From: Bifidobacterium pseudolongum subsp. globosum
GTDB lineage: Bacteria; Actinomycetota; Actinomycetes; Actinomycetales; Bifidobacteriaceae
NCBI RefSeq assembly: GCF_004155535.1
Contig: NZ_RYUH01000015.1
Span: 1-64,000, forward strand
Reading direction: 5' to 3'
Length of the DNA stretch: 64,000 bases
Part shown: positions 1 through 64,000 of the stretch, in pieces
Position numbering within the stretch: the first letter of the stretch is position 1
How the letters are laid out: every line of letters starts with the position of its first letter
The notes under the pieces: generated by a model
What the model saw: the letters and a program-made list of their open reading frames with translations, nothing else
Databases searched by the model: none
What the model was told of the DNA's origin: nothing
Translations under genes and position numbers: made by a program

Positions 1-340
1 CAAACCCCCTCGGGTACCACACGGGCGGGCATCGGACTGGCAATCAAAAACCACAACCACACCAAAACAGCGCGATCATGGCAAGTAGTACAGTACACAC
101 TATTGAGTTCTCAAACCACCAAACACACCCACAACCCAACCCCGGGAACCCCGGCAAGCCATGAGCGGCAGCAAGAGAAAAACCTACACCAACCCCCACC
201 ACAACACAACCCACCGGCGTGTCGCAACCCCCACAACCCAACAACCACAACACATCCACCGGCGTGTCGCAAACACCCACAACACCAGAGGGGCGACTGC
301 AACGCAGCCGCCCCTCAGACAGACATTTCACCAGCACGCA
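1..340. other. Gene-free left-end region with C/A-rich strand bias
   Basis: I see no convincing gene here; the open frames are low-complexity Pro/His/Thr/Asn translations of a C- and A-rich plus strand with very little G. A TTGAG-TT-CTCAA element lies at 103-114 after CACACTA. I recall similar elements in spacers around stable-RNA genes of actinobacteria, so the region may flank an rRNA or tRNA cluster outside the window (inference). A 17-bp sequence is repeated exactly at 211-227 and 256-272. Confidence 0.6.
211..272. repeat. 17-bp direct repeat, two copies, 45-bp period
   Basis: CCACCGGCGTGTCGCAA occurs exactly at 211-227 and 256-272, separated by C/A-rich sequence. Two copies do not make a CRISPR array. 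It lies just downstream of the acyltransferase gene on the opposite strand, and no function is evident. Confidence 0.7.
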
Positions 341-1459
341 TCACTGCGCGGCGGAAGCCCCGCCGCCGGCCGGCGCGGTCAGCGGCCGCCCGCCTTCCAC
401 CTTGGCCTGCTCCTTCGCCTTGGCGAGCGTCGGGTAGAACCACGTGTTCACCACCGGCACGTAATACAACGCCCATGCACCCAGCAGGTCGATCACCAGA
501 TGAGCGCAGAACGCCACCGCCACGAGCGGTATGCCAATCGTCTTCGCGTGCAGTGTCACGAGCCACTCACCCCATGGCAGCACATCGTCTTCAATCAGAT
601 GCACGCACAGGATGGCGAGCGTGGCCTGGCCCGCGCGGCTGAGCACGGCGCCGATCCACTGCACATGGTCGAGCAGTTGGCACAGGCCGATGACGCACAA
701 GGTGCCGGCGATGCTGCCGACCGCCGCCATCACCGGATGCACCCCATAGTTGTTCATGGCCATGCTGAACCCGGTGAATTTCCAGATCGAGAGCGCCCAC
801 AACGCCACCGCCACAACCCAAATCCACGGGTACCTGCGCACGCGTCCCAGCACGTCGTACCGTTTGGCGAGCACACCCAAGTACACGAACGCCACCGCGC
901 ACATGCCCGACTGGAAGCTCCATGGCAGCCATACACTGCGGCTCGAGACCCAGCCCATCACAAAGCTGCCGGCCACCCAGCAGCCGGTATAGGGCATGCG
1001 TGCGAAGATGTGCATGAGCAGGCGCGCCCAGAACATGGCGAGCAGGAACCAGATGGCGCCGATGCGCCCCTGCACCTCCCACATCGTGTTGGCGGAGACG
1101 TCACCGGAGCCGTACCACGCGGCATCGGCCCAGAAGCGCATCATGTCACGCACGTTGAGGTGCCGCAGTTTGGCCATCACGCCGGCGCCCACGACCACGA
1201 GGCACGCCGTGATGGCATAGGTGAGCACAAGCTGTTTGCCTTCTTTGCGCCACTGGAAATCACGCTCGGGGTGCATGAAGTACCCGGCGATCAGAAAGAA
1301 CAGCGGCATATGGAACGAAAAGCACGTTGCCATGGCCCATTGCGCCGTGTTCGACGGCTCCACGAATATCGATTCGATGGCGGCATGACCGAGCACCACG
1401 CATAGGATGCCGATGCCCTTGGCCATATCGAAAAAACGGATCCGCTGCACAGCCGGCAT
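341..1459 (-). CDS. Acyltransferase family 3 membrane protein
   Basis: 372-residue polytopic membrane protein of the acyltransferase-3 (OafA/OpgC-like) type, which moves acyl groups, often acetyl, onto extracytoplasmic sugars. The N-terminus (about residues 5-30, R-I-R-F-F-D-M-A-K-G-I-G-I-L followed by V-L-G-H) carries the family's Arg and catalytic-type His. About ten hydrophobic segments follow, including F-H-M-P-L-F-F-L-I-A-G-Y-F, a typical second motif. The start at 1459 is chosen because the protein begins there with the family motif and a purine-rich GAGAAGGGA lies upstream; the longer open frame runs into an antisense frame of glf. It lies 80 bp downstream of glf on the same strand, so cotranscription and a role in acylating the galactofuranose polymer are plausible. 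Acceptor and acyl donor cannot be read from sequence. Confidence 0.85.
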   Translation of the reverse strand: MPAVQRIRFFDMAKGIGILCVVLGHAAIESIFVEPSNTAQWAMATCFSFHMPLFFLIAGYFMHPERDFQWRKEGKQLVLTYAITACLVVVGAGVMAKLRHLNVRDMMRFWADAAWYGSGDVSANTMWEVQGRIGAIWFLLAMFWARLLMHIFARMPYTGCWVAGSFVMGWVSSRSVWLPWSFQSGMCAVAFVYLGVLAKRYDVLGRVRRYPWIWVVAVALWALSIWKFTGFSMAMNNYGVHPVMAAVGSIAGTLCVIGLCQLLDHVQWIGAVLSRAGQATLAILCVHLIEDDVLPWGEWLVTLHAKTIGIPLVAVAFCAHLVIDLLGAWALYYVPVVNTWFYPTLAKAKEQAKVEGGRPLTAPAGGGASAAQ

Positions 1460-1539
1460 CCTTGGTTCCCTTCTCTCCCACGCACAACACGCGGGCCGGG
1501 AACAGTGCCCGGCCCGCGTGCGCTTCAGCCTGTTGCGGA

Positions 1540-2807
<1,268 letters not shown>

Positions 2808-2890
2808 AATGGTAGAGCTACCCTAGGAAACAATGCAGCGGCCTTCTGGACCCATACGATGCCTACTTGTCACGAACCGAGGAATCCACC

Positions 2891-4501
2891 ATGCAGCTTT
2901 CGACGCAGTCCCCGCACAGCACGCGCGCACAGCAACACAAGACACGTGAATCGCACGGCTTCCGACGTGCGTTTGTCCTGCTGCTCGCCCTGTGCATGTC
3001 CGTCTGCGCGGGCGCTTGCGGCGCGCGCCCCGATGCGGGCGGCGCATCCGCCACCGCCACAGGCGCACCTGCATCCAGCACTGTGGCGGTGACCCTGCAG
3101 CCGTATTTCGCGGAGCACATGGTGCTGCAACGCGAGGCGCCCATCACGATCAGCGGGCTCATCGCACGCCAAGACGGCGATGTGGACGCGTCAAAGCTCG
3201 AAGTCTCACTCACCGGCGACGGCGCCAAACACACCGGCACCGCCACCGTGGCGAAGGGCCGGTTCACCGCCACGATCGATCCCCTGCCGGCGAGCGAGAC
3301 CCCGTATGCACTCACGATCGCGTACGACGGCCGCTCGGTGTTTCATCTTGACGAGGTGTACATGGGCGACGTGTTCGTGGCGAGCGGACAGTCCAACATG
3401 GAGCTCAACTACCAGCAGTACTACGGCACCGAGCAGCAGGCGCGCGAGAACCTGAGGTCCGCGTTCACGCTCGACGACTTGCCCGAGTTGGTGAACGACC
3501 CGGGCATCCACTTCGTCCGTGCGGCACATGACACCACCAGCGTGGATTTTCCGATGGACAGCGTCATGGACGGCCAATGGAAGCCATGCACGGGTTCGAA
3601 CGCGCAGTATCTGGGGTATCTGCCGCAGTTCTTTGCGCAACAGCTACGCGCCCGCGAGCCGCATGTGCCGGTGGGCATCATACAGACTTCGTGGGGCGGC
3701 ACGCCGATCAGCAGCCATGTGCCGGGAGGGAGAATCTACAAGAACCACATCGAGCCATTGCGCGGCATGCGCATCGCCGGCGTGCTGTGGTACCAGGGGT
3801 GCAATGACGCGTGGCAGCTGCAGAACGCGCTCGAATACGAGGCGCGGTTCAGCACGCTCATCAACGATTACCGCGCCGTGTTCGCAGACCCGGACCTGCC
3901 GTTTTTGTATGTGCAGCTCGCACGATGGGGCGGCGCGCAGTACACGCAGTATGTGCGCCAAGCGCAGCTTGACACGCTTACCGATTCCAATCTCAAGAGC
4001 ACATCCAATCTGGGGATGACCGTCGCCATCGACACCGACAAAGGCACATCCTCGGTGATTCACCCGCTCGGCAAAGACATCATCGCCGCTCGCATGGCCG
4101 ACCAGTGGCATGCGATCCGCGCGCACAAGGCGATTCCCTCCGGCCCGATCGCCGCAGCCGCACGCCGCGCCGGCGACGGCACGGTGCAACTGACATTCCA
4201 GAGCGGCACCGCGCAGGGATTGCGCGCGATGAAACCGGATTATTCGCTCTCGGCGAGCGCCGACGCGGTGGCGACCGCCACGTCGCAACCGGTGGAAGGG
4301 TTCGAAGTGGCCGATTCCAGTGGCGAGTTCCGCAAGGCCACGGCCTCGATCGACGGCAGCACCGTCACATTGCGCTGCCCGCAGGTGCGCACGATCAGCC
4401 AGGTGCGGTACCTGTGGGCCGGCGAGCCGCACAGCGATAGTTTGCTGTACAACGCGAGCGCCCTGCCGGCGAGTCCGTTCATCCTTGCGGTTTCGCGGTG
4501 A
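2891..4501 (+). CDS. Secreted SGNH/sialate O-acetylesterase-like carbohydrate esterase
   Basis: 536-residue exported esterase of the sialate O-acetylesterase (SASA) family of SGNH hydrolases, which remove O-acyl groups from sugars. A basic n-region is followed by a hydrophobic stretch (about residues 27-42); a Cys after A-G-A could be a lipid anchor, but the lipobox is not canonical. The nucleophile block G-Q-S-N-M lies at about residues 166-170. The second block is W-Y-Q-G-C-N-D (the usual form is W-Y-Q-G-E-x-N), and the distal His block is around D-K-G-T-S-S-V-I-H-P. The start at 2891 is preferred because GAGGA lies 8 nt upstream. It is divergent from glf and the acyltransferase, so it may trim acyl groups from the cell's own wall glycan. 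A dietary-glycan role is equally possible. Confidence 0.8.
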   Translation: MQLSTQSPHSTRAQQHKTRESHGFRRAFVLLLALCMSVCAGACGARPDAGGASATATGAPASSTVAVTLQPYFAEHMVLQREAPITISGLIARQDGDVDASKLEVSLTGDGAKHTGTATVAKGRFTATIDPLPASETPYALTIAYDGRSVFHLDEVYMGDVFVASGQSNMELNYQQYYGTEQQARENLRSAFTLDDLPELVNDPGIHFVRAAHDTTSVDFPMDSVMDGQWKPCTGSNAQYLGYLPQFFAQQLRAREPHVPVGIIQTSWGGTPISSHVPGGRIYKNHIEPLRGMRIAGVLWYQGCNDAWQLQNALEYEARFSTLINDYRAVFADPDLPFLYVQLARWGGAQYTQYVRQAQLDTLTDSNLKSTSNLGMTVAIDTDKGTSSVIHPLGKDIIAARMADQWHAIRAHKAIPSGPIAAAARRAGDGTVQLTFQSGTAQGLRAMKPDYSLSASADAVATATSQPVEGFEVADSSGEFRKATASIDGSTVTLRCPQVRTISQVRYLWAGEPHSDSLLYNASALPASPFILAVSR

Positions 4502-4573
4502 ACGGGCCGGCGGCGTTCGCTCAAGGCGTGGAAATGCACGCGCCTGCACATCGCTTCGTCATTGTGTGTGGTT

Positions 4574-4579
4574 TACGAT
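4574..4579 (+). promoter_or_regulatory. -10 TACGAT, 6 nt before a GTG start (probable leaderless mRNA)
   Basis: TACGAT ends 6 nt before GTG 4586. With a usual 6-7 nt -10-to-start distance, transcription would begin at or next to the initiation codon. No Shine-Dalgarno sequence is present. Confidence 0.5.
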
Positions 4580-4585
4580 GGAACC

Positions 4586-5614
4586 GTGAAGAAGTCGGAC
4601 CAGCAACCCACACGCGAACTGCCTCCATTCACACTGCTTATGTCGGTGTATGGTGGCAACACGCTTCGCGAGCTCGAGCGCGCCGTGCAGTCGGGCACGA
4701 TCGAGCAGACGCTGCCGCCTGCGCAACTCGTGATCGTGCGCGACGGCCCGGTGCCCGACGACATCCAGCGGTACCTCGATTCGCTGCCCTCCACGATGGC
4801 AGTGTGGTTCGCCGTCGAGCACCCGGACATGCCCGCCCCCACCGTCACGGTGGTGCCGCTCGAGGAGAACCATGGGCTCGCCCACGCGCTCAACGTGGGG
4901 CTTGAGCATTGCCTGTACGAATACATCGCACGTGCGGATTGCGACGACGTCTCGCTGCCGAACCGTTTCGCCACTATCATCCCGCAATTCGTCGCGTCGT
5001 CACGCGCGGCGTCGCATGCGCGGGCGGACGGCTCGGGCAATGTGGATGTGCTGGGCAGTGCGATCCGCGAATTCAGCGACGACGAGCGCGAACCCGGGCA
5101 GGTGCGCCTGCTGCCGGCGGAAGGCGCCGAACTCGCGAAATACGCGCGACTGCAGTCACCGATCCACCACCCGAGCGTCGTGTTCCGCAAATCCGCGGTG
5201 ATCGCGGCGGGTGGCTACCCCGAAGACGCCGGCCGGTTCGAGGATTACATGCTGTGGGAGCGCATGATGCTCAACCATGCGCAGTTCCTCAACGTGCCCG
5301 AGCCGCTTGTGCTCTACCGCACGAACAAAGAGGCGTATGAGCGGCGCGGCGGATTCTCGATGTTCGTCGAGGAATGCCGCCTGCAGTGGCGGTTCATGCG
5401 CGACGGATTCACCACACCATGGCAGTTCCTGCGCAATGTGGCCGTGCGCGCGGCGTACCGGCTCACGCCGATGGCGATCCGCCGCCGCGCCTACCATGCA
5501 ATCGTCGACAAGCGCAATGGTGAGCTTGCGGCTGCGCCCGAGCAGCCGGAGCCACCGAAGCGCGGCCGGCACAGCGCGCCGGGCAACCCTGAAGACGCGT
5601 CGAACGCGTCCTAA
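4586..5614 (+). CDS. Glycosyltransferase family 2
   Basis: 342-residue cytoplasmic GT-A fold glycosyltransferase. The N-terminal nucleotide-sugar domain begins F-T-L-L-M-S-V-Y, contains an N-H-G-L-A-H-A-L-N-V-G-L block around residue 100, and a D-x-D-type metal site A-D-C-D-D. The later E-D-Y-x-L-W-x-R block is typical of GT2 enzymes that extend wall polysaccharides. The C-terminal tail is basic and low-complexity. GTG 4586 is chosen because it sits at the predicted transcript start and the longer frame begins only with rare TTG. It is convergent with the next GT2 gene, and the two stop codons overlap. Donor and acceptor are unknown; it probably acts on the wall glycan made by its neighbours. 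Confidence 0.85.
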   Translation: MKKSDQQPTRELPPFTLLMSVYGGNTLRELERAVQSGTIEQTLPPAQLVIVRDGPVPDDIQRYLDSLPSTMAVWFAVEHPDMPAPTVTVVPLEENHGLAHALNVGLEHCLYEYIARADCDDVSLPNRFATIIPQFVASSRAASHARADGSGNVDVLGSAIREFSDDEREPGQVRLLPAEGAELAKYARLQSPIHHPSVVFRKSAVIAAGGYPEDAGRFEDYMLWERMMLNHAQFLNVPEPLVLYRTNKEAYERRGGFSMFVEECRLQWRFMRDGFTTPWQFLRNVAVRAAYRLTPMAIRRRAYHAIVDKRNGELAAAPEQPEPPKRGRHSAPGNPEDASNAS

Positions 5615-6663
5615 TCGCGGGCGGGTACGCTTTCGCACGCGCGCACGGCGCGGTTCACTGCGGCGTCGCCGAAATCGATGCGCGTATTGCGTTCGGGCGT
5701 GGTATGCCAACCGTCATGCCAACCGCGGCGCAGGCAGTCGGCGATGACCGTGCGGTCCGGCGAGCGCAGCCATGTCAGCGCCCAGCGGCGTACGGTCTTC
5801 AGCAGGAACAGCACACGTTCGGCGCGCGTGAAATTGCCGCGCGACTCGCGCCACAGCCAGATCTTGTTGCGCACCTCGTTGTAGAAGCGTGCGCCCGGGT
5901 CGGCGTCGCTCGAACCGAAGACCTTCGTCTTGTGCACCACTTCGCTCGCGGGCACATAGTAGCTGATGTGCCGTTTGAGCAGCGCGGTGGTGTATTCGTA
6001 GTCGTCGTTCCACAGAAAATACGCGGTTTTGGGCAGCCGGCGCATGGCGGCGACCGTGTCCGCGTTAAGCAGGCACGAGACGAACGAAAGCGAGCGCGTC
6101 TGGTAGGCGGAAGGGAAACCGCGCAGTTTCGCGCCGCCCTTCGCAGGGTGCGTGCGGGGGCGCGGCTTGTTCATCAGGTGTTCGCGGCCGTCGGTCCACA
6201 CGGCCTTCGACCCCAAGGCCACCGGCACGCGGCCGTTCTGCGCGACGCACGCGTCGGAGGCACGCAGCAGCTCCTCGAGCGCGTTGGGCAGCGGCACGGT
6301 GTCGTCGTCCATGAGCCACACGTCGTGCACGAGGCCCGGTTGCGGCTCATAGCCGCCCATGCGGTAACCGGCGCCGGATTCGTGCGGGCCGAGCGGCTGC
6401 ATGAGCGGCTCGACGGCGAGCGCGATTCCCGCAGTGAAGCCGCCCGCGCCGCCCACATTGCGCGGCAGCGCCACCACGCGCGTGGGGATGGCGGTGCGCG
6501 CGGCGAAACGGCGGCCCACGGCGAGCGCGCCGTCGGTGCTGGCGTTGTCGATGATGATCAGGCGGTCGGGTTGGCGCGTCTGCCGGTCGATGCCGGCGAG
6601 GCATTCGGCAAGCAGGTCTTCGCGATTGTACGAGACCACGACGGCGGTGACGGAATAACGCAT
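5611..6663 (-). CDS. GlfT1-like galactofuranosyltransferase (GT2)
   Basis: 350-residue GT2 enzyme. It starts V-T-A-V-V-V-S-Y-N-R-E-D-L and has D-N-A-S-T-D, then N-V-G-G-A-G-G-F, a block typical of galactofuranosyl/rhamnosyltransferases. The metal site is L-M-D-D-D-T, and W-N-D-D-Y-E-Y lies in the acceptor region. The pattern resembles mycobacterial GlfT1, which adds the first Galf residues to the lipid-linked primer. Assignment to galactofuranose rather than rhamnose is inference, supported by glf and three GlfT2-like genes in the window. The start at 6663 is only 6 nt from a TATGCT hexamer, so the mRNA is probably leaderless. Confidence 0.8.
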   Translation of the reverse strand: MRYSVTAVVVSYNREDLLAECLAGIDRQTRQPDRLIIIDNASTDGALAVGRRFAARTAIPTRVVALPRNVGGAGGFTAGIALAVEPLMQPLGPHESGAGYRMGGYEPQPGLVHDVWLMDDDTVPLPNALEELLRASDACVAQNGRVPVALGSKAVWTDGREHLMNKPRPRTHPAKGGAKLRGFPSAYQTRSLSFVSCLLNADTVAAMRRLPKTAYFLWNDDYEYTTALLKRHISYYVPASEVVHKTKVFGSSDADPGARFYNEVRNKIWLWRESRGNFTRAERVLFLLKTVRRWALTWLRSPDRTVIADCLRRGWHDGWHTTPERNTRIDFGDAAVNRAVRACESVPARD

Positions 6664-6669
6664 GGCTCC

Positions 6670-6675
6670 AGCATA
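6670..6675 (-). promoter_or_regulatory. -10 TATGCT, 6 nt before an ATG (probable leaderless mRNA)
   Basis: On the minus strand TATGCT is followed by GGAGCC and then ATG 6663. The GGAG is too close to the start to work as a normal ribosome-binding site. Confidence 0.5.
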
Positions 6676-6713
6676 CCCGGGGCGCGTGTGCTGGCGCTAT
6701 CGGCCACGCTGAC

Positions 6714-6719
6714 TACAAT
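6714..6719 (+). promoter_or_regulatory. Candidate -10 (TACAAT) for the LtaS-like gene
   Basis: TACAAT lies about 85 nt before the chosen start of the phosphoglycerol transferase-like gene, in the divergent region with the GlfT1-like gene. The -35 is not recognisable. Confidence 0.35.
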
Positions 6720-6804
6720 GCTGATGCACGGCTGCGCGCCATTGAGAGAATGACCAAGGCGATTGGCGCAGCTGTGTGCAGTGTTTGTGGAAAGGCAATA
6801 CCGT

Positions 6805-9354
6805 ATGAGTAGTTCGATCAGGCGCCATCACCACCGCCACACCGGCACCCGTCTGCGCAGGCTGCACGACGCGAAAATCGAACGCATCAGACGGCGGCAC
6901 CGTGCCGACCGCACACCCACGCCCATGGCCGGGGGCCGCATTGCTACGGCTGGCACCACTATCACCACCGTACTGGGCACTTCCCAAATCGCTACGGGTA
7001 GTGTCTCTTCTGCTACGGGTAGTGCTTTAGCCTCGACGGGCCCTGCAGAAACGGCCATTTTCAGCGGAAAATCTCCGAAGGAGAGCGGGAAAAACACTAC
7101 CCGTAGCAAAGAAGGCACTGCCCGTAGCAAGCATACCAAGACAGAGGGCACTGTGGATGCGGCGAATGGCACGAACGGCAACGCCGAGAACGGTGAGGGC
7201 AAGCCTGTCGATGCTGTGGATTGGCGCAAGCACCCGATCCGCGCCTGGCGCGCACGATATGACCAGTACAAGCAGACCAGGTTCTACCAGACCTGGGCCA
7301 AGCGCCCGAAGTTCTCGTATGGCGCGTACGTGGTGATCATGTTCGTGCTCATCGAGATGGCGAACATGTTCCTGCTGTGGAGCGTGGTGCCGCAACTCAC
7401 CTATGACCCGACAGCGGAAGACGGCCTGGTGATGCAGGTCATGGATGGCACATACCATTGGCTGGCCAACACCTCCGGCATCCTCAACTTCTTCGCGCTT
7501 GGCATCCTGTATCTGATCTGCGTCACCGTGACCAACCGCTTCTGGATCGGCACGGCGGTGTTCGGCGCGATCGCCGGCATCACCGCATTCGCGGGCAAAG
7601 TCAAGGTCGCCATGCGCGGCGAACCGATCATCCCTTCCGATCTGGGGTTCCTGACCGGCAATGGTGGCGGCGGTGAGCATGTCACCTCATTCGTGACCGA
7701 CGACCTGCGCACCACCATCAACGCCGGCGTTTCGCTCGTTGTCTGGTTTGTGGTGCTCTGCCTGCTGTTGCAGCTCATCGACCGGCGCTCCGCTTTCATC
7801 CATTGCTCGTGGCGCCACCCGATCGCGAACGCCAAGAACACCTTCGGGCTCGTCTGCCGCATCCTCGCGCCGGTGTTGAGCGTCTGGCTCATGGTCTCGT
7901 ATGCCACCGGCCTTGCGATCCCCGGCTCGCGCACGCGCGAACTCGCTGATGACGTCGGCTATATTCCACGCCTGTGGAACGTCATGGACGATGCCCAGCA
8001 AGCTGGTGCCACAACCACATTCCTCAGCCTGACGAATGTGAAGGCGATGGATGATGAGCCCGGCTACAACGAACAGGCGATGAAGGCCATCGCACAGCGC
8101 TACAGGCAGGCCGCCGCACGCATCAACGCGGAACGGTCGAGCACACTCACGGACAACACCGTGATCATGGTGCTCTCCGAATCGTTCTCCGACCCCAACC
8201 GCGTGCCGGGCGTGCATTTCAACACCGACCCCATGCCGTTCATCCGCTCGCTTGGCGACGTGACGACGTCGGGGCTCATGCTTTCACCAGGATATGGCGG
8301 TGGTACCGCGAACATCGAGTTCCAACAGATGACCGGCCTGAGCATGGCGAATTTCAGTGACACCATGCTCTCGCCGTACCAGCAGCTTGTGCCGACACGC
8401 CCCGAGATGTATTCGTTCAACCAGATGTGGAACCAGGCATGCGGCTCCACAAGCTGCTCGGTCGGCTTCCATCCCTTCCTCCAAAGCTTCTATCTGCGTG
8501 GCGCGAACTATAAGAAGTTCGGTTTCTCTCACCTGTACACGCTCGACAGCGACCCGAAGATCACGCACGCGGGCACCTACCACGGTGCGGTGGCCAATTC
8601 AGACAATGTAACCGACGAAGAGGCCTACAAGAACGTGGTCGAAGAGGTACGTTCCAACACCTCCGGCGACAAACCGGCCCAGTACATCGAGCTCGTGACG
8701 ATGCAGAACCATTCGCCCTACCCGGACCTGTACGGCGGTGAGAACGAATTCCACGCCGCGAACGATTCGCAGGGCGTGCCGGGCAACGAGATGGGCGTGC
8801 ACTCCGAATACGCCAAGGGCGTGCAGCGCACCGACGAGGCCACCGAGCGGTTCCTCAACGACCTCGACGCCATCGACAGCCCGATCACCGTGGTGTTCTA
8901 CGGCGACCATCTGCCCGGCATCTACACGACCGCCTCGCAAAACACGAAGAACAATCTCGCGCTCCACGAGACGAACTACTTCATCTGGTCGAACGCCGCC
9001 TCGAAATCGCACGACACCAAGCTGCCCGAAGCAGATGCCGCCTACACGTCGTCGAACTTCTTCATGGCGCAGACGGCGCAACAGCTCGATTCGAAGATCT
9101 CGCCGTACCTGGCGCTGCTCGACGAGCTGCATGCCGCAGTCCCCGCGATCTCACGCGCGTCCACGAACATGGGCGAATGGGAGACCGAGGACGCGCCGAC
9201 GTACCTGAACAGCGAAGGCGAGCCGATCGACCCAAAGTCGCTCTCCGCAGAAGCCAAACAGCTGCTCGACGACTACCGCATGGTGCAGTACGACATGACG
9301 GTGGGCGAGAATTACCTGCAGCAGATGGGATTCATGGATCTGCCGAAGCAGTGA
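6805..9354 (+). CDS. LtaS-like phosphoglycerol transferase (sulfatase fold membrane protein)
   Basis: 849-residue membrane enzyme of the LtaS/alkaline-phosphatase superfamily, which moves glycerophosphate from phosphatidylglycerol to a glycan or lipid. A basic, low-complexity cytoplasmic N-terminus (about 1-165) precedes about four to five transmembrane segments (about 170-390) and a large extracytoplasmic catalytic domain. Metal and catalytic elements are L-S-E-S-F-S-D-P (metal Glu), G-Y-G-G-G-T-A-N-I-E-F (nucleophile-type Thr) and F-Y-G-D-H-L-P-G (metal Asp-His). The start at 6805 follows GGAAAGG; the upstream frame lacks support. It lies directly before a GlfT2-like gene. Bifidobacterial lipoglycan is reported to carry single glycerophosphate side chains on galactofuranan, so this may be the decorating enzyme (inference). 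The DNA for residues 55-110 contains repeated and inverted 13-mers. Confidence 0.88.
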   Translation: MSSSIRRHHHRHTGTRLRRLHDAKIERIRRRHRADRTPTPMAGGRIATAGTTITTVLGTSQIATGSVSSATGSALASTGPAETAIFSGKSPKESGKNTTRSKEGTARSKHTKTEGTVDAANGTNGNAENGEGKPVDAVDWRKHPIRAWRARYDQYKQTRFYQTWAKRPKFSYGAYVVIMFVLIEMANMFLLWSVVPQLTYDPTAEDGLVMQVMDGTYHWLANTSGILNFFALGILYLICVTVTNRFWIGTAVFGAIAGITAFAGKVKVAMRGEPIIPSDLGFLTGNGGGGEHVTSFVTDDLRTTINAGVSLVVWFVVLCLLLQLIDRRSAFIHCSWRHPIANAKNTFGLVCRILAPVLSVWLMVSYATGLAIPGSRTRELADDVGYIPRLWNVMDDAQQAGATTTFLSLTNVKAMDDEPGYNEQAMKAIAQRYRQAAARINAERSSTLTDNTVIMVLSESFSDPNRVPGVHFNTDPMPFIRSLGDVTTSGLMLSPGYGGGTANIEFQQMTGLSMANFSDTMLSPYQQLVPTRPEMYSFNQMWNQACGSTSCSVGFHPFLQSFYLRGANYKKFGFSHLYTLDSDPKITHAGTYHGAVANSDNVTDEEAYKNVVEEVRSNTSGDKPAQYIELVTMQNHSPYPDLYGGENEFHAANDSQGVPGNEMGVHSEYAKGVQRTDEATERFLNDLDAIDSPITVVFYGDHLPGIYTTASQNTKNNLALHETNYFIWSNAASKSHDTKLPEADAAYTSSNFFMAQTAQQLDSKISPYLALLDELHAAVPAISRASTNMGEWETEDAPTYLNSEGEPIDPKSLSAEAKQLLDDYRMVQYDMTVGENYLQQMGFMDLPKQ
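6991..7128. repeat. Two direct and two inverted 13-bp repeats inside the LtaS-like gene
   Basis: GCTACGGGTAGTG occurs at 6991-7003 and 7012-7024. Its reverse complement CACTACCCGTAGC is at 7095-7107, with a one-base variant at 7116-7128. The copies could pair into a hairpin with a 13-bp stem in the mRNA or DNA. They encode a Thr/Ser/Gly-rich stretch of the variable cytoplasmic N-terminus. Confidence 0.85.
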
Positions 9355-9365
9355 GCCGCTGTCGT

Positions 9366-9371
9366 TATACT
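9366..9371 (+). promoter_or_regulatory. -10 TATACT, 7 nt before an ATG (probable leaderless mRNA)
   Basis: The 24-bp gap between the LtaS-like gene and the next gene contains TATACT followed by GGGGCGT and ATG 9379. There is no ribosome-binding site. The GlfT2-like gene therefore likely has its own start site within this gap. Confidence 0.6.
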
Positions 9372-9378
9372 GGGGCGT

Positions 9379-11424
9379 ATGCCGAGAACGAACCCTTTGC
9401 AATCCCAGTCATCCACCCCGCAATGGCAGGCGGTGAGCCGTGTCGTCTACCCCGTGCTCGATCAGGACCTGACGATGCCGCTGTACGCGATCGAGTGGAC
9501 GCGCCCGCACATGGGCGAAGGCACGCTCGACCCGCACAAGGACTTCGTCTCGCTCGACTTCGCGCAGATGACGAAAACCGAGTTCCGCTCGCTGCTTGAA
9601 GACACGGCCCACGCGCAGCCGGCCGACGGCGCACACAGCGTGTTCCGAGTGAACGGCCGCGCGTCGCTCACCGTGCTCGCCGGGCGCCACGCCTCGCTGT
9701 GCACGTTCTTCAACGCCTTCCCCGCCGGCTATTGGCGGCGCTGGACGAGCGTGGACACCGTGCGCTTCAGCGCGCGCGTGCGCGGCCGCGGCACGATCAT
9801 GCTGTTCCGCTCGAGCGGCCGTGGTCTGTTCGAACCCGCCGGCACCATCGACGTGCACGCCCCGACCCGCGCGACGACCGTGCACATGGACTTGGCCATG
9901 ACCGGCCTCATGGACGGCGGCTTCTTCTGGTTCGACGCCAAGGCCGGCGACGACGACGACCTGACGATCGAAGACGCCGCATGGGGCGTGCCCGTTGAGG
10001 CGCGCCGCGGCAGTGACGGCACGCTGTCGATCGCCATCACCACGTTCAACCGCGCGCCGTACTGCCTCGACCAACTCAAGGCGATCGCCGGCGACGCGAA
10101 TGTGCGCGGGCGGCTCGACACGATCTACTGCACCGACCAAGGCACCGACCTGGTGCGTGACCAGCCGGGTTTTGCCGCAGTGGCAAAGGATCTGGGCGGT
10201 CAACTCACCTACGTGCGCCAACGCAACATGGGCGGCTCCGGCGGCTTCGCGCGCGGCATGTACGAGACGCTCAAAGCAGGAAACAGCGACTACACGCTGC
10301 TGCTCGACGACGACGCGATCAGCGAGCCCGAGTCGATCATGCGCGCGGTGCAATTCGCCGATTATTGCACACGCCCCACAATCGTGGGCGGCGGCATGTT
10401 CCACCTCGACAACCGCACGATGTTGTACACGCTCGGCGAACGCTACAACCGCGCGTCGTACTGGACACAGCCGGCGGCCGGGCTCGAATACAACCATGAC
10501 TTCGCCACGCAGCCGCTGCGTGATTCGCCGAAGCTGCACCGGCGCGCGGATTCCGATTTCAACGGCTGGTGGATGTGCCTGATCCCCACGCAGATCATGC
10601 GCGAGATCGGCTTGGCGCAACCGCTGTTCATCAAATTCGACGACATCGACTACGGCCTGCGCGCTGAGGAGCACGGCTACCACACCGTGTGTCTGCCGGG
10701 CGTGGCCGTATGGCACCAGGCGTGGCATGCAAAGGACCCCTCGCGCACGTGGGAGGGGTATTACCTGTACCGCAACCATTGGATCTGCAGCCTGCTGCAC
10801 TGCACCAAGCCCTCATGGCACTTCCTGTACGGCATGCTGTTCGACGATGCGAAGGCCGGTGTGGAACTCGTCTATTCCGCCATGCACCTGCACCATCTGG
10901 CGCTGCGCGACATCATGCGCGGCCCCGATTACATCGCGGACACACTGGCCACGAAACTCGGCGATGTGCGCAAGGCGCGCGAAGGATTCCCGGATTCCGA
11001 GACCACGCGCAACCGCGATGACTTCCCCACCCCGAAGGCCGAATACATCGCGAACATGAAGCCGCGCCCGAGCATGATCGACGTGCGGCTGCAGGCGATG
11101 AAGACGATTGCGAAGGCATTTGTTTCACGTGGAAACGGCATGCGAGACACGCAGCCGGATCTGCTCATCCCCTCGCGCGACGCATCCTGGCCCGCCTACG
11201 CAGGTGTGAATTCCGCGGTCGTGACATCTCCGGACGGAGATTCGGTGGCGTGGCTGCGCCGCGACAGCAAGCTCTACCGCCAGCAGACGATGCGCGGGCT
11301 GTTCCTGGCCAAGGAGCTGCTCAAACGTTGGGAAGCCTTGGCCAAGGAATACCAGAACTCCAATATGGCCAGTTTCGAGGCGTGGGCCAAGGTCTTCGAA
11401 TCCCCGGAGAACCAGCTGCAGTAG
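9379..11424 (+). CDS. GlfT2-like galactofuranosyltransferase (third paralogue)
   Basis: 681-residue GT2 enzyme with the layout of polymerising galactofuranosyltransferase GlfT2: an N-terminal beta-rich domain (about 1-205), a GT-A domain beginning L-S-I-A-I-T-T-F-N-R, then N-M-G-G-S-G-G-F-A-R-G, the metal site L-L-D-D-D-A-I, and the acceptor block G-W-W-M-C-L-I-P with F-D-D-I-D-Y-G-L. The C-terminal helical region extends to the end. It shares this order with the two paralogues of the export operon but is longer and more diverged. It is 24 bp downstream of the LtaS-like gene but seems to have its own leaderless promoter. A role in galactofuranan elongation or branching is inferred; linkage cannot be told. 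Confidence 0.85.
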   Translation: MPRTNPLQSQSSTPQWQAVSRVVYPVLDQDLTMPLYAIEWTRPHMGEGTLDPHKDFVSLDFAQMTKTEFRSLLEDTAHAQPADGAHSVFRVNGRASLTVLAGRHASLCTFFNAFPAGYWRRWTSVDTVRFSARVRGRGTIMLFRSSGRGLFEPAGTIDVHAPTRATTVHMDLAMTGLMDGGFFWFDAKAGDDDDLTIEDAAWGVPVEARRGSDGTLSIAITTFNRAPYCLDQLKAIAGDANVRGRLDTIYCTDQGTDLVRDQPGFAAVAKDLGGQLTYVRQRNMGGSGGFARGMYETLKAGNSDYTLLLDDDAISEPESIMRAVQFADYCTRPTIVGGGMFHLDNRTMLYTLGERYNRASYWTQPAAGLEYNHDFATQPLRDSPKLHRRADSDFNGWWMCLIPTQIMREIGLAQPLFIKFDDIDYGLRAEEHGYHTVCLPGVAVWHQAWHAKDPSRTWEGYYLYRNHWICSLLHCTKPSWHFLYGMLFDDAKAGVELVYSAMHLHHLALRDIMRGPDYIADTLATKLGDVRKAREGFPDSETTRNRDDFPTPKAEYIANMKPRPSMIDVRLQAMKTIAKAFVSRGNGMRDTQPDLLIPSRDASWPAYAGVNSAVVTSPDGDSVAWLRRDSKLYRQQTMRGLFLAKELLKRWEALAKEYQNSNMASFEAWAKVFESPENQLQ

Positions 11425-11462
11425 CGACGCATGTCCCCGAATCCACCAACAGCGGATTGCGA

Positions 11463-13004
11463 TCAGGCGAGACGCGCGTCCAGACGATGGAGGAACGCGG
11501 CCATGTCCTGACGGTAGACGGTCGTCATGCCCTCATAACGCCAGGAACCGTTGGCGTTCTGGTAGCCATCGGAGATGCGAGCGCCGCCGAGCCATTGGAT
11601 TTCCGCGGCATGAGGCGTATCCGAAGTGACATCGGTGAAATCGGTGCGCGGGGTCACACCGCCCGATTTGCCCGCGAGGTCGGCCAGACGCTTGAGGAAC
11701 GCGGCCATGTCCTGACGGTAGACGGTCGTCATGCCCTCATAGCGCTGTGTGCCATCCTCATTGTCATAGCCGTCGGCGATGCCGGCATGCGCCAACCACA
11801 GGATATCCTCCGCATGGGGCGTTCTGTCATTCACATCGGAGAACGTCGCCCAATCGGCGGCGGTCGGCTTCCACGTCCTGGCATCACCGATATCCCGGTT
11901 CGCGGCCACACGGCGCAGGAACGCCGCCATGTCCTGACGTACGACGGCGCTCATGCCACGGAATGTGCCGTCGGGGAAACCGGTGGTCACGCCGTATTGC
12001 GACAGCCATACGACATCGTCATAATGCGGGGTGCGGAACGTCAGGTCGCGGTATAGGCTCTTGTCGAAGACGTTCATGTCCACGTCGCCGCTGATTCCGG
12101 GCACCGCCGCGGAGGACGTGTACTGCCATCCGCGCGAGCCGTTGTAGCTCGGGAACGTGTAGTCGAGCTTCGTGTTGTATTGCGCGATCCACTTTGTGCG
12201 CGCGTGCAACCACGTGGTGTTGAGCCGCGTGTTCATGTTGTTGAGATAGCTGTAGATGTACACGTCGTTATAGCCGGCGGAGGAGAGCGCGCTGAAATAC
12301 GTGCGCGCGATCCGCTCGTATTGCGAAGCTGCGGTTGGCATCGTATGACCGCCCCAGTCCTCCTGTTCGAGATCGTAGAAGATTGGGAACGCATTGTCGG
12401 TGATCTTGTACTTACGCAGCAGCCGCACCGTCCAATTGCCCTCATTGCGGGCAAAGTCCGTGTCGTACGCGTAGCTGTAATGGTAGATGCCGAAGGGAAT
12501 CTTCAGCGCGCGCACCTGGGCAAGATATCGGGCAAAGTATTTGTCTTCGTAGCCATACCCGTAGCCGATGCGCAGAATCACGCCGTCGACTCCCGAATTC
12601 TTCACTTGGTTCCAATCGATGTTTTTTTGGTGCTCAGACACATCGATGACCTTGAGCACCGGGTTCATGAGAGTGCCGTCCGACTGACGGAAGGTCTTGT
12701 AGGCATTGCCGGGGCCGGTGGAGCCCCAGCCCCACTGCGTGCGTGGCGCCATGGATCGCAGCATGGAGCGGGGCGTCGTGGACTGCTCGCCGGAGCCCGG
12801 ATCGGTGGAGGCGTCCGCGCCGGCCCACATATGCGTCGGGTTCGGTGGCACGTCTTCCGCCGCCACCTCCATTTGGGTGGCGGCGGTGTCTTCCTGCGCA
12901 TACGCTGGTGCCACTGCGGTCACACCACCTCCCCATGCCAGTGCCGCTGCAAGCACGGCCACGATGAGCGAGACGCGAATCCTCGGGTGGGAATGCTGGC
13001 CCAT
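11463..13004 (-). CDS. Secreted GH25 muramidase with three C-terminal SLH-like repeats
   Basis: 513-residue exported N-acetylmuramidase-like enzyme. A signal peptide (about 1-36, ending A-Y-A) precedes a linker and a GH25 domain (about 115-320). Catalytic-type residues are visible in V-I-D-V-S-E-H-Q (Asp121), F-Y-D-L-E (Asp211, Glu213) and D-V-D-M. Three SLH-like repeats fill residues about 325-513; each has P-H-x-x-D/E-I/V-x-W-L and ends R-Q-D-M-A-A-F-L-x-R. The protein ends H-R-L-D-A-R-L-A, nearly identical to the two sister proteins. The start at 13004 follows GGTAGGGGG. It probably hydrolyses peptidoglycan at the surface while held on the wall by its repeats. Repeats 2 and 3 share a 48-bp identical DNA segment. 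Confidence 0.92.
   Translation of the reverse strand: MGQHSHPRIRVSLIVAVLAAALAWGGGVTAVAPAYAQEDTAATQMEVAAEDVPPNPTHMWAGADASTDPGSGEQSTTPRSMLRSMAPRTQWGWGSTGPGNAYKTFRQSDGTLMNPVLKVIDVSEHQKNIDWNQVKNSGVDGVILRIGYGYGYEDKYFARYLAQVRALKIPFGIYHYSYAYDTDFARNEGNWTVRLLRKYKITDNAFPIFYDLEQEDWGGHTMPTAASQYERIARTYFSALSSAGYNDVYIYSYLNNMNTRLNTTWLHARTKWIAQYNTKLDYTFPSYNGSRGWQYTSSAAVPGISGDVDMNVFDKSLYRDLTFRTPHYDDVVWLSQYGVTTGFPDGTFRGMSAVVRQDMAAFLRRVAANRDIGDARTWKPTAADWATFSDVNDRTPHAEDILWLAHAGIADGYDNEDGTQRYEGMTTVYRQDMAAFLKRLADLAGKSGGVTPRTDFTDVTSDTPHAAEIQWLGGARISDGYQNANGSWRYEGMTTVYRQDMAAFLHRLDARLA
11490..11741. repeat. 48-bp identical direct repeats in the SLH-like region
   Basis: The 48 bp at 11490-11537 recur without change at 11694-11741, encoding the Y-E-G-M-T-T-V-Y-R-Q-D-M-A-A-F-L core of repeats 3 and 2 of the muramidase. 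Exact DNA identity in paralogous protein repeats points to recent duplication or gene conversion. Confidence 0.85.
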
Positions 13005-13140
13005 ATGCCCCCTACCTTCCGTTCCAGTACCGGTGAATGTGGTGTTACGTTGTGATTATGCGTGCGAAAAAGCCGATCCACCGCTTCCGACCATGAACCA
13101 GCGGACACCACCAGTGTAGAAGAACGTGCAGATGCCCGAA

Positions 13141-15231
13141 TCAGGCGAGGCGGTTGTCAAGGCGGTGAATGAACGCGGCCATATCCTGACGGTACACCGG
13201 GGTCATGCCGCCGAAACGCCATGAGCCATCCGGGTTCTTGTAGCCCTGGCTGACTCCCGAACCGCCGAGCCACTGGATCTCGGCCCAATGCGGCGTCTCG
13301 CCGGGCGTCACGTCGGTGAAATCGGTCTTCAGCGTGACTCCACCCGCTTTGCCGGCCTTGTCTGCCAAACGCTTCAAAAACGCAGCCATGTCCTGACGCA
13401 CGACCGGGCTCATGCCACGGTACGTCCACCTTCCGTCCCGCTCCCGCCAACCGGTGGAGATGCCCGCGTGGGCGAGCCACAGGATGTCCTCGGCATGCGA
13501 CGTCTCGCTGTTCACATCCTGGAACCGCTTCCAATCCGCGGCCGAAGGCTTCCACGTGGCCGCATCACCGATGCCGTGCCTTACCGCCTCACGACGCAAA
13601 AACGCCGCCATATCCTGTCTCTTGACGGTATCCATGCCACGGAACGTATAGGTGCCATTTGCCTCGAGCCAACCGCCGGAGATGCCGTTGTCGGCGAGCC
13701 ACTGGATGTCGGACGCATGTGGTGTGGGATTCTTGCCCTGCTGGCGCACATCCGCGAAGACCATACGGTTCCAACGCGCATACAACGTCATGTCGTCAGT
13801 GACCGGCGTCTTGAAATCGAACCGCGATCCACCGGTGCGCGCCGTGTACCAGCCGGCGAAGGCACGGCCGATGTTAGTTGGTGTCTGCGGCTGTGCGACG
13901 GTCTTCCCATGCTGCACCAGCACTGGAGCGACGCTTGTGGATGCGCCGTTTGCGTCAAACCGGACCGTGTATGTGTTGAGTTTCCACTGCGCATACAATG
14001 TCGCGTCCGAAGAGCCGAGCGTGTATTGCGCGCCCGGCTTGTACGCAGTGCCGGTGCCATTGGCATTGGTGTTCCAGCCGGTGAAGGTGTAGCCCGTGCG
14101 GCTGAACGCGTTCGCCGGCACGGTGACTTTGGCGCCGACGGCACCTTTCACGGCCTGTGCGGAGCCGCTGCCGCCGTTCGCGTTGAGTGCAAGGCTCACC
14201 GCCGAGACCTGCACGCTTGCAGAGAACGACTGGCCTTGGGCGCTGATGGTGATGCGGGCGGTGCCCTCGTTGTGCGCGGTCACTGTGCCGTTCGCGTCAA
14301 CCGAGAGCACCGCCGGATTCGACGATGTCCAGCCGCCCCGGAGCTCGTACCGGCCGCCCATATAGGCGAGCTTGGCCTTGGCTTGCGCCTGCTGCCCCAT
14401 CTTCAACTGGCTGGGCAGTTCGACGGTGACGCCCTGCGCAAGCTTGTCCGCGCTCACATTGACCGAGAACTCGTACGTTCCCTTGAGGTTCGTCGCGGTC
14501 TGCGAGCCCTGCAGCGTCGACGCCATTTCTCCCGACCATGCGGTGCCATATCTCATGCCGGAGGCTCCAGCGAACCCGTAATACCGGTTCTGCGGATTGA
14601 TCAGTGCTACGTAATGGCCGGTGGGACCGTGCAGCTCGTTGTTGAGTTCCTTGAGATAGTCCGCTTTTTCGGAAGCCCACAGATCGATGGCGCCGCGTAT
14701 GGTAGGTGGCCCCCATGCCAGAATCTCGCCCCACGATCCAATGTCGCGATATTGCGCCGTCCAGCAACTGTCGCCGTTGGGGCGCGTGTGTCCCAGATCG
14801 TAGTCATATGCTTCAATCGCGCGCTGTAGCGCGATCAGTTCAAGCGCATTCGACCACTGCGGGCTCAGATACTCGCTTTCGGTCATGCCGATTTCCTGTA
14901 GGTACTCCGGCATGGTCAGATAGGTGTCGTTGTATGGCAGTTTGATGTTCGCGTCGGCGAGCGCGTCTTTGCGCCATGCGATCACGCCGTTGAGCGCCTG
15001 CGCATACACCGCCCGCTGGTCGACTGTGTCCCGAGTGAACACGGTCGCGCCGCCCTCCCCGAGCGAAACGCTGGTCGTGCCTCCCACGGCAGTCGCCCGC
15101 TCCGGAGCCGACAGCACGGTCGTGGATTGCGCTTCCAGCGCTGGCGCCTCCTGCGCATTCGCTGCAGGAATACCGGTGCACAGCACCGCCAATGCGGTGA
15201 TGACCGCCATATTGCGTTGGATTCTTCTCAT
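13141..15231 (-). CDS. Exported CAP-domain / Big2-like / InlB-repeat protein with three SLH-like repeats
   Basis: 696-residue exported modular protein. In order: signal peptide (1-26, ending A-N-A); a CAP/SCP-like domain (about 75-235) with G-H-T-R-P-N-G and S-W-G-E-I; a bacterial Ig-like (Big2) domain (about 265-343, with S-S-N-P-A-V-L-S-V-D and G-T-A-R-I-T-I); two InlB-type (Listeria-Bacteroides) repeats (about 346-417 and 420-488, with T-G-W-N-T and L-Y-A-Q-W); then three SLH-like repeats (about 491-696) ending H-R-L-D-N-R-L-A. The start at 15231 follows AAGGGGGACATC. The enzymatic role of the CAP domain is unknown. The domain order suggests a wall-bound adhesin or wall-associated hydrolase-like factor. 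It sits 136 bp upstream of the muramidase on the same strand. Confidence 0.88.
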   Translation of the reverse strand: MRRIQRNMAVITALAVLCTGIPAANAQEAPALEAQSTTVLSAPERATAVGGTTSVSLGEGGATVFTRDTVDQRAVYAQALNGVIAWRKDALADANIKLPYNDTYLTMPEYLQEIGMTESEYLSPQWSNALELIALQRAIEAYDYDLGHTRPNGDSCWTAQYRDIGSWGEILAWGPPTIRGAIDLWASEKADYLKELNNELHGPTGHYVALINPQNRYYGFAGASGMRYGTAWSGEMASTLQGSQTATNLKGTYEFSVNVSADKLAQGVTVELPSQLKMGQQAQAKAKLAYMGGRYELRGGWTSSNPAVLSVDANGTVTAHNEGTARITISAQGQSFSASVQVSAVSLALNANGGSGSAQAVKGAVGAKVTVPANAFSRTGYTFTGWNTNANGTGTAYKPGAQYTLGSSDATLYAQWKLNTYTVRFDANGASTSVAPVLVQHGKTVAQPQTPTNIGRAFAGWYTARTGGSRFDFKTPVTDDMTLYARWNRMVFADVRQQGKNPTPHASDIQWLADNGISGGWLEANGTYTFRGMDTVKRQDMAAFLRREAVRHGIGDAATWKPSAADWKRFQDVNSETSHAEDILWLAHAGISTGWRERDGRWTYRGMSPVVRQDMAAFLKRLADKAGKAGGVTLKTDFTDVTPGETPHWAEIQWLGGSGVSQGYKNPDGSWRFGGMTPVYRQDMAAFIHRLDNRLA

Positions 15232-15255
15232 GATGTCCCCCTTGGCTTTTTATGG

Positions 15256-15278
15256 ATTATGCCGTGAACATAATTCAC
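15256..15278 (-). promoter_or_regulatory. Candidate -10 and operator-like inverted repeat upstream of the CAP-domain gene
   Basis: On the minus strand a CATAAT hexamer (15256-15261) lies 25-30 bp before the start. Next to it GTGAA-CATAA-TTCAC (15264-15278) is a perfect 5-bp inverted repeat, a possible regulator site. Confidence 0.35.
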
Positions 15279-15595
15279 TCACCATAGTAGCAAAATCACA
15301 TATTGACTCAACCGTACAGCAGTGAAGGCCGGCAAAACATCTCTACCGATGAGAGCGAATCTTTTCACATAGGGAATTCTTTCGAAAAAGAGTAGTTCCA
15401 AATATGATATCCAAAAAAGAATCATTAATTCATAATTACTATTTATATAGAGCATATTGTCTCAGACACCGCCCTTCAGTCGCACCGTATTGCAACAATC
15501 AGGACAGATTGCCTCTGATACAACAGGTCTTATGCGCAGCGCCATCTACCCCAACTAACGACGCAAGCATCAACCACTGCAAACAAGGAGAATCC
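15279..15595. other. A/T-rich intergenic region between the CAP-domain gene and the membrane protein gene
   Basis: No gene is called here. The plus-strand frame can be extended upstream to ATG 15404, but that adds residues unlike the rest of the protein and has a weak ribosome site. The sequence is much richer in A and T than the genes to the left and should hold the promoters of both divergent genes; no -35/-10 pair is clear for the plus-strand gene. Confidence 0.5.
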
Positions 15596-17899
15596 GTGGG
15601 CGCCATCTCATCATCAAGCGAAATACCCGTCACCGCGCAACCATTACATAGCGAAACGAACTTCACTGCACCTCCTGACCCTACTTCATCTGCTCAACCC
15701 CATCACAAAAAGCACGACTACGACAACAGCAACACCGCCGAAAAAGCAGCATGTCGCTCTCGACAGAAAAAGGCTTGGCTTCCATGGGTGCTGGCCCTCA
15801 TAGTGGTCGCCTTTGTCGAAATCGGGTTCTTTAACCTAGGCTATTGGCGAACTCATCAACTTCCAGCGGTTACCCAAGGCACGCCAGAGGTCAGTGCGGG
15901 CTTACGCAGTCTGGGCAACGACGAATATGAAATCGTAAAACCTGCGGAAGCGACTATCACGGTTCCCATTGCATCCGCCTCCAATGGCGGCCCTGTATAC
16001 GTCGGCAGCGTGCGTGTTATGGAAGACACCTCATCCACCCCACAACAAGTTGCTTTCGCCATCAAAACGCCAGGAAAAGACGGACGATGGGTCGACGCGC
16101 GCGAAAGCGACGGCGCATGGGAAGCTCCACGCCACACACTATGGTATTCCAATCTTCCTTCCAGCCAAACACTCCTTTTCGGCGCAAAACGCTCAGTATA
16201 TGAAGCAGTCAGCGCCCGGATCACTTTCTTAGGCGAGAAAGGCCTCAAAGTCGCATTCTCCGGCATGCAGGTCAATGCGACGATACCTTTCTCCATCAAC
16301 CCAATTCGCCTATGCATGGAATTGACGGCCGCCGCCTTCTTCGTCATCTTCCGACCTTCATCACGTATGTACCGTATGCGTGTAAACACAAAGAGCGTGC
16401 GCCAGAATGTTGCATTAGCCATATATGTACTTGCATGCACAGCTATTCTCACTTACATAGCTCGCCTTACCAATACCCACGTATTTGGATCAGTGGGCAA
16501 CTTCTGGATGGACACCGAACAGTATCAAAGACTTGGCGATGCACTCATACGCGGCCATACCTGGCTTGATCTTCCAGTCGACCCTCAGTTAGCGAATATG
16601 TCCAACCCCTATTCTTTCTACGATCGAACAGAGTTAGTGCAACAACACGGGATGCAATACTTCTGGGATCACGCGTACTATGACGGACACTACTACTGCT
16701 ACTTTGGCGTAGTGCCAGTCGCACTTCTCTTTGTGCCTTTCCAATTGCTTACCGGCGAATGGATGCCTACGTGGTTGGCTCTTGGTGTGTTCTTTGCTCT
16801 TGCCTCGCTGTTTGGCACTCTGCTGGTGCGAACCCTGGCCCGAAAGTACTTCCCGAATATGTCTTTAGGTATTATGTGGCTTTCCATCATTGGCCTAGGA
16901 CTTGGAACCAATCTGTTCGCCTATGCTCGGCGCTCGGATTTTTATGGCATCCCCATCACTGCAGCAATCGCTTTTGTGTTTGCGGGTCTTTGGCTCTGGC
17001 TGAAATCCAAGCGTGAGAATGGCACCGTTTCCATCCCCTTAGTTGCAGCCGGATCTTTCTGCATGGCGCTATTGCTTGGAACACGGCCCCAATTCCTAGC
17101 TGCATGGGTGCTGGCATTCCCGATATTCTGGGATGAGATTTTCCACCATCGCACGCTGTTCTCGCGCAAAGGCCTTGGAGCCACCATCGGCGCCATCGTT
17201 CCATTCGCAGTCATCGCAGTTCCTACACTTGCATACAATTATGCGCGTTTCCATAGCTTGCTCAATTTTGGACAATCCTATAACCTTACCGGCTACGATA
17301 TGACAGCTCGCCACGCTTCACCCTATCTCATGCCAAAAGTGCTTTTTAACGCGTTATTCCAGCCTATTTCAACCCATAGCGAGTTCCCGTTCATCACAAT
17401 GGTCGACACCTATGTAGAAGCTCCCAATGAACCATCCATGGGAGGTTATTTCGCCGTTGCGCCTATTGCTATTTTTGCGCTGTTCGTATGGATAGTGCGA
17501 CGTCGACTAGCCGTTCATAAAGCATGGGGAATCGCAGTTACCGCAGTAGCCCTCGCTTGCATTGTCGTGTTCGTGGACAGTTATATCTGCGGTACCACTA
17601 TGCGGTATTACGGCGACTCCGGCTATCTATTCATGCTCGCAGCCATCCTGACCATCTTTGCATACGCCGCCGGCGACTCACCACGTGGCACGGATTCAGA
17701 CCAAGAGATGCTTCCTATCGACGCGGTCTCTTCAATCGGAATGCGGACCCTCATTGTAGTTGCAGAAATCGCGGTAAGCCTTACCGCCATTATCACTGTT
17801 CTGGGAATGTTCACTCAAGGGTTGTTGGGATCGTGGGACAGTCAGATTCCCGACCTCTTCAATGAAGTGAAAAGCTGGTTTATCGGATTGACTGCGTGA
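15596..17899 (+). CDS. Polytopic membrane protein, possible GT-C glycosyltransferase
   Basis: 767-residue integral membrane protein. A hydrophilic N-terminus (about 1-60) and one transmembrane helix precede an extracytoplasmic beta-rich segment (about 85-235); about ten further transmembrane segments follow. The loop around Y-Y-D-G-H-Y-Y-C-Y-F-G-V-V-P and charged positions between early helices resemble GT-C enzymes that use polyprenyl-phosphate sugars, but no diagnostic motif is certain. GTG 15596 follows AAGGAG by 5 nt. The next gene encodes a GtrB/DPMS-like transferase, which usually makes the lipid-linked donor for such proteins, so the pair may modify a surface glycan with one sugar. Both genes are A/T-richer than their surroundings, suggesting separate origin. 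Confidence 0.7.
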   Translation: MGAISSSSEIPVTAQPLHSETNFTAPPDPTSSAQPHHKKHDYDNSNTAEKAACRSRQKKAWLPWVLALIVVAFVEIGFFNLGYWRTHQLPAVTQGTPEVSAGLRSLGNDEYEIVKPAEATITVPIASASNGGPVYVGSVRVMEDTSSTPQQVAFAIKTPGKDGRWVDARESDGAWEAPRHTLWYSNLPSSQTLLFGAKRSVYEAVSARITFLGEKGLKVAFSGMQVNATIPFSINPIRLCMELTAAAFFVIFRPSSRMYRMRVNTKSVRQNVALAIYVLACTAILTYIARLTNTHVFGSVGNFWMDTEQYQRLGDALIRGHTWLDLPVDPQLANMSNPYSFYDRTELVQQHGMQYFWDHAYYDGHYYCYFGVVPVALLFVPFQLLTGEWMPTWLALGVFFALASLFGTLLVRTLARKYFPNMSLGIMWLSIIGLGLGTNLFAYARRSDFYGIPITAAIAFVFAGLWLWLKSKRENGTVSIPLVAAGSFCMALLLGTRPQFLAAWVLAFPIFWDEIFHHRTLFSRKGLGATIGAIVPFAVIAVPTLAYNYARFHSLLNFGQSYNLTGYDMTARHASPYLMPKVLFNALFQPISTHSEFPFITMVDTYVEAPNEPSMGGYFAVAPIAIFALFVWIVRRRLAVHKAWGIAVTAVALACIVVFVDSYICGTTMRYYGDSGYLFMLAAILTIFAYAAGDSPRGTDSDQEMLPIDAVSSIGMRTLIVVAEIAVSLTAIITVLGMFTQGLLGSWDSQIPDLFNEVKSWFIGLTA

Positions 17900-17969
17900 G
17901 CCGACACGGTACGGCAACGTTGGGGCGCTCATACACCCCTACACTATGCATGTGGGCGCCTCAGCAGTT

Positions 17970-17975
17970 TAGAAT
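17970..17975 (+). promoter_or_regulatory. Candidate -10 (TAGAAT) for the GtrB-like gene
   Basis: TAGAAT lies 70 nt before the chosen start, in the 145-bp gap after the membrane protein gene. Readthrough from the upstream gene is also possible. Confidence 0.3.
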
Positions 17976-18044
17976 ACGTACCGCAGAGGTACTACATTGA
18001 AGCTATCCAAAACCACAGGATCGAATCATGAACGGAAAGACGCG

Positions 18045-19073
18045 ATGACAACTCACCAGACAACCGCAGTTCTCATACCATGCCTGAATGAGGAGCAAAC
18101 GATTGGGAAAGTTGTCTCAGACTTCCGTAAAGAATTACCCGATGCGCAAATATACGTATATGACAACGCCAGTGATGACCATACCTCCCAAATCGCCGCC
18201 GCAGCGGGAGCAATCGTACGCTTGGCGCCTGAACGCGGCAAAGGAAACGTATTGCGCCGGATGCTACGCGACATCGACGCGGACCGCTATGTGTTAGTGG
18301 ACGGTGATGACACCTATCCGGCTGAAGATGTGCACGTCTTACTGTCGACACTTGACGAGGGTTGGGATATGGTCGTCGGCGACCGGCTTTCCTCGACCTA
18401 TTTCACCGAGAATAAACGTCCTTTTCATAACGTCGGGAATCGTCTCGTACGCTCGGCAATCAATCGTACGTTCCATACGCATATTCATGATGTAATGAGC
18501 GGATATCGCGTATTCAACAATCTGTTTGCAAAATCATATGCCGTCATGTCCAATGGTTTTGAAATTGAGACCGAAATGACGATCTTTGCCATGGACCGCA
18601 AACTCCGCGTCACGGAGTCCCCTGTTCAATATCGAGACCGACCCGAAGGAAGCACCAGCAAACTCAGCACATTCTCGGACGGCCTACGCGTACTGAATCT
18701 CATTTTCCGTTTGGTGTACGAAAATCGCCCGTTGCCGTTCTTTGGTACTTTGGGTGCCGCCATTGGCGGAGTGGGATTGGGATTGGCGATTTGGGTATGC
18801 GTGGAATTCGCACAAACGGGGGTAGTGAGGCGGTTCCCGCTCCTGATCGGTTCCACGATGTTGATGATTATCGGGGTTATCGCCTTTTTCACTGGCCTAG
18901 TGCTTACCGTGTTCGCCAACAAGGATCGAACACAATTCGCTTTTGAAACACAAGTTTATATCGCAGCGTCACAATATCACCCTAGCGTTAGTCGAACCTA
19001 CACCATGAATACGCAACTCGACGCCCAGGGATATTCCGGATCTCACAATGCAACATCGACCAGTAATGCCTAA
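18045..19073 (+). CDS. Polyprenyl-phosphate glycosyltransferase, GtrB/DPMS-like (GT2)
   Basis: 342-residue GT2 enzyme: a cytoplasmic catalytic domain (about 1-225) followed by two transmembrane helices (about 230-305), as in GtrB and bacterial dolichyl-phosphate-sugar synthase-like enzymes. Motifs are V-L-I-P-C-L-N-E-E at the start, Y-D-N-A-S-D-D-H-T, V-D-G-D-D-T-Y-P with the D-x-D metal site, and V-M-S-G-Y-R-V-F-N. The expected reaction is sugar transfer from a nucleotide sugar to undecaprenyl phosphate. The start at 18045 follows GGAAAG; the upstream extension begins with TTG. It is 145 bp downstream of the GT-C-like gene, its probable partner. No GtrA-like flippase gene is seen. The C-terminal about 40 residues are hydrophilic and Ser/Thr-rich. 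Confidence 0.85.
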   Translation: MTTHQTTAVLIPCLNEEQTIGKVVSDFRKELPDAQIYVYDNASDDHTSQIAAAAGAIVRLAPERGKGNVLRRMLRDIDADRYVLVDGDDTYPAEDVHVLLSTLDEGWDMVVGDRLSSTYFTENKRPFHNVGNRLVRSAINRTFHTHIHDVMSGYRVFNNLFAKSYAVMSNGFEIETEMTIFAMDRKLRVTESPVQYRDRPEGSTSKLSTFSDGLRVLNLIFRLVYENRPLPFFGTLGAAIGGVGLGLAIWVCVEFAQTGVVRRFPLLIGSTMLMIIGVIAFFTGLVLTVFANKDRTQFAFETQVYIAASQYHPSVSRTYTMNTQLDAQGYSGSHNATSTSNA

Positions 19074-19162
19074 GAACTAATAGAGGAAACATACGGCATG
19101 CAAACAATAATGCGCGCGACGCACACAGGCGTCGCGCGCATACGCGGCAGGAGGGAACAGGC

Positions 19163-22100
19163 CTAGGCCATGCGGTCGTCGAGACGGTGCATGAAGGCGG
19201 CCATGTCCTGACGGAAGACAAACGTCATGCCACCGAAGCTCCATGTGCCGTCATTGTTGCTGTAGCCCTGGGCGATGCCGGAGCCGCCAAGCCACTGCAC
19301 TTCCTTGACATGCGGCGTATTGGCGTCCACATCCGTGAAGTCGGTCTTCGGCTTCACGCCATCGGCCTTGCCGGCTTTGGCGGCGAGACGCTGGATGAAC
19401 GCGGCCGCATCCTGACGGACGATCGGATTCATGCCACGGAACGTGGTCGTGCCGTCAGCCTCAAGCCAACCGGTGGCCAGACCGGCGTGCGCCATCCACA
19501 GGATGTCTTCGGCATGCGGCGTCTGGGCATCCACGTCAGTGAACCGAGCATAGTCCGCAGCGGTAGGCACCCATGTATCGGCATCGAGTACATGGCGGCG
19601 CTGGGCTTCACGGCGGATGAAGGCGGCCATGTCCTGGCGCACGACCGGGCTCATGCCACGGAACGTGTACGTGCCGTCAGCCTCAAGCCAACCGGTGGCC
19701 AGATCCTCGTCCGCCATCCACTGGATGTCGATGTTGTGCGGCGTATGGTTGTCCACATCCTTGAACAACAGGCGCTCCGGATCCGCACCGGACTGCATCG
19801 GCACCACGGTGCGCGTGAACGGCGCGGCCAGTTGCTGCATGGGCTTGCGCTGGATCGGCGTCATCACGTAGTTCGCCTTGGTCGTATCCACATCGGCTGT
19901 GCGGGCCCTGAGCGGATTCCAATCGTCGGCCAACAGCATGACCGCAGGCTTGCCATTGCCGTCGGTGTACTGCAGCACATATGTGGGCTGGCCGATGTAC
20001 GTCCTGGTGTTCGGATCCTGGTTGCCCCAGTTTGTGCGCGCCTCGGAGCGGCTCTGCAGTTCCGTGAGCTTGGACCAGCCGTTCGGGTTGTTGAGGTTCG
20101 TGGTGGTGGCAAACTCGGTCTGCGTGGGATCCCAGTAATCCTGCGCCGAAGTGATCATGTAATAGTGGCCGCGCTCCTTGAACAGCGAAGGCGCCTCACG
20201 CGAGCTGATGCCGGGCAGCTCGTACGAGCCGTTCGGATCGATGCCGGTGAAGGTGCTGTTGAGCCTGTACAGGCGCACCTTGTTGGTGCTCGAGATGATG
20301 TAGCCGGCGCCCGTGTCCGGATCCATCCATGCCGAAAGGTCGCGTGAGGCTGTCGGCGTGAGCTTGCCGTCCACCATGACCTTCGGCTGGGCGTGCGTCT
20401 GGCCGTCCTGCCACTCGACCGGCTCATACTTGCCGTCCACGGTGCTGGACTGGAACGCCACAAGCTGCGACGACGTATACCCGACCGTGCCTTCCCAATG
20501 CGCCCAGATCAGGTACTTGCCTGTCTTCGGGTTCTTCAGGATATGCGGACGTTCGATCTTGCAGCCGAGTGTCTTGTTCTGCAGGTACTGCGGATGCTCC
20601 TTGACGAGCTTCTGGAACGCGGGGTCGGTGCTCGTATAGTCAAGCACCTTGCTCGTGAGGCCTTCGGCGTTGCCGTCGCAATATGTGGCGGCATTGTCGT
20701 CGTCGATGCTCAACACCTCGTTGGCGAAGTCCCAGTTCACCAGGTCTTTCGACTTGTACATGTTGATGGTGGTGTAGAGCCACTGGTTCTTGAACACGCC
20801 GCCCGAGCCTTCGTATCCGGTCGGCACATTGTCAGGGGCGCCCTGACCAACCCAGTAGAAGGTGTCGCCGTCCTTGAGCACCGAACCGCCATGCGCCTGG
20901 ATCACGTTGCCGTCGGTGTCCCTCCATGCGGTCAGGTTGGTGAGTGCCTGCTTGGGGGCGTCCTTGTCGTATTCGTGAATCTGAGGAGCGGCGGTGGCCG
21001 TCAGGTCGGCGGACTGCCCGTCGAATTCCAGATGGACCTTCTTCGTGGCGCCCATGTTGTCCAGCGTGGGCTTGTCGTCGGTCCAATACACGATCTTGCG
21101 CGTCTTGCCGCCATTGTCGTAGATGGCCCGGTAGACGCCGTCCGCGTCTTGGTACGATCCATCGACATAGCGGTAGCCCTTGAGCGCGAGCGTGGTCTTC
21201 TTGATCAGGTCGTATGCGGCGGTTGTCTTGACATTGCCCGGGTCATTGGCATCGTTGTCGCTGTTGATGTTGAACGAGTCATATCCGACCATGCGGTATG
21301 GCGAAGCGAGGCTCACGCCCTTGATGTCCTTCACGAGCAGCTCGCGGATCAGCCAGATGCCCTGCAGTTCGGAGTTCTTCGGCACGCCGGAGAATCCGCA
21401 CGACCACGACGTCTCATTGCCGCTGCTGCAGCCGAATTCGCTGTCCATGTAGTCGTACCCGTCCACGACCGGGCCTCCCACGCCTTCCGGATTGTCGACC
21501 CAGTAGCCATGGCCGGATGTTGCGGTCGCATGTGCGGCCTTCATCTGCTCGGTGTAGTTGTTGAGCTTGCCGGCGTTCGAGAAATTGCCCCAAACATAGG
21601 GAGCCTGCGGATCATACTGCTGGATGGAGTCGCCGATGAACTGGTCCAGCTCGATCCACTGCGTCTTCGCCTGCGCAAGGTCGTTGCCACCCGGCCAGTG
21701 CTCTTCGGACTCGGGCTCGTTGAACGACTCCCAGATCACACCCTTGTTGGCGAACTTCTGGATGGCATGCGAGATGGTGTCTTTCACCTGCTGTTTGGTG
21801 AACGACGGCACGGTCTTGTAGACCTCGTTCGGGTCCGGGTTCGCCACAGCCTTCGGGTCCGGATTGCCTTGGCTGAAGTAGATGACCGGCTTGAGGCCGG
21901 CGTCAAGGATGTGCTGGACCACTTGATCAGGCAGGTCGGTGCTGGGCGTGCAATTGCCCGGCTTTGACTGGTCACACGGGTAGTTCGCCACGTTCAGCGG
22001 GCTGATGAAATACGAGGTCTTCACATACTCCATGCCGGATTCCTTGACCAGGCGAATCTGGTTGTCAAGCGACTTCAGATTCGGCTCGGTCGGACGGACA

Positions 22101-22381
22101 CCAGGGCCCGTCCATCCATATTCGCCTGCCTCCAGCGGCCCCAGTTGCCCGTCGACGGTCTGCCGGCCCCACTGGTATGGCCACAGGAAATACGCGACCG
22201 TCTGGTCGAACGGCGCCGTGCGCGAAGGAAGGCCCGAAGGGGCCACGTCCAACGCGGTCGTTGATGCTTCGACTGGATCCGCCAAGGCCTGGCTCGTGGT
22301 GAGCCCGACCGTTCCCAACATGGCTACCGCGCATGTCATTGCGCAGATAGTCGAGTGATGAAAGAGTCGTTTCCCCCTCAT
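19163..22381 (-). CDS. Exported GH39-like + GH43-like two-domain glycosidase with three SLH-like repeats
   Basis: 1072-residue exported enzyme. Signal peptide 1-34 (ending A-L-A). Residues about 55-400 form a clan-A TIM barrel resembling GH39: W-E-S-F-N-E-P-E holds the acid/base Glu222, and D-S-E-F-G-C holds Glu315, a candidate nucleophile. Residues about 480-860 look like a five-bladed propeller of GH43 type, opening W-R-D-T-D-G-N with A-H-G-G, a motif I associate with exo-beta-1,3-galactanase-like GH43 members; R-E-A-P-S-L-F is a further GH43 block. SLH-like repeats fill about 875-1072. It may debranch and cut arabinogalactan-type glycans at the cell surface, or remodel the cell's own galactan. 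The start at 22381 follows AAAGAAGGG. Confidence 0.85.
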   Translation of the reverse strand: MRGKRLFHHSTICAMTCAVAMLGTVGLTTSQALADPVEASTTALDVAPSGLPSRTAPFDQTVAYFLWPYQWGRQTVDGQLGPLEAGEYGWTGPGVRPTEPNLKSLDNQIRLVKESGMEYVKTSYFISPLNVANYPCDQSKPGNCTPSTDLPDQVVQHILDAGLKPVIYFSQGNPDPKAVANPDPNEVYKTVPSFTKQQVKDTISHAIQKFANKGVIWESFNEPESEEHWPGGNDLAQAKTQWIELDQFIGDSIQQYDPQAPYVWGNFSNAGKLNNYTEQMKAAHATATSGHGYWVDNPEGVGGPVVDGYDYMDSEFGCSSGNETSWSCGFSGVPKNSELQGIWLIRELLVKDIKGVSLASPYRMVGYDSFNINSDNDANDPGNVKTTAAYDLIKKTTLALKGYRYVDGSYQDADGVYRAIYDNGGKTRKIVYWTDDKPTLDNMGATKKVHLEFDGQSADLTATAAPQIHEYDKDAPKQALTNLTAWRDTDGNVIQAHGGSVLKDGDTFYWVGQGAPDNVPTGYEGSGGVFKNQWLYTTINMYKSKDLVNWDFANEVLSIDDDNAATYCDGNAEGLTSKVLDYTSTDPAFQKLVKEHPQYLQNKTLGCKIERPHILKNPKTGKYLIWAHWEGTVGYTSSQLVAFQSSTVDGKYEPVEWQDGQTHAQPKVMVDGKLTPTASRDLSAWMDPDTGAGYIISSTNKVRLYRLNSTFTGIDPNGSYELPGISSREAPSLFKERGHYYMITSAQDYWDPTQTEFATTTNLNNPNGWSKLTELQSRSEARTNWGNQDPNTRTYIGQPTYVLQYTDGNGKPAVMLLADDWNPLRARTADVDTTKANYVMTPIQRKPMQQLAAPFTRTVVPMQSGADPERLLFKDVDNHTPHNIDIQWMADEDLATGWLEADGTYTFRGMSPVVRQDMAAFIRREAQRRHVLDADTWVPTAADYARFTDVDAQTPHAEDILWMAHAGLATGWLEADGTTTFRGMNPIVRQDAAAFIQRLAAKAGKADGVKPKTDFTDVDANTPHVKEVQWLGGSGIAQGYSNNDGTWSFGGMTFVFRQDMAAFMHRLDDRMA
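19449..19704. repeat. 33-bp direct repeat within the SLH-like coding region
   Basis: A 33-bp sequence at 19449-19481 recurs at 19672-19704, encoding L-A-T-G-W-L-E-A-D-G-T in repeats 2 and 1 of the GH39/GH43-like enzyme. It is the counterpart of the 48-bp repeat in the muramidase gene. Confidence 0.75.
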
Positions 22382-22616
22382 TGCACCCTTCTTTCCTATA
22401 CGTTTTTGTAATCAGTGGCGTGGATTCGCCTTCGATCCACTCAATTAGCAGTATACAACCCATTTTCCCCATCATTGCCATCGGCTATCTTGGCGCAGAT
22501 TGGTAGCAAAAATATATTGCAATATGTTCAATTCCCTGCGAAGCGTATACTTCATTAATATTCAACACAGCTGAATTGCCTGTCGAATATAAGGCCTCAG
22601 GAGCCGCAGCGAAACG
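22382..22616. other. Gene-free region between the GH39/GH43-like gene and the tRNA terminator
   Basis: About 235 bp with no convincing gene. It is relatively A/T-rich and should hold the promoter of the minus-strand glycosidase gene. I could not fix a -10 with confidence. Confidence 0.4.
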
Positions 22617-22648
22617 CAAAAGCCCCGGAACCTACAGTTCCGGGGCTT
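22617..22648 (-). terminator. Rho-independent terminator after tRNA-Ser
   Basis: On the minus strand AAGCCCCGGAAC, a five-base loop and GTTCCGGGGCTT form a perfect 12-bp stem followed by more T residues, 3 nt after the CCA end of the tRNA. Confidence 0.92.
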
Positions 22649-22650
22649 GG

Positions 22651-22738
22651 TGGCGGAGGATGCGAGATTCGAACTCGCGAGGCTGTTACACCAACACGCT
22701 TTCCAAGCGTGCGCCATAGGCCACTAGGCGAATCCTCC
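22651..22738 (-). tRNA. tRNA-Ser (anticodon GGA)
   Basis: The minus strand folds as a class II tRNA: 7-bp acceptor GGAGGAT/ATCCTCC, anticodon stem CACGC/GCGTG with loop TTGGAAA (anticodon GGA), a long variable arm, T arm GCGAG-TTCGAAT-CTCGC, discriminator G and an encoded CCA. It lies between the pyruvyl/galactan operon and the GH39/GH43-like gene. I saw no attachment-site duplication around it. Confidence 0.95.
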
Positions 22739-22822
22739 ACGTGCACGCATACTACGTATGCAACGCAACTTGAATAAGATAACTCACCTCACATGGAATG
22801 GCAAGTCATGGCGTGTCGTAGG

Positions 22823-24718
22823 TCACGCCATGCCAAGGTACTGCTTCCAGAAGTCCACGGACTCGAGCGTCGGGGCGGCTTCCTGGTATTCGCGCTCCAA
22901 ACGGCTGCGGTGCTTCTTGAAATACGCCACGTCACGCTTGTACCGCTTGACGATCTCGCGGTAGCGTTTCACGTCTTTGTGGCGGATCACACCCTTGCGG
23001 CTCGCCCAGTCAATCGAGACGATGGTGTTCTTGCCATGGATCGATCCGGACGGATACGCCCAGCCGTCATGCGTGATGATCGCATAATCGGCGCCGCCGT
23101 CCTGGCCCTCCTGCCCGTCACGCACAAACCGCTGGCCGTTGTGCGTCACGAAGTCGAACGCGCGTTCCTGCAGCGAGCGTGGCCGGTCCGTTTCGACCGT
23201 CTGGCGCGTGAGCCGATCGGGGTCGAAACCAACGAGCCCCTGCTCGGCGGCCTGCTGTTTGAGCTCGTCGAATGGCACAACCTGCTCCTTGAGGCGGTTG
23301 GCGCGCATGAACCGTTCCTGCGCCACCGGCTGTTCGATGAACTTCGGGCCCTTGAGGAAGTCCTCGAAGCCGTCGAGCGCGAGCTCGGCGTCGGTGTAGT
23401 TGAATTTGCGCATCTCCAGGTCAATCTGGCGGTGCAGTCCCTTGAGGAAGGTGTCGAAATCGGGGGCGAGGCCGGTCGTCATCTGCGCGATCATGCCGTT
23501 GCGCGTGCTCTGGTAACGCTCCACGCCGGCGTTGTAGCGGATTTCGAACTTGGCGTGCCACACGCAGATGCCGTTCATCGTCATGAACTTCGGGTGGCTG
23601 CGGATGCCGTACTCCACGTCGTCGTAGCGCACAAAGACCGGCAACGGCAGGCCGACGCGGCGGATCACGCTCATCGGGATGCAGCAGTACCACCACGCCG
23701 CGTACCGGTGGGCGTCGGCGGGAATCGACTCCTCTTCGTTGAACGCCTCGTTGTCGACCACATCGAGGTACTGCGAGACGAGCATCTGGCGTTTCGCCGG
23801 CACGCACACACCGAGTTCGGGGCTGATGTACCCGGTGTCCTCGCGCATGAGCTGCGTGTCTTCGATGTTGAGCATGGCGCCCGAGACGAACGCCTCCTCA
23901 TACTCGCTGTTCACCATGCGCAGCAGTTCGTAGGTGCGGCGGATGCTTTCGGGCGAGACCTCCACGTCGTCGTCCATGATCAGCACATGCGTGGCGGGCG
24001 TGGACTGCTCCATCGCCTCGATCATGCCGCGTGCGAAGCCGCCGGCACCGCCCACGTTCTCGTTCGGACTGATCGTGATGCGCGGATCGCCCGACTCATT
24101 CGGATCGAGTGTCTTGCCGTTGTCCACGACGTGCATCGTCAGATGCTCGCTGATGTCCGTATGCGAATCGAGCAGTGCGTTCTTGACGAGCTGCATGTTC
24201 TTGCGGATGAACGACTCCTTGCGGAACGTCGTTGTGGCGATCGCCAGGTCAACCGTGCGTGGGTCGCCGTCGATGTCGACTTCGTAGTACGCGTCGCGCA
24301 TCGAGACGGCGCCTTGTGCGCTGAGTTGGAATCCGGCGAGCACGGTCTGTTCATCGTCCGTCAGGTCGAGCACGACGTCGGTCCATGTGGCGGTCTGCGG
24401 CAGTGCCACGGCGGTCTCGTCGAGCGTTTCCGGTTCCAGACCCAAACGCGTGGCGCGCGTCTGCGTGATGGTGCACGGCGCGCCTTTCACCTGCAAGCGC
24501 AACCGATAGGCCGTCGCGCGCGTGTAGCGGCGCAGTTTGATGACCGACAACGCGTTGAAGTAAGTGGTGAAATCGACCACTCCCCCTTCGCTGAGCGTCC
24601 ACGCGCCGTCGTCGCCCGTGGGGCGGAACGGCGTGTCCGTTCGGTAATACAGGGTTGGGAAATGCAATGCGCGCGGGGTGGATTCCAGCAGCACATTCGC
24701 GAAACGAATCGACGCCAT
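22823..24718 (-). CDS. GlfT2-like galactofuranosyltransferase (operon 3' copy)
   Basis: 631-residue GT2 enzyme with the GlfT2 layout: N-terminal beta-rich domain opening S-I-R-F-A-N-V-L-L-E (about 1-155), GT-A domain with I-A-T-T-T-F-R-K-E, N-E-N-V-G-G-A-G-G-F-A-R-G, metal site L-I-M-D-D-D-V, acceptor block A-A-W-W-Y-C-C-I-P and Y-D-D-V-E-Y-G-I-R, then a helical C-terminus. It closely parallels the 5' copy of the operon (28530-30404), so the two arose by duplication and may alternate linkages, as bifunctional GlfT2 does alone in mycobacteria. The start at 24718 follows GAGGAACC. It is the last gene of the five-gene operon, 105 bp after the pyruvyl transferase. Confidence 0.9.
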   Translation of the reverse strand: MASIRFANVLLESTPRALHFPTLYYRTDTPFRPTGDDGAWTLSEGGVVDFTTYFNALSVIKLRRYTRATAYRLRLQVKGAPCTITQTRATRLGLEPETLDETAVALPQTATWTDVVLDLTDDEQTVLAGFQLSAQGAVSMRDAYYEVDIDGDPRTVDLAIATTTFRKESFIRKNMQLVKNALLDSHTDISEHLTMHVVDNGKTLDPNESGDPRITISPNENVGGAGGFARGMIEAMEQSTPATHVLIMDDDVEVSPESIRRTYELLRMVNSEYEEAFVSGAMLNIEDTQLMREDTGYISPELGVCVPAKRQMLVSQYLDVVDNEAFNEEESIPADAHRYAAWWYCCIPMSVIRRVGLPLPVFVRYDDVEYGIRSHPKFMTMNGICVWHAKFEIRYNAGVERYQSTRNGMIAQMTTGLAPDFDTFLKGLHRQIDLEMRKFNYTDAELALDGFEDFLKGPKFIEQPVAQERFMRANRLKEQVVPFDELKQQAAEQGLVGFDPDRLTRQTVETDRPRSLQERAFDFVTHNGQRFVRDGQEGQDGGADYAIITHDGWAYPSGSIHGKNTIVSIDWASRKGVIRHKDVKRYREIVKRYKRDVAYFKKHRSRLEREYQEAAPTLESVDFWKQYLGMA

Positions 24719-24823
24719 GGTTCCTCACTTACTGTGTCTCGACGCCACGTCTTTCGGCGTAGGAAGCTCCGTACTGGGTATACGGTGTTCGAGTGTAGTC
24801 CGCGCGGCGAACGCGGGCGCACG

Positions 24824-26155
24824 CTACCGCGTAGGCGCCGGCGGCTCGCCGTAGATCGGCGCGACCTGCGCGCGGATGCGGTCGCGGTACTGGTAGCGCA
24901 CCTCCGGGTCCGCGAATCCCGCGCCCGGCTCGGGAATCGGCTGGCCGATGGCCGTTTGCGTCCAGCGTGACCCCATGCGCAGCACCGCCTGGTGCTTCAC
25001 ATCGTAATACCCGGGCTTCACCACGATATACGAGCCGGAGCACCCGCGCGCGGCCGCGAGCAGATGCGGGTGGTAGCGCGTGGACAGCCAGCGCTGGCCC
25101 GGGCGTGCGGGGAACCCGAAGTCGATGAGGTGCTGCAGCGGGAACAGGACCGGCTTGTAACCGTGCGCACGCAACGCCTCCATCGTGTCGATGCTGTCGC
25201 GCGGAATGCATTCGACGACGCCGACCGGCGCGCCCTGCGGCACGTGCCAGTGATCGAACGCGGCCATGACATGCCGCAACACCGCCTGCTTGTCGTCGGT
25301 CAGGTCGGATTGGATGCACAGCATCGTATCGGGCAGGTCGGCGGTGTCGTCACGGTAGACGCCGTTGAGCGCGTTGACGAAGCAGTCGTCGGGCGCGATG
25401 TCCACAAGGTCGCGCTTGGGGTCCACCGCAGTCATGCTCTGCTGGTCGCGGCATGAGAACGCGGTGATGGCAAGCGCCACATCGTGCACATATGCGGCGT
25501 CCCCGGCGGTCAATGGTTCCAGCCCCACACCGCTGACGACGGCGGGGATGCCCTGCTGCTGCGCCCATTGGGCGGCGGCGAGCCGTGAGAGGCCCGCCGA
25601 CCATTCGCTGTGCATGTAGCCGCCACCGATCACGTGGCAATCCTTGATGTGGTTGGCGAAGAGCTCGATGCCGGCGGCGTAGCGCGGCGCCTGGCCAGCG
25701 TCGGCGAGTTGTGCGCGCAGGCGTTCGGCGAGCAGTGCCACAGGCACGCCACCTTCGCTTTGGCCGGTTTCACGCAGCAGGTCAAGATAATTGTTCTGGG
25801 CGAGCTGGGCCACCGTGTCCACGCTCATCACACGCGGGTGCAGCCCATACAGGTACGCCGCGGCCGGTCCGGAGCACATGCAGTCGAGCACAACAGGCGT
25901 CTCCGGATCGATCTGTGCCAGATATTTGACCCATTCGCGGGCGATGAGCTCGTCACCGTAATTGGGGAACCCGGCCTCGCCGATCAGGTAGTGGGCGGCG
26001 GGTACAGCCGGTGCATCGGCCTCTGCCGGCGCGGGTTGTGCAGGTTCCCGACCGATGCCGTAATGCCGGTCGTGGAGCGCGGTGATGACGTTCCAGAACC
26101 GTTGTTTGGCGGCGTTCACCACGGCATTGCCATGCGAGGCGCGGTCAGTGCGCAT
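24824..26155 (-). CDS. Polysaccharide pyruvyl transferase family protein
   Basis: 443-residue member of the polysaccharide pyruvyl transferase family (CsaB, WcaK and relatives), which moves enolpyruvate from PEP to a sugar to form a pyruvyl ketal. After a variable N-terminus (about 1-50), the GT-B-like N-domain begins H-Y-L-I-G-E-A-G-F-P-N-Y-G-D-E-L-I, the family's N-x-G-D block. Further blocks are G-G-G-Y-M-H, S-G-V-G-L-E-P-L and, near the C-terminus, S-T-R-Y-H-P-H-L-L-A-A-A-R-G (R/x-H region). The start at 26155 follows GGGAG. It lies between the ABC transporter and a GlfT2-like gene, so the substrate is most simply the exported galactofuranan. Pyruvylated polymers are ligands of SLH domains in Firmicutes, and three SLH-like proteins are encoded just beyond this operon. 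Confidence 0.88.
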   Translation of the reverse strand: MRTDRASHGNAVVNAAKQRFWNVITALHDRHYGIGREPAQPAPAEADAPAVPAAHYLIGEAGFPNYGDELIAREWVKYLAQIDPETPVVLDCMCSGPAAAYLYGLHPRVMSVDTVAQLAQNNYLDLLRETGQSEGGVPVALLAERLRAQLADAGQAPRYAAGIELFANHIKDCHVIGGGYMHSEWSAGLSRLAAAQWAQQQGIPAVVSGVGLEPLTAGDAAYVHDVALAITAFSCRDQQSMTAVDPKRDLVDIAPDDCFVNALNGVYRDDTADLPDTMLCIQSDLTDDKQAVLRHVMAAFDHWHVPQGAPVGVVECIPRDSIDTMEALRAHGYKPVLFPLQHLIDFGFPARPGQRWLSTRYHPHLLAAARGCSGSYIVVKPGYYDVKHQAVLRMGSRWTQTAIGQPIPEPGAGFADPEVRYQYRDRIRAQVAPIYGEPPAPTR

Positions 26156-26246
26156 AATCGGCTCCCAACACTAACGGGCAAGTCGTCTTAATGTACCTCA
26201 CCGCGGGCGGGTCGTGCAAACGGCTTGTGCGCGGCCGGCGCAACGT

Positions 26247-27638
26247 TCAGCGCGCCGCCTCGGCGCTGTGTTCCGCACGCGGCGAACCGTCGGCGGTACG
26301 GGCGTCGAGCTCGGCACGCTGCGCTTCGGCCGCGGCCTGCGCCTCCTGCTCGCTCACCTGCGTGATTGAAAGCGAACGGTTGTTGATGAGCGCGTAGTTC
26401 GTGTTGCGCGGGTCGCGGATCACGAACGTGCAGGCGTTGTCGTCGAGCGCCACGGCCACTGCGTCGGTCATCTTGTCGTCGCCCGGAGTCGGGGTGCGCA
26501 GCGAGGTGATCAGACGGAACTCGCCATTATTAAATAGTGCGAGCGGCAGCTCGAAGTAGACGGTCTGGTGCCCGTGCTTCGTCATCTTGATCTTGCGCGC
26601 ACCGGTGTCGAACGTGATGCCGCCACGGCGGATGTCGTGCAGGGCGATCGCGAGGTAGAAGTCACCGGGCTCGTCGTACTGGTATTCGACGGCGAAACGG
26701 AAGGTCTCCGCGCTCGTGAGCATCAGCGGCGAGACGCCATAGGTGCGCAGGAGCGGGCAGCGCGCGTTGAGGCCGTTCGGGTATTCGTCAGGGTTGCGCT
26801 CGAGCGCCTTGCGCTTTTCGGATTCCTCCTGCTTCTGCGCTTCGAGGTTGGCGAGCGTATAGCGTTCGGCCACGGTCTCGCGGTCGCCTATCACCGCCAC
26901 CTCGCCGTCCTGGATGAACATGGCGCGCGTGCAGTAGCGCTTGATCGCGCTCATGTCGTGCGTCACCAGGATCACGGTCTTGGTGGGGTCCTTGCGGATC
27001 TCGGTGAAGTAGTCATCGCATTTGCGCTGGAACGCCTCGTCGCCCACGGCGAGCACCTCGTCGAGCACGAGGATGTCGCCCTGCGCCTTGATCGCCACCG
27101 AGAACGCGAGGCGCACCTGCATGCCGCTCGAATAGTTCTTGAGCTTCTGGTCCATGAAGTCTTGAAGCTCGGCGAATTCGACGATGTCGTCGTACATCGC
27201 ATCCACTTCGTCGCGCGAGAACCCGAGCAGCGCGCCGTTGAGATAGACGTTCTCGCGGCCGGTCAGCTCGGGGTTGAACCCCACTCCCAGCTCGATGAAC
27301 GGCACGAGTTTGCCATGCACCGTGACCGAACCCTGGTTCGGGTAGTAGATCTGCGCGATGAGCTTGAGCAGGGTCGACTTGCCACCGCCGTTGCGGCCCA
27401 CGATGCCGAAGAACTCGCCTTGGTGCACCTGGAACGTGACGTCTTTGAGCACCTGCTGCAGTTCGTAGCCCTTGATGCCCTTCGTCCAGTTGATGAAGGC
27501 CTGCTTGAGGCCGGTCGCCTGTTCGGTGGGCAGTTTGAACGACTTGCTCACGTGGTCCACGTCGAGCACCACGGGCTGCTCCTGGTAGTTGGCGATGCCC
27601 ACTGCCTCCACGGTGCCGTCTTGGTTGAGCCCGGTCAT
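26247..27638 (-). CDS. Polysaccharide ABC exporter ATPase, Wzt-like with C-terminal domain
   Basis: 463-residue ATPase of the ABC-2 polysaccharide/teichoic-acid exporters. The nucleotide-binding domain has Walker A G-R-N-G-G-G-K-S-T, signature Y-S-S-G-M-Q-V-R-L, Walker B I-L-V-L-D-E-V-L-A-V-G-D and switch His in V-T-H-D. After about residue 280 a coiled stretch leads to a beta-rich C-terminal domain (about 310-435) like that of E. coli Wzt, which reads a terminal modification on the finished chain before export. The start at 27638 overlaps the permease stop in TGATG and follows GGAGGTG. Family knowledge places it at the inner face of the membrane with the permease. That the modification is the pyruvyl group is inference. 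Confidence 0.93.
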   Translation of the reverse strand: MTGLNQDGTVEAVGIANYQEQPVVLDVDHVSKSFKLPTEQATGLKQAFINWTKGIKGYELQQVLKDVTFQVHQGEFFGIVGRNGGGKSTLLKLIAQIYYPNQGSVTVHGKLVPFIELGVGFNPELTGRENVYLNGALLGFSRDEVDAMYDDIVEFAELQDFMDQKLKNYSSGMQVRLAFSVAIKAQGDILVLDEVLAVGDEAFQRKCDDYFTEIRKDPTKTVILVTHDMSAIKRYCTRAMFIQDGEVAVIGDRETVAERYTLANLEAQKQEESEKRKALERNPDEYPNGLNARCPLLRTYGVSPLMLTSAETFRFAVEYQYDEPGDFYLAIALHDIRRGGITFDTGARKIKMTKHGHQTVYFELPLALFNNGEFRLITSLRTPTPGDDKMTDAVAVALDDNACTFVIRDPRNTNYALINNRSLSITQVSEQEAQAAAEAQRAELDARTADGSPRAEHSAEAAR

Positions 27639-28474
27639 CACATCACCTCCGCGAACTTGCGGCTGTTGCGGCGGAAGATATACACACCGAACCACAGCAG
27701 CACGAGTGTCACCACGAACGGGAACGCCTTGGCCCACGGCGAATGGAAGGTGTTCCAGATCGTGGGTTGCGTCGCCGGCGCGATGAAGTTGTGCCGGATG
27801 TCCTGGATCGTCTGCGCGATCGGGTTGAGCAACTCAAGGTTCGCCACCGCGCTGTATTCCGGGTGCTTTTCTGTGATGAAGCTCAACGGGTAGATGATCG
27901 GCATGGCGTAGAAGATGATCTGCTGCAGCACTTCCCAGATATGCAGCACATCGCGGTAGTACACGTAGAACGTGGCCAGGATCAGCGCGAGCGCAAGCGC
28001 GATCACATACAGTTCAAGCACGTTGAGCGGCAGCCACAGCACGCGCCATGTGAACTGGACGCGCGCGAACAGCGCGAAGACGAGCACCACGAGGTAGTTG
28101 ATGCCCAACGAGATCAGTGAGCCGACCGAGGCCGAGACCACCACGATGTAGTTGGGGAAATGCACTTTGCGCAGCAGGTCGCCGCGGTCGACGATCGACC
28201 GCAGGCCGATGCCGACCGTTTCGGTGACGAACTGCCACGAGCTGATGCCGAGCAGCAGCACGACCGGGTAGGTGGGCGTGCCGTCGGTCATGCGCATGAA
28301 CTTCGCGAACACCACATACATGACGCAGAACAGCATCAATGGCTTGAGCACCGACCATGCCACGCCCAGGAACGAACCCTGGTAGCGCATCTTGAAGTCC
28401 GTTTTCACCAGACCCCGCAACACGGTCATCGCGTACCCATACCGGTCACGCAGTCGTTGAGTCAAATCGTGCAC
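27638..28474 (-). CDS. Polysaccharide ABC exporter permease (ABC-2, Wzm/TagG-like)
   Basis: 278-residue ABC-2 permease with about six transmembrane helices, a long amphipathic N-terminus (L-R-D-R-Y-G-Y-A-M) and conserved F-K-M-R-Y-Q-G-S-F-L-G and Y-Y-R-D-V-L-H-I segments of the polysaccharide export family. It should move lipid-linked galactofuranan across the membrane together with the adjacent ATPase. The GTG start at 28474 is supported by AAAGGA 8 nt upstream. It is 55 bp after the GlfT2-like 5' gene and overlaps the ATPase gene, so translational coupling is likely. Confidence 0.93.
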   Translation of the reverse strand: MHDLTQRLRDRYGYAMTVLRGLVKTDFKMRYQGSFLGVAWSVLKPLMLFCVMYVVFAKFMRMTDGTPTYPVVLLLGISSWQFVTETVGIGLRSIVDRGDLLRKVHFPNYIVVVSASVGSLISLGINYLVVLVFALFARVQFTWRVLWLPLNVLELYVIALALALILATFYVYYRDVLHIWEVLQQIIFYAMPIIYPLSFITEKHPEYSAVANLELLNPIAQTIQDIRHNFIAPATQPTIWNTFHSPWAKAFPFVVTLVLLWFGVYIFRRNSRKFAEVM

Positions 28475-28529
28475 TCGTCTTGTCCTTTACTTCCAGTCTT
28501 CCCACGGTCCTATGCGCGCAAGGCCGCGG

Positions 28530-30404
28530 TCAGTCGAGGTCCAGGTAGTGCTCCCAGAACTGCAGCGACGTGAGCTTCGGGAAGGCCTGGGCATATTCCT
28601 CACGCAGGCGGTTGATGTTCGCCTTATAGTACTTCAGGTCACGCTGGTAGCGCTTCATGATGCGCGCGTAGCGGTCCGGGTCCTTGGTGCGGATCGCGCC
28701 CTTGCGGTTGTACCAGTCGATGACGATGAGCTTCTTCTTGCCGCGGATCACGCCGGCTGGATAGACCCAGCCCAGCAGCGGGATGACCGCGTAGCCTTCG
28801 CCTTCGTTCTTGAGGATGCGCTGACCGTTGTCGGTCACGAAGTCCTGGATGCGCTCGCTGCGCGAACGCGGCTTGTCGGCATCGATCAGCTGGCGTGTGA
28901 TCGTATAGACGTCGAATCCGGCGAGGTCCGGGTCCTCGGCGGCCAGACGCTGCAGTTCGTCGAGATCGTGCAGGGTCTCCTTGTTGCGGTTCGCCGCCAT
29001 GAAGCTCTTTTCGGCCTGGCCCTTGGTGCCGATGAACTTGGGCCCCTTGAGGAAGTCCTCGAAGGCGTCGAGGCACAACTCGGCGTTGTCGTAGCCGAAC
29101 TTCTTGAGTTCGAGCTGCATGTTGCGGTGCAGTTCGTGCATGAAGTCGGCGTGGGGCGCCATGCCGGCCGCGGCCTGTGCGATCATCGTGTTGCGCGTGG
29201 TCTGGTAGCGTTCCACCGCCGGGTTGTACCGCTTGTGGAACGACATGTGCCATACGCACAGGCCGTTCATCGTGATGAAGTCGGTCTTGCAGCGGATGCC
29301 GTATTCGGCGTCGTCGCAACGGACGAACAACGGCAGTGGCAGGCCGTTGTGTTCGATCACGGAGATCGGGATGCAGCAGTACCACCACGCCGCGTAATGG
29401 TTGTCGGGCGTGATCTCCTTGGTCATCTGGTGGATCTCGTTGAAGATGATGTCTTCGAACTGGGTCAGGCGCAGCGGCGGCTTGCACGGTGCGAAGATGC
29501 CGTCCTTCGTCATGAAGCCGGTGTCTTCCCACTGGTCCTCGCCCACCTCGTAGTTGAGCATGGCGCCGCTGATCATCGCCTCGCGGTACTGCGGCTTGAG
29601 GATGCGCAGCAGGTTGTAGGTGCGCTTGATGCTTTCGGGCGAGACGGCCACGTCGTCGTCCATCAACAGCACATTGGTGGCCTTCGGCTTCTGGCGCATC
29701 GCGGCGATCATGCCGCGCGTGAAGCCGCCGGCGCCGCCGACGTTCTCGTTCGGGATCACCTCGACGCGGTCGCCGCTGAGCGCTGTGGCGTCGAGCGTGC
29801 GCCCATTGTCGATCACATACATGTGGAAGTGCTTGGCGATGTCGTCACCGGACTCGATGATGTGCGACCGCACCAAGTCGATGTTGTCGATGATGAAGCT
29901 TTCCTTCTTGAACGTGGTGGTGGCCACGGCCAGCTCCACCTCGTTGAAGTCGTCCGCCACATCGAGCACATAGTGGCTGTTGCGGATCGCCACCTGGCCT
30001 TCGGTCACGATCTTGAAGCCCACAAGCACCATCGCGTCGGTGATGACGAGCGGGATGTCGACGACCTGCCATTCATCGGCCGCGGGCACAGCCACCTCGG
30101 TGCCCTCCACGAGCAGCGATTCGTGCGCGAGCGCATCGCCCATCGTCTGCTGCACCGTGCATGCGGCGCCTTTGAGTTCGAGATGGAGCATCGCGGAGCG
30201 CATGCTCGTGTAGGTGCGCAGCTTGCTCACCGACAGGGCGTTGAAATACGTGGTGAAGTCATACACGCCCTGCCCGTACATCACCCAATCGCCGAGTTGC
30301 GCGTCGAACACCACCGGCTGGTCGGACTCGCAGTACAGGCTCGGAAAGCTGACGGAACGCGGATTCGTCTCCAACAGAACGTTCGCAAATTGTATCGATG
30401 GCAT
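28530..30404 (-). CDS. GlfT2-like galactofuranosyltransferase (operon 5' copy)
   Basis: 624-residue GT2 enzyme, paralogue of the last gene of the operon. N-terminal beta-rich domain opening S-I-Q-F-A-N-V-L-L-E, GT-A core with V-A-T-T-T-F-K-K-E, N-E-N-V-G-G-A-G-G-F, metal site L-L-M-D-D-D-V, acceptor block A-A-W-W-Y-C-C-I-P and C-D-D-A-E-Y-G-I-R. The start at 30404 is chosen because the paralogue begins at the same point and GGGG lies about 8 nt upstream; the longer frame has no homologous sequence. It is the first gene of the operon with the exporter and pyruvyl transferase. It probably polymerises Galf in the cytoplasm on a lipid carrier. Confidence 0.9.
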   Translation of the reverse strand: MPSIQFANVLLETNPRSVSFPSLYCESDQPVVFDAQLGDWVMYGQGVYDFTTYFNALSVSKLRTYTSMRSAMLHLELKGAACTVQQTMGDALAHESLLVEGTEVAVPAADEWQVVDIPLVITDAMVLVGFKIVTEGQVAIRNSHYVLDVADDFNEVELAVATTTFKKESFIIDNIDLVRSHIIESGDDIAKHFHMYVIDNGRTLDATALSGDRVEVIPNENVGGAGGFTRGMIAAMRQKPKATNVLLMDDDVAVSPESIKRTYNLLRILKPQYREAMISGAMLNYEVGEDQWEDTGFMTKDGIFAPCKPPLRLTQFEDIIFNEIHQMTKEITPDNHYAAWWYCCIPISVIEHNGLPLPLFVRCDDAEYGIRCKTDFITMNGLCVWHMSFHKRYNPAVERYQTTRNTMIAQAAAGMAPHADFMHELHRNMQLELKKFGYDNAELCLDAFEDFLKGPKFIGTKGQAEKSFMAANRNKETLHDLDELQRLAAEDPDLAGFDVYTITRQLIDADKPRSRSERIQDFVTDNGQRILKNEGEGYAVIPLLGWVYPAGVIRGKKKLIVIDWYNRKGAIRTKDPDRYARIMKRYQRDLKYYKANINRLREEYAQAFPKLTSLQFWEHYLDLD

Positions 30405-30455
30405 ACACCAACCCCAAACATCTCGACGATTCAACAGATACTGGTACTCACGTTC

Positions 30456-30461
30456 AGCATA
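30456..30461 (-). promoter_or_regulatory. Candidate -10 (TATGCT) of the galactan export operon
   Basis: On the minus strand TATGCT lies about 52 bp before the first start codon. The strong hairpin at 30481-30532 lies just upstream, which would isolate the operon from the gene before it. Confidence 0.4.
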
Positions 30462-30480
30462 ATCACCGTCGTAGAATTTC

Positions 30481-30532
30481 CGTGGCCGCCGGCCGGTGTT
30501 CGCCCAAAGGCGCACACCGGCCGGCGGTCACG
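30481..30532. terminator. Long GC hairpin, probable terminator of the 544-residue protein gene
   Basis: Two 19-nt arms (30481-30499 and 30514-30532) pair along their whole length with one G-U, and the loop can add four more pairs (CGCC/GGCG). It lies 70 bp after the stop of the minus-strand gene and before the next operon's promoter. There is no T-run on either strand, as is common for actinobacterial terminators. Confidence 0.65.
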
Positions 30533-30602
30533 TCACTCGTCGCACAGCGCGACCGGCGCGGGCGCGCACGCGCACCAGTCGGGCGCGGGCACATAACAGT
30601 CG

Positions 30603-32237
30603 TCAGGCAGCCATATCAACATGCACCGCACCGCCTTCCCGCTCATGCCCGCGCACGCCGGCGCTTGCATCCGCACCACCCTGCTCGCGCGCCGCAAGCC
30701 GCTCGATCTCCTGTTCGAACAGCGGCAGCGCGAGCTCGCAGTACTCGGGCAGCGACTGCTTGAGCAGGCTCGCCGCGGCGCGCACATGGAGCCCCTCGCC
30801 CTGCCCCTGCAGTTGGGCCAGCACCACGGTGGCCAGGTCGTCGCAGCGGTCGCAGAACGCGCGCCATTGCGTCGTGCGCGCCTTGTACCCGCGCGCGGCG
30901 ACGGCGTTCCAGTCGGGTTCGCATTCGTCGATCGCCATGATCGGCAGCATCAGCACGTTCATCGCGCGCACCTGATCGCCCATGTGCTCGAGCGTGCGCA
31001 CCCCGCGGTCGAAGCGTTCGCGGTCGCGCTGCTGGAACCCCACGGTCAGGTCTTCGGCGAGCACCGAGCCCATCAGCGAGTCGGCGAGGTCGCGCAGATA
31101 CACCGGGTTCTCCCACAGCGGCTCCCCGGGCAGTGTGCGCGTCTCCTCGACCGCCATCAGCAGTTGCGCGGGGTCGGCGGTGGCGCGGTCCCACAGGGCA
31201 CGGTAGGCGTGCACGAGCCGGTTCGCGTCGTAGAGGTACCGCCTGTCCGCGGCGATCGTGACGGTCGCGTGCCCGTCCGGCGAAAGCCACGGCACGTCGC
31301 CGATCTTCAGCGCGCGGGCGTAGTCGAGGTCGGCCTGCGCATGCAGCGAGCGCAGGTAGTCGGCCACGCGGCGGTAGCGCGTATCGGTGCAGGCGCCCTG
31401 TGCGCGCACGTTCGGGTCTTCGCGCAGCATGCACATGCCTATCCCCGGGTTGGTGAGCAGCATCGTGGCGATCTGCGCGCTCGACGCGGCTGGAGCGCCC
31501 CAGCGCAGCATGCAGTAGGCGGCGAGCCGGTGCGCTTGGTTGCCGTATTCCGCGCGGTCCGCGGCGCGCTGCTGCTGTGAGCCGAAGCGTTTCACACCGC
31601 TGCCGTGCAGCCAGCGCGAGATCTGCACTTGGCTCATCGGGCGGATCGTCACGGGCATGCGTGGGCTTGTCTGGCCGAGCAGCATGGCCATCGTGGCGTC
31701 GTTGATCAAGTCGTAGAGCCAGACGGCGAGCCCTTTCTGCCGCACGATGATCGACGTGTGCGTGAGGAACTGCCGCGCGCATTCCACGAGCGCGGCGTCG
31801 AGGCCCAACGACGCGACGCACATGAGCGAGGCCCAGCATGTGGAGCCGAACGCGCTGGACGCGAGTTCGACGAGCTGCGGGTCGAACACCTCGTCGTGGA
31901 ACGCGCCGGTGCGCCCGTGGAAATCGCATGAGAGCGGTGTGGAGGCGGGGCTGCGCAGCTCGCTGTCGCAACGCGCGCCGGGGCACGGCGTAGTGCCGGC
32001 CGCGGGCTCAGGCTGCGCGCTGTCCGCCGCGCCTGCGTTGTCTGTGCGATCCGCTCCGTCTGCCGTGTCCGCGGATTCGCCACGGTCCGCGCGGACTGGC
32101 TGGACCACGGGGTGCAGGTCGCCGTCGATGCCGGCGAACGAGAGCGATGAGGCGGCCGTGACGTCGTTGAACCTGCGCTCGAGCGCGTCGAGCAGTGCGA
32201 GGAACCCGGCCGAATCCATCGTGAATGGTGTGCGCAT
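30603..32237 (-). CDS. Protein of unknown function, 544 residues
   Basis: I do not recognise this protein. It has an N-terminal segment (about 1-40), an Ala/Asp/Pro-rich linker (about 45-85), a block with several Cys residues (about 85-150), then a long mainly helical body with many Arg, Ala and Met residues and no clear transmembrane helix or signal peptide. The C-terminus is acidic and low-complexity. The start at 32237 is supported by AAAGGAG; the longer open frame upstream is an artefact of base composition. It is transcribed away from the DnaA-box-like cluster at 32362-32418 and ends before the long hairpin at 30481. Cytoplasmic location is likely; nothing in the context fixes a role. 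Confidence 0.75.
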   Translation of the reverse strand: MRTPFTMDSAGFLALLDALERRFNDVTAASSLSFAGIDGDLHPVVQPVRADRGESADTADGADRTDNAGAADSAQPEPAAGTTPCPGARCDSELRSPASTPLSCDFHGRTGAFHDEVFDPQLVELASSAFGSTCWASLMCVASLGLDAALVECARQFLTHTSIIVRQKGLAVWLYDLINDATMAMLLGQTSPRMPVTIRPMSQVQISRWLHGSGVKRFGSQQQRAADRAEYGNQAHRLAAYCMLRWGAPAASSAQIATMLLTNPGIGMCMLREDPNVRAQGACTDTRYRRVADYLRSLHAQADLDYARALKIGDVPWLSPDGHATVTIAADRRYLYDANRLVHAYRALWDRATADPAQLLMAVEETRTLPGEPLWENPVYLRDLADSLMGSVLAEDLTVGFQQRDRERFDRGVRTLEHMGDQVRAMNVLMLPIMAIDECEPDWNAVAARGYKARTTQWRAFCDRCDDLATVVLAQLQGQGEGLHVRAAASLLKQSLPEYCELALPLFEQEIERLAAREQGGADASAGVRGHEREGGAVHVDMAA

Positions 32238-32361
32238 GGTGTGCTCCTTTGTCTGTGTCCTGTTGCGTGTCTGCGCGCGCCGGCACCTCAAGCGGCGGCC
32301 GTCGCGCATGGATGCCACATTCCCATGCGCCGCGCGCCCGCACCACGGCCAGAGTGAAGAA

Positions 32362-32418
32362 TGTGGATAAGTGGACGACACTCCGGCCATCCACAACCGC
32401 CATGCCGACTGTGGATAG
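32362..32418. promoter_or_regulatory. Cluster of three DnaA-box-like 9-mers
   Basis: TGTGGATAA at 32362-32370 is a perfect complement of TTATCCACA. CCATCCACA (32387-32395) has two mismatches. TGTGGATAG at 32410-32418 has one. They are 23-25 bp apart in the 275-bp gap between divergent genes. A T6 run follows at 32435-32440. This could be a DnaA-binding regulatory site; origin function is not suggested, because dnaA, dnaN and other origin genes are absent. Confidence 0.45.
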
Positions 32419-32512
32419 AGGCGCGCGTGCAGGCTTTTTTCAGCCGGTCTGAGTAGAACCAGACAACAGACGGAACAATTTCCACACTGAACGGACACAG
32501 GAGAGACACCGG

Positions 32513-33859
32513 ATGTTTGTTGCCAAGAACGCATGGGTCGAACTGCGCCGCCACCCGTGGCGCACGGCGCTCATGGTGATTGTGAGCCTGCTCGTGACCA
32601 TGTGGTCGGTCTTCGGCGCCGCGGTGATGCACGAATACCACGCCGCGCACGGCGAAGGGTACGAGGCGCTCAAACCGCAGGCCGTGGTGCGCATGACGGA
32701 CACGGCGCTCAGCGACCGCAACGGCGATGACGCCGACTGGACGAAGCGCTACATCACGTGGGACGAGTACAACGTGCTCGGCGCGGCCGCCCAGGCCAAG
32801 CAGGTGCAGTTCGAATACTCGGTGGTGGCGTCGGTGCCGGTGCGCTCGACCGATTCCTTCAAGGCGATCACCGCAAGCGCCACGTCCGGCGCCAGCCAGA
32901 ACGAGACCGGCGGCGACTTCACGCTCACCTCGTTCTACAACGAGGCCGCCGTGGACGCCAACGAATACGGCACGTTCAAGGTCGTGGAAGGCAACAAGCT
33001 CGACTACCAGGACGTGACGGCGCGCGACGTGCTGATCTCGCAGGAACTCGCGAAGAAGAACAACCTCAAGGTGGGCAGCACAATCACCATCGGCAACCCG
33101 GCGGACGCCAAGGCCACCTACACGTTCACCGTCGGCGGCATCTACACCTATACAAGCACGCCGCAGGGCGTGCAGGGCGATGACGCGCAATTCGCCAAGG
33201 ACAACCGCAACAACGTGATCTACACGAGCTACTACGACTTCGCGGCAAGCGGGCTCGACACCACGGAAGGCACCGGCTGGGCCGTGCCCGACATCAACAT
33301 CGTGTTCACGCTGGCCAACCCGCAGGCGTATGAGCAGTTCAAGAGCGCGCTGAAGCCCGACCTGCCGGAGGGCTTCGCCGTGAGCTCCCCCACGATCGAC
33401 GCCTACAACCGCTCGCTCGAACCGCTCGACAAGCTGGCGAACACCACGAAGGTCATGCTCATCTGCCTGTGGGGCATCGGTGGGGCGCTCGCGCTGCTGC
33501 TGACCTTGCTCGAGGCATGCCCGCGCCGCGAAGAAATCGGTTACGGTCTGGCCGTCGGCGTCACGAAGTCGCGCATGGCATGGCAGTTCATGGTGGAGAT
33601 CCTGCTGCAGACCGTGCTGGGTGTGGCGCTCGGCCTGCTGATCGGCGGCTGGACGGCGAATCCGCTCGCCACGCAGCTCGCGCAAGGCCACACGATCGCG
33701 ATGCACGGCGGCGTGCTGTGGAACGTCACGTGGATCGCGCTGCTGGCGTGCCTGCTGCTCGCGATCATCGCGGGCGTGCGCGTGGCGCTGTTCCGCACCG
33801 CGCAGCTGACGCATTCGCCATACCTCGATTCCGCCGACCCGACCACGAAGGAGCAGTGA
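32513..33859 (+). CDS. MacB/FtsX-type ABC permease
   Basis: 448-residue membrane protein of the MacB/FtsX permease type: one N-terminal transmembrane helix (about 17-40), a large extracytoplasmic domain (about 45-300) and three C-terminal helices (about 315-345, 365-395, 405-430) with the usual E-I-G-Y-G-L-A-V-G-V-T loop after the second helix. Such permeases act as mechanotransmitters or export lipids, peptides or drugs. A GGAG lies before the ATG at 32513. The stop overlaps the start of the next gene, which encodes its ATPase partner. That ATPase lacks key catalytic residues, so how this permease is driven is open. Confidence 0.85.
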   Translation: MFVAKNAWVELRRHPWRTALMVIVSLLVTMWSVFGAAVMHEYHAAHGEGYEALKPQAVVRMTDTALSDRNGDDADWTKRYITWDEYNVLGAAAQAKQVQFEYSVVASVPVRSTDSFKAITASATSGASQNETGGDFTLTSFYNEAAVDANEYGTFKVVEGNKLDYQDVTARDVLISQELAKKNNLKVGSTITIGNPADAKATYTFTVGGIYTYTSTPQGVQGDDAQFAKDNRNNVIYTSYYDFAASGLDTTEGTGWAVPDINIVFTLANPQAYEQFKSALKPDLPEGFAVSSPTIDAYNRSLEPLDKLANTTKVMLICLWGIGGALALLLTLLEACPRREEIGYGLAVGVTKSRMAWQFMVEILLQTVLGVALGLLIGGWTANPLATQLAQGHTIAMHGGVLWNVTWIALLACLLLAIIAGVRVALFRTAQLTHSPYLDSADPTTKEQ

Positions 33860-34788
33860 TGAGCAACCAGAAGCCGCAGGAGCGCACCGACGCCGTCGAG
33901 GAGCTCGATGAGCTGATGACCGACGAGTCGACCGAGCCGGGTATGGGCTACACGATCGAATACGACGACACTGACAGCGCAGACGCCGGTGCAGATGACA
34001 CAGACACCGCAGACAGCACAGACGCCGAGCCCGAGGCCACTGCGGAGCCCAGCGCGGACGGCGCAGGCACGGACGACGTGGACGATTCGGTGTTCCGCGC
34101 CTACCCGATGTTCTCGATGCGAGGCGTGACGGTGACTGGCACGAAGACCGGCGAGCACATCTGGAACGACCTCACGATGCGGTGCGAGGCCGGCACTTCG
34201 TACGGCGTGCTCGTCGATGCGCACGACACCCGCCAGCACGACACGCTTGTGGCGTTGATGGCCGGCTTCGCGCACCCCGCCGAAGGCAGTGTGATGACCA
34301 AATCGACACCGCTGCACGACCTGACGCCGCTCGAACTGCGCGGGCACCGCATCGGCGTGCTGCTGCAGCAGTTCGCGCTGCGCGGCGACCTGAGCGCCGC
34401 AGCGAATCTCGAATACGCGATGGACGCGTCGAACCGCAACTACCTCAAGCCGATCGCCGTGCTCGCACAGGAGCTGCTGACGCACGTCGGCTTCGCGCCA
34501 AGCGGCGACGACAACGCGACGCAGACCGAGCGTTCACGCGCGCTTGTGCGCACGCTCGGCGCCGTGGACCGCGCGCGGGTCATGGTCGCGCGCGCGATCG
34601 CCACCGACCCCGACATCGTGCTCGCCGACGAGCCGACGGCCACACTCGACGAGGCCGACGCCGCCACGATCCTTGACCTGCTGCGCGCGCAGGTGCACGG
34701 TGAATCCAAGCAGCGCACCGTCATCGTCGTCACAACCGACCCGCACGTGGCCGGCGCGATGGACGAGACGATCGACCTGACGCACTGA
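33859..34788 (+). CDS. Degenerate ABC ATPase partner of the MacB/FtsX-type permease
   Basis: 309-residue protein. An acidic, Asp/Thr/Glu-rich N-terminal extension (about 1-75) precedes an ABC ATPase-like domain. The Walker A position reads V-D-A-H-D-T-R-Q-H-D-T, with no G-x-x-G-x-G-K-S/T and no Lys. The signature LSGGQ is replaced by L-G-A-V-D, and the switch His is Thr (V-V-T-T-D). Walker B I-V-L-A-D-E-P-T-A-T-L-D and the Q-loop (L-L-Q-Q) are intact. Start and permease stop overlap (TGATG), with AAGGAG upstream. It probably cannot hydrolyse ATP in the usual way and may be a structural or regulatory subunit. Alternatively an active ATPase from elsewhere serves the permease. Confidence 0.85.
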   Translation: MSNQKPQERTDAVEELDELMTDESTEPGMGYTIEYDDTDSADAGADDTDTADSTDAEPEATAEPSADGAGTDDVDDSVFRAYPMFSMRGVTVTGTKTGEHIWNDLTMRCEAGTSYGVLVDAHDTRQHDTLVALMAGFAHPAEGSVMTKSTPLHDLTPLELRGHRIGVLLQQFALRGDLSAAANLEYAMDASNRNYLKPIAVLAQELLTHVGFAPSGDDNATQTERSRALVRTLGAVDRARVMVARAIATDPDIVLADEPTATLDEADAATILDLLRAQVHGESKQRTVIVVTTDPHVAGAMDETIDLTH

Positions 34789-34799
34789 CCCCGCACCGG

Positions 34800-34815
34800 G
34801 CTGGCCGCGGCCGGC
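34800..34815. terminator. Short hairpin between convergent genes
   Basis: The 27-bp gap between the ATPase-like gene and the HD-domain gene contains GCTGGCCGCGGCCGGC, centred on a perfect GGCCGCGGCC palindrome. It may serve both strands; there is no T-run. Confidence 0.4.
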
Positions 34816-35559
34816 TCAGTCCACGAGACGCATGTGGTATTCCTCGGCGAGCGCCGGCACGTCCGGCTCGCCATAGGTGCGCACCAGGTCGAGCCACTGC
34901 TCCTTGTTGTCTTCGCCGAACCGCGCGGCCTTGCGCGCGTAGGCGTCGGCGGTCAGGAACTTGGGCGGCACCGACTTGCTGTGGTATTTGTCGGCCACCA
35001 TGACCACTTCCTGCTCGAGGTTCATCGGCACGTAATCGTCCGGAGGCAGCGGCAGGCCTTGGCGCACGACGGCCTCGCGCGTCAACCCCACGCCGGTGTG
35101 GTTGCGCGCGTACTGCGCGATCGACTCGTCGTAGCCTTCGTTGAGCAGCAGGTCGTAGCCGATGAGTCCGTGCTGCACGTAGTGCGGGCCGTCGAACGTG
35201 AGCGGCTCGCCGTTCGAACCGTCGTTCTTCAGCACGCGGTATGTGCCGATGTCGTGCAGCAGCGCGCCGAGCACGGCCTGCCCGGCGTCGAGGTAGCGCG
35301 GCGGCACGGTGCCGCCCGTCACGCCGTCGGTCGCCGGCACGGCGAACGCGCCGGGCGCCGGCTCGCCGGTGCGTTCGGGTGCGTCCGCCGGCAGGGTGCA
35401 GCGGCGCATGAACAGCGCGTTGCGGCGGTGGATGAGCTGGCGGGTGATCTGCGCGATGATCACGCAGTGGGTGTGGATGAGGTCGTAGGCGGCGTCGGAC
35501 GGCGCGAGCTTGCGGTGCAGCGCCTCGATCTGGTCGACGGTGGGGATGATTCCTGTCAT
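34816..35559 (-). CDS. HD-domain phosphohydrolase-like protein
   Basis: 247-residue cytoplasmic HD-superfamily protein. Metal ligands are visible as the early His (I-H-T-H-C), the H-D pair in L-L-H-D-I-G-T-Y (about residue 103), H-x-x-x-G in V-Q-H-G-L-I-G and R-N-H-T-G-V-G, and the distal Asp in M-V-A-D-K-Y-H-S-K. Such proteins hydrolyse nucleotides or phosphate esters; the substrate is unknown. The start at 35559 is chosen because the frame upstream lacks support and TACGAT lies 7 nt before this ATG, suggesting a leaderless mRNA. It is convergent with the degenerate ATPase gene. Confidence 0.85.
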   Translation of the reverse strand: MTGIIPTVDQIEALHRKLAPSDAAYDLIHTHCVIIAQITRQLIHRRNALFMRRCTLPADAPERTGEPAPGAFAVPATDGVTGGTVPPRYLDAGQAVLGALLHDIGTYRVLKNDGSNGEPLTFDGPHYVQHGLIGYDLLLNEGYDESIAQYARNHTGVGLTREAVVRQGLPLPPDDYVPMNLEQEVVMVADKYHSKSVPPKFLTADAYARKAARFGEDNKEQWLDLVRTYGEPDVPALAEEYHMRLVD

Positions 35560-35566
35560 GCTGCCC

Positions 35567-35572
35567 ATCGTA
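35567..35572 (-). promoter_or_regulatory. -10 TACGAT, 7 nt before an ATG (probable leaderless mRNA)
   Basis: On the minus strand TACGAT is followed by GGGCAGC and ATG 35559; no ribosome-binding site is present. The hexamer falls in the 56-bp gap after the amidotransferase gene. Confidence 0.55.
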
Positions 35573-35615
35573 GTCGCGCGCGGGCGCATGCGGCTCCACC
35601 GAGTGCGAACGGCGT

Positions 35616-36485
35616 TCAGATGCCGCGTACGCGGAACGCGCCGGTGCGGTTCGACGCCACGATCATGTGGTTGTTCTCCAGTTCGCGCCACCCCTCTTCG
35701 GCGGGCTGGTCGAATCCGGTGCTCGCCACCACAACACCCTTTGGCTCGTCTGGCTTGGCGCCGAGTTCGCGGTAGTGCAGCACGCTGTAGTCGCGCGCCT
35801 CGTCGGCGCGGCCATGGCGCGCGTAGATGTCGACGACGCCCTGCGCGGTGGGGCGCCCGCTTTCCGCGCGCAGGGCGATGAACTGGTCCTGGCTTTGGAT
35901 CATGCAGTTGTAGCTCGCGTCGGGGTAGGTGGCGCGCAGTTCGCGCACCGCCTGTGCGAGCGCCTCTTCGAGCGCGAAGCCGAAGCCCAGGTATTGCAGC
36001 ACGATCGCGAAGTACATGGCCGAATCGGACCGGCCGCCGGTGGACTGCACCAGGTTCTGGTCGATCGGGTACGCGCGGTTCGTGGTGATGTTGCGGCCCT
36101 GCGCGTCCGAGATGTCGCCGTTGTGCGCGAAGCCGAGGCCGCTGGCGAAGAACGGCTGCTGGTTCTCCAGGATCAGCGGCAGGTTCGAGCTCGCGAGACG
36201 CAGGTGCCAGATGGCGCCGCGCGCCGGTGCATGCGCGAGCTCGTTGAAGATCGGGTCGTATTGCGCGGCGATCGTGTTGCGGTAGAGCGCCGACCCGGTC
36301 TCGGGCGAGGGCGCGCCGCCGTCGTTGACGTGCGCCGCGTGCCCTGGCTCGTTGATCAGCACGGCTCCCCAGCCGTCGTTGTGGATCTCGCTCAGATCAC
36401 GGAACGCGGCGCACTCGCGCATGCCAAGCACCTCGTCGAGGCTCACATTGACATTCGCGGTGGCGTATCCCAGTAATCTGCACAT
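35616..36485 (-). CDS. Class II glutamine amidotransferase-like protein
   Basis: 289-residue N-terminal-nucleophile amidotransferase. After Met removal the chain begins C-R-L-L-G-Y, giving the catalytic Cys. The glutamine-binding elements H-N-D-G-W-G, R-L-A-S-S-N and F-A-H-N-G-D are present, as in YafJ and EgtC. Most such stand-alone proteins hydrolyse gamma-glutamyl amides; the true substrate here is unknown. The start at 36485 is firm because the Cys must be second; TACAGT lies 8 nt upstream. The HD-domain gene follows 56 bp later with its own probable promoter. Confidence 0.88.
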   Translation of the reverse strand: MCRLLGYATANVNVSLDEVLGMRECAAFRDLSEIHNDGWGAVLINEPGHAAHVNDGGAPSPETGSALYRNTIAAQYDPIFNELAHAPARGAIWHLRLASSNLPLILENQQPFFASGLGFAHNGDISDAQGRNITTNRAYPIDQNLVQSTGGRSDSAMYFAIVLQYLGFGFALEEALAQAVRELRATYPDASYNCMIQSQDQFIALRAESGRPTAQGVVDIYARHGRADEARDYSVLHYRELGAKPDEPKGVVVASTGFDQPAEEGWRELENNHMIVASNRTGAFRVRGI

Positions 36486-36493
36486 AATCGTTT

Positions 36494-36499
36494 ACTGTA
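36494..36499 (-). promoter_or_regulatory. -10 TACAGT, 8 nt before an ATG (probable leaderless mRNA)
   Basis: On the minus strand TACAGT is followed by AAACGATT and ATG 36485. The start codon is fixed by the catalytic Cys at position 2, which makes this a strong leaderless example. Confidence 0.55.
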
Positions 36500-36597
36500 A
36501 CGATTCCGCGCGGCGCCCGCCACCGATTCTCAGGATTTCGCTATCGGTTTTGCTTCTAACCCCTGCAAGACCCGCGCCATGGCGCCGAAACGGCCGG

Positions 36598-38784
36598 TCA
36601 GCCCACGCGCTTGAGGCGCGGCGGGCGCACGGTGGACAAGAAGAGCGGCTGCACTTCGGTGACCGGGTTGTAGGGCGCCAGACCGAACCATTTGACCGGC
36701 GAGCCGGCCACATGCCGGATCGCATACTTGATGCGCAACGCCCACGCCCCCTTGGCCGAGACCTTGGATTCGGGCATGAGGGCCTTGTGGATGAGCACGT
36801 ACTTGATCGGGCCGATCTCGGGGTCGGCATCCACCTTCGGGTAGCGCGTCGTCTGTTGCGGCAGGTCGCCAGTGCGCAGCAGGTCGTGCATGATCTGGTG
36901 CAGGTAGGCGGGGATCGACTGCGAGACCTTGAATCCAAGGCGGATGCGCACACGGAACAGGTAGTCCGTGCCGTAGTCCTCCACCGTGTATTCGCGCGTG
37001 AACGGGTCGTCGGTCGTCTCGACCGACACGATCCACCAGGCGTGTGCGCGCTTGGGGTGGTTGGCGAAGATCGAGAAGAACACGTCGGTGTCCATGCGCT
37101 TCATGTCCTGATCGGACGTCAGGTACACGATGTTGTCGGAATAGTACGGGATCGTCGCGTCGTCATGCAGCCGCTGCAGCACCGGCAGACAGTCGTCGAG
37201 CTGCATGTGGCGCCGCTGCGCGCGTTCGAGCTTTGTACCTTCGTTCCACGTGACCATCACTGTCAGGATTGCGATTGTGAGCAGCGCAGTGAACCAACCT
37301 CCATGCATGAACTTCGCCATCGAGGCCACGAAGAACAAGAGCATGATCGTGGGGAACACCACGGCGAACACCACGGCCGCCACATGCATGCGCTTGTGCC
37401 ACAGGTACACGGTCACGAGGATCGACGTCATGATCATCGTCACCGTGAGCGCCAGGCCGTAGGCGGCCGCGATGTGCTCGGAATCGCGGAAGATGAGCAG
37501 CACCGCCACCGTGGCCGCGCATAGCACGCAGTTGACGGTGGGAATGTATAGCTGCCCGCGCGTGCGCGCCGGGTAGCGCACCTGCAGATGAGGCATCCAG
37601 TTGAGGCGCGTGGCCTCGGAGACGATCGTGAACGCGCCGGAGATCAGGGCCTGCGAGGCGATGACGCCAGCCACGACCGAAAGCACCACTGCTACATAGC
37701 GCAGTTCGGGCGTCATCATGGCGAAGAACGGGTTCGGCGCTCCCCCTTCGCGCACGAAGGCCGGATTGTCGAGCGTGCGGATGATCCATGCGCCTTGCCC
37801 GAAGTACGACAGCACGAGGGCGAGGTTGATCAGCGGCCACGTGGCGTAGATGTTGCCGCGGCCCACATGGCCCATGTCGGAATACAGCGCCTCGGCGCCG
37901 GTGATCGACAGGAACACGGTGCCCATCAACGCAAGCCCCGCGCGGTTGTCTCCGCTGACGAGGAACTCCACGCCGTAGACGGGGTTCAGCGCGCGCAGCA
38001 CCTCGAGGTTGTGCGCCATGCTGATGCCGCCGGTGACGGCGATGAACACGAACCACACGAGCACGGTGGTGCCGAACACCTTGCCGATGCGCTCGGTGCC
38101 ACGCGACTGCACGGCGAACACGGCCACGATGATCACGAGGGTGATGACGAGCGTGAGGTTCGGGTTGGCGGAGAACACGCTTTGCAACGCGGGCAGCGTC
38201 TGCAGGCCTTCGACGGCCGAGCTGATCGACATGGCCGGCGTCAGCACCGAATCGGCCAGGAACGCGGCGCCGCCGATCATCGCCGGCACGATGAGCCAGC
38301 CGCCGTAGCGGCGCAGCAGCGAATACAGCGCGAAGATGCCGCCTTCGCCCTTGTTGTCCACGCGCATGCAGATGAGCACGTATTCGATTGTGGTGATCAG
38401 CGTCATCGTCCAGAACACGAGCGAGAGCATACCGATCACGGCCGTTTCGTCGGCGTGCGCCACGCCGCCCTGGCCGGCGAGGAAGGTCTGCATCGTGTAG
38501 AGCGGCGACGTGCCGATGTCGCCATACACCACACCGAGCGCCACGATCGACATGGCGAGCGTGACCTTGTCGGGCCCCGACTGCAGCTTGCGCCACCACC
38601 GGCCCACCGGGCCGCCCGCGCACGGCTGGTTGAGCCGTTGCGCCGCCTGCTGCTTGACGGCGCGCTCCTTGAGCAGCTCCTCGCGCTCCTCTTTGGTGAG
38701 CACCTCGTGCGAGACCTTGGGCGCACGCGTGTATTGGCCCGTCTGCGTAAGCAACGGGTCTTCGTCATCAGGCCGTTGAGCCAT
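36598..38784 (-). CDS. kup: Potassium uptake protein, KUP family
   Basis: 728-residue K+ transporter. A short hydrophilic N-terminus (about 1-65) precedes twelve transmembrane segments, the first carrying A-L-G-V-V-Y-G-D-I-G-T-S-P-L-Y, the KUP signature. Other blocks are G-E-G-G-I-F-A-L-Y-S-L, G-A-E-A-L-Y-S-D-M-G-H and W-N-E-G-T-K. The soluble C-terminal domain (about 500-728) is of usual size for the family. Either GTG 38787 or ATG 38784 could start it; the ATG is better spaced from AAAGGA. Kup is a proton-coupled K+ importer in other bacteria. It is a single gene followed by unrelated genes. Confidence 0.95.
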   Translation of the reverse strand: MAQRPDDEDPLLTQTGQYTRAPKVSHEVLTKEEREELLKERAVKQQAAQRLNQPCAGGPVGRWWRKLQSGPDKVTLAMSIVALGVVYGDIGTSPLYTMQTFLAGQGGVAHADETAVIGMLSLVFWTMTLITTIEYVLICMRVDNKGEGGIFALYSLLRRYGGWLIVPAMIGGAAFLADSVLTPAMSISSAVEGLQTLPALQSVFSANPNLTLVITLVIIVAVFAVQSRGTERIGKVFGTTVLVWFVFIAVTGGISMAHNLEVLRALNPVYGVEFLVSGDNRAGLALMGTVFLSITGAEALYSDMGHVGRGNIYATWPLINLALVLSYFGQGAWIIRTLDNPAFVREGGAPNPFFAMMTPELRYVAVVLSVVAGVIASQALISGAFTIVSEATRLNWMPHLQVRYPARTRGQLYIPTVNCVLCAATVAVLLIFRDSEHIAAAYGLALTVTMIMTSILVTVYLWHKRMHVAAVVFAVVFPTIMLLFFVASMAKFMHGGWFTALLTIAILTVMVTWNEGTKLERAQRRHMQLDDCLPVLQRLHDDATIPYYSDNIVYLTSDQDMKRMDTDVFFSIFANHPKRAHAWWIVSVETTDDPFTREYTVEDYGTDYLFRVRIRLGFKVSQSIPAYLHQIMHDLLRTGDLPQQTTRYPKVDADPEIGPIKYVLIHKALMPESKVSAKGAWALRIKYAIRHVAGSPVKWFGLAPYNPVTEVQPLFLSTVRPPRLKRVG

Positions 38785-38930
38785 CACGATGTCCTTTCAA
38801 CAGCGGGACTAACCCCGCCCTCAAAATACGCATTAGGGAACGGTAATGCCTCATGGGTTCCGGCATGGCCGCACTTTTCGTACAGCGCACTCGCCGCGCA
38901 ATGGTCGAGGCCTTGCCCTTCACGCCCGTT

Positions 38931-38969
38931 CAGTGCGTGCGATCGCGATGGCGCGCGCAACACGCACTG
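38931..38969. terminator. Inverted repeat after tatD, candidate terminator
   Basis: CAGTGCGTG (38931-38939) and CACGCACTG (38961-38969) are perfect 9-bp arms around a 21-nt GC-rich loop, in the 210-bp gap between the end of tatD and the start of kup, both on the minus strand. There is no T-run. Confidence 0.4.
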
Positions 38970-38996
38970 GCGGATTCTCCAGTCAACAGGCCGTGT

Positions 38997-39953
38997 TCAG
39001 ACCCCGTACACCTCGCGCGTCGTCGCGCGGGTCGTGCGCGCCACCTCGTCGATCGGCAATGCCAGATATTGGGCAAGCGCATCCAAAGTGTATGGAATCA
39101 TATACGGCGCGTTCGTGCGCCCACGGTACGGCATCGGCGTCAGATACGGCGCATCGGTCTCCACCATCACATGGTCGAGGCCCACGATGCGCGCGGATTC
39201 ACGGATGCCGTCGTTGCCTTTGTAGCTCGACGTGCCCGAAAGCGAGAGGTACCAGCCGTGCTCGCACGCGATCCGCCCCATCTCGGCGTCACCCGAATAG
39301 CTGTGGAACACGGTGCGCCGCGGGGCGCCGTCGGCGAGCAATGTCTCGATGACCTCGCGGTGCGCGTCGCGGTCGTGGATCTGCAGCGGCAGGTCGAGCT
39401 CCTTGGCGAGCGCGATATGCGCGCGGAACGCCTCGCGCTGCAGTTCCTTGGCCCCTTCGCCGGTGCGGAACAGGTCCATGCCCGTCTCGCCGATCGCCAC
39501 GACCTGCCGCGGGTAGGCGCGCGCGATGCGGTCCACTTCGGCAATCGCGTCGTCGAAGCTCACATCGTGCCACGGCTTGTAGCGCAGCGGCAGGCCGTCG
39601 GGCCCGGGCACGCCGCGGTGGCCGTGCAACACGGATTCGTTGGGGTGGATCGCGATCGCCGCGTGCACCACGCCCGGGTGTTCGCGCGCCATGTCCACCG
39701 CGGTCATGAGGTTCGGCAGTTCGCAGCCGCAGTCGATCACGCCTTCGACGCCCACCGCCTGCGCCTGCGCCAACAGTTCGCTCACGCTGTACACGGGCAC
39801 TTCGGGCTGGCCCTTGGCCTGCGCCTCGTAGCTCATGGCGCGCGAGAACGGCACAACGGAGGCCACGTGCGTGTGATTGTCGATGACGTGCGCGTCGGCG
39901 CCCAGTGCGGGCGGCGCGGGGGCCCAATTGCGATCGCGGTGCTTTTTGCTCAT
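38997..39953 (-). CDS. tatD: TatD-family metal-dependent deoxyribonuclease
   Basis: 318-residue TIM-barrel amidohydrolase-fold nuclease. Metal ligands are in D-N-H-T-H (N-terminal H-x-H), A-I-G-E-T-G-M-D-L (Glu), Q-I-H-D-R-D-A-H (His), F-H-S-Y-S-G-D (His) and E-T-D-A-P-Y-L-T-P (Asp). It is slightly longer than E. coli TatD. In Mycobacterium tatD sits beside the methionyl-tRNA synthetase gene and near rsmI and the mannosyltransferase gene; here all four occur within about 13 kb. The start at 39953 follows TAGACT by 7 nt, so a leaderless mRNA is likely. Confidence 0.93.
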   Translation of the reverse strand: MSKKHRDRNWAPAPPALGADAHVIDNHTHVASVVPFSRAMSYEAQAKGQPEVPVYSVSELLAQAQAVGVEGVIDCGCELPNLMTAVDMAREHPGVVHAAIAIHPNESVLHGHRGVPGPDGLPLRYKPWHDVSFDDAIAEVDRIARAYPRQVVAIGETGMDLFRTGEGAKELQREAFRAHIALAKELDLPLQIHDRDAHREVIETLLADGAPRRTVFHSYSGDAEMGRIACEHGWYLSLSGTSSYKGNDGIRESARIVGLDHVMVETDAPYLTPMPYRGRTNAPYMIPYTLDALAQYLALPIDEVARTTRATTREVYGV

Positions 39954-39960
39954 GGGCCCC

Positions 39961-39966
39961 AGTCTA
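39961..39966 (-). promoter_or_regulatory. tatD: -10 TAGACT, 7 nt before the tatD ATG (probable leaderless mRNA)
   Basis: On the minus strand TAGACT is followed by GGGGCCC and ATG 39953. It lies in the 21-bp gap after the alpha-galactosidase gene, so tatD can be transcribed apart from it. Confidence 0.55.
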
Positions 39967-39974
39967 CGCGCGGC

Positions 39975-42287
39975 TCACTGCGCGCGGTAGCTCACTTCGA
40001 AGATGCGCGCGCTCGGCCGTTCGCGGTCGGCCACCGTGAGGCGCACGGTGTCAGGGTCGACATGCTCGATCGTCCATGGATGCGCGCCCGGCGCATGCTC
40101 CGGATGGTCGGGGTCGGGGAACACCTGCCGCACATGCGCGCCATGCCCGAGCTGCAGGTACATCGTGTCGATGCCGCTGCGGCGCCACACGGCCAGGTAC
40201 TCCACGTGCTCGTTGCCGTCCATGAGCTTCGCCACATCCGGATAGACCGCTTCGGCGATCGCGCGGTTGTGCCGCAGGCCGTACGCGAGCCACGGGCCGT
40301 TGAAATCCGGCAGGTCGTCGGGCCACCATGGCATGAGATGACCTTGCTCGTTGAGCACACGGCGGTGGAGCGCCACGGCGTCGCGCACCAGACCGAGCCG
40401 CTGGTCGCCCATGCGGTTGATGAACCCGGAAAGGTAAAGGCGCCCCAGAACGCCGGCGGTCAGCGTGAACACGGCCGTCTCGTCGTCCATCTCCTCTTGC
40501 GCGTAGCCCCAGTTGCCCTGCTGTTCGGGCAGGATCGTCATGCCGGCGCCGGCGGCGATCGCCGCGTAGATCGAGGGGTCGGCCTGGTCGGATGTGGATT
40601 GCATGTCGAGCCGGCTGAGCATCGCGTAGTCGGCGCGCATGGCGCCCGACGAGCAGTTCTCGATCATCACGTCGGGGTGCGCGCGGCGGATGCCGTCGAC
40701 CCAGTCCTGCACCGCGCGGCAATGCTCAAGCAGGCCGGCGCCCACCGAATCGGTGTCGACGTCGGTGCCCACGCCGGGCGTCGTGTTGTAGTCGAACTTG
40801 AAATACCCCACGCCGTATTCGCTGATCAGCCGCTCCACCGTGCGCGTCGCGTGTGCGCGCGCGATCGGCGAGCGGAAGTCCAGATGATAACGCCCCTGGT
40901 CGGCCACGCGCGCGCCGTGCCGGCAGAAGAACGCGCTGTCGGGCATATCCTGCGCGAGCTGGCAGCGCACGCCCATGACCTCGGGTTCGAGCCACAGGCC
41001 GGCGACCATGCCGTGCGATTGGATATCGTGGATCAGCCCGGCGAGGCGCACGGTGCCGAAGCGGTCGACGGACGGCTCCCAATCGCCGACCATGTCCCAC
41101 CAGCCGCCGTCGGCGTCGTCATACCAGCCGGCGTCGATGCAGAAGACATCGGCGCCCACCTTGTAGGCGCCTTCGACGAGCGGCAGTTCCTGCTCGATGT
41201 GCGGGTCGCCCCACAGCGTGTTCATGTAGTCGTTGTAGACGACGCGCAGCTCCATGCTGTCGAACTCGGCGGCGCGGCCGAGTTCGCGCGCGTGCCGCAT
41301 GCGTGTTTCGCGGCGCTGCAGCGTCATCTCGGCCACGGCCTGCTGCCAGTCGTCCGCGCACACCGCGAACGAGACCGGCACCGATGTGAACTCGTTGCCT
41401 TCGCCGAGCATGGTGAACCACTGGTGGTCGGCGTATTCCGGGCCGTACGCGCTGATGCGCACGCCGGGGTCGTCCTCGCCGATCTCCCATTCCCATGCGC
41501 CATTGTGCTCGATCTGCCAGATGAACGCGAACGGGCGCGATTCGGGGGCCTCGCTGAAGCCTTCGACGATGCCGGTCGGCGAGAACTCGCCGGTCGACCA
41601 TGTGGACGACGAACGGAACGCGAACCGCGCCGACGACGCGCCCGGGTTGACCTTCTGGTCGCGGTCGCGCAGCGAGGTGGAGCGCAGCGGCTGGCAATGC
41701 CACGCGTTCTCGAGGTCCCACGAGTTCTCGCCCCAGTAGATCATCGTCTGACTGTCATCGAGCCGCGCCACGGCAAGCGGCATCGTCGCGTTCATCGACG
41801 AGACCGCCTCGACCGGGTATGGCTTGTCGCAGCACAGCTGCGTGTACGTACGCACGGCGCTCAACTGCGGGTACGCCTCGAACACCGAGACGACCGTGGG
41901 GCCGCCCTGCGGGTCGCGCTGCACGATCGACAGGCGGTACAACGCGTCGGGCGCCGTGGGGTCGGCCGGCGTATGCCGGTACGCCTCCACGAACCGCAGT
42001 TTCCTGCCCGCGGCCGATTTGGCCAGTTGGAGGCGGTTGTCCCCACCGCTGTCGATCGACGAGCGCAGTTCCACGATCGGCTGCGCGTCCGGTTCGCCGG
42101 CGATGTTGGCGTCCACGGCGCGCATGCCGCGCCCGGACATGCCGACGAGCCGCACCGGCGCGTCATCGCGCACGTCGAAGACGAGCGTGACGACGCCATT
42201 GCCCCATACGATCCTGCCGTTTTCCCCTGCACCGATCCTGTCTGCCCCGGCGCACAGAACCTCGAATGTTGTGTTGCACTGCATCAT
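39975..42287 (-). CDS. GH36 alpha-galactosidase
   Basis: 770-residue cytoplasmic alpha-galactosidase that removes terminal alpha-galactose from raffinose-family sugars and similar oligosaccharides. An N-terminal beta-sandwich (about 1-290) precedes the TIM barrel. The barrel has E-N-S-W-D-L-E at the domain edge, C-I-D-A-G-W-Y-D, the nucleophile block K-F-D-Y-N and the acid/base block E-N-C-S-S-G-A-M-R-A-D. No signal peptide, and length is typical of GH36. The ATG at 42287 follows GGAAGGAACG. A second in-frame ATG comes directly after. It is divergent from the ABC exporter. No transporter or regulator for galactosides lies beside it. Confidence 0.93.
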   Translation of the reverse strand: MMQCNTTFEVLCAGADRIGAGENGRIVWGNGVVTLVFDVRDDAPVRLVGMSGRGMRAVDANIAGEPDAQPIVELRSSIDSGGDNRLQLAKSAAGRKLRFVEAYRHTPADPTAPDALYRLSIVQRDPQGGPTVVSVFEAYPQLSAVRTYTQLCCDKPYPVEAVSSMNATMPLAVARLDDSQTMIYWGENSWDLENAWHCQPLRSTSLRDRDQKVNPGASSARFAFRSSSTWSTGEFSPTGIVEGFSEAPESRPFAFIWQIEHNGAWEWEIGEDDPGVRISAYGPEYADHQWFTMLGEGNEFTSVPVSFAVCADDWQQAVAEMTLQRRETRMRHARELGRAAEFDSMELRVVYNDYMNTLWGDPHIEQELPLVEGAYKVGADVFCIDAGWYDDADGGWWDMVGDWEPSVDRFGTVRLAGLIHDIQSHGMVAGLWLEPEVMGVRCQLAQDMPDSAFFCRHGARVADQGRYHLDFRSPIARAHATRTVERLISEYGVGYFKFDYNTTPGVGTDVDTDSVGAGLLEHCRAVQDWVDGIRRAHPDVMIENCSSGAMRADYAMLSRLDMQSTSDQADPSIYAAIAAGAGMTILPEQQGNWGYAQEEMDDETAVFTLTAGVLGRLYLSGFINRMGDQRLGLVRDAVALHRRVLNEQGHLMPWWPDDLPDFNGPWLAYGLRHNRAIAEAVYPDVAKLMDGNEHVEYLAVWRRSGIDTMYLQLGHGAHVRQVFPDPDHPEHAPGAHPWTIEHVDPDTVRLTVADRERPSARIFEVSYRAQ

Positions 42288-42592
42288 TCGCCCGTTCCTT
42301 CCACCACCTCATGCACCGGGTGCCGCCATGCCGCGCGCGCCGCGATGCGCGCAACCGCCCATGGCTCGACCCCGTACTCTGTTCTTCACTCTGGTTCAGT
42401 TCCATTATGCACGACCGCACACAACGAATGTTCCCCGCAAGCGGATTCGTCGAAACTCCATCCGGTGACGCGAATGATGCGATATACTTAAGCGGTTCAT
42501 ACCCGACGCGCGCCGGCGTCCCCGCACAGCCGCGGGCCGCCGCCGGACGATCCACCTGGACAGACAAACAGCAACCACTAAGGACGCCAACG
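42288..42592. other. Divergent intergenic region with -10 TATACT for the ABC exporter
   Basis: About 305 bp without a gene between the alpha-galactosidase and ABC exporter genes. TATACT at 42483-42488 is a good -10 for the plus strand and would leave a leader of about 98 nt rich in GC repeats. The frames here only extend the exporter upstream and lack support. Confidence 0.5.
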
Positions 42593-44434
42593 ATGTACGT
42601 CAATCCGAACCGCAACCGCAACGCCGGCAACCTGCGCTGGCTCATGGCGTATTGCAAACCCGACCTGCCGCGTGCGATAGGCGCGATTGTGCTGTACGCG
42701 GTGAGCGCGGCGATGGCGCTCATCACACCGCTGATCTCCGCGCGCATCGTCGACCAGGTGATCGAGGCCGGGCGCATCAGCCAACTGACCGGCCTGTGCA
42801 TCCTCATGATCGTCGTGACCGTGGTGCGCGACGCCGCGTACTACGGCAACGCCATGTGGATGGAACGCTTCGGGCAGAACACCGTGTTCCGCTTGGTGAG
42901 CGACGAATACGAGAAACTGCACGAGCTCGACTTCAACTACTTCAACCACACGCGCACCGGCGACATCATGAGCCGCATGACGTCGGACACCGACGCGATC
43001 CGCCACCTGCTCAGCTGGGTCACGTACCAGGCGCTCAACTGCGTGGTCATGTTCGTCGGCGCGCTCGCGATGATGAGCTCGATCGACTGGCGCCTCGCGC
43101 TCGCGCTCGCGTGCGTGACGCCACCGCTGTTCCTGCTCACGCGCGCGCTGTCGCAGCGCGCCAAGCCGCTGTTCCTCGGCATCCGCAATTCGCTCGCCGC
43201 CATGAACTCGATGGTCGAAGAGAACATCGAAGGCAACCGCGTGGTCAAGGCGTTTGTGCGCGAGGAGCATGAGACGGGCAAATTCGACGAACGCAACGCC
43301 GACTACATGGACCGCAACATGGCGATGGCCGAAAACACGCGCCGCTTCATGCCATGGCTCGACGGCCTCGGCTTCTCGCTGCAGCTCATCACGATCGGCT
43401 TGGGCGGCCTGCTCGTGTTGCAGGGCAACATGACGCTCGGCGGGCTCGTGGCCTTCAGCTCGTACCTGTGGATGATCGATTCGCCGGTGCGACAATCCGG
43501 CTGGCTCGTCAACGACTGGCAGCGTTTCAACGCGTCGTGCGTCAAGATCCGCCGCCTGCTCACGTCACAGCCGCGCATCCGCGAAGAGGCGCCCGGGCGC
43601 GCCGCCGAACCGCGGCATGTGCGCGGGGCGATCCACTTCGACCATGTGAGCTTCGCGTTCCCCGACGACCCGGGCACGCCGGTGCTTGACGACATCGACT
43701 TCGCCGTGCCCGCCGGCGCGCGCCTCGGCATCCTCGGCGAGACCGGCGCCGGCAAATCGACGCTCGTCAACATGATCGCGCGCTTCTACGACCCCACAAG
43801 CGGGCGCGTGCTGATCGACGGCGTCGACGCGCGCGCATGGCCGCTCAAGACGCTGCGCGAAGAGGTGAGCGTCGTGGCGCAGGACACGTTCCTGTTCTCC
43901 GACACGATCGGCGGCAACATCGGCTTCGGCCTCGGCGGCCGGCAGACGCCCGACCCCGAATACATCCGCCGCATCGCGTTCATCGCCGGCGCCGACGACT
44001 TCATCGAGCGCATGCCCGAAGGCTACGACACCGTGGTCGGCGAGCGCGGCGTCGGGCTTTCGGGCGGCCAGAAGCAGCGTTTGAGCCTGGCGCGCGCGAT
44101 CGCCGACGACCCGTCGATCCTGATCATGGACGACACGACGAGCGCGGTGGACATGGAGACCGAGGCGAAGATCCAGCAGCATCTGGCCGAGCTGGAAGGC
44201 ACGAAGACGATTGTGACGATCGCGCACCGCATCTCGTCGGTCAAGGACTGCGACCTGATCCTCATGCTCGAGCACGGGCGCATCGTGGAGCGCGGCACGC
44301 ACGAGGAGCTGATCGCCGCGCACGGTCGCTACTGGCAGATCTACCGCAAACAGCTCGGCCTGCAATCGGGCCAGTCGCAGGGCTACACACAGGCCGGCGA
44401 GACGGCCGGCGGCGCAACGGACACGACGAACTGA
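42593..44434 (+). CDS. ABC exporter subunit 1 (fused membrane and ATPase domains; degenerate Walker B Glu)
   Basis: 613-residue half-transporter: six transmembrane helices (about 20-320) and an ATPase domain (about 345-585). Walker A is G-E-T-G-A-G-K-S-T and the signature L-S-G-G-Q is normal, but Walker B ends I-L-I-M-D-D, with Asp in place of catalytic Glu. In heterodimeric exporters such as TM287/288 that pattern marks the subunit supplying the degenerate site. The start at 42593 follows AAGGA with good spacing. It is 12 bp upstream of the second subunit. Multidrug or lipid export is the usual role; the substrate is unknown. Confidence 0.93.
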   Translation: MYVNPNRNRNAGNLRWLMAYCKPDLPRAIGAIVLYAVSAAMALITPLISARIVDQVIEAGRISQLTGLCILMIVVTVVRDAAYYGNAMWMERFGQNTVFRLVSDEYEKLHELDFNYFNHTRTGDIMSRMTSDTDAIRHLLSWVTYQALNCVVMFVGALAMMSSIDWRLALALACVTPPLFLLTRALSQRAKPLFLGIRNSLAAMNSMVEENIEGNRVVKAFVREEHETGKFDERNADYMDRNMAMAENTRRFMPWLDGLGFSLQLITIGLGGLLVLQGNMTLGGLVAFSSYLWMIDSPVRQSGWLVNDWQRFNASCVKIRRLLTSQPRIREEAPGRAAEPRHVRGAIHFDHVSFAFPDDPGTPVLDDIDFAVPAGARLGILGETGAGKSTLVNMIARFYDPTSGRVLIDGVDARAWPLKTLREEVSVVAQDTFLFSDTIGGNIGFGLGGRQTPDPEYIRRIAFIAGADDFIERMPEGYDTVVGERGVGLSGGQKQRLSLARAIADDPSILIMDDTTSAVDMETEAKIQQHLAELEGTKTIVTIAHRISSVKDCDLILMLEHGRIVERGTHEELIAAHGRYWQIYRKQLGLQSGQSQGYTQAGETAGGATDTTN

Positions 44435-44446
44435 GGGAGGTGCACC

Positions 44447-46243
44447 ATGGCACAACGCAATACCTACCGCGAAGACGAGGAACTCGAGGAGCAGATCAAC
44501 CTGCGTGACCTGCGCCGTGTGGCCGTGTATCTCAAACCGTACCGTAAGCGCATCGCCGCGATTGTGGCGGTCGTGGTCTCGATGAGCTGCATCGCCGTGA
44601 GCGTGCCGTACCTGACGAAGATCATGATCGACGACGTGCTGCCGCACAAGGACTACGCGCTGCTCGGCTGGATCGCGCTCATCATGCTCGTGCTGATCAT
44701 GCTGTACGAAGTGGCGCTGCGCTACCGCACGTACGAGATCACGCGCGTCGGCCAGCTTGTGCTCAAGGACATGCGGCGCGACCTGTTCACGCACATCCAG
44801 ACACTGCCGTTCAGCTATTTCGATTCGCGCCCGCACGGCAAGATCCTGATCCGCGTCGTCAACTACGTCAACACGCTGTCCGATACGCTCAGCTCGGGGC
44901 TGATCAACGTGATCTCCGACGTGTTCACGTTCGTGATCACGCTCGTCATCATGTTCGCGATCGACTGGCGGCTCGCCCTGTGGAGCCTCGCGCTGTTCCC
45001 GCTGCTCATCGTGGTGGTGCGCGTGCTGCAGCATTTCCAGCGCAAGGCGTACCAGCGGCTGAGCAACAAGCAGAGCAACCTCAACGCCTACATCCATGAG
45101 TCGATCGCCGGCGTGAAGACGACGCAGACCTTCGCGCGCGAGCATGAGCAGCTCGCCACGTTCCAGGAGCAGCAGGGGCAGGTGCGCAGCGCGTGGATGC
45201 GCGCGGTGCACCTGCAGTTCCTGCTGTGGCCGAGCATGGAGATCATCTCGGTGAGCACGATGGCGCTGCTGTATTACGTGGGCATCATGAACATCGGCGG
45301 TGTGGCCGCCACAACGGGCACGCTGATCGCGTTCATCGGCTACGCCAACAACTTCTGGAACCCGGTCATCAACATCGGCAATTTCTACAACCAGCTCATC
45401 ACGTGTTCGGCGTATCTGGAGCGCATCTTCGAGACGCTCGACGTGCGGCCCGAGATCACCGACGCGCCTGATGCGGTGGAACTGCCGCCGGTGCGCGGGC
45501 AGGTCGATTTCAACGATGTCGTGTTCCGGTATGAGCCCGACGGCCGCAACATCCTCAACCTCGTGGACCTGCATGTGCGCCCGGGGCAGACGGTCGCGCT
45601 CGTGGGCCCGACCGGCGCAGGCAAGACGACGATCATCAACCTGCTGTCGCGTTTCTACGATGTGGCGGAGGGGTCGGTCACGATCGACGGGCACGATGTG
45701 CGCGGTGTGACGCTCGAGTCGCTGCGCCGGCAGATGGGCGTGATGCTGCAAGACACGTTCATCTTCTCCGGCACGATCCGCGACAACATCCGCTACGGCA
45801 AGCTCGACGCGACCGATGAGCAGATCGAGCGCGCGGCGAAGGCCGTGCACGCGCACGAGTTCATCATGCAGCTGTCCAACGGCTACGACACCGTGGTCGA
45901 GGAGCGCGGTTCGACGCTGTCGATGGGCCAGCGCCAGCTCATCGCGTTCGCGCGCGTGCTGCTCGCCGACCCGCGCATCCTGATCCTCGACGAGGCGACG
46001 AGCAACATCGACACGCAGACCGAGGAGGCGCTGCAGGCGGGGCTCGCGCACCTGCTCGTGGGGCGCACGAGCTTCATCATCGCGCACCGGCTGAGCACGA
46101 TCGAGGACGCCGACATGATCTGCTACGTGGACCACGGGCAGATCGTGGAGCAGGGCACGCACAGCGAGCTGATGGCCAAGCGCGGCGCCTACTGGCGCCT
46201 CGTCGAGTCGCAGTACGCGATGATCGCCGACTCGCTCGGCTGA
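44447..46243 (+). CDS. ABC exporter subunit 2 (fused membrane and ATPase domains; variant signature)
   Basis: 598-residue half-transporter with six transmembrane helices (about 25-320) and an ATPase domain. Walker A G-P-T-G-A-G-K-T-T and Walker B I-L-I-L-D-E-A-T-S are complete, but the signature reads L-S-M-G-Q instead of L-S-G-G-Q. The missing residues of the two subunits fall in the same composite site, as expected for one degenerate and one active ATP site in a heterodimer. A strong ribosome site GAGGGAGGTG precedes the start; the 12-bp gap shows one operon. Confidence 0.93.
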   Translation: MAQRNTYREDEELEEQINLRDLRRVAVYLKPYRKRIAAIVAVVVSMSCIAVSVPYLTKIMIDDVLPHKDYALLGWIALIMLVLIMLYEVALRYRTYEITRVGQLVLKDMRRDLFTHIQTLPFSYFDSRPHGKILIRVVNYVNTLSDTLSSGLINVISDVFTFVITLVIMFAIDWRLALWSLALFPLLIVVVRVLQHFQRKAYQRLSNKQSNLNAYIHESIAGVKTTQTFAREHEQLATFQEQQGQVRSAWMRAVHLQFLLWPSMEIISVSTMALLYYVGIMNIGGVAATTGTLIAFIGYANNFWNPVINIGNFYNQLITCSAYLERIFETLDVRPEITDAPDAVELPPVRGQVDFNDVVFRYEPDGRNILNLVDLHVRPGQTVALVGPTGAGKTTIINLLSRFYDVAEGSVTIDGHDVRGVTLESLRRQMGVMLQDTFIFSGTIRDNIRYGKLDATDEQIERAAKAVHAHEFIMQLSNGYDTVVEERGSTLSMGQRQLIAFARVLLADPRILILDEATSNIDTQTEEALQAGLAHLLVGRTSFIIAHRLSTIEDADMICYVDHGQIVEQGTHSELMAKRGAYWRLVESQYAMIADSLG

Positions 46244-46273
46244 GTGCGGGCCGCGGCGCGCAGGAAAAGAGAA

Positions 46274-46299
46274 AGCCGGCGGAGAGAAGGCCGCCGGCT
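46274..46299 (-). terminator. Perfect 9-bp hairpin between convergent genes
   Basis: AGCCGGCGG and CCGCCGGCT flank an 8-nt loop. On the minus strand the stem is followed by TTCTCTTTTCC, so it can act as a terminator for metG-direction transcripts; on the plus strand it follows the ABC exporter stop by 30 bp. The nearby plus strand is almost pure purine (46300-46323). Confidence 0.6.
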
Positions 46300-46435
46300 C
46301 AGAGAGAAGAGAGAGAAGAAGGGTTCAGTTATGGGGTTCTAGAGAAGGAACCTCGTCAACGACGTCACAGGCATCGCTGATAGGTATCAATATACGCCAT
46401 CGGCCTGTAACACGTTCGACTTTTTTGCTCACAGC

Positions 46436-46509
46436 TAGCTTGGGTGTGAGCGCGCACACATCCAAGCTGGACGTTCGTTGGCGGCGGGTGTGCGCACACC
46501 GCCGCCAAC
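46436..46509. other. Two adjacent hairpins downstream of metG
   Basis: The first pairs AGCTTGGGTGTG with CACATCCAAGCT (one G-U, about 46437-46468). The second pairs GTTGGCGGCGGGTGTG with CACACCGCCGCCAAC (one bulged G, about 46478-46509). The second lies directly after the metG stop and is the likelier terminator or 3'-stabilising element. A T6 run at about 46420-46425 lies to their left. Confidence 0.55.
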
Positions 46510-46514
46510 GCGCA

Positions 46515-48383
46515 TCACTCGTTGGCGGCGAGCTTCGCCTTCTCCGCTTCCAGACGCTCGGATTCCGCCTGTTTGCGGGCGTTGAGCGCCTCTTCGAAGC
46601 GCGCGAGCTCCTCGTCGACCGCCTCGGCGGGGATCTTGGCGAAGATCGGCGTCGGCTTGGCCACCGGGGCGCCCACCTCGATCGGCTCGCTCTTCCACGG
46701 GCGCACCGTTTCGCCGAGCACATAGTCGCCGGTGATCACCGGGTAGTGGAACGCCGGGTTGTCGAGGTCCTCCACCTCTTCGATGCGCGGCAGCGGCGAG
46801 AACACGCCGGCGCCACCGAGCGCCTCGAAGACCTTCTGCGCCGAATGCGGCAGGAACGGCGCGAGCAGGTGGTTCGCGTCCATCACGGCCTGGGCCGCCA
46901 CATGCAGCACGGTACCGAGGCGTTCCGGGTCGTCCTTGATCTTCCACGGTTCGGTGGCCGAGATGTACTTGTTGATGTCGCCGACCACGCGCATCGCCTC
47001 GTTCAGCGCGTTCTTCTGGCGGTGGTGTTCGATCAGGTCGCCCACCGTGGCGAAGGCGCCGGCCGATTCGGCGAGCAGCGCGCGGTCGTCGTCGGTCAGC
47101 TTCGATTCCACCACCGGCGGCACCTCGCCGAAGTTCTTGGCGATCAGGTTGGCCACGCGGTTGACGAGGTTGCCCCACGACGCGGCGAGCTCCTCGTTGT
47201 TGTGGCGCACGAACTCGGACCATGTGAAGTCGGAGTCGGAGGTCTCCGGGCCGGCCATCGAGATGTAGTAGCGCACGGCGTCCACCGGGTAGCGTTCGAG
47301 GATGTCCTTGACGTAGATGACGATGCCGCGCGACGAGCTGAACTTCTTGCCTTCCATCGTCATGAACTCGGACGCCACGACCTGCTCGGGCAGGTTGAGC
47401 GGGCCGAGCTGTCCGGTTTCGCCGCCGCGCGAGCCCTGGCCGTTGTAGGCGAGCATCTCGGAGGGCCAGATCTGCGAATGGAACGTGATGTTGTCTTTGC
47501 CCATGAAGTAGTAGCCCGGCGCCTCGGGGTCGTTCCACCACTTGCGCCACGCCTCCGGGTCGCCCGAACGGCGCGCCCACTCGATCGAGGCGGAAAGGTA
47601 GCCGATCACCGCGTCGAACCACACGTACAGGCGCTTGTTCGGGTTGTCGATCCAGCCGGGCACGGGGATCGGGATGCCCCAGTCGATGTCGCGCGTGATC
47701 GCGCGCGGCTTGACTTCGCGGAACAGGCCGATCGAGAAGTTCAGCACGTTCGTGCGCCAGCCCTGGCGCGTCTTGAGCCATGCCAGGTTCGCGTCGGCGA
47801 GCGCCGGCAGGTCGAGGAAGTAGTGTTCGCTCTCCTGGAAGATCGGCGTTTCGCCGTTGATCTTGGAAACCGGGTCGATCAGCTCGTCGGGGTCGAGCTC
47901 GTTGCCGCAGTTGTCGCACTGGTCGCCGCGCGCGCCCGGCGCATGGCAGATCGGGCATTCGCCCTCGATGTAGCGGTCGGGCAGTGTGCGCCCGGTGGAC
48001 GGCGAGATCGCGACCTTCTGCACGCCCTTGTAGATGTAGCCGTTGGCAAGGCACTGGCGGAACAGTTCCTGCACCACGAGTTCGTGGTTCTTGGTGGTGG
48101 TGCGGGTGAAGAGGTCGTAGCTCAGGCCGAGCTTGCACAGGTCGCTGGCGATGACGCGGTTGTAGCGGTCGGCGAGCTCCTGCGGGGTCACGCCTTCCTT
48201 GTCCGCTTCCACGAGGATCGGGGTGCCGTGCTCGTCGGTGCCGGAGACCATGAGCACATCATTGCCCTTCATGCGCTGGTAGCGCGCATAGACGTCGGAG
48301 GGCACGCCGAATCCGGCGACGTGGCCGATATGACGGGGGCCGTTGGCATACGGCCAAGCAACATTCACCATAATATGAGTCAT
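46515..48383 (-). CDS. metG: Methionyl-tRNA synthetase
   Basis: 622-residue class I synthetase that charges tRNA-Met. The nucleotide site reads [14 protein letters not shown] (HIGH motif) and K-F-S-S-S-R-G replaces K-M-S-K-S. The Zn knuckle has C-P-I-C and C-D-N-C. A helical anticodon-binding domain fills the rest, and the C-terminus (about 590-622) is Lys/Glu/Ala-rich without the tRNA-binding OB domain found in some homologues. The start at 48383 is set by the usual N-terminus and by GATAAT 6 nt upstream, so the mRNA is probably leaderless and without a T-box. It is divergent from the AbiEi-like gene. Confidence 0.96.
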
Positions 48384-48389
48384 GCGCCG

Positions 48390-48395
48390 ATTATC
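48390..48395 (-). promoter_or_regulatory. metG: -10 GATAAT, 6 nt before the metG ATG (probable leaderless mRNA)
   Basis: On the minus strand GATAAT is followed by CGGCGC and ATG 48383. No leader RNA long enough for a T-box or ribosome site is possible from this start. Confidence 0.55.
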
Positions 48396-48479
48396 CGGCC
48401 GAGCTAGGACACTGCGGGCCCGCCCGGCCGCCGCCGAATCCACCGCTGCGTCCACATGCGCGCGGGCGCACAGTGCGGG

Positions 48480-48496
48480 TTGTCCACATATCCACA
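48480..48496. promoter_or_regulatory. Tandem DnaA-box-like sites between metG and the AbiEi-like gene
   Basis: TTGTCCACA (48480-48488) matches the actinobacterial DnaA box, and ATATCCACA (48488-48496) differs from TTATCCACA by one base; they share one base. They lie upstream of both divergent leaderless promoters, where bound DnaA could affect either gene. Confidence 0.5.
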
Positions 48497-48537
48497 ATGC
48501 ACCGGGCCACGGTTTGCGTCATGCCGCATATGTGGCT

Positions 48538-48543
48538 TACGCT
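48538..48543 (+). promoter_or_regulatory. -10 TACGCT, 8 nt before an ATG (probable leaderless mRNA)
   Basis: TACGCT is followed by GTGCGCCC and ATG 48552, with no ribosome-binding site. The longer frame back to 48456 would overlap the DnaA-box-like sites. Confidence 0.5.
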
Positions 48544-48551
48544 GTGCGCCC

Positions 48552-49205
48552 ATGACGACCGACATGTACCAGCCCATGCTGCCGTTGTGGGACGAGCCGC
48601 CCACCGAGCGCAGCGCCCCGCCGCCAGCGCCGCTTTCGCTGCCCGGACCTCCGCCGATCATCACGGCCGAGCATGTGACCGGCCCGCTCGGCATGCACAT
48701 GCTCATCGATCTGGGCATCCTGATCCCGCTCGACGACGCGCACGCCTACCGCCGCGACGACGGCGATTCGCTGTACGGGCGCGCGGCGATCACCGCGGCG
48801 GCGCTGCCGAAGCGCATCACCTCGATGACCGTGTGCGGGGCGACCGCGGCGTGGGTGTGGCACGGCGGCGACTTCCCCGCCACGGTGGACATCCTCTCGT
48901 CGAGCCACCACCGCACGCGCGTGTTCGGCAGGCCGATCCGCACGCGCGCACGGCGTGTGCCGGCCGACCAGATCACGTCGATCGGCACGCTCAGCCTCAC
49001 CACACCGGAACGCACCGCGTGCGACCTCGCACTGAGCCCGATCGAGGAGATCCGCGCGCACAGCTGGCAGCCGGTCATCGCCGCACTGATGAAGCAATAC
49101 GACTTCGGGCTGCAGCCGTGCCTGAACATCCTCGACGGCTGCAGTTACCTGCACACCGCCAAGCAGGCGCGCGACGTGCTCACCGACTTCGCATGCATCG
49201 CCTGA
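48552..49205 (+). CDS. AbiEi-antitoxin-like / DUF559-associated type protein
   Basis: 217-residue cytoplasmic protein. A Pro-rich N-terminus (about 1-35) precedes a core with V-C-G-A-T-A-A-W-V-W and T-T-P-E-R-T-A-C-D-L-A. Those two blocks are typical of actinobacterial proteins related to the AbiEi antitoxin, whose C-terminal part senses or binds; the winged-helix start of AbiEi is not obvious. No AbiEii-type nucleotidyltransferase toxin lies beside it, so it is an orphan or a domesticated regulator. The start at 48552 is 8 nt from a -10 element. The small LRV-like gene follows 34 bp later. Confidence 0.6.
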   Translation: MTTDMYQPMLPLWDEPPTERSAPPPAPLSLPGPPPIITAEHVTGPLGMHMLIDLGILIPLDDAHAYRRDDGDSLYGRAAITAAALPKRITSMTVCGATAAWVWHGGDFPATVDILSSSHHRTRVFGRPIRTRARRVPADQITSIGTLSLTTPERTACDLALSPIEEIRAHSWQPVIAALMKQYDFGLQPCLNILDGCSYLHTAKQARDVLTDFACIA

Positions 49206-49239
49206 CCTCCCCACAGATCCACCACAGAAAGGACCCACC

Positions 49240-49560
49240 ATGCCTTCCACCCGCAGGGGAAACGCGAGCACCCGCCGCCGGCTCGCCGCCGCCGCGCGCA
49301 CGGGCCGACACGACGGGCCGGCGCGCCCGCTCGACCCGCCGGCGCCGCCGATCGCACTGAACGCCGTGGTGGCGAGCGATCCGGACACGCCGATTGATGT
49401 GCTGTGGCACATCGCACGCCACGCCCCGCATTTGCGCAAATGGGTCGTTGTCAACCGCGCCGCCGACGCGAATCTGCTCGAGTTCATCTCGCAGCAGGGC
49501 GGCCCCGGTGTGCGCGAGACGCTCGAGCTGCTGCTTGACGCGCTCGAACGGCGCGCCTGA
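49240..49560 (+). CDS. Small protein with leucine-rich-variant (LRV)-like motifs
   Basis: 106-residue protein. A basic Ala/Arg-rich N-terminus (about 1-40) is followed by two LRV-like helical motifs: A-V-V-A-S-D-P-D-T-P-I-D-V-L-W-H-I-A and L-R-K-W-V-V-V-N-R-A-A-D-A-N-L-L-E-F-I. LRV repeats mediate protein contacts and can prevent or mark folding partners; function here is unknown. AGAAAGGA precedes the start. It follows the AbiEi-like gene by 34 bp and its stop is 2 bp from that of rsmI on the other strand. Confidence 0.65.
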   Translation: MPSTRRGNASTRRRLAAAARTGRHDGPARPLDPPAPPIALNAVVASDPDTPIDVLWHIARHAPHLRKWVVVNRAADANLLEFISQQGGPGVRETLELLLDALERRA

Positions 49561-49562
49561 AC

Positions 49563-50489
49563 TCACTCCCTGAGCGCGAGTGCGGCCGCGTACACCTGTT
49601 TTTTGTTCGCGAGCGATCCGTCGGGCGCCGGATGCTGCGCCACGACGTGCGCGATCGCGTCTTTGATGCGCATGTGCCCATCGCTCGCCATCCGCTGCGC
49701 GAGCCGCGCGAGCTCCTGTACATCGAGCGCGCGCTCCTGCTGCGGCTCGGTGCCGGTCGCGCCGCCGATGACGAGCACCATCTCGCCGCGCGGCGGGTCG
49801 GATTCGACCGATGCGCGCACTTCGCCGATCGTGCCGCGGCGGATCTGCTCGTAGTCCTTCGTCAGTTCGCGGCACAGCGCCATCGGGCGGTCGGCGCCGA
49901 AGGCCGTTTCGAGGTCGGCCATCGCCTCGTCGATGCGGTGCACCGTCTCGTAGAAGACCATCGTGCGGCGTTCTGACTGGAGCATGCGCAGATGCTGCAT
50001 GCGGTCGGCGTGCTTGCGCGGCAGGAACCCCTCGTAGCAGAAACGGTCGGTCGGCAGGCCCGACAGCGCCAATGCGTCGAGCACGGCGGACGGCCCGGGC
50101 GCGCACGTGACCGGCAGGCCGCGTTCGATCGCCCGGCGCACGATCGCGAGCCCGGGGTCGTTGATCGTGGGCATGCCGGCGTCGGAGACGACGAGCACCG
50201 TGGCGCCCGCCTCCACTTGGTCGAGCAGTCCGTCGGCCTTGCCGCGCTCGTTGTGGTCGTGGTTCGCCACCACATGGCCGCCGACGCGCACACCGAGCCT
50301 GTTGGCGAGCGCGTACAGCCGCCGCGTGTCTTCGGCCGCCACGATATCGGCGCGCTCGAGCAGCGCCACGAGCCGCGCCGAGGCGTCGGCCGTGTTGCCG
50401 ATCGGCGTGGCCGCGAGTACGACCGTTCCACGTGGAACAGTGACATCCGGCACCTGCACCACCTGCTCCTGCGCTCCCACCTGAGTCAT
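49563..50489 (-). CDS. rsmI: 16S rRNA (cytidine-2'-O)-methyltransferase
   Basis: 308-residue SAM-dependent methyltransferase of the tetrapyrrole-methylase fold that modifies C1402 of 16S rRNA. Motifs are L-A-A-T-P-I-G-N near the start, V-A-A-E-D-T-R-R, V-S-D-A-G-M-P-T-I-N-D-P-G and F-Y-E-T-V-H-R-I. The start at 50489 is chosen over the TTG-started longer frame because GGAGGCAGGGCAC precedes it. It is divergent from the mannosyltransferase gene, as in Mycobacterium. Confidence 0.95.
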   Translation of the reverse strand: MTQVGAQEQVVQVPDVTVPRGTVVLAATPIGNTADASARLVALLERADIVAAEDTRRLYALANRLGVRVGGHVVANHDHNERGKADGLLDQVEAGATVLVVSDAGMPTINDPGLAIVRRAIERGLPVTCAPGPSAVLDALALSGLPTDRFCYEGFLPRKHADRMQHLRMLQSERRTMVFYETVHRIDEAMADLETAFGADRPMALCRELTKDYEQIRRGTIGEVRASVESDPPRGEMVLVIGGATGTEPQQERALDVQELARLAQRMASDGHMRIKDAIAHVVAQHPAPDGSLANKKQVYAAALALRE

Positions 50490-50597
50490 GTGCCCTGCCT
50501 CCAATCATGCCCGCCGCCGCGCGGCCCTATGCGAATGCCTTCCCTCAAATATAAGAGCACGACCATAATGGAACGCAGCAGCCCCAAGGAGGACCCC

Positions 50598-52199
50598 ATG
50601 TCGCAACCGCCGCAACCACGCGCATCCGCCGCCCGCACCGGCGCACGGCACGCCGCGCACGCCGCACGCGTGCACGCCGGCCTGTTCACCCACCCCACGC
50701 GCGCCGTGGAGTGGGCGTGCACATTGATCGTCGCGCTGTTCGGCGCGCTGCTGCGCTTTGTGCGCCTCGGCGAGCCGCGCGCGGTCGTGTTCGACGAGAC
50801 GTACTACGTCAAGGACGCGTGGACGATGCTCCAGACGGGCGAGCCGCGCAACTGGCCGCAGACGGTGCCGTACCTGGGGCAGGACGTCAACCCGAACATC
50901 CCGTTCGCGAGCGGCGAGACCGACCTGTGGCTCGATTCGGCCGAATACGTGGTGCACCCGCCGATGGGCAAATGGTTCATCGCGTGGGGTCTCAAGCTCT
51001 TCGGCGGAGCGGCGAACCCCTTCGCATGGCGCGCCGCGACGGCGATCGCCGGCACGATCGCGATCATCGTGCTGATCCGCGTGATCCTGCGCCTGTTCCA
51101 CAACCTGCCGATCGCGCTGTTCGGCGGTGCACTGATGGCGATCGACGGCGTGGGGATCACGATGAGCCGCACCGGCCTGCTCGACATCTTCATCATGGTG
51201 CTCGCGCTCGGCGCGTTCAGCCTGCTGCTCATGCACCGCGACTGGGCCAAGGCACGGCTCGGGCGCGCCGCCGCCCCGGGCGCGCGTCCGCCGCAGATCG
51301 CGGTCTCGTGGTACCGCATCGGCGCGGCCGTGCTGCTTGGGCTCGCGACGGGCGTCAAATGGTCGGGCACGTATTTCATGGCCGTCTTCTGCGTGATCAG
51401 CGTGCTGTGGGACGCGTGGATGCGCCACCAGGCCGGCTACCGTCGCTGGTTCGTCACGGGCGTGCTGCGCGACGGCGCGCTCGCCGCGTGCACGATGCTG
51501 CCGGTCTACGCACTGACGTATCTGGCCACATGGACCGGCTGGTTCCTGCACCCCGACTCCTACATGCACGACTGGGCGCGGCTGCACCCGGGCGAAGGCA
51601 TCCAGTGGCTGTCCGAGTCGTGGCGCTCGTTCGTGCAGTACCACGCGCAGATGTGGCAGTTCCACACCACGCTCGACGCGCCACACGATTACAAGGCGAA
51701 CCCGCTCACATGGCCGCTGCAGATCCGCCCCACGAGCTTCTACTGGGAGAAGCTGCCCGACCACCCCGGCCTGTGTTCGCTCGCGCCGCACGCGCAATGC
51801 GTGGCGGCGGTGACCTCGCTCGGCAACCCGCTCATCTGGTGGCTCGGCTCGCTGTGCGCGATCGGCGCGATCGCGATCGCGATCTGGCGCCGCGGCGACT
51901 GGCGCATCTGGGCCGTGCTCGCCGGGTTCCTCGGCGGCTGGCTGCCGTGGGCGCAGTATCTGAACCGCACCACGTTCACGTTCTATTCGATCGTGCTGCT
52001 GCCGTGGATGATCATGGCGATCTGCTACGTGTTCGACTGGCTGCGCACAGCCGTCGCGCGCGCCACATGGCAGGCCGCGCTCGGCTCCACGCTGGGGCTG
52101 TGCCTGCTCGTCTCGGCGTTCTTCTACCCGATCTGGACGGCCATGCCCGTGCCGTACGGGTTCTGGCTGAGCCACATGTGGCTCGAGTCGTGGATCTGA
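50598..52199 (+). CDS. Protein O-mannosyltransferase-like GT39 enzyme
   Basis: 533-residue polytopic GT-C enzyme of the PMT family, which transfers mannose from polyprenyl-phosphate mannose to Ser/Thr of exported proteins. After a disordered N-terminus (about 1-35) the first loop has the catalytic D-E-T-Y-Y-V-K-D. Other family blocks are H-P-P-M-G-K-W, R-T-G-L-L-D-I-F and L-A-T-G-V-K-W-S-G; about ten transmembrane helices follow. The start at 50598 follows AAGGAGG. The pairing with rsmI is conserved in actinobacteria. The exported surface proteins at 11463-22381 are possible substrates (inference). Confidence 0.92.
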   Translation: MSQPPQPRASAARTGARHAAHAARVHAGLFTHPTRAVEWACTLIVALFGALLRFVRLGEPRAVVFDETYYVKDAWTMLQTGEPRNWPQTVPYLGQDVNPNIPFASGETDLWLDSAEYVVHPPMGKWFIAWGLKLFGGAANPFAWRAATAIAGTIAIIVLIRVILRLFHNLPIALFGGALMAIDGVGITMSRTGLLDIFIMVLALGAFSLLLMHRDWAKARLGRAAAPGARPPQIAVSWYRIGAAVLLGLATGVKWSGTYFMAVFCVISVLWDAWMRHQAGYRRWFVTGVLRDGALAACTMLPVYALTYLATWTGWFLHPDSYMHDWARLHPGEGIQWLSESWRSFVQYHAQMWQFHTTLDAPHDYKANPLTWPLQIRPTSFYWEKLPDHPGLCSLAPHAQCVAAVTSLGNPLIWWLGSLCAIGAIAIAIWRRGDWRIWAVLAGFLGGWLPWAQYLNRTTFTFYSIVLLPWMIMAICYVFDWLRTAVARATWQAALGSTLGLCLLVSAFFYPIWTAMPVPYGFWLSHMWLESWI

Positions 52200-52221
52200 C
52201 CCGCCCGCCCATCGGCCGGGC

Positions 52222-52265
52222 TATAATAGTCATATCATTGAACTATATGGATGGGGCACCATCCA
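52222..52265 (+). promoter_or_regulatory. -10 TATAAT and leader hairpin before the alpha/beta hydrolase gene
   Basis: A perfect TATAAT is at 52222-52227, about 70 nt before the start codon. In the predicted leader TGGATGG-GGCA-CCATCCA (52248-52265) is a perfect 7-bp stem; it could be an operator or an mRNA hairpin. No -35 was recognised. Confidence 0.5.
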
Positions 52266-52294
52266 CAATCCACTGACCCCAGCAAGAAGGCAGC

Positions 52295-53116
52295 ATGCAA
52301 TACATCGAACAGACGATCACCGGCACTGACGGCACCACCGCGCGCTTCATTGGCTACGTACCCGACAATTCCCCCGAAATCGTGCCCGACCGCACACGCC
52401 CCACCGTGCTGATCGTGCCCGGCGGAGGCTACGAGATGACGTCGGACCGCGAGGGAGAACCCATCGCCCTGCAGTTCCTGGCGGCCGACTGCAACGCCTT
52501 CGTGTTGCGCTATTCGTGCGCGCCTTCGGTCTACCCCACCGCGCTGCTCGAAGTGGCCGAGGCGATGCGCCTCATCCTGGACAATGCCGAAGCGTGGCAC
52601 ATCGACCCGGCGCGCATCGCCGTGCTCGGATTCTCCGCGGGCGGCCATCTGGCCGCCGACTTCGCCACATCCGCCTCCGACGGCGTGCTGCGCGCGCACG
52701 GCTACGACCCCGCGCTGCTCGCGCCGACCGCGCTCATGCTCTCCTACCCGGTCGTCACCTCAGGCGCATACCGCCACGACGGCAGTTTCCGCGCGCTGCT
52801 CGGCAGCCGCTACGGCGACGAAGACGCGATGCACGAAGTGAGCATCGAAGAGCACATCGACGCGCGCACGCCGCCGGTCTTCGTCTGGCACACGATGCCC
52901 GACGACTGCGTGCCCGTGCAGAACACGCTCATGCTCATCGAGGCGTGCCGCGCCGCGCACGTGCCGGTCGAGGCGCACCTGTTCCCCGAAGGCGGCCATG
53001 GCCTTGCGCTCGCCACCGCGCAGACCGCATGGCAAGGCGTCAACGGCATCGAACCCGGCGTGCAGGCGTGGATCGGGCTGGCACTCGACTGGCTCGCGCG
53101 CACATTCGCCGACTGA
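52295..53116 (+). CDS. Alpha/beta-hydrolase, carbohydrate/acetyl esterase-like
   Basis: 273-residue cytoplasmic alpha/beta-hydrolase. The oxyanion block is V-P-G-G-G-Y, the nucleophile elbow L-G-F-S-A-G-G-H (about residues 113-120), the acid Asp probably in P-D-D-C-V-P, and the catalytic His in E-G-G-H-G-L. The pattern matches acetyl-xylan-esterase and BD-FAE-like enzymes that act on small acylated sugars. GCAAGAAGG precedes the start, and it has its own TATAAT promoter. It precedes the TetR gene and the glycosidase cluster, so it may deacetylate imported hemicellulose oligosaccharides (inference). Confidence 0.88.
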   Translation: MQYIEQTITGTDGTTARFIGYVPDNSPEIVPDRTRPTVLIVPGGGYEMTSDREGEPIALQFLAADCNAFVLRYSCAPSVYPTALLEVAEAMRLILDNAEAWHIDPARIAVLGFSAGGHLAADFATSASDGVLRAHGYDPALLAPTALMLSYPVVTSGAYRHDGSFRALLGSRYGDEDAMHEVSIEEHIDARTPPVFVWHTMPDDCVPVQNTLMLIEACRAAHVPVEAHLFPEGGHGLALATAQTAWQGVNGIEPGVQAWIGLALDWLARTFAD

Positions 53117-53195
53117 CGCACACCGCCATCGTGCGTGAGGTACGATGGCAGTGCCGATTCCACCCCTCCGACCACCGACAAGGACGCCAATCCAC

Positions 53196-54002
53196 ATGAC
53201 CCTCGCAGCATGGCAGCAGATCCTCGACCAGCACGGCGTCGCCGCTTCGGGCAGGCCCAAGCCGATCCTCGCCTCACATGAGGTGACCGTACGCGACACC
53301 ACATCGGCAAAGCGCTTCGAAAAGCGCAAGCGCATGACGCAGGAGGAACGCCATCTGCAGATCCTGCGCGCCGCGTCGAAGATCCTTGCCGTCAAAGGGT
53401 ATTGGGGCATGTCGCTGCAGGACATCTCCGACGAGATCGGCATCAGCGAGGCCGCGCTCTACCATTACATCGCCTCGAAAGAGGACCTGCTGGCCATGGT
53501 GCTCACCGAGGGGTACGACACGACGGAGTCGAACGAGTTCGCGGCGTTCAGCGCGTCGGCGGTGGACGCCGACGGCCACCGCATCTACTATTACCCGCGC
53601 TATTGCCTCAACACCGTGCTGTACAACATGCAGCGGCCCGAGATGATCCAGCTGCTGTGCGTCTTGAGCGGCGAGGCGCTCAATCCCGACCACCCCGCAC
53701 ACCAGTTCTTCACCGGCCGGCACATCCGCCGCTGGGAGATGATCGGCTCGATGAACTGGCTGCTGCCGAACGGCATGAACGAAGAGCGGTTCTTCGACCT
53801 GTACACGCTCGTCGCCTCGGCGATCGACGGCCTGCAGGCGCGTTGGCTCGCCGACGACTCGCTCGACCTGCTCGAGGAATGGATGCATTTCAGCGACGTG
53901 ATCTTCCCCGCAAACGTGTGGGAAGGCATCAGCGACCCGTCCGAGCAGGATCCGGATGACCCACGCTGCCTCATGCCATACACGCTGCAGGAGCGTGGCT
54001 AG
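53196..54002 (+). CDS. TetR-family transcriptional regulator
   Basis: 268-residue repressor-type protein. After about 45 residues of unusual N-terminal extension (Q-Q-I-L-D-Q-H-G-V-A-A), the TetR DNA-binding helix-turn-helix reads I-L-R-A-A-S-K-I-L-A-V-K-G-Y-W-G-M-S-L-Q-D-I with I-G-I-S-E-A-A-L-Y-H-Y-I. The rest is the usual helical ligand domain. The start at 53196 is chosen because AAGGA precedes it; the TACGAT hexamer at 53141-53146 gives a leader of about 43 nt. Its stop codon overlaps that of the ROK gene. It may control the adjacent sugar genes; ligand unknown. Confidence 0.9.
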   Translation: MTLAAWQQILDQHGVAASGRPKPILASHEVTVRDTTSAKRFEKRKRMTQEERHLQILRAASKILAVKGYWGMSLQDISDEIGISEAALYHYIASKEDLLAMVLTEGYDTTESNEFAAFSASAVDADGHRIYYYPRYCLNTVLYNMQRPEMIQLLCVLSGEALNPDHPAHQFFTGRHIRRWEMIGSMNWLLPNGMNEERFFDLYTLVASAIDGLQARWLADDSLDLLEEWMHFSDVIFPANVWEGISDPSEQDPDDPRCLMPYTLQERG

Positions 54003-54901
54003 GCGTTGACGCCCACTTCCTCCATGAACGCGTAGTACGCGCCGATGAGTCCGGCGTTGCCGCTGTGGCGGCAGCGTTTGATCGCCGTTTTGAACGGTTT
54101 CCAATCGCGGATTGAGTCGAGCGCGTCCTCGAGCATCGGCAACAGCAGCGGTTCGCGGCTGATGCTGCCGCCGATGAGCACGACCTCGGGGTCCACGGTG
54201 GCCACGGTGTTGAAGATGCCGACGGCGATGTAATGCACCCAGCGCTCCACGATCGCGCGCACGCGCGGGTCGTCGAGCCGCTGGAACAGCGTGCTCGGCA
54301 GCACCTCGCCCGCCTCGCCGCCGAACTCCTCGGCGTACCACTCCGTGAGGCACAGTGTCGAGACGAAATCGTGCAGCGGCAGGGCGCCGGCCGAATCGTA
54401 ATTGACGATCATCTGGCCGATCTCCGCGGCACGCCAGTCCTTGCCACGGCGCAGTTTGCCGTCGAGGAACAATGCGCCGCCCATGCCGGTGTCAAGCGTC
54501 ACCAGGACGAAATCGTCGAGTTTCTGCGCGTTTCCAGACATCTTTTCGGCCATCGCGGCGCAGTTCGCGTCGTTTTCGAGCCATGTGGGAATATCCTGCC
54601 CGAGCCGCGCGGCCAGTTCCACGCCGATCTGCTGTTTGGCGAGGAACTTGAGCGCACCGGCGGTGCGCGCGGTCTGCGTCTTCGTGTCGATGAACCCGGG
54701 CATGCTGATCGCAATGCCGTCGAGGGGCGCCTGCTGTTTGCGCACCACCTGCACAAGCGCCTCGTAGAACGCGTCCACGTCGGTGTTCGGCGTGGCGAAG
54801 GTGCCGGGGATGCCCATGCGCCCGTCCGCGAACAACGCATACCGGGTGAAGCTGGTGTTGATTTCGAACGCCAGGACGTGATGCTGCGCTTTGCCCGCCA
54901 T
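53999..54901 (-). CDS. ROK-family protein with altered phosphate-binding and zinc motifs
   Basis: 300-residue actin-fold protein of the ROK family (sugar kinases and repressors). The catalytic region W-L-E-N-D-A-N-C-A-A-M-A-E and the T-L-D-T-G-M-G-G-A-L-F block are present. However, the usual D-I-G-G-T-K/N motif is F-E-I-N-T-S-F-T, and the family's G-H-x-C-x-C-G-x-x-G-C zinc motif is replaced by I-G-Q-M-I-V-N-Y-D without the Cys cluster. No helix-turn-helix is present, so it is not an NagC-type repressor. GCGAGG precedes the start. It is the last gene of the glycosidase cluster. Kinase activity toward a released sugar is possible but doubtful. Confidence 0.85.
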   Translation of the reverse strand: MAGKAQHHVLAFEINTSFTRYALFADGRMGIPGTFATPNTDVDAFYEALVQVVRKQQAPLDGIAISMPGFIDTKTQTARTAGALKFLAKQQIGVELAARLGQDIPTWLENDANCAAMAEKMSGNAQKLDDFVLVTLDTGMGGALFLDGKLRRGKDWRAAEIGQMIVNYDSAGALPLHDFVSTLCLTEWYAEEFGGEAGEVLPSTLFQRLDDPRVRAIVERWVHYIAVGIFNTVATVDPEVVLIGGSISREPLLLPMLEDALDSIRDWKPFKTAIKRCRHSGNAGLIGAYYAFMEEVGVNA

Positions 54902-54919
54902 GTCAACCTCGCTTTTCCA

Positions 54920-54944
54920 GGGGCGCCGGCGGCTCCTGCGCCCC
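54920..54944. terminator. GC hairpin between the GH42 and ROK genes
   Basis: GGGGCGC and GCGCCCC flank an 11-nt loop in the 111-bp gap. It may attenuate or process the operon mRNA; there is no T-run. Confidence 0.35.
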
Positions 54945-55012
54945 GTGGGTCCCTTGTGCTCAGTGTGCTGCGGGGCATGGATAAAACACGCCCCACAGCG
55001 CACGTTGTCTCA

Positions 55013-56992
55013 TCACATGATGCGCGTTTCGAACGGAGCTAGGTCGAGGTCCTCCCCGCCGAGCGCGTGCGGCCAGTGCACAGGCCGGCCTGCGGTGTTG
55101 ATGACCGTCGTGAACACGGTGCCGTCATCGGCCGTGCGGCGCATCACCTCCACACCTTCCGGCGAATCGACCGTCTCGGCGCCGCATGCGTCGATGACCG
55201 GATCGATGACCGCGCTCATGCCTTCGGCGTCGAGCGCCGTGCCGATGAAGACCACGCGCCCCTCGCCCACCGTGTGCACGGTGGCAGCCGGAGTGCCCGC
55301 GTAGAAATCGCCGCCGTAGGTGGCGATCGTCTGCGCGCCTTCGGGCTCGATGATGCTCGCCACGATCGATCCGCGCACGGTGCGTCCGCCGACCTCCACG
55401 TCGATGTGCGCGTCCGGTGCGATCGCGTCGATCTCCTCGACCCACACCCCGCACAGCTCACGCAGCGGACCCGGATAGCCGCCCTCGATCACGAGGTCGA
55501 ACTCGTTGTGGATGCCCGACATGTAGCCGGTGATCAGTGTGCCGCCCTCGCGCACATACTGCGCGAGGGTCTGCGCCACACCCGGCTTGACCATGATCAA
55601 CGTAGGCGCCACGACCGCACGGTACCGCTTGAGCACGGCTAGGTCCACGGTGCTTTCCACCATATCGACCGGCACGTTGCGCCTCCAGAACGGGCGGTAG
55701 AAACGGTGCACCTCATCCGGATAATGCAGGCCCTGCGTGGGGCCGACGCATCCTTCGAGCGACCAGTAGCTCTCCCAGTCGAACATCACGGCCACCTGGC
55801 CGTGCACGCGCGACCCCATCAATGCAGGCGCACGCCGCTCCAGGTCGGCGCCGAGCTCGCGCACCTCACGGTAGGTGCGCGATCGCTCGGAATTGTCATG
55901 GCCGATCACCGCGCCATGGAAACGCTCGCAGCCGCCTATCGACTGCTTGAGCTGGAAGAACTGCACGGTGTCGGCGCCGTGCGCCACCGCCTGCCATGAG
56001 AGTTTGGCGACTTCGCCCGGCTGCTTGACCTTGCAGTATGGGAACCAGTTCTGCTGGTTCGGCGTCTGCTCCATGAGCATGAACGGCTTGCCTCCGCCCA
56101 CACCGCGCATCAGGTCGTGGCACATGGCGGTGAAGCTCGGCTCGGTGTCCATGCCCGGGTAGTTGTCCCAGCTCACCACGTCCATCTCGCGGCCCCAGCT
56201 GTAGTAGTCGAGGTCCTTGAACACGCCCATCAGGTTCGTCGTGACCGGCGTGTGCGCGTCGTGCTCGCGGATCGCGTCGCGTTCGAGGCGGAAGCAGTCG
56301 AGCATCTGCTCGTTCTGGAAGCGCCGGTAGTCGACCTGCAGGCCCGAGATCACGCATTTGTCGGTGCCGATCGCGTCGCCGTAGGTGACAGGCGGCACGA
56401 TCTCGCTCCAATCGTGGATCGTGTGGCTCCAGAAATTCATGCACCACGCGCGGTTGAGCTCCTCGACCGACCCGTATTTGCGTTCGAGCCAGCCGCGGAA
56501 CGCCTGCGCGCACAGGTCGCAGTAGCAGTAGCCGCCGCCGTTGCCGTACTCGTTGTTCACATGCCACGCCTCGAGGCCCGGCGTGCCGGCGTAACGCTCG
56601 GCCACGCGCGAGGCGAGCGCGCGGGCGAAGTGCCGGAAGTCGGGCGAGGTGGGGCAGAAATTGTGCCTCCCGCCGAACACCTGGTGCGTGCCGTCGACGC
56701 CCGTGCGCATGACCTGCGGGTAGTCGCGCGCCATCCACGCGGGGATCGCGGCGGTGCCGGTGGCCAGCACGATCGTGAACCCGTGGCGCACGAGCAGGTC
56801 GACGATCCGGTCGAGCATGGAAAAATCGTACGTTTGCTCGTCCGGCTGGAGCAGCGCCCACGAGAACACGTTGATCGTCGCCTCGTTGATGTGCGCGCGC
56901 TCGAGGAGCCGGATGTCGTGCTCCCAGGTGTCTTCGGGCCACTGTTCGGGGTTCCAGTCACCGCCGAACATGAATCGGTTGAACATCGTCAT
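55013..56992 (-). CDS. GH42 beta-galactosidase
   Basis: 659-residue cytoplasmic beta-galactosidase. The barrel begins F-G-G-D-W-N-P-E-Q-W-P and has the acid/base block H-V-N-N-E-Y-G and a nucleophile-type Glu in L-M-E-Q-T-P. Cys residues C-Y-C-D-L-C match the metal site of GH42. The trimerisation and beta-rich C-terminal domains complete the usual length. AAGGACC precedes the start. It is 26 bp after the GH31 gene. Removal of beta-1,2-galactose from xyloglucan side chains is inferred from the cluster; the family itself covers several beta-galactosides. Confidence 0.95.
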   Translation of the reverse strand: MTMFNRFMFGGDWNPEQWPEDTWEHDIRLLERAHINEATINVFSWALLQPDEQTYDFSMLDRIVDLLVRHGFTIVLATGTAAIPAWMARDYPQVMRTGVDGTHQVFGGRHNFCPTSPDFRHFARALASRVAERYAGTPGLEAWHVNNEYGNGGGYCYCDLCAQAFRGWLERKYGSVEELNRAWCMNFWSHTIHDWSEIVPPVTYGDAIGTDKCVISGLQVDYRRFQNEQMLDCFRLERDAIREHDAHTPVTTNLMGVFKDLDYYSWGREMDVVSWDNYPGMDTEPSFTAMCHDLMRGVGGGKPFMLMEQTPNQQNWFPYCKVKQPGEVAKLSWQAVAHGADTVQFFQLKQSIGGCERFHGAVIGHDNSERSRTYREVRELGADLERRAPALMGSRVHGQVAVMFDWESYWSLEGCVGPTQGLHYPDEVHRFYRPFWRRNVPVDMVESTVDLAVLKRYRAVVAPTLIMVKPGVAQTLAQYVREGGTLITGYMSGIHNEFDLVIEGGYPGPLRELCGVWVEEIDAIAPDAHIDVEVGGRTVRGSIVASIIEPEGAQTIATYGGDFYAGTPAATVHTVGEGRVVFIGTALDAEGMSAVIDPVIDACGAETVDSPEGVEVMRRTADDGTVFTTVINTAGRPVHWPHALGGEDLDLAPFETRIM

Positions 56993-57018
56993 GGCAGGTC
57001 CTTACGGGTCCGGACCGG

Positions 57019-59049
57019 TCAGGCCGCGAAGGGGTCGGTGCCGGGGCGGGCGAGCACGGGCAGCGCATGGTAGTCATAGCGCTCCGTGTACCAACGGCCG
57101 GGCTCGTATTCGGTGCCGGTGATCAGGTTGCGCCACGGCCGGCCGTCGCCGGCGTCGGGCACATAGAAGCGCGCCAGCCCCTCGTCGTTGAAGATCGGGG
57201 CCACAAGGATGTCGGAGCCGAGCATGTACTGCGTGTCGATGTCCTCACACGTCGGGTCGTCCTGGAACTCGAGCACCATCGCGCGCATCATCGGCACGCC
57301 GGTCTCGTGCGTCTGCACGGCCATGCGCTTGAGGTACGGCACGAGCCTGAGCTTGAGGTCGACGAATTCGCGGCACACGTCCACCGCTTCGTCGCCGTAC
57401 AACCACGGCACTTTATAGGCGGTCGACCCATGGTAGCGCGAATGCGAGCTCAACAGGCCGAACTGCGTCCAGCGCTTGTACAGGTCGGGCGTGGCCTGGT
57501 CCTCGAACCCGGCGATGTCGTGGCTCCAATAGCCGAAGCCGCTCATGCCGAACGAGAGCCCCGCGCGCAGCGATTCGGCCATCGACGGGTAGTTCGACGA
57601 ACAGTCACCGCCCCAGTGCACGGGGTAGCATTGGCCGCCCACCGTGGCCGAGCGTGCGAACAGGATCGCCTCGTCCTCGCCCTTCGTCTCGGCGAGCACG
57701 TCGTAGACGGCCTTGTTGTAGAGCAGCGTGTAGTAGTTGTGCATCATCTGCGGGTCGGAGCCGTCGAAATATCGCACGCCTTCGGTGGGGATGCGCTCGC
57801 CGAAGTCGGTCTTGAAGCAGTCGACGCCCATCGCCACGAGCTTCTTGAGATAGCCCTGATACCAAGCAGTGGCGTCTGGGTTCGTGAAGTCGACGATCGC
57901 CATGCCGGCCTGCCACTTGTCCCATTGCCACACCGAGCCGTCGGTGTTCCTGATGAAGTAGCCCAACTTCGCGCCCTCTTCGAACAGCGGCGACTTCTGG
58001 CCGATGTACGGGTTGATCCACACGCACACCTTGAGCCCGCGGTCATGCAGTTTCGCGAGCAGGCCTTCGGGGTCGGGGAACTTCGTCTCGTCCCATGCGA
58101 AGTTGCACCATTCGAGTTCCTTCATCCACCGGCAGTCGAAGTGGAACACCGAAAGCGGGATGTCGCGCTCGGCCATGTCGTCGACGAAGTCGAGCACGGT
58201 CTTCTCGTCGTAGTCGGTGGTGAAGCTCGTGCTCAGCCACAGGCCGTAGCTCCAGTCCGGCACGAGCGGGGCACGGCCGGTCAGGGCCGTGTAGTCCGCC
58301 AGGATCTGCTTCATGCTGGCACCGCCGATCACCGAATAGGTCATCTGCTCGCCGGGCACGCTGAACTGCACGCGTGAGACCTTTTCGGAACCGACCTCGA
58401 ACTCCACTTTGCCCGGCTCGTCCACGAACAGGCCGTAATTGTTGTTGGACAGGTAGAACGGCACGTTCTTGTACGCCTGCTCGGTGCCGGTGCCGCCGTC
58501 CTCGTTCCAGATCTCGACGCTCTGGCCGTTCTTGACGAAGTTCGTGAAGCGCTCGCCCAGGCCGTAGATCTTCTCGCCGACGCCCAGGTCGAGCTGATCG
58601 GTCACATGCAGCCGGCCGTCCGGGCTCGTCACAAGGCCCTTGGCGCGCCAGCCGGAGTGCGCGATGCGCTTGCCGTCATACAGGTATGCGAAGTCGATCG
58701 TCTCGCCTTTGGCGATGCGCAGCGTCAGGCGCCCCGAGGTAAAGGTCCACGCGTCGTCGGTCTCGTCGATCTCGACGTGCGGGGCCGTCTCGTTGAGGTG
58801 GAACTGCGGGCAGTGCTCGCGGTTCGTGCGGAAGTTGATCAGACGCGTGGTGATGATGTCTTCGCGCGGGCTCGTCACCTCGATCGTGAGGATGCCGCCG
58901 TCGAGCGTCATACCCGGATTGTAAATCGGCGAGCCGAACGGGCAGAACAGCGTGAGCTTGCCCGGCTCGATGTTCGCGGTGTAGATGTTGGCCGCGTACT
59001 TCACGGTGTAGCCGTCCTTGACGAGCCAGCCGCCATTGAGGAACTTCAT
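57019..59049 (-). CDS. GH31 alpha-xylosidase-like enzyme (YicI type)
   Basis: 676-residue cytoplasmic GH31 enzyme. An N-terminal beta-sandwich (about 1-240) precedes the barrel with C-R-W-M-K-E, W-I-N-P-Y-I, and the nucleophile block F-K-T-D-F-G-E-R-I-P, which is the form found in E. coli YicI alpha-xylosidase. The second block H-W-G-G-D-C-S-S-N-Y and S-G-F-G-Y-W-S-H-D-I-A-G-F complete the active site. The GGAGAAGAG before the start is a good ribosome site. Combined with GH3 and GH42 neighbours, the expected substrate is isoprimeverose-type alpha-1,6-xylosyl glucosides. Confidence 0.94.
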   Translation of the reverse strand: MKFLNGGWLVKDGYTVKYAANIYTANIEPGKLTLFCPFGSPIYNPGMTLDGGILTIEVTSPREDIITTRLINFRTNREHCPQFHLNETAPHVEIDETDDAWTFTSGRLTLRIAKGETIDFAYLYDGKRIAHSGWRAKGLVTSPDGRLHVTDQLDLGVGEKIYGLGERFTNFVKNGQSVEIWNEDGGTGTEQAYKNVPFYLSNNNYGLFVDEPGKVEFEVGSEKVSRVQFSVPGEQMTYSVIGGASMKQILADYTALTGRAPLVPDWSYGLWLSTSFTTDYDEKTVLDFVDDMAERDIPLSVFHFDCRWMKELEWCNFAWDETKFPDPEGLLAKLHDRGLKVCVWINPYIGQKSPLFEEGAKLGYFIRNTDGSVWQWDKWQAGMAIVDFTNPDATAWYQGYLKKLVAMGVDCFKTDFGERIPTEGVRYFDGSDPQMMHNYYTLLYNKAVYDVLAETKGEDEAILFARSATVGGQCYPVHWGGDCSSNYPSMAESLRAGLSFGMSGFGYWSHDIAGFEDQATPDLYKRWTQFGLLSSHSRYHGSTAYKVPWLYGDEAVDVCREFVDLKLRLVPYLKRMAVQTHETGVPMMRAMVLEFQDDPTCEDIDTQYMLGSDILVAPIFNDEGLARFYVPDAGDGRPWRNLITGTEYEPGRWYTERYDYHALPVLARPGTDPFAA

Positions 59050-59096
59050 CGGTCTCTTCTCCTTGGTGTGTTGTGGGTGATGTGTATTGATGGCGC

Positions 59097-61226
59097 TCAG
59101 CCGATGTGCGTGTGCAGGCGCAGGTCACCGACCGATTCGCCGACCGAGACGGCGGCGGCAGGGGCCACGCAGAAGCCGTGCATGCGTTCGGACCAGTAGC
59201 GCAGCGCGTCGGCGCGCGGCATGCGCACCGTCACCTGCCGGCGCTCCCCCGGCTCGAGCGCGACCTTGGTGAATCCCTTGAGCTCGTAGCGCGGGCGGTC
59301 CTCGCCGGTGCCATCGAGCCCCAGATACACCTGTGGCACGGCCTTGCCCGGGCGCGCGCCGGTGTTGCGCACATGGAACTCGACGAGCAGGTCGCCGTCG
59401 GCCTCGCGCACGCGCAGGTCGGTGTAGTCGAAGGTCGTGTAGGTCAGCCCGTGGCCGAAGCAGAAGCGCACCGGCACATCGTCCGTGCTGTAGTGGCGGT
59501 AGCCCACATAGATGCCCTCGGTGTAGTCCACATGGCCTTCGAGGCCGAACGTGCCAATCGCGTGGGCCGGGCAGTCGTCGAGCGTCATGGGGAAGGTCTC
59601 GGGCAGGTGCCCGCTCGGCTCCACGCGGCCGAAGAGCGTCTCGGCGAGCGCCGTGCCGCTTTCCATGCCGTTGTACCAGTTCCAGACGATCGTCGACGCC
59701 TTCGGCTCCCAGGGCATCGCCACCGGCGAGCCGCCCACGAACATGAGCACCGCGTTCGGGTCGATGTCGAGCAGCGCGTCGATCAACGCGTCCTGCTCGT
59801 ACGGCAGGTCCATCGTGGTGCGGTCGCGCGCTTCCAGATCATAGTCGTGGTTGAGGCCGCCGATATAGACAATCGGGTCGCCGCTCGCCGCGAACTCGCG
59901 GGCGAGCGCGAGCGCCTCGTCGCGCAGCCGGCGCGTGCGCTCGGCCTCCGCGGTGGCGTCCTGCGCCGAGTTCTCCAGGCTGTCTTCCTGCCATGTGTCG
60001 TCCTGTTTGATCTGCGGCGCCCAATAGCCTTCGGCATACGTGATGCCCACATTGCCGCCGAGCATGCCGTTGATGCCGAGCAGTGGGGAGATCTCGTGCA
60101 CGGCCTTGATGACGGCCGAGCCGCCGCCGGACGAGTGGACGCGGTCGGCGTTCGCGCCGATGATGAGCAGGCGCTTCGTCCCGCGCTCGTCCAGGGGCAG
60201 CACGCCTGCCGAGTTCTTGAGCAGCACGATCGATTCGCGCGCCACGCTGAGCGCGGCCTGCGCGTGCGCGAGCGTCGCGTACGAGCCGGCCTTGCGCTCG
60301 GCGCGTGCTTCGCCGAGCATGTTGAGCGCGTCCATGACGGCGAGCACATGCTCGACCTTGCGGTCGACGTCCGCTTCGCTCACGCGGCCGTCGCGCACCG
60401 CCTCGAGCAACGGGCGCGCGAAGTAATAGTCGTCGAAGTTCGGCGTGACGCCCATGTCCACGTCGAGGCCGACTTTCGCGCTCGCCTCGGTGTCTTTGAG
60501 CGCGCTCCAGTCGGAGACGACAAGCCCGTCGAAGCCCCACTCGTCGCGCAGGATGTCGTCGAGCAGCAGCTTCGACTCGCAGCACTGCGTGCCGTCGATG
60601 AGGTTGTAGGCGCCCATGATCGTCAGCGTGCCGCCCTGCTGCACGGCCGCGCGGAACGCCGGCAGGTAGATCTCGCGCAGCGCGCGTTCGCCGATCGATT
60701 CGTCCACGTCCAGGCGGTCGGTCTCCTGGCTGTTCGCGGCGAAATGCTTGGGGCATGCGGCCACGTCGGATTCCTGTACGCCGTTGATGTACGCGGAGCC
60801 CTGCACGGCGGTCAGCAGCGGGTCTTCGCTCATGTATTCGAAGTTGCGGCCACACAGCGGGCTGCGCTTGATGTTGAGCGAGGGGCCGAGGATCACGTCT
60901 TTGCCGCGGCCGCGGGCCTCCTGGCCCAGAGCCTCGCCGGTGAGCCGTGCGAGCGCGGGGTTCCATGTGGAGGCCACGGCGGAGCCGCTCGGCAGATAGG
61001 ACACGTAGTCGCGTGTGTTGTGCAGGGGAGCCCAGTCGTCGTCATGGGTGTCCGCGCGCACGCCCATCGGGCCGTCGTCGAACGTCATCGCGGGAATGCC
61101 GAGGCGTTCCACAGGCGCGGTATGGAACAGGGCGGCACCGTGGATCATGCCGATCTTCTCTTCAAGTGTGAGTCGGGCGGTGAGTGCACGCGCCTTGGCC
61201 TTGTTGGCCTCACTGATCATGGTCAT
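59097..61226 (-). CDS. GH3 beta-glucosidase
   Basis: 709-residue cytoplasmic GH3 enzyme. The TIM barrel has D-G-P-M-G-V-R, C-P-K-H-F-A-A-N-S-Q-E and the nucleophile block G-L-V-V-S-D-W. The alpha/beta sandwich follows, and a fibronectin-III-like domain (about 615-700) ends the chain. No PA14 insert is evident. Four blocks match bifidobacterial/thermophilic beta-glucosidases. GGGAG precedes the start. It lies 47 bp before the GH31 gene in the same operon and probably degrades the debranched cello-oligosaccharide backbone. Confidence 0.94.
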   Translation of the reverse strand: MTMISEANKAKARALTARLTLEEKIGMIHGAALFHTAPVERLGIPAMTFDDGPMGVRADTHDDDWAPLHNTRDYVSYLPSGSAVASTWNPALARLTGEALGQEARGRGKDVILGPSLNIKRSPLCGRNFEYMSEDPLLTAVQGSAYINGVQESDVAACPKHFAANSQETDRLDVDESIGERALREIYLPAFRAAVQQGGTLTIMGAYNLIDGTQCCESKLLLDDILRDEWGFDGLVVSDWSALKDTEASAKVGLDVDMGVTPNFDDYYFARPLLEAVRDGRVSEADVDRKVEHVLAVMDALNMLGEARAERKAGSYATLAHAQAALSVARESIVLLKNSAGVLPLDERGTKRLLIIGANADRVHSSGGGSAVIKAVHEISPLLGINGMLGGNVGITYAEGYWAPQIKQDDTWQEDSLENSAQDATAEAERTRRLRDEALALAREFAASGDPIVYIGGLNHDYDLEARDRTTMDLPYEQDALIDALLDIDPNAVLMFVGGSPVAMPWEPKASTIVWNWYNGMESGTALAETLFGRVEPSGHLPETFPMTLDDCPAHAIGTFGLEGHVDYTEGIYVGYRHYSTDDVPVRFCFGHGLTYTTFDYTDLRVREADGDLLVEFHVRNTGARPGKAVPQVYLGLDGTGEDRPRYELKGFTKVALEPGERRQVTVRMPRADALRYWSERMHGFCVAPAAAVSVGESVGDLRLHTHIG

Positions 61227-61274
61227 CGTGGAGCTCCCTTTCAGGTGGTGGGTGTTGGCGTCTGCGCCAACAGG

Positions 61275-62744
61275 TCAGCCAACCGTGATCTTGAATCCGA
61301 TTGGCAGGTTCTGGAGTGGTTCATGGCGGTCAGCTGGTTGGATGTGCAGGCCATCGGGCTCCCTGCGGAACGGCACGGGGCCTGCGCCGAGTTGTTCGAC
61401 GGCGCTGACGATGCCGTTGAACACGGGTTGATGGGTGCCGTCGAACGCGGCGAGCGATGCGCACACAAGCTCGCGCGTGCCCGCCGGCGCCAGGCAGAAG
61501 CAGTAGAGCGCGCCGTCTTTGGTGGTGAACCGCCAGTCCGCGGCGGTCCACGCAGAAGGCGCCTGGTCGGCGAACATGCCGGAGGCCTGCTGTGTGGGGC
61601 CTTCGTGCGCGATGCGCCATGGCCTGCTGCCGTAGATGCCGGCGCCGTTGGCGGCGAGCCAGTCGCCGATGCCTTCGAGCAGCGCGCGGTCGTGGTCGGC
61701 GATCGACCCGTCGGCGCGCGGGCCCACGTTGAGCAGCAGGTTGCCGTTGTTGCTCACGGCGTCGATCAGCGCCACCACGAGCTCGGGCAGTGTCTTGTAG
61801 TCAAGCGAATCGGTGTAGCACCAGGAATTGCGCGCGATCGCGGTGTCGGTCTGCCACACGAACGGCGTGGGTTCGGCGAATCCGCCGCGCTCCACGTCCA
61901 CGATGCCGGCGCCCCAGGCGAGCGCGTCGTACTTGTAGCAGATCGCGGCTTGTGCGCCGCGTTCGGCGGCGCGGTTGTAGTAGTAGGCGGCGAGCGTCTT
62001 GAGGTACGGGGCGAACGCGCGGTGCTGGATCCACCAATCGAAGTAGAGCAGTTCGGGCTCGTAGTTGTCGATGACCTCAGCCACGCGCAGCAGCCAGTCC
62101 TCGAGGTATTCGGCGGTCGGCGCCGGCTCGCTTACCGTGTCGAACTCGTTCGGTTCGGGCATGGCGGGCCAGTAGAAATCGCCGCGGCTCATCGGCTCGC
62201 GCACGTCGGAGTCGAATTCGCGGCCGTGGCCCATGAACCACCAGTGCTCCGCGCGGTGGTTCGATGTGCAGAAGTGCAGTCCGGCGCGCGTGGCGGCGGC
62301 GCGCAGCTCGCCGAGCACGTCGCGGCGCGGTCCCATCTCCACGCTGTTCCAGTGCGAGAGCGCGCTGCGGTACATCTGGAACCCGTCGTGGTGTTCGCTC
62401 ACCGGCATGATGTAGCGTGCGCCGGCGCGGGCGAACAGGCCGGCCCACTCGTCGGCGTCGAACGCCTGGGCGCGGAACATGGGGATGAAGTCCTTGTAGC
62501 CGAATTCGCTCTGCGGGCCGTAGGTGGCGCGGTGGTGGCCGAATTCGGGGTAGCCCTGGATGTACATGTTGCGCGAATACCATTCGTTGCGGTATTCGGG
62601 CACGGTGTACAGGCCCCAGTGGGTGAAGATGCCGAACTTGGCGTCGGCGAACCAGCTGGGCGCCTGGTTGTGGGCCAGGGATTCCCACGTGGGGGCGAAG
62701 GGTCCGGCGTTGGCCACGGCCTCGATTGTCGTGATGCCCGCCAT
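61275..62744 (-). CDS. GH29 alpha-L-fucosidase
   Basis: 489-residue cytoplasmic GH29 enzyme. The barrel opens F-A-D-A-K-F-G-I-F-T-H-W-G-L-Y-T-V-P and has S-E-H-H-D-G-F and the nucleophile block L-L-Y-F-D-W-W. N-N-G-N-L-L-L-N-V-G-P and a C-terminal beta-sandwich complete it. No signal peptide. GAGGAGG precedes the start. The gene is 48 bp upstream of GH3 and 119 bp after the solute-binding-protein gene. Xyloglucan fucose is alpha-1,2-linked, so activity on that linkage is inferred from context, not shown. Confidence 0.93.
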   Translation of the reverse strand: MAGITTIEAVANAGPFAPTWESLAHNQAPSWFADAKFGIFTHWGLYTVPEYRNEWYSRNMYIQGYPEFGHHRATYGPQSEFGYKDFIPMFRAQAFDADEWAGLFARAGARYIMPVSEHHDGFQMYRSALSHWNSVEMGPRRDVLGELRAAATRAGLHFCTSNHRAEHWWFMGHGREFDSDVREPMSRGDFYWPAMPEPNEFDTVSEPAPTAEYLEDWLLRVAEVIDNYEPELLYFDWWIQHRAFAPYLKTLAAYYYNRAAERGAQAAICYKYDALAWGAGIVDVERGGFAEPTPFVWQTDTAIARNSWCYTDSLDYKTLPELVVALIDAVSNNGNLLLNVGPRADGSIADHDRALLEGIGDWLAANGAGIYGSRPWRIAHEGPTQQASGMFADQAPSAWTAADWRFTTKDGALYCFCLAPAGTRELVCASLAAFDGTHQPVFNGIVSAVEQLGAGPVPFRREPDGLHIQPADRHEPLQNLPIGFKITVG

Positions 62745-62791
62745 GGCTGCCTCCTCTTCGGTATTTGATGTGTCGGGTCGGTTTGTGTGGG

Positions 62792-62823
62792 GGCCGGGGC
62801 ACGGTATGGCGCGCGCCCCGGCC
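62792..62823 (-). terminator. GC hairpin between the solute-binding-protein and GH29 genes
   Basis: GGCCGGGGC (62792-62800) and GCCCCGGCC (62815-62823) form a perfect 9-bp stem, 41 bp after the binding-protein stop. Such elements often lower expression of downstream genes relative to the binding protein. Confidence 0.55.
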
Positions 62824-62863
62824 GGTCAGTGGGGGGCTTTTCAGCCTCGCTGGGGGTTCGGGC

Positions 62864-64000
62864 TCACTCGGAGTCCTTGTCGGCGAACTGCTTGACGATC
62901 TCTTCGCGGGCCTTGATGAGCGACTTCGCGTTGTCCTCGTCCACCTTGAGCACCTGCTCGTAGCCGAGGTCGTTGATCTGCTTGCTGATGCCCTTGAAGA
63001 TGGACTGGCTTTCCGCCTGGCTCTTGGCCACGACCGCCTGCCACGAGGCGTTGATGACCTCGGTCTTGACCGACGAGCGCAGCGTGGAGATCTGCGAATC
63101 CTCCTCCGGAGGCGTGTAGGTGGCGCCCGGGGCGACGGCGAGCTTGCCGGCCTTCTCGAGGTATTCGATGTCGGTCTTCGCGCCGTCCATGTGCTTGGAC
63201 CAGTCCTCGCTCAGCTTGGTGGTCTTGGCGAGCTGCGTGGCCCACAGCTGCGGGTTGTACGCGGCCTTCGTGTCGGGGTCGGTGCTGTTGGCGTTCACGG
63301 TCTTGAAGTTGAGGGTCGAGATGCCGTCGTTGTAGGAGCCGCCGCCGTATTCGGCCGGCACCTGCAGGCCGTCGGAGTCGAACATGGCCTTCTCGCCGAA
63401 CTCGTTGAGCTGCGGTTCGTTCTTGTCGTTGAGCGTCCAGCACATGTCCTTCGGGCAGGCGGCGCCGCCGGAGTTGGAGGCGGAGGCGTAGATGCCCTCA
63501 GGCGAATACAGCCAGTCGATGAACTTGGCGAGGCGTTCCTTGTTCTTGGCCTTCGAACCGATGGCGATGAAGGTGTTGCCGTCGCCCTCCGGCTGGAAGC
63601 CCGGGGTGTAGACGTCCATGTCCTGCAGCGGGGCGAGCATGAAGCCGATGCCCTTGTTCTGGTTGTCGGTGCTGTTCATGCGCGGCTTGCCCAGCCAGGA
63701 CCAGATGGACATGAGTACCTTGCCGTTGGTCACCTTCGTCGAGAGCGTGTCCCAGTTCTGGGTGGTCGACTCCGGGTCCACAAGGCCCATCGTGTCGCAC
63801 TTGTTGAAGAACTCGATCATCTTGTCGTACGCGCTGCCCACCTGGGTGGCCGGCACGACCTGGGAGTCCTTGTCGTCGGACGGCACGAGCACCGAGTTCT
63901 GCGCGTAGTAGCCGTACCACTGCGCGGCGGCCTGCGCGTTCTGCATCATCTCGCCGTCCCAGTCCTTGAACAGCGAGACGGCGTAGATGTCGTCCTTGCC
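62864..64000 (-). CDS. ABC sugar transporter solute-binding protein, partial (5' end outside window)
   Basis: C-terminal 378 residues of a family-1-type extracellular solute-binding protein; the frame is open to the window edge, so the lipoprotein signal is not visible. The sequence has the Tyr/Trp-rich sugar-site style (W-Y-G-Y-Y, W-S-W-L-G, F-I-D-W-L-Y-S-P-E-G) and the usual A-I-G-S-K-A-K-N-K-E-R block. It should deliver the cluster's oligosaccharide to an ABC importer. No permease genes lie downstream, so they must be to the right or elsewhere. Confidence 0.88.
   Translation of the reverse strand, partial: GKDDIYAVSLFKDWDGEMMQNAQAAAQWYGYYAQNSVLVPSDDKDSQVVPATQVGSAYDKMIEFFNKCDTMGLVDPESTTQNWDTLSTKVTNGKVLMSIWSWLGKPRMNSTDNQNKGIGFMLAPLQDMDVYTPGFQPEGDGNTFIAIGSKAKNKERLAKFIDWLYSPEGIYASASNSGGAACPKDMCWTLNDKNEPQLNEFGEKAMFDSDGLQVPAEYGGGSYNDGISTLNFKTVNANSTDPDTKAAYNPQLWATQLAKTTKLSEDWSKHMDGAKTDIEYLEKAGKLAVAPGATYTPPEEDSQISTLRSSVKTEVINASWQAVVAKSQAESQSIFKGISKQINDLGYEQVLKVDEDNAKSLIKAREEIVKQFADKDSE

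What the first reader, a model, noticed from the sequence alone, without database searches (positions are those of the whole stretch)
54902..64000. Probable utilisation locus for fucosylated xyloglucan oligosaccharides
GH29 fucosidase, GH42 beta-galactosidase, YicI-type GH31 alpha-xylosidase and GH3 beta-glucosidase are all cytoplasmic and in one orientation with short gaps, together with a sugar-binding protein. These four activities are exactly those needed to dismantle a fucosylated, galactosylated xyloglucan oligosaccharide after import. Such a dedicated set is not the usual bifidobacterial repertoire. No endo-glucanase is present, so the organism would rely on others for the first cut.
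Basis: partly seen in the sequence, partly recalled or inferred. Interest (0 to 1): 0.62.

Follow-up and report, generated by a model that had tools for sequence, protein, structure and literature searches.

The report
Bifidobacterial xyloglucan-oligosaccharide uptake operon
This is a gene set that lets a gut Bifidobacterium take up short pieces of xyloglucan, a common plant cell-wall fibre, and take them apart inside the cell; the idea is not new, but the set is conserved in about a fifth of Bifidobacterium species and seems to be switched by its own DNA signal.

Summary
GH29, GH3, GH31 and GH42 genes lie in one orientation with 26-48 bp gaps, after a binding-lipoprotein gene that the window end cuts. 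Outside the window two ABC permeases complete the operon; a ROK-family kinase gene ends it, and an esterase-TetR pair converges on it.

The xyloglucan reading is well supported. GH31 keeps the YicI alpha-xylosidase residues. In 112 Bifidobacterium genomes the GH29 clade occurs in 25, all also carrying this GH31. Relatives' loci add GH43, GDSL esterase, GH5_4 endoglucanase and xylulokinase. Ruminiclostridium cellulolyticum uses the same GH42+GH31+GH3+ABC design, experimentally shown. Xyloglucan islands were already predicted in marmoset bifidobacteria.

Apparently new: a 24-bp palindrome before the permease gene, and in relatives also before GH31, cellobiose phosphorylase (GH94), esterase-TetR and ROK genes. 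In this 2.13-Mb genome it occurs (<=2 mismatches) only twice, both in this promoter region; a 3-mismatch copy precedes the genome's GH94.

Caveats: the GH29's nearest solved relative is an exo-alpha-L-galactosidase, so fucose versus L-galactose is untested. Two fucose-catabolism markers are missing, so fucose is probably removed, not eaten. No GH5, GH9 or GH16 exists genome-wide, so others must make the first cut.

The parts
52295..53116 (+). alpha/beta-hydrolase esterase (BD-FAE / lp_1002 arylesterase-like); candidate de-O-acetylase for acetylated xyloglucan oligosaccharides
   Evidence: PF20434 69 bits and Abhydrolase_3; NF052620 188 bits, below its 300 cut-off. In many lactobacilli and enterococci loci the homologue (43-54%) is the gene directly after GH29. 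The acetyl-xyloglucan role is inferred.
53196..54002 (+). TetR-family regulator (ORF open from 53145; homology begins near residue 18, so the start is probably 53196); probable regulator of the operon
   Evidence: PF00440; conserved beside the locus in relatives and found in all 13 genomes that carry the 24-bp palindrome
53999..54901 (-). ROK-family sugar kinase without a DNA-binding domain (ORF open to 55003; Met at 54901 is the likelier start)
   Evidence: PF00480 109 bits; best NCBIfam BglK 138 bits, below its 550 cut-off; in G023 and G075 the 24-bp palindrome precedes the ROK gene
55013..56992 (-). GH42 beta-galactosidase, cytoplasmic; the only GH42 in the genome
   Evidence: PF02449 475 bits, PF08532 212 bits; PDB best 3tts 692 bits
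57019..59049 (-). GH31 alpha-xylosidase, YicI type, short form lacking about the last 100 residues of YicI
   Evidence: NF007940 1140 bits over a 606 cut-off; PDB YicI 835 bits, residues 1-671; catalytic and xylose-pocket residues conserved except F308 to R
59097..61226 (-). GH3 beta-glucosidase-like enzyme, cytoplasmic
   Evidence: PF00933, PF01915, PF14310; best NCBIfam model NF041610 (arabinopyranosidase) at 501 bits, far below its 1300 cut-off; PDB hits are mostly beta-glucosidases
61275..62744 (-). GH29 exo-acting enzyme, alpha-L-fucosidase or alpha-L-galactosidase; the only clear GH29 in the genome
   Evidence: PF01120 320 bits; PDB best BpGH29 7ljj/7snk 385 bits, next 212; 25 of 112 Bifidobacterium genomes
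62745..62863 (-). Intergenic G+C-rich stem-loop between binding-protein gene and GH29; may protect the transporter part of the transcript (inferred)
   Evidence: 12-bp stem, MFE -41.5 kcal/mol, z = -3.8 against shuffles
62864..64000 (-). Solute-binding lipoprotein of an ABC importer, C-terminal part (full gene C7:62864-64636; permeases C7:64728-65648 and 65687-66760; 24-bp palindromes at C7:66830-66853 and 67020-67043; DUF624 gene C7:67078-67749, divergent)
   Evidence: PF01547. No solved structure matches by sequence.

Best explanation
An operon for import and cytoplasmic breakdown of xyloglucan oligosaccharides, including fucosylated and probably acetylated ones. Proposed steps: (1) other organisms' endo-xyloglucanases release oligosaccharides (inferred from the lack of GH5/GH9/GH16). 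(2) The 590-aa binding lipoprotein and two permeases import them, with an ATPase encoded elsewhere (gene layout shown, import inferred). (3) In the cytoplasm the esterase removes acetyl groups (inferred), GH29 removes the terminal alpha-1,2-L-fucose (or L-galactose), GH42 the beta-galactose, then GH31 and GH3 alternate from the non-reducing end, giving xylose, glucose and cellobiose (order inferred from R. cellulolyticum). (4) Cellobiose goes to the GH94 cellobiose phosphorylase encoded elsewhere in the genome, xylose to xylose isomerase; the ROK kinase probably phosphorylates a released hexose. Fucose is probably not catabolised. (5) A TetR-family repressor probably controls the regulon through a 24-bp palindrome, consensus CTTATTTATAAACTTATAAATAAG, and is released by a pathway oligosaccharide (palindrome and its target genes shown; TetR assignment and effector inferred).
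For: Families and order. GH31 is over its alpha-xylosidase equivalog cut-off and keeps F277, C307, W345, K414 and both catalytic Asp of YicI. Conservation: in 29 Bifidobacterium loci around the GH31, GH3 25, binding protein 25, GH29 24, permease 24, GH42 23, ROK 20, TetR 17, GH43 16, esterase 14, GDSL 13, GH5_4-like 8. The extra GH5 of relatives matches GH5_4 xyloglucanases in the PDB (2jep, 3zmr). The same GH29, importer and esterase recur in lactobacilli beside xylose isomerase and xylulokinase genes. R. cellulolyticum Gal42A, Xyl31A, Glu3A and its ABC importer do these steps, leaving cellobiose. GH29 similarity-network cluster 2 holds xyloglucan-active and alpha-1,2-preferring fucosidases together with BpGH29 (PMC11189522). 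Palindrome: only 2 sites at <=2 mismatches in this genome, both at the operon promoter; 40 sites in 16 genomes, none with the reversed control pattern; nearly all stand before permease, DUF624, GH31, GH94, esterase, ROK or TetR genes. The genome's GH94 has a 3-mismatch copy about 185 bp upstream. Xylose isomerase is present.
Against: No growth, transcript or binding data. The ligand of the binding protein cannot be read from sequence (no structural relative). GH29 is nearer to an exo-alpha-L-galactosidase than to any solved fucosidase. GH3 and GH42 specificities are not fixed by family. In the short GH31 clade, YicI F308 is R. No operator was found before this genome's own esterase-TetR pair, and in five relatives with sites (G018, G028, G052, G054, G103) no TetR gene lies in the stretch fetched.
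Confidence: 0.87

Rival explanations
1. Xyloglucan oligosaccharides, but the GH29 is an exo-alpha-L-galactosidase rather than a fucosidase, acting on xyloglucans whose side chain ends in L-galactose, or on both sugars.
For: Nearest solved relative is BpGH29 exo-alpha-L-galactosidase, 385 bits against 212 for the next. The S-x-H-R-x-E stretch of the window enzyme (SNHRAEHWW) matches BpGH29 (SSHRCENAW) rather than the fucosidase 9lxl.
Against: The same similarity-network cluster holds RiGH29 (strong on CNP-Fuc, prefers alpha-1,2) and the xyloglucan-active FgFCO1. The residue two before the nucleophile is Tyr here and Trp in BpGH29. Fucose is far commoner than L-galactose in xyloglucan (own knowledge).
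Confidence: 0.15
2. The locus serves host or milk glycans carrying Fuc-alpha-1,2-Gal, and GH31/GH3 are bystanders.
For: GH29 and GH42 are common in glycan foraging by bifidobacteria (own knowledge); R. intestinalis RiGH29 acts on alpha-1,2-fucosyl-galactose.
Against: No hexosaminidase, sialidase or lacto-N-biose enzyme was seen among the genes identified in the locus or its relatives; GH31 is of the alpha-xylosidase type; plant cell-wall enzymes GH43, GH5_4, GH94 and xylose genes accompany the locus.
Confidence: 0.04
3. The set serves other beta-glucosides or cello-oligosaccharides, with fucose and galactose removal accidental.
For: The regulon includes cellobiose phosphorylase; [quoted passage not shown] genome G001 keeps TetR, GH94, esterase, ROK and GH42 without GH31 or GH29 of these clades.
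Against: GH31 and GH29 are inherited together with the importer, and GH31 shares the operator; cello-oligosaccharides need neither.
Confidence: 0.06

Closest known systems
Ruminiclostridium cellulolyticum xyloglucan-oligosaccharide cluster Ccel_2451-2458 (PMC4780118)
   Same: GH42, GH31, GH3 without signal sequences, beside two permeases and a family 1 solute-binding lipoprotein with no ATPase gene; leftover cellobiose for a cytoplasmic cellobiose phosphorylase.
   Different: Two-component/AraC regulation there, probably TetR and a 24-bp palindrome here; GH29 in the operon here, GH95 elsewhere there; secreted cellulosomal xyloglucanases there, no GH5/GH9/GH16 here.
XG-1 islands of marmoset bifidobacteria MARM_A1, B. 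myosotis, B. hapali (PMC8406136)
   Same: Bifidobacterium; beta-glucosidase, alpha-xylosidase and alpha-fucosidase genes read as xyloglucan degradation.
   Different: The text names no importer, regulator, operator, GH42 or GH94; the island figure could not be read here, so gene-by-gene identity is untested.
BgrT group of TetR-family regulators in bifidobacteria (PMC4746261)
   Same: TetR-family regulator encoded beside glycosidase genes, long palindromic sites, cellodextrin phosphorylase among neighbours.
   Different: BgrT sites are described as 18-22 nt; no xyloglucan, xylosidase or fucosidase is mentioned in that paper's main text; phylogenetic membership not tested here.
BpGH29, exo-alpha-L-galactosidase of Bacteroides plebeius (7ljj, 7snk)
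   Same: Closest solved relative of the window GH29.
   Different: Studied for red-algal galactan (own knowledge); no algal-polysaccharide genes were seen at this locus.

Membership tests
Gram-positive xyloglucan-oligosaccharide import and cytoplasmic breakdown cluster (R. cellulolyticum type) | GH31 alpha-xylosidase, GH3 and GH42 without signal sequences in one cluster | tested here: met
   N-termini read from sequence
Gram-positive xyloglucan-oligosaccharide import and cytoplasmic breakdown cluster (R. cellulolyticum type) | ABC importer (two permeases, solute-binding lipoprotein) without its own ATPase gene in the cluster | tested here: met
   no ATPase gene among the ORFs of the operon
Gram-positive xyloglucan-oligosaccharide import and cytoplasmic breakdown cluster (R. 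cellulolyticum type) | Cellobiose phosphorylase available for the leftover cellobiose | tested here: met
   GH94 at C18:43987-46488, 75% identical to the relatives' enzyme, which matches solved cellobiose phosphorylase at 1081 bits; 3-mismatch palindrome upstream
Gram-positive xyloglucan-oligosaccharide import and cytoplasmic breakdown cluster (R. cellulolyticum type) | Binding protein specific for xyloglucan oligosaccharides | not testable with these tools
   No solved structure matches by sequence
Gram-positive xyloglucan-oligosaccharide import and cytoplasmic breakdown cluster (R. cellulolyticum type) | Own secreted endo-xyloglucanase (found in R. cellulolyticum; not needed for using ready-made oligosaccharides) | tested here: inconclusive
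   No GH5, GH9 or GH16 in the genome; GH12, GH44, GH74 not tested
YicI-type GH31 alpha-xylosidase | Score over the alpha-xylosidase equivalog cut-off | tested here: met
   NF007940 1140 bits against 606
YicI-type GH31 alpha-xylosidase | Catalytic D416, D482 and xylose-pocket F277, C307, F308, W345, K414 (residue roles from own knowledge) | tested here: met
   All identical except F308 to R, which is R in all ten short-form bifidobacterial proteins aligned
GH29 alpha-L-fucosidase acting on xyloglucan | GH29 catalytic domain | tested here: met
   PF01120 320 bits
GH29 alpha-L-fucosidase acting on xyloglucan | Fucose rather than L-galactose specificity, alpha-1,2 linkage | tested here: inconclusive
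   Nearest structure is an L-galactosidase, but the published cluster also holds alpha-1,2-preferring fucosidases
BgrT TetR-family regulators | Membership in the BgrT phylogenetic branch | not tested
   No BgrT sequence was compared
BgrT TetR-family regulators | Palindromic site before beta-glucoside/beta-galactoside genes | tested here: met
   24-bp palindrome before permease, GH31, GH94, esterase and ROK genes; published length 18-22 nt

The most novel reading that the evidence does not exclude
Bifidobacteria carry a dedicated xyloglucan regulon under a TetR-family repressor that senses a xyloglucan- or cello-oligosaccharide through a 24-bp palindrome, unites importer, alpha-xylosidase and cellobiose phosphorylase even when these lie far apart, and removes fucose only to unmask the chain, leaving the fucose to other gut bacteria.
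Probability: 0.5. Interest if true: 0.45.

Novelty: new member of a known kind. Interest (0 to 1): 0.38.

Why it matters
Xyloglucan is abundant in fruit and vegetables. If correct, about a fifth of Bifidobacterium species are specialised users of pieces of it, and fucosylated xyloglucan oligosaccharides become candidate selective feeds for them. The operator motif makes the regulon directly testable and gives a way to find its members in any genome of the genus. Released fucose, if not eaten by the producer, would feed neighbours.

Tried and rejected
Alpha-glucosidase or maltoside reading of GH31: rejected on the equivalog score and the YicI pocket residues. ROK-type operator (XylR/NagC-like): first idea for the A+T-rich palindrome, because a ROK regulator with a DNA-binding part lies beside the locus in two species. 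Set aside because all 13 genomes with the palindrome carry the TetR gene, including G001, which lacks this GH31 and GH29, and because the sites are absent from the lactobacilli and enterococci loci scanned, where no TetR homologue was found. Not excluded. Palindromes before this genome's own esterase gene: none related to the operator. Binding-protein specificity by sequence: no solved relative. Fucose catabolism: no FucU and no MR_MLE_C match over the cut-off. Papers linking Bifidobacterium, xyloglucan and these families beyond PMC8406136: none found in this library; I recall, unverified, a 2025 comparative study reporting xyloglucan clusters in Bangladeshi bifidobacteria. Structure prediction was not used: at this sequence similarity it would not decide sugar specificity.
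Full report
OBSERVATION. The stated genes exist at the stated place, all on the - strand: GH42 55013-56992, GH31 57019-59049, GH3 59097-61226, GH29 61275-62744, binding protein from 62864. The window is C7:1-64000 of a 2.13-Mb assembly, 99.99% complete. Reading on past the window end gives the whole binding protein (590 aa, lipobox), two permeases and a divergent DUF624 gene. Gaps from permease to GH42 are 38, 91, 119, 48, 47 and 26 bp; these genes have Shine-Dalgarno-like sequences. The esterase and TetR genes (52295-54002, + strand) converge on the operon.

WHAT THE ENZYMES ARE. GH31 scores 1140 bits against the alpha-xylosidase equivalog (cut-off 606) and aligns to YicI residues 1-671 of 772. 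It is a short form without the last part of YicI, as in the bifidobacterial relatives aligned. YicI pocket and catalytic residues are kept (F277, C307, W345, K414, D416, D482), with F308 replaced by R throughout the short clade (roles of the residues from own knowledge of YicI). GH3 scores below every curated cut-off; its solved relatives are mostly beta-glucosidases. GH42 is the only one in the genome. GH29 is nearest to the exo-alpha-L-galactosidase BpGH29 (385 bits, next 212). The published similarity network puts BpGH29 in one cluster with the xyloglucan-active FgFCO1 and with RiGH29, which prefers alpha-1,2-linked fucose on galactose (PMC11189522). Fuc-alpha-1,2-Gal is the xyloglucan linkage. 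I therefore favour fucosidase but cannot exclude L-galactosidase.

CONSERVATION. In 112 Bifidobacterium genomes the short GH31 (66% identity or more) is in 30 and the GH29 clade (64% or more) in 25; all 25 are among the 30 (relatedness not corrected for). Around 29 of these GH31 genes, GH3 is found in 25 loci, binding protein 25, GH29 24, permeases 23-24, GH42 23, ROK 20, TetR 17, GH43 16, DUF624 15, esterase 14, a GDSL esterase 13 and a GH5_4-like enzyme 8, some of the last being weak matches. The strong GH5 is related to solved xyloglucanases (2jep, 3zmr) and seems cytoplasmic. B. choerinum has the same order as the window from permeases to esterase (L005). Lacticaseibacillus and Lapidilactobacillus loci combine the same GH29, importer and esterase with GH43, GH1 and xylose isomerase/xylulokinase genes.

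REGULON. Upstream of the first permease most bifidobacterial loci share a 24-bp palindrome, consensus CTTATTTATAAACTTATAAATAAG. I searched STTRTTKATAANNTTATMAAYAAS with up to 2 mismatches in 16 whole genomes: 40 sites in 13 genomes, none for the reversed control pattern. The window's genome has exactly two, C7:66830-66853 and 67020-67043, both between permease and DUF624. In relatives the sites stand mostly 45-200 bp before permease, DUF624, GH31, cellobiose phosphorylase (GH94), esterase, ROK or TetR genes; exceptions are two before a prolyl-tRNA synthetase-like gene and two in one genome before unassigned genes. The GH94 matches solved cellobiose phosphorylase at 1081 bits. The window's genome has this GH94 on another contig (C18:43987-46488), with a 3-mismatch site about 185 bp upstream, TTTATTGATAGACTTATCAATAAT. 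Ten mononucleotide shuffles of the 100-kb contig region (1 Mb in all) gave no match at 3 mismatches. All 13 genomes with sites carry a TetR homologue, among them G001, which has no GH31 or GH29 of this clade; in five further relatives with sites the TetR gene was not in the stretch fetched and was not sought elsewhere. The palindrome is absent from the non-bifidobacterial loci scanned. I therefore assign it to the TetR protein; this is inference. TetR-family regulators of beta-glucoside genes with 18-22-nt palindromes (BgrT) are described in bifidobacteria (PMC4746261).

HOW IT WORKS. R. cellulolyticum Gal42A strips galactose from imported oligosaccharides, Xyl31A then removes xylose from the non-reducing end, Glu3A removes glucose, and the end products are galactose, xylose, glucose and cellobiose, the last presumably for a cytoplasmic cellobiose phosphorylase (PMC4780118). 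The same families, importer layout and phosphorylase are present here, and the shared operator ties GH94 to the operon. GH29 adds removal of the terminal L-sugar; the esterase probably removes acetyl groups. Xylose isomerase is present. FucU and MR_MLE_C (over its cut-off) were not found, so fucose is probably released rather than used; other fucose-pathway genes were not searched. A strong stem-loop after the binding-protein gene (z = -3.8) may raise transporter transcript over enzyme transcript.

NOVELTY. Xyloglucan islands in bifidobacteria were predicted in 2021 (PMC8406136), and the biochemical scheme is known from R. cellulolyticum. The distribution over the genus, the operator and its link to GH94 were not found in the papers I could search, but that library is incomplete. 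I file it as a new member of a known kind.

Noticed in passing
C7:69282-75079 (L003:6482-12279), just beyond the window: A second locus with a full-length (780 aa) YicI-type GH31 keeping the alpha-xylosidase residues, its own binding protein and two permeases, and a LacI regulator next to it. Possibly for isoprimeverose or other small alpha-xylosides.
   Followed up: partly
L168/L175 (genome G001): A genome with TetR, GH94, esterase, ROK, GH42, DUF624 and xylulokinase homologues plus the palindrome but without the GH31 and GH29 of this clade: perhaps a decayed xyloglucan locus.
   Followed up: partly
L118 (G039), L146 (G026): Apparent decay of the locus: GH29 split between two frames in G039; GH31 with an in-frame stop and no GH29, GH3 or binding protein nearby in G026.
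   Followed up: no
L161:6441 and L169:8651: Good copies of the 24-bp palindrome directly before a prolyl-tRNA synthetase-like gene in G030 and G001; no reason is apparent.
   Followed up: no
L006:15874-17019, L012:17721-18869, L019:13684-14835: GH5_4-type endoglucanase without an evident signal peptide inside the locus of several bifidobacteria, suggesting cutting of larger oligosaccharides inside the cell.
   Followed up: partly
window 62745-62863: Strong 12-bp G+C-rich stem-loop between binding-protein gene and GH29 without a T run.
   Followed up: partly
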